NCBI GenBank assembly: GCA_016840645.1
Contig: JAEORY010000222.1
Coordinates: 1 to 6,621 of the forward strand
From: Candidatus Borrarchaeota archaeon
GTDB taxonomy: Archaea; Asgardarchaeota; Sifarchaeia; Borrarchaeales; Borrarchaeaceae
DNA: 6,621 nt
Direction: 5' to 3'
Part shown: in pieces, positions 1-6,621 of the stretch
Layout of the letters: every line of letters begins with the position of its first letter
How positions within the stretch are numbered: position 1 is the first letter of the stretch
Made by a program: the position numbers and the translations under genes
The notes under the pieces: generated by a model
Seen by the model: only the letters and a program-made list of their open reading frames with translations
What the model was told of the DNA's origin: nothing
The model's database searches: none

Positions 1-362
1 CACAAATGTCAAGAGGCATTGAATTTCAAAAAGGAAACTTTTTGAAACGCATAAAAAACTATATCCCGCTTATAGTGCCTCTCTTTATATCTGCAATTAA
101 AAGAGCATGGAAACTGGCAGAAGCGATGGACTCGAAAGCCTGGGGGGCTGCAAAAAAAAGGACATTTTTATATGAATTACAAATGTCTTCAGTCGATTAT
201 ATCATTATTGTTATAGTAACGATAGTTTTCGCTATAGTGATTTACATTAGATATGTTATTGGCTTGCCCACATGGGCAGAATGGACTTTACCTCCATACT
301 TAGAACTAAAAGTTATAGGAAAATGGATTTTAGATTATGTTGTTAGTTTTTTAAATATTTAG
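1..362 (+). CDS. ECF transporter transmembrane T subunit (EcfT/CbiQ-like), 5' truncated
   Basis: This is the C-terminal part of what looks like the EcfT/CbiQ subunit, the membrane scaffold that couples the ATPases of an energy-coupling-factor importer to a vitamin- or metal-binding S component. The frame is open to the left edge, so the Met at base 6 is probably internal. The visible part has M-S-R-G-I-E-F, then a hydrophobic stretch (I-P-L-I-V-P-L-F-I-S-A-I), then A-E-A-M-D-S-K-A-W-G. This order resembles the two Ala-Arg-Gly-type coupling-helix motifs of the family, although the second motif is altered to S-K-A-W. A strong membrane helix (Y-I-I-I-V-I-V-T-I-V-F) follows. The substrate cannot be deduced, because the ATPase and S-component genes are not in view. 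The gene converges on the next one, with 36 bases between them. Confidence 0.72.
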   Translation, partial: QMSRGIEFQKGNFLKRIKNYIPLIVPLFISAIKRAWKLAEAMDSKAWGAAKKRTFLYELQMSSVDYIIIVIVTIVFAIVIYIRYVIGLPTWAEWTLPPYLELKVIGKWILDYVVSFLNI

Positions 363-389
363 AATGAAAAAATGATACTAACATGAGCC

Positions 390-397
390 AAAAAAAA
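390..397 (-). terminator. Oligo-T run after the secreted-protein gene
   Basis: Read on the minus strand, eight consecutive T residues begin two bases beyond the TAG stop of the large gene. T-runs of this kind are the usual signal for archaeal transcription termination. No stem is needed, and none is obvious. Confidence 0.5.
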
Positions 398-398
398 T

Positions 399-3335
399 CT
401 ATAATTCTAAAGTGATGTCATCAAACAGTTTTCGTTTTCCAATGAGAGTCAACAGCAGGCCTATGCCGCTTATCGCGCCTATTCGGGCAGTTAATGAAAT
501 TGCTGTGAGATTGAGACCTTGCGTAATTGTAAGACTAAGTTTTAGTTGTGAGGTTTGGTAACCCGATTTTTCGACGGTGACGGTTATCACATATTCACCT
601 GGTGGTAAACCTGAGGTATCTAGCACTGCTTCATAACTGCCTGGCTCGAATTCTTCACAGTTAAGGGTGTAATTAGAGTTCAGTGTGATGGTAACATGGG
701 CTTGCTCGATTGGGACACCTTGTTCATCAGTAACTTTTACCAAAATCTCCCTTTGGGCGTTATTACTTAGACGAGTGTCATTTTCCAAGTTAACTGTCAC
801 TAGTAATGATGCCGTTTCAGTTGATGAGCCACTTCCCCCTCCATTGTCATCATCTCCGCTCCCTCCGCCCTCGTTGCTGCCGCCATCTCCATCTGTCGGG
901 TCATCAGGGTCATTGGTTTCAAGTGAAACATTCGTCCCTATATAGGCATCGGCGATGGTTATCCCATAGCACAGTCCCGAACTGCCACCCTGAGGGGAGT
1001 TGCCATCTTCCGTAAAACTGGCGTGATACCAGTAGGTTTCCTGTGCGCCGATTAAGGCGTTGGACATCCCTAGCGTATCGCTTGAGGTGGCCACCATCTG
1101 CCTGGAGGCCGCACTCACCAAGTCCGCCCGGTTTTGTAGCTTAGCATCACTTAGGTAGGTGGCCAGTTTTTGCAGGGCATAACTGCTGCCGTAAGCCGGT
1201 CGAAGGGCGTTGAGTTCCACTGAGGTGGCGAATACTCCTTTAGTCTTGAAATTGTGGTCTCCCAGGCGTGAACTACCAGTGAAGGGAACGTTCCAGGCGT
1301 ATTGCCAGGTTATCAGCCACTCGGCAGTCAGGTTTGCTTTGGTTAGGTAGAGGGTATTATCGGTAAGTTCGTAAAAGCGAATTAGGGTCTTGAGCATATA
1401 TTCGGCGCTTTTGGAGTCGATGATATGCTTTTTATAGCCGTAATTGAAGTCGTAGCGCCCGGTATCCGCCCCAAAGAAGCGTGCCTTATCTACAAACTCG
1501 GTGATGTAATAATTCATAGCCAGCGTCGCGGCGTCCGAATAGGTGGTATTGCCGGTTAACGTCGCTAATTCCATCAGGCTCAACGCAAGAGTTACGCCGC
1601 CGCAGCCTGCGATATCGTTGCAACTGGAACTGAGTCCATTGGTCCAGGTGTTGCCAAACGTCCCGTTAGCAAACTGTTTAACTACAAAGATGTTGATGGC
1701 CGCTTCCACATACGCTAGCCAGTCGGGATGGCTGTCACCATATTGCTCCGCCACTAGATAACATTGCAGCAGGTTAGATAGTACCTCCCCGCTCTTGACG
1801 GTATGTACATCGCCGCCATGATCTCTGGCGTTAGCATACGAGGTATTGGTCTCCAGGTAGTAATCGGGTAATAGCCAGCCGTACTCATTCAGCGTGACGG
1901 ACGAGGGATTACGGCTCAAGTCCACGAATTCATCGATTATGTGGTTGGCAGTTGTAATCATGGAGTTGTTACCCGTCTGATAGCCATAATAGAGTAACGC
2001 ATATGCCAGGGCGTGTTGCTGCCCTAATTGACCACCTATGGAGCCGTTGCTTCCACCCAGGAATTCTACGGGAGTTCCATCACTGAAAAAGCCTGCCAAG
2101 AACAAGTATTCGTTATCAGTGTCATTTTCATGATAAAAGGTGCGGTAGGCGAGTTCGGCTTTGAGTTGTAGGATAGCTGGCATGCTTAACGTGGGATTGA
2201 CCGTTGAATAATTGCCGTTAATCCAATCCCATCCCAACTGTACTGGTGCGATGAATCCGTAATTGGGGGTAGTTGTCATGCCCAGATAGAGTCGGTAGGT
2301 TTTTTTGAGAGTGGTATTGGCATCGACGGTCAGGGAGTTCTTGTTGAAGGTCCACTCATACTGGTCGCGGCAACCTGGATTGTCCTGATTAATCTGATTA
2401 TGAAGATGTTTTGTATATGCATATCCTTCTCGTTGTGAGCCACCACTGGTCCAACCTCCCAGGTAGTTGATGAGGTCAAAATGATCATCATTACCTTGAT
2501 AACCCAGTGAGGAGTTACCAGTATGCTCCTGTCCGCCATACACATAAGTGGGAGTGGTAAGTAAGCCACACACAAAGTCATCGTACTCCCAGATAACTGA
2601 TGGTACGCTGAGGCGCTCCTGCTCCACGATGAGATACTGAGACTGGTTGCGTAAATCAGTCATGGGAAAATCAGGTGTTACCTGCCGATCTGCGGTATTC
2701 AAGTCGTAAAGGTTGCCGTTATAAAAGCAGCCGGGCATCATTAAGGTATCAGCTTTACGTGGGGTTACTGCTGCTGGATGGGTGATCGAAACATTGAAAG
2801 GTAGGAGCACTGCCTCTTCTACTGAGTCATTCAAATGTTCCCAGTGCCGTTCGATCTCTACATAATCCCACCCGTCTCGGATGGTGTAATAATCGGTGAC
2901 CTGCCAGAAATGGTCATTCGTGTCAATGATGGTCACACATTCCTGATAAAATTCTTCCCAACTGACACCTACCCGTTTAGGATAGATTTCTCTGATAGTG
3001 TAACTCCTAACCGGCGATTGCGAGGTATCTGGGGCTATTGAAACTTGAAAATGTCCCATGGTGGCAATTTCAGTCCAGTCATTACCATTCCACACGAAAA
3101 AGTAGGGTAAATAAGTGATTTGCTGTCCCGGGGGATTCTCCAGCAGTTCCTCAGTCATGAAACTGATGCGGATCCGCCCATTATCGATGGTGGGATCCAT
3201 AAATCCATCACCGTTATAATCGGTGGTCCCATCAAAGGAGATATCGGCCTTGACCTGCTGACTAAAAAAAGGTAAACCGAGTAATAACACCCCTATGAGG
3301 AATAAAACCCTATATTTTGCAGAATGAGGCACCAT
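399..3335 (-). CDS. Large secreted protein with C-terminal membrane anchor, possible (alpha/alpha)-barrel carbohydrate-active enzyme
   Basis: I cannot assign a family to this 978-residue protein. Residues 1-31 form a signal peptide: a basic start, the hydrophobic L-F-L-I-G-V-L-L-L-G-L-P-F-F, and a likely cut after V-K-A. About 32-350 is rich in Trp and Tyr with beta-type patterns. About 360-800 holds repeated helical stretches with conserved-looking aromatic, Gly-Gly and Asp-His-Gly-Gly-Asp motifs. This resembles secreted (alpha/alpha)6-barrel glycosidases or lyases, which is inference only. About 805-838 is a Gly/Ser/Asp linker. About 840-938 is an Ig-like beta-sandwich (V-T-D-E-Q-G-V-P-I...; L-P-P-G-E-Y-V-I-T-V). 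A membrane helix near 945-966 and a basic stop-transfer K-R-K end the protein. Many Asn-X-Ser/Thr sequons suggest a glycosylated surface protein. The gene has no partner nearby and is visibly richer in G+C than its neighbours, which fits acquisition by transfer. The ATG at 3335 is the first that gives a complete signal peptide. Confidence 0.8.
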   Translation of the reverse strand: MVPHSAKYRVLFLIGVLLLGLPFFSQQVKADISFDGTTDYNGDGFMDPTIDNGRIRISFMTEELLENPPGQQITYLPYFFVWNGNDWTEIATMGHFQVSIAPDTSQSPVRSYTIREIYPKRVGVSWEEFYQECVTIIDTNDHFWQVTDYYTIRDGWDYVEIERHWEHLNDSVEEAVLLPFNVSITHPAAVTPRKADTLMMPGCFYNGNLYDLNTADRQVTPDFPMTDLRNQSQYLIVEQERLSVPSVIWEYDDFVCGLLTTPTYVYGGQEHTGNSSLGYQGNDDHFDLINYLGGWTSGGSQREGYAYTKHLHNQINQDNPGCRDQYEWTFNKNSLTVDANTTLKKTYRLYLGMTTTPNYGFIAPVQLGWDWINGNYSTVNPTLSMPAILQLKAELAYRTFYHENDTDNEYLFLAGFFSDGTPVEFLGGSNGSIGGQLGQQHALAYALLYYGYQTGNNSMITTANHIIDEFVDLSRNPSSVTLNEYGWLLPDYYLETNTSYANARDHGGDVHTVKSGEVLSNLLQCYLVAEQYGDSHPDWLAYVEAAINIFVVKQFANGTFGNTWTNGLSSSCNDIAGCGGVTLALSLMELATLTGNTTYSDAATLAMNYYITEFVDKARFFGADTGRYDFNYGYKKHIIDSKSAEYMLKTLIRFYELTDNTLYLTKANLTAEWLITWQYAWNVPFTGSSRLGDHNFKTKGVFATSVELNALRPAYGSSYALQKLATYLSDAKLQNRADLVSAASRQMVATSSDTLGMSNALIGAQETYWYHASFTEDGNSPQGGSSGLCYGITIADAYIGTNVSLETNDPDDPTDGDGGSNEGGGSGDDDNGGGSGSSTETASLLVTVNLENDTRLSNNAQREILVKVTDEQGVPIEQAHVTITLNSNYTLNCEEFEPGSYEAVLDTSGLPPGEYVITVTVEKSGYQTSQLKLSLTITQGLNLTAISLTARIGAISGIGLLLTLIGKRKLFDDITLEL

Positions 3336-3344
3336 AATCCCCGA

Positions 3345-3367
3345 TAAACTTTAAATTAAACTTTAAA
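3345..3367. repeat. Tandem 11-base direct repeat TAAACTTTAAA upstream of the secreted-protein gene
   Basis: TAAACTTTAAA occurs exactly at 3345-3355 and 3357-3367, one base apart and 10-32 bases before the ATG of the large minus-strand gene. The 12-base period is close to one helical turn. If transcription starts near 3371, as the box at 3394-3402 implies, the repeat lies in the leader. It could be an operator, or AT-rich sequence that itself acts as a TATA element. Confidence 0.5.
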
Positions 3368-3393
3368 GTAAGCACCCCCAGCATTTCAGCGAC

Positions 3394-3402
3394 CTTTATA
3401 AG
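3394..3402 (-). promoter_or_regulatory. TATA-like box for the secreted-protein gene
   Basis: On the minus strand this reads CTTATAAAG, close to an archaeal box A. It predicts a start near 3371 and a leader of about 36 bases. The G-rich GGGG a few bases before the ATG is only a weak ribosome-binding site. The assignment rests on position and composition alone. Confidence 0.45.
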
Positions 3403-3523
3403 CCCCTCTTAAAAGACAAAACCTTTCTAATAATATCGTCAAAAAATTAGAAAATAAGATATTTTTTTCTATATAGAATGTGATTGTTCGGTCGTAAATC
3501 GAACTATACATTGAGAAAAAGTG

Positions 3524-3530
3524 TTTTAAA
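3524..3530 (+). promoter_or_regulatory. Candidate TATA box of tRNA-Ser
   Basis: TTTTAAA lies about 35-41 bases before the mature 5' end of tRNA-Ser. It would give a short leader of roughly ten bases, removed by RNase P. A second AT-rich run (TATAATATA, 3555-3563) abuts the tRNA and is too close to act as its box A. Confidence 0.3.
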
Positions 3531-3579
3531 TCCAATACTACAATGTCTAAATGATATAATATACGCCGGGGTAGCCAAG

Positions 3580-3611
3580 AGAACACACCAAAATATGTGT
3601 TATTCTGGAAA
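3580..3611 (+). other. tRNA-Ser intron 1, D-loop
   Basis: About 32 bases. Central helix CCA (3575-3577) with TGG (3606-3608); 5' bulge AGA (3578-3580) cut after its second base; inner helix GAA/TTC (3581-3583/3603-3605) continued by CACA/TGTG (3584-3587/3596-3599). The 3' cut is placed after 3611 and could be after 3610. The outer helix is weak, so this is a relaxed BHB. Splicing gives a normal D-loop containing G18-G19. Confidence 0.65.
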
Positions 3612-3623
3612 CGGTACGGCGGC

Positions 3624-3650
3624 AGATTTGACAAAAGTCATATCCGCTAC
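3624..3650 (+). other. tRNA-Ser intron 2, position 28/29 in the anticodon stem
   Basis: 27 bases. Central helix GGCG (3618-3621) with CGCT (3645-3648), four pairs including one G-U. 5' bulge GCA (3622-3624) and 3' bulge ACA (3649-3651) are each cut after the second base. The inner helix is GAT-T-TGAC with GTCA-T-ATC (3625-3632/3637-3644), with one T-T mismatch and an AAAA loop. The site is non-canonical: it splits the anticodon stem, whose 5' strand GC|AGG exists only after splicing. Confidence 0.8.
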
Positions 3651-3659
3651 AGGCTCGAG

Positions 3660-3692
3660 ATCTCAAAAGCGCAAAAACCTAGAAAAAGAGAG
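3660..3692 (+). other. tRNA-Ser intron 3, canonical position 37/38
   Basis: 33 bases, at the usual archaeal tRNA intron site. Outer helix AGG/CCT (3651-3653/3694-3696). The central helix CTC (3654-3656) with GAG (3688-3690) has a G-A mismatch where a fourth pair would be. 3' bulge AGA (3691-3693) is cut before A38. The inner helix is poor (TCT/AGA only), making this the least convincing fold of the five, although the exon junction is well supported. Confidence 0.7.
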
Positions 3693-3707
3693 ACCTGCTG
3701 ACCCAGT

Positions 3708-3729
3708 GTAAATAAGTGCGTTTATGGAA
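3708..3729 (+). other. tRNA-Ser intron 4, variable arm
   Basis: 22 bases. Outer GAC/GTC (3700-3702/3731-3733), central CCA/TGG (3703-3705/3725-3727), bulges GTG (3706-3708) and AAG (3728-3730), inner TAAA/TTTA (3709-3712/3721-3724) with an eight-base loop. Splicing creates the variable-arm hairpin GACC-CAGT-GGTC. A shift of one base at the 3' end is possible. Confidence 0.75.
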
Positions 3730-3746
3730 GGTCGCATGGGTTCAAA

Positions 3747-3775
3747 AGAGTGTGTGGGGTTCCCTCCTCTGGAAG
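3747..3775 (+). other. tRNA-Ser intron 5, T-loop position 59/60
   Basis: 29 bases. The T stem is the outer helix. Central helix TTCA (3741-3744) with TGGA (3770-3773), four pairs with one G-U; bulges AAA (3745-3747) and AGT (3774-3776); inner GAG/CTC (3748-3750/3767-3769). Splicing yields the canonical loop TTCAAAT. Confidence 0.85.
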
Positions 3776-3793
3776 TCCCATCCCCGGCATCAC

Positions 3794-3800
3794 TTTTTTT
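3794..3800 (+). terminator. Oligo-T terminator of tRNA-Ser
   Basis: Seven T residues begin five bases after the discriminator base of tRNA-Ser. This is the expected position for termination of an archaeal tRNA transcript. The 121 bases from here to the convergent tRNA-Gly hold no gene that I can see. Confidence 0.6.
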
Positions 3801-3935
3801 GAAAATCCTGCGTTTCAAACATAATATAGCATTGAATCTTAGCTACATTCTTTGAGATTTCAAGGTTTTTATTTAAGGCTATAAATTTCTAGAAAGAGCA
3901 ATTTTTAGAATATAAAACTGATGCGGCCGCCGGGA

Positions 3936-3963
3936 GTTTCCAATAGGAGAACATCACCTATTT
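3936..3963 (-). other. tRNA-Gly intron 5, T-loop position 59/60
   Basis: 28 bases. Outer helix is the T stem CCGGG/CCCGG. Central helix TTC with GAA plus an A-G mismatch (3969-3966 with 3941-3938); inner helix AATAGG/CCTATT, six perfect pairs (3962-3957/3947-3942). Cutting after A59 and before T60 restores TTCAAAT. Confidence 0.85.
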
Positions 3964-3976
3964 TTTGAACCCGGGT

Positions 3977-4019
3977 CTCCTGAAATGCATACCATCTAAA
4001 ATTGATGATATATAAACTT
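3977..4019 (-). other. tRNA-Gly intron 4, variable region (about 45/46)
   Basis: About 43 bases. Central helix CCTG (4025-4022) with CAGG (3982-3979). 5' bulge ATA and 3' bulge AGA are cut after their second bases. A strong inner helix pairs ATATCATC with GATGGTAT (4011-4004/3996-3989). A register with central CTGA/TCAG would instead give an intron of 41 bases and a six-base variable region, so the exact ends are uncertain. Confidence 0.65.
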
Positions 4020-4027
4020 ATCAGGCT

Positions 4028-4051
4028 TTCTTCACGACTGTGAAGTCAGTT
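4028..4051 (-). other. tRNA-Gly intron 3, canonical position 37/38
   Basis: 24 bases. Outer helix CAGGC/GCCTG (4062-4058/4026-4022) is the anticodon stem. Central CTCC (4057-4054) pairs with GAAG (4033-4030) at three of four positions. Bulges are CAA and AAA. The inner helix AC-GAC/GTCGT has a bulged T. The alternative hairpin CTTCAC/GTGAAG (4045-4040/4035-4030) would compete with the central helix. Confidence 0.75.
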
Positions 4052-4062
4052 TGGGAGGCCTG

Positions 4063-4092
4063 TTCGATCTAAGAAAGTTTTTCTTTCTTAGT
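4063..4092 (-). other. tRNA-Gly intron 2, position 26/27
   Basis: 30 bases, dominated by a perfect nine-pair inner hairpin CTAAGAAAG/CTTTCTTAG (4091-4083/4077-4069). Three-base bulges CAA and AAC sit at the expected places. The four-base central segment pairs poorly (G-C and G-U only), but is flanked by a five-pair outer helix GGCCT/AGGCC (4103-4099/4061-4057). Splicing joins D stem and A26 directly to the anticodon stem. Confidence 0.75.
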
Positions 4093-4104
4093 TGTCCTAG
4101 GCCA

Positions 4105-4124
4105 TTCTAGGAGAATATTCCTCT
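4105..4124 (-). other. tRNA-Gly intron 1, D-loop
   Basis: About 20 bases. Central helix CTAG (4130-4127) with CTAG (4110-4107); bulges CAA (4126-4124) and AAT (4106-4104); inner helix beginning GAG/CTC (4123-4121/4113-4111). A neighbouring register with central TCTA/TAGA gives a 22-base intron (4104-4125) and a shorter D-loop. Either register restores GTCT/GGAC. Confidence 0.65.
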
Positions 4125-4154
4125 TGCTAGACCACGACCGCATCTTTTAGTTTG

Positions 4155-4180
4155 TATTTATAGCCAAATATTTGTATATA
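4155..4180 (-). promoter_or_regulatory. AT-rich promoter candidate for tRNA-Gly
   Basis: On the minus strand TATAAATA (4162-4155) and AAATATTT (4173-4166) lie 14-32 bases before the mature 5' end of tRNA-Gly. The second is better spaced for a short leader. No further support is visible. Confidence 0.3.
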
Positions 4181-4397
4181 GAGATAGAATTTAAACTATT
4201 GAGGGATATGGATTGTTTAGAAGTATCTCCATCATTCAAGCATTTCAATGACCTTATATTACTTTCGCTTTAAAACAATTTAAGAGTTTAGAAGACTATA
4301 GAATCAGGAGATACATAATTTCTTAAAATTAAAAACAATTAAGTGTCTATAATCTACTGATAAACTATTAATCTCTTAGGGAAAATTTCAAAGAACT
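4181..4397. other. Non-coding spacer upstream of rfcS
   Basis: AT-rich DNA between the divergent tRNA-Gly and rfcS, with no supported reading frame or RNA gene. It should hold the rfcS promoter. TATA-like runs occur near 4251-4257 (CTTATAT) and 4269-4276, but none can be chosen from sequence alone. Confidence 0.6.
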
Positions 4398-4403
4398 AGG
4401 AGA
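4398..4403 (+). promoter_or_regulatory. Shine-Dalgarno sequence of rfcS
   Basis: AGGAGA lies ten bases before the ATG at 4414 and supports that start. It shows that translation is expected from upstream of the in-frame stop, not from an internal start after it. Confidence 0.6.
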
Positions 4404-4413
4404 ACTGGTAAAT

Positions 4414-5421
4414 ATGTATGAAGAATATGCGATGTGGGTAGAAAAATATCGCCCAAAAAGTCTAAAAGAAATAATAAACCAAGAAAGCATAGTACAAAGG
4501 CTGACCTCATTTGCTAAGACGAAATCAATGCCGCATTGTTTATTCGTTGGTCCTCCTGGGACAAGGTCTTTATTTCAATAAAACCTCCCAAATGGCAAAA
4601 CAACAGCGGCATTATGTTTGGCTCGTGATTTATTTGGAGAATATTTTGAAGGAAATTTGTTGGAATTGAATGCAAGTGATACCAGAGGTATTGACGTCAT
4701 TCGAACAACAGTAAAAAACTTTGCTAGAACAAAAGGACTTGGAGACGTACCATTTAAAATCCTAGTACTAGATGAAGCAGATAACATGACTTCTGATGCG
4801 CAACAAGCACTTAGAAGGACAATGGAGAAATACACGCGCACTTGTAGATTTATACTTATCGGTAATTACTCAAGTAAGATTATCGAACCAATACAATCAC
4901 GATGTTCTATATTTCGATTTCCTCCATTATCTCAAGAGGATGTTAAAAAGCAATTAAACAATATTGCTAAAAAAGAGAGTGTTGATCTTGCTGAAGAAGG
5001 CATTAATGCTATTTTGGAAAGTTCTAGAGGAGATATGCGAAATAGTATAAACATCCTACAAGCAGCAGCAGCGTTTGAAGATGAAATTAAAGCAGATGTT
5101 GTTTACCAAGTAACAGGCCGTGTCCATCCTGAAGAAATTAAAGAAATGATAAGATACGCACTTAACAATAATTTTATGGATGCCCGAGAACAACTTCATA
5201 AACTACTCATCAAATACGGTCTTTCGGGTATAGATATCCTTAAGCAAATGAATTCTGAAATAATGAATTTCAAAAATGATGACCTGAAAGTTAAACTTAT
5301 AAATTTGTTAGGAGAAGCAGAATTCAGGCTAAGCGAAGGTGCCAATGAGGAGATTCAACTTAATGCTCTTCTTGCAAATATTGTACTTCTGGGTGATAAT
5401 TATAAAGACGTTGAACTATGA
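4414..5421 (+). CDS. rfcS: Replication factor C small subunit, split by a 30-base intron (join 4414-4562, 4593-5421)
   Basis: This is the AAA+ small subunit of the clamp loader, which uses ATP to open PCNA and load it at primer-template junctions. The spliced product has 325 residues, a normal length for archaeal RfcS. It starts W-V-E-K-Y-R-P-K, the RFC box near the N-terminus. Walker A G-P-P-G-T-G-K-T is at 46-53, L-N-A-S-D-T-R-G follows, Walker B D-E-A-D is at 110-113, sensor 1 Asn is near 141, the arginine-finger S-R-C is at 152-154, and sensor 2 S-R-G-D-M-R ends near 199. The C-terminal collar is intact. Read unspliced, translation stops at TAA 4579-4581 after 55 residues, and the downstream frame lacks a P-loop. 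All other motifs are preserved and both parts share one frame, arguing for splicing over decay. The phosphoesterase gene follows after 46 bases on the same strand. No large-subunit gene is in view. Confidence 0.93.
4563..4592 (+). other. BHB intron in the rfcS mRNA, within Walker A
   Basis: A 30-base insert between codons for G-P-P-G and G-K-T. Central helix TGGG (4557-4560) with CCCA (4587-4590), four Watson-Crick pairs. 5' bulge ACA (4561-4563) and 3' bulge AAT (4591-4593) are cut after the second base. Inner helix AGGT/ACCT (4564-4567/4583-4586) continues, after one bulged C, as TTTAT/ATAAA with loop TTCA. Outer CC/GG (4555-4556/4594-4595) is followed, across a loop, by GTTG/CAAC. Cutting there joins AC to T, making the Thr codon ACT. 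This is the geometry that the archaeal tRNA splicing endonuclease recognises. Confidence 0.9.
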
Positions 5422-5467
5422 ACATCCAGATAAATGACATTTTTTATGATTTATTTCTGGCTTAGTC

Positions 5468-6322
5468 ATGTATCTCCTCTTCAAGAGTGTTATTGAAATG
5501 GGATTATATTTGCCATTAGAAGGAGAGGCTGCATTATTACTTGAAACTCATGAACGTGTTCTCATTGTAGCAGACCTCCATATTGGACTTGAAAGTCAAT
5601 TTGCCAAAAAAGGAATTCATTTTCCTTCACAAACACCTTTAATTGAAGATAAATTAAAAAAACTCATAAATGAATACGCTCCCTCGAAATTAGTAGTTCT
5701 TGGAGATGTGAAACATAATATCCCAAGTATCTCTATTCAAGAGTGGAAAGAAATACCACGCCTTTTTAAAAACTTGGCAAAATTAATCAAAATTGAAATT
5801 TTTCCAGGGAACCACGACGGTAATTTGGAGAAGTTAATTCCAAAAAATATAGTCTATCAACCCTCAAAAGGATCTACTATTCAGAATGGGGCTAAGAAAA
5901 TCGGATTGTTACATGGCCATACTTGGCCAGCAAATGATTTACTAGATGTAAATTCATTATTTATGGGACATAACCATCCTGCGATTAGATTAAAGGATTC
6001 TTTAGGAATACATCACGTAGAAAAAGTCTGGATAAGAACAAAATGGGACAAGAAAAAGATTCAAAACTTCTTTGCAAAAAATAAAATTTCAGCAAGCGAT
6101 AAAGAAGTTGATACAGATCACGTTATTAAAAGAAAGATAGGAAATCCTGAAATCATAATATTTCCAGCTTTTCATCCTTTAATCAAAGGAACGGCGTTTA
6201 ATGACCTGCAGTCAAAGTTCTTAGGACCACTTTTTACTAAAAAATGCATTGAATTTGATGATGCGACTGCGTATTTAACTGATGGAATAAATCTTGGGTT
6301 TATTAAAAACCTATACTTATGA
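5468..6322 (+). CDS. Calcineurin-like metallophosphoesterase, archaeal ICC-like (COG1407 type)
   Basis: This is a cytosolic metal-dependent phosphoesterase whose substrate is unknown. The motifs of the superfamily are all present: D-L-H-I-G (Asp36, His38), G-D-V-K-H (Asp80, His83), G-N-H-D (115-117), H-G-H (149-151) and G-H-N-H (168-170). G-D-x-K-H and the C-terminal P-E-I-I-I-F-P-A-F-H-P-L-I-K-G-T-A-F-N are typical of the small archaeal and bacterial family that includes COG1407. This family is distinct from the Mre11/SbcD nucleases, though a nucleic-acid substrate cannot be excluded. There is no signal peptide. The first ATG has no clear ribosome-binding site, and the ATG at 5498 (M-G-L-Y-L-P-L-E-G) is an equally likely start that would remove ten residues. 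It follows rfcS by 46 bases, so an operon is plausible. Its stop overlaps the end of the convergent regulator gene. Confidence 0.88.
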   Translation: MYLLFKSVIEMGLYLPLEGEAALLLETHERVLIVADLHIGLESQFAKKGIHFPSQTPLIEDKLKKLINEYAPSKLVVLGDVKHNIPSISIQEWKEIPRLFKNLAKLIKIEIFPGNHDGNLEKLIPKNIVYQPSKGSTIQNGAKKIGLLHGHTWPANDLLDVNSLFMGHNHPAIRLKDSLGIHHVEKVWIRTKWDKKKIQNFFAKNKISASDKEVDTDHVIKRKIGNPEIIIFPAFHPLIKGTAFNDLQSKFLGPLFTKKCIEFDDATAYLTDGINLGFIKNLYL

Positions 6323-6621
6323 GTTGCGAGTATTGTTGCTTAATTCTGAGTGCTCCCAAGAGTCCATTAGATCACGAATTACTTTGACTATTGCATCCTC
6401 TGGTGATAACCGATAAATCTTTATGCGGCCAAATGATTTTTCTTCTACGATTCCGATGGCTTTAAAGTAATCGAGATGCTGAGTGACGGTAGCATGATTA
6501 AGTTGCGCTCTTCTTACGATCTCAGAGATGTTTAATTCTTCGTAATGCGTTAAAATCTTTAAAATTTTTATTTTCCCTTTTGAAGATAGTACTTCTTCAA
6601 TAGGCGGAAAGGGAGAACTTT
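6317..6621 (-). CDS. Winged helix-turn-helix (ArsR-like) transcriptional regulator, 5' truncated
   Basis: One hundred codons are open from the right edge to TAA at 6319-6317; the start lies outside the window. The product reads S-S-K-G-K-I-K-I-L-K-I-L, then an HTH region L-N-I-S-E-I-V-R-R-A-Q-L-N-H-A-T-V-T-Q-H-L-D-Y-F-K, then the wing G-I-V-E-E-K-S-F-G-R-I-K-I-Y-R-L. This order is typical of archaeal ArsR-type and related winged-helix repressors. A short helical tail, which could dimerise, follows. No metal-binding Cys or His cluster is visible, and the ligand and targets are unknown. The last six bases overlap the end of the convergent phosphoesterase gene. Confidence 0.82.
   Translation of the reverse strand, partial: SSPFPPIEEVLSSKGKIKILKILTHYEELNISEIVRRAQLNHATVTQHLDYFKAIGIVEEKSFGRIKIYRLSPEDAIVKVIRDLMDSWEHSELSNNTRNS

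Follow-up and report, generated by a model that had tools for sequence, protein, structure and literature searches.

The replication factor C small subunit gene (rfcS) of a Candidatus Borrarchaeota archaeon is interrupted within its Walker A motif by 30 bases (4563-4592) that very probably constitute an intron of the bulge-helix-bulge (BHB) type, which the tRNA-splicing endonuclease would remove from the mRNA with restoration of GPPGTGKT. Gene anatomy, frame logic and comparison with relatives agree in this reading, to which we give a probability of about 0.93.

The interrupted rfcS gene and its relatives

The gene lies on the forward strand of the window, the whole stretch of 6,621 nucleotides that was analysed, and runs from an ATG at 4414 to a stop at 5421. 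Its product was identified as the replication factor C small subunit by NCBIfam NF001679 (E 3.7e-114 over 4618-5418). Translation from the ATG at 4414 yields VGPPGT, then RSLFQ, a stop, NLPN and GKTTAA, the frame being broken inside Walker A by a TAA; sequence and translation both bear out the 30 bases with an in-frame stop that the sequence-only reading had placed between GPPG and GKT. When the predicted intron (4563..4592, forward strand) is taken out, exon 1 (4414..4562, forward strand; codons 1-49 and two bases of Thr50, with GGGAC at its 3' end) meets exon 2 (4593..5421, forward strand; the T of Thr50, then GKT and onwards to the stop) in a 978-base frame of 325 codons and a stop, containing VGPPGTGKTTAA. 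The Thr codon is rebuilt across the junction from AC and T and Walker A becomes GPPGTGKT, exactly as had been foreseen for excision at the proposed cut sites. Elsewhere in the window, 402-3335 on the reverse strand encodes a predicted 978-aa protein in which weak matches to carboxypeptidase-regulatory-like and Ig-like domains lie close to the C-terminus.

The window is 92% identical over its whole length to a contig of Candidatus Borrarchaeum weybense and 93% identical over 5.5 kb to a B. yapensis contig, which places its source among Borrarchaeum-like Asgard archaea. Genome contigs were scanned and the best 80 rfcS loci kept; the four closest among them, all from MAGs, are those of B. weybense (L001), B. 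yapensis (L002), Sifarchaeum marinoarchaea (L003) and Borrarchaeota Yap75.bin3.45 (L004). An alignment of relatives for presence or absence of the insert had been suggested as a check, and all four loci proved to carry one at the codon interrupted in the window, of 30, 30, 28 and 31 bases respectively against 30 in the window. The length defined by the BHB equals the frame-restoring length in all five sequences; the frame is shifted by the 28- and 31-base inserts, and that of L001 contains two TAA codons in a row. Both exons are under purifying selection, with low dN/dS: between the window and L004, dN is 0.066 and dS 0.569 for exon 1, and dN is 0.092 and dS 1.074 for exon 2, the exon 2 comparison leaving out L003, in which a one-codon length difference spoils ungapped comparison.

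Walker A was intact in 191 of 195 tblastn rows crossing the motif (loci L001-L114), a count of rows and not of loci that includes duplicates and paralogues. The remaining four rows are the two Borrarchaeum loci, each counted twice; L003 and L004 fall outside the 195 because their matches are split in two at the insert. An rfcS-like match was obtained from 217 of 227 genomes of the same phylum; 91 of the 227 were searched again (G017 and G192 being left out of the rows viewed), and among the matches listed from the 227 the Walker A insert occurs only in four related genomes (G001-G004, of which G001 is B. weybense). Eight further genomes (G015, G058, G096, G103, G123, G157, G159 and G205) have a single stop in the rfcS match and at most 18 extra bases, and in three similar cases (L108, L113 and L114) the tblastn alignment contains no stop. 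In a Thermoproteota sample 386 of 398 genomes gave a match and, among the best rows listed, those of G381 and G444 report stops; among viral contigs 47 loci matched, none of them with more than 42% identity. As separate observations, the rfcS match in G059, G060 and G062-G067 exceeds the query stretch by 36 bases and is free of stops, probably reflecting a 12-residue insertion, and rfcS of G072 (contig C3) has a long, intein-like open-frame insertion after residue about 74-80.

BHB geometry and alternative explanations

The insert and its flanks can be drawn as a BHB hairpin at 4555..4595 (forward strand). Its outer helix CC/GG pairs 4555-4556 with 4594-4595, the 4-bp central helix UGGG/CCCA pairs 4557-4560 with 4587-4590, the 5' bulge ACA occupies 4561-4563, the 3' bulge AAU occupies 4591-4593, and the inner helix AGGU/ACCU starts from 4564-4567 paired with 4583-4586. 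The span of 4557-4594 originally given falls within this hairpin, and the pairing upholds its description: a central helix of 4 bp, a bulge of three bases on each of the two strands and an inner hairpin. Judged by sequence only, just one of seven registers of equal length forms a BHB, the matching length restores the frame, and the borders lie between the second and third base of each bulge. The central helix and bulges are strict in the window, L003 and L004 (one G-U), and the first central pair in L001 and L002 is a G-A mismatch, so that the BHB of B. weybense and B. yapensis is relaxed.

For an estimate of chance, the insert alone was dinucleotide-shuffled 20,000 times per sequence and a BHB sought in seven registers, both borders being slid together from -3 to +3. 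A hit needed an inner helix of four or more pairs and an outer helix of two or more, could contain a single G-U at most, and was allowed no more mismatches in the central helix than the real structure has. Such structures arose in 0.27% of shuffles for the window, 0.85% for L001 and 0.72% for L002 (their one mismatch being allowed in both), 0.195% for L003, 0.04% for L004 and 0.02% for G085, a Helarchaeota-like genome with another rfcS intron described below, the tests on the first five being mutually dependent because these sequences are related. The real helices of L003, L004 and G085 exceed the threshold set for shuffles. Folding of the 86-base region as a whole was no better than that of shuffles (z -0.09). 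In the minimum-energy fold of all six inserts the central helix gains a pair at its inner end and the 5' bulge is moved by one base; for the window this creates a 5-bp central helix, UGGGA/UCCCA, at which a cut would remove 29 bases and break the frame. The splicing endonuclease is known to need the 4-bp register, and because this register also restores the protein it was adopted. Alignment of the five inserts revealed one inner-helix pair changed on both sides, from G-C to A-U (Borrarchaeum versus Sifarchaeum/Yap75), and pairing held in 96.8% of cells versus at most 62.9% when slid by 1-3 columns, a control that favours a structure drawn from the same sequences. The covariation score, which comes from one pair in five sequences, was equalled or exceeded by 53 of 500 shuffles, and covariation alone is therefore weak.

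If the insert is a BHB intron, the rfcS transcript would fold into the 4-bp register, an endonuclease predicted to be an alpha-beta heterotetramer would cut after the second base of each bulge, RtcB would join the exons and the 30-base piece would be set free, perhaps in circular form. On an unspliced mRNA, translation would end at the TAA after 55 codons with Walker A incomplete, so that clamp-loader supply would depend on the tRNA-splicing machinery.

A split or decaying gene, made up of a small N-terminal fragment plus an RfcS that has its own start and an incomplete P-loop, is what databases annotate. Public RfcS proteins of the Borrarchaeum clade (P0001-P0008) lack the N-terminus and a complete P-loop; P0001-P0007 are 267-292 aa long, P0001 starting 3' of the insert and P0002-P0007 starting a few codons 5' of it in another frame, their first residues being translated from exon-1 and intron bases. 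For P0002 and P0004, however, the N-termini correspond to exon-1 and intron bases of L003 and L004 in such a frame, and purifying selection on both exons and conservation of the insert position across the clade also argue against this explanation. No second rfcS, which had been named as evidence that would tell against an intron, was found in G001-G004, the other matches there having 30-32% identity, and a small subunit without a P-loop would not work as an ATPase; a split gene is accordingly judged very unlikely. With the BHB-intron reading, by contrast, the clade's RfcS entries would be database errors, without a complete P-loop and in some cases with translated intron near the N-terminus.

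Read-through or recoding, in which the TAA is decoded and RfcS carries ten extra P-loop residues, might be entertained as Sifarchaeia are reported, in part of PMC9723677, to recode UAG (Pyl) and UGA (Sec), yet the string TAA occurs 0 times in the main text of that paper (a count that covers TAA and not UAA). Stop-codon recoding cannot explain the inserts, since two of the four in relatives (L003 and L004) shift the frame on read-through; the consecutive stops in L001 also oppose it, and Walker A would be destroyed if ten residues separated GPPG from GKT, leaving this explanation with very little probability. Equally improbable is programmed ribosome bypassing across the 30 bases, although gap size and hairpin resemble the known cases of phage T4 gene 60 and yeast mitochondrial byps. 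In hopping the landing codon resembles the take-off codon, whereas here take-off at GGG and landing at GGC would give GPPG-KT, with TG missing, and take-off at ACA with landing at the next exonic ACA would lose GK; moreover the hairpin is a BHB at frame-restoring borders in all inserts, and an intron of the known kind interrupts cbf5 in three of these genomes. An assembly or sequencing artefact, conceivable in so far as MAG stands in the titles of the four related loci and the window could come from one too, is likewise highly improbable given five assemblies with three insert lengths and base changes that keep most pairing, together with a different BHB intron in a sixth assembly (G085), and the assembly error against which the sequence-only reading had cautioned is thus unlikely. 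Finally, an intein was rejected for 30 bases with a TAA and no open frame with splicing domains, a group I or II intron for the length of only 30 bases and the lack of any Rfam hit in the window at E values up to 1, and the described cbf5 intron for the position of the window's intron in the rfcS Walker A and not in the cbf5 Asp codon.

Predicted introns and splicing machinery in Asgard genomes

The rfcS match of G085 contains four in-frame stops, and its DNA (L263; G085, contig C131, 8360-8960) has 30 extra bases close to the N-terminus, between YRPR and L. This insert forms a strict BHB with an outer helix AGGC/GCUU including one G-U, a central helix CACG/CGUG and an inner helix of 9 bp, and its excision, the join being made by hand, gives YRPRTLSEIINQ. 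Protein matches at 98-100% (P0121-P0126), two of which are named as Helarchaeota, place G085 in that group, and four relatives at 86-91% (P0127-P0130) also have a truncated N-terminus. Because this intron and the window's occupy different sites, they are most simply read as independent gains, and rfcS seems to have acquired BHB introns at least twice.

The cbf5 gene is interrupted in G001, G002 and G004 and intact in G085; no cbf5 above the family cut-off was found in G003. In DNA of the three genomes with an interruption, BHB introns of 35, 31 and 30 bases respectively were recognised, the excision of which gives HGGTLDPGVTG with the border between bases 1 and 2 of the Asp codon. We take the D of LDP in Asgard cbf5 to be the catalytic Asp at which the crenarchaeal gene is interrupted. 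For the latter, part of PMC2738675 states a border in the codon of the catalytic Asp, between bases 1 and 2. Restoration of cbf5 means that the known kind of archaeal mRNA intron co-occurs with the rfcS intron in these three genomes. Across the Asgard genomes, 215 of 227 gave a cbf5 match at E<=1e-15, and at least 14 of the 227 (G001, G002, G004, G005, G076-G083, G164 and G170) have a break or insert near profile position 70. DNA from eight of these 14 (L311-L318, from G002, G001, G004, G083, G077, G005, G170 and G164, in that order) showed LDP restored in all eight and a strict BHB in seven, that of G077 having A-C at the first outer pair. Separately, cbf5 of G012, G033, G070, G072 and G169 has long, intein-like insertions at profile position about 166-174; the intein-like insertions in cbf5 and rfcS sit in open frames of 769-902 aa.

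All four related genomes (G001-G004), from which the rfcS copy number and endonuclease of the window's organism are taken, contain two PF01974 splicing-endonuclease genes, one with a Tyr/His/Lys set, presumably the catalytic residues in their usual places, and the other without the His loop. Two such unlike subunits fit a predicted alpha-beta heterotetramer, and endonucleases of alpha-beta type are linked, in parts of the respective papers, with multi-intron tRNAs (PMC4090602) and with cbf5 splicing (PMC2738675). RtcB was detected in G001, G002 and G004 and not found in G003, a 1.8-Mb draft genome; G085 has two PF01974 genes as well. Contig C1 of G001 contains, at about 1-20000 (L145, L262), six intronless tRNA genes in a row and another alone, and also bears a second, divergent RtcB-like gene; this contig may be a foreign or mobile element.

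Two tRNA genes with five introns each lie upstream of rfcS in the window. That for tRNA-Ser(CGA) (3565..3789, forward strand) has introns at about 3581-3612, 3627-3653, 3664-3696, 3704-3729 and 3747-3775, and that for tRNA-Gly(CCC) (3922..4141, reverse strand) at about 4126-4105, 4093-4063, 4050-4027, 4021-3981 and 3963-3936, all edges being approximate. ARAGORN found neither in the unspliced window and recognised both once the introns were removed. Compared with L004, exons and introns are identical at 77 of 78 and 126 of 147 (86%) positions for tRNA-Ser and at 73 of 74 and 119 of 146 (82%) for tRNA-Gly, the spacer being 55% and the exons of both together 99% identical; these exons are nearly invariant in three relatives. 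A BHB with inner and outer pairs and no central mismatch, sought within 4 bases of the approximate edges, was obtained for two of the ten tRNA introns, Ser introns 2 and 5. In positions 1-1200000 of G001 contig C4 (L115-L134, L219-L258), ARAGORN reported one tRNA without and three with its intron search, and many tRNA genes of G001 may be hidden by multiple introns.

A de novo BHB scan of 400 kb of B. weybense (G001) produced 5,500 hits and nine coding candidates and was dropped as too unspecific; its codon-score threshold also missed the known rfcS case. A homology survey compared 1,049 ORFs from 1.15 Mb of G008 with 1.33 Mb of G001 that took in the 13-kb rfcS locus, and matched 493 of the ORFs, 287 at E<1e-20. 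The sole flagged place recognised as a BHB intron was rfcS. Five others, viewed by eye as DNA, comprised three split genes (one FeoB-like, two HdrD-like), a frameshift of one base and the start of a gene, and the rest were assigned from alignment alone to gene ends, paralogues and in-frame insertions of about 220-375 bases. As cbf5 lay outside the surveyed part of G001 and was found by directed search, the survey gives no total of other mRNA introns. No other close copy of the rfcS intron was present in the surveyed part, the best others listed being 11-15 bases, and an origin from a tRNA intron is thus without support. An HdrA-like gene, named by eye, at about 638600-641100 of G001 contig C4 has in-frame stops at places where the reference has Cys, and these may be selenocysteine codons.

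Significance and comparison with known systems

A passenger intron, slightly costly in a genome rich in tRNA introns, is as likely as one with a regulatory role. More tentatively, and with somewhat less than even odds, the data could point to an Asgard pre-mRNA splicing built on the tRNA-splicing endonuclease and reaching two or more core genes. One would be rfcS, with separate insertions at Walker A (Borrarchaeia/Sifarchaeia) and at YRPR-T (Helarchaeota clade); the other would be cbf5, the intron of which may go back to the common ancestor of the eukaryote-leading lineages; replication in Borrarchaeum would then depend on tRNA-splicing capacity. If true, the intron in the rfcS ATPase loop, the second insertion and the Asgard cbf5 introns would change a peculiarity of Crenarchaeota into a feature that recurs in archaea near eukaryotes, and would make testable how mRNA introns are gained outside the spliceosome and whether or not tRNA introns move into mRNAs.

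BHB introns are rarely described in archaeal protein genes. The view of the sequence-only reading that those in mRNA are best described in cbf5 agrees with the available part of a 2020 paper, in which one additional archaeal BHB intron, that of cbf5 mRNA, is reported (PMC7714728). In the open-access literature searched, with most subscription papers and preprints lying outside it, no report of a BHB intron in rfcS or another clamp-loader gene, or of an Asgard cbf5 intron, was found; an earlier prediction for some rfcS is possible, since a 2009 paper, in the portion consulted, mentions introns predicted in other protein-coding genes, none confirmed (PMC2738675).

Among known systems, inteins share a host and a type of site with the rfcS insert, RfcS being listed as a host and P-loops of other proteins as frequent intein sites in part of PMC5874633, but inteins are translated proteins whereas the insert has only 30 bases and includes a stop codon. 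Multi-intron tRNA genes of Thermoproteales and Atabeyarchaeia/Freyarchaeia have BHB introns at many positions, in tRNA and not mRNA; for three complete Asgard genomes, part of PMC11291895 gives introns in 92-95% of tRNA genes and several in over half. The HVO_1309 5' UTR of Haloferax volcanii belongs to an mRNA that the splicing endonuclease cuts at BHB sites according to part of PMC7714728, as is predicted for rfcS, but its BHB lies in an untranslated leader and that of rfcS inside the reading frame. For the crenarchaeal cbf5 intron of Desulfurococcales and Sulfolobales, sections of PMC2738675 describe a short BHB or BHB-like element in a core protein gene, cut between the second and third bulge base as is predicted for rfcS, at a catalytic motif and in lineages with a hetero-oligomeric splicing endonuclease. 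The rfcS intron differs in gene, site and archaeal kingdom and in that its splicing is predicted from sequence; rfcS very likely adds one more host gene to the known kind of BHB intron found in protein-coding genes of archaea.
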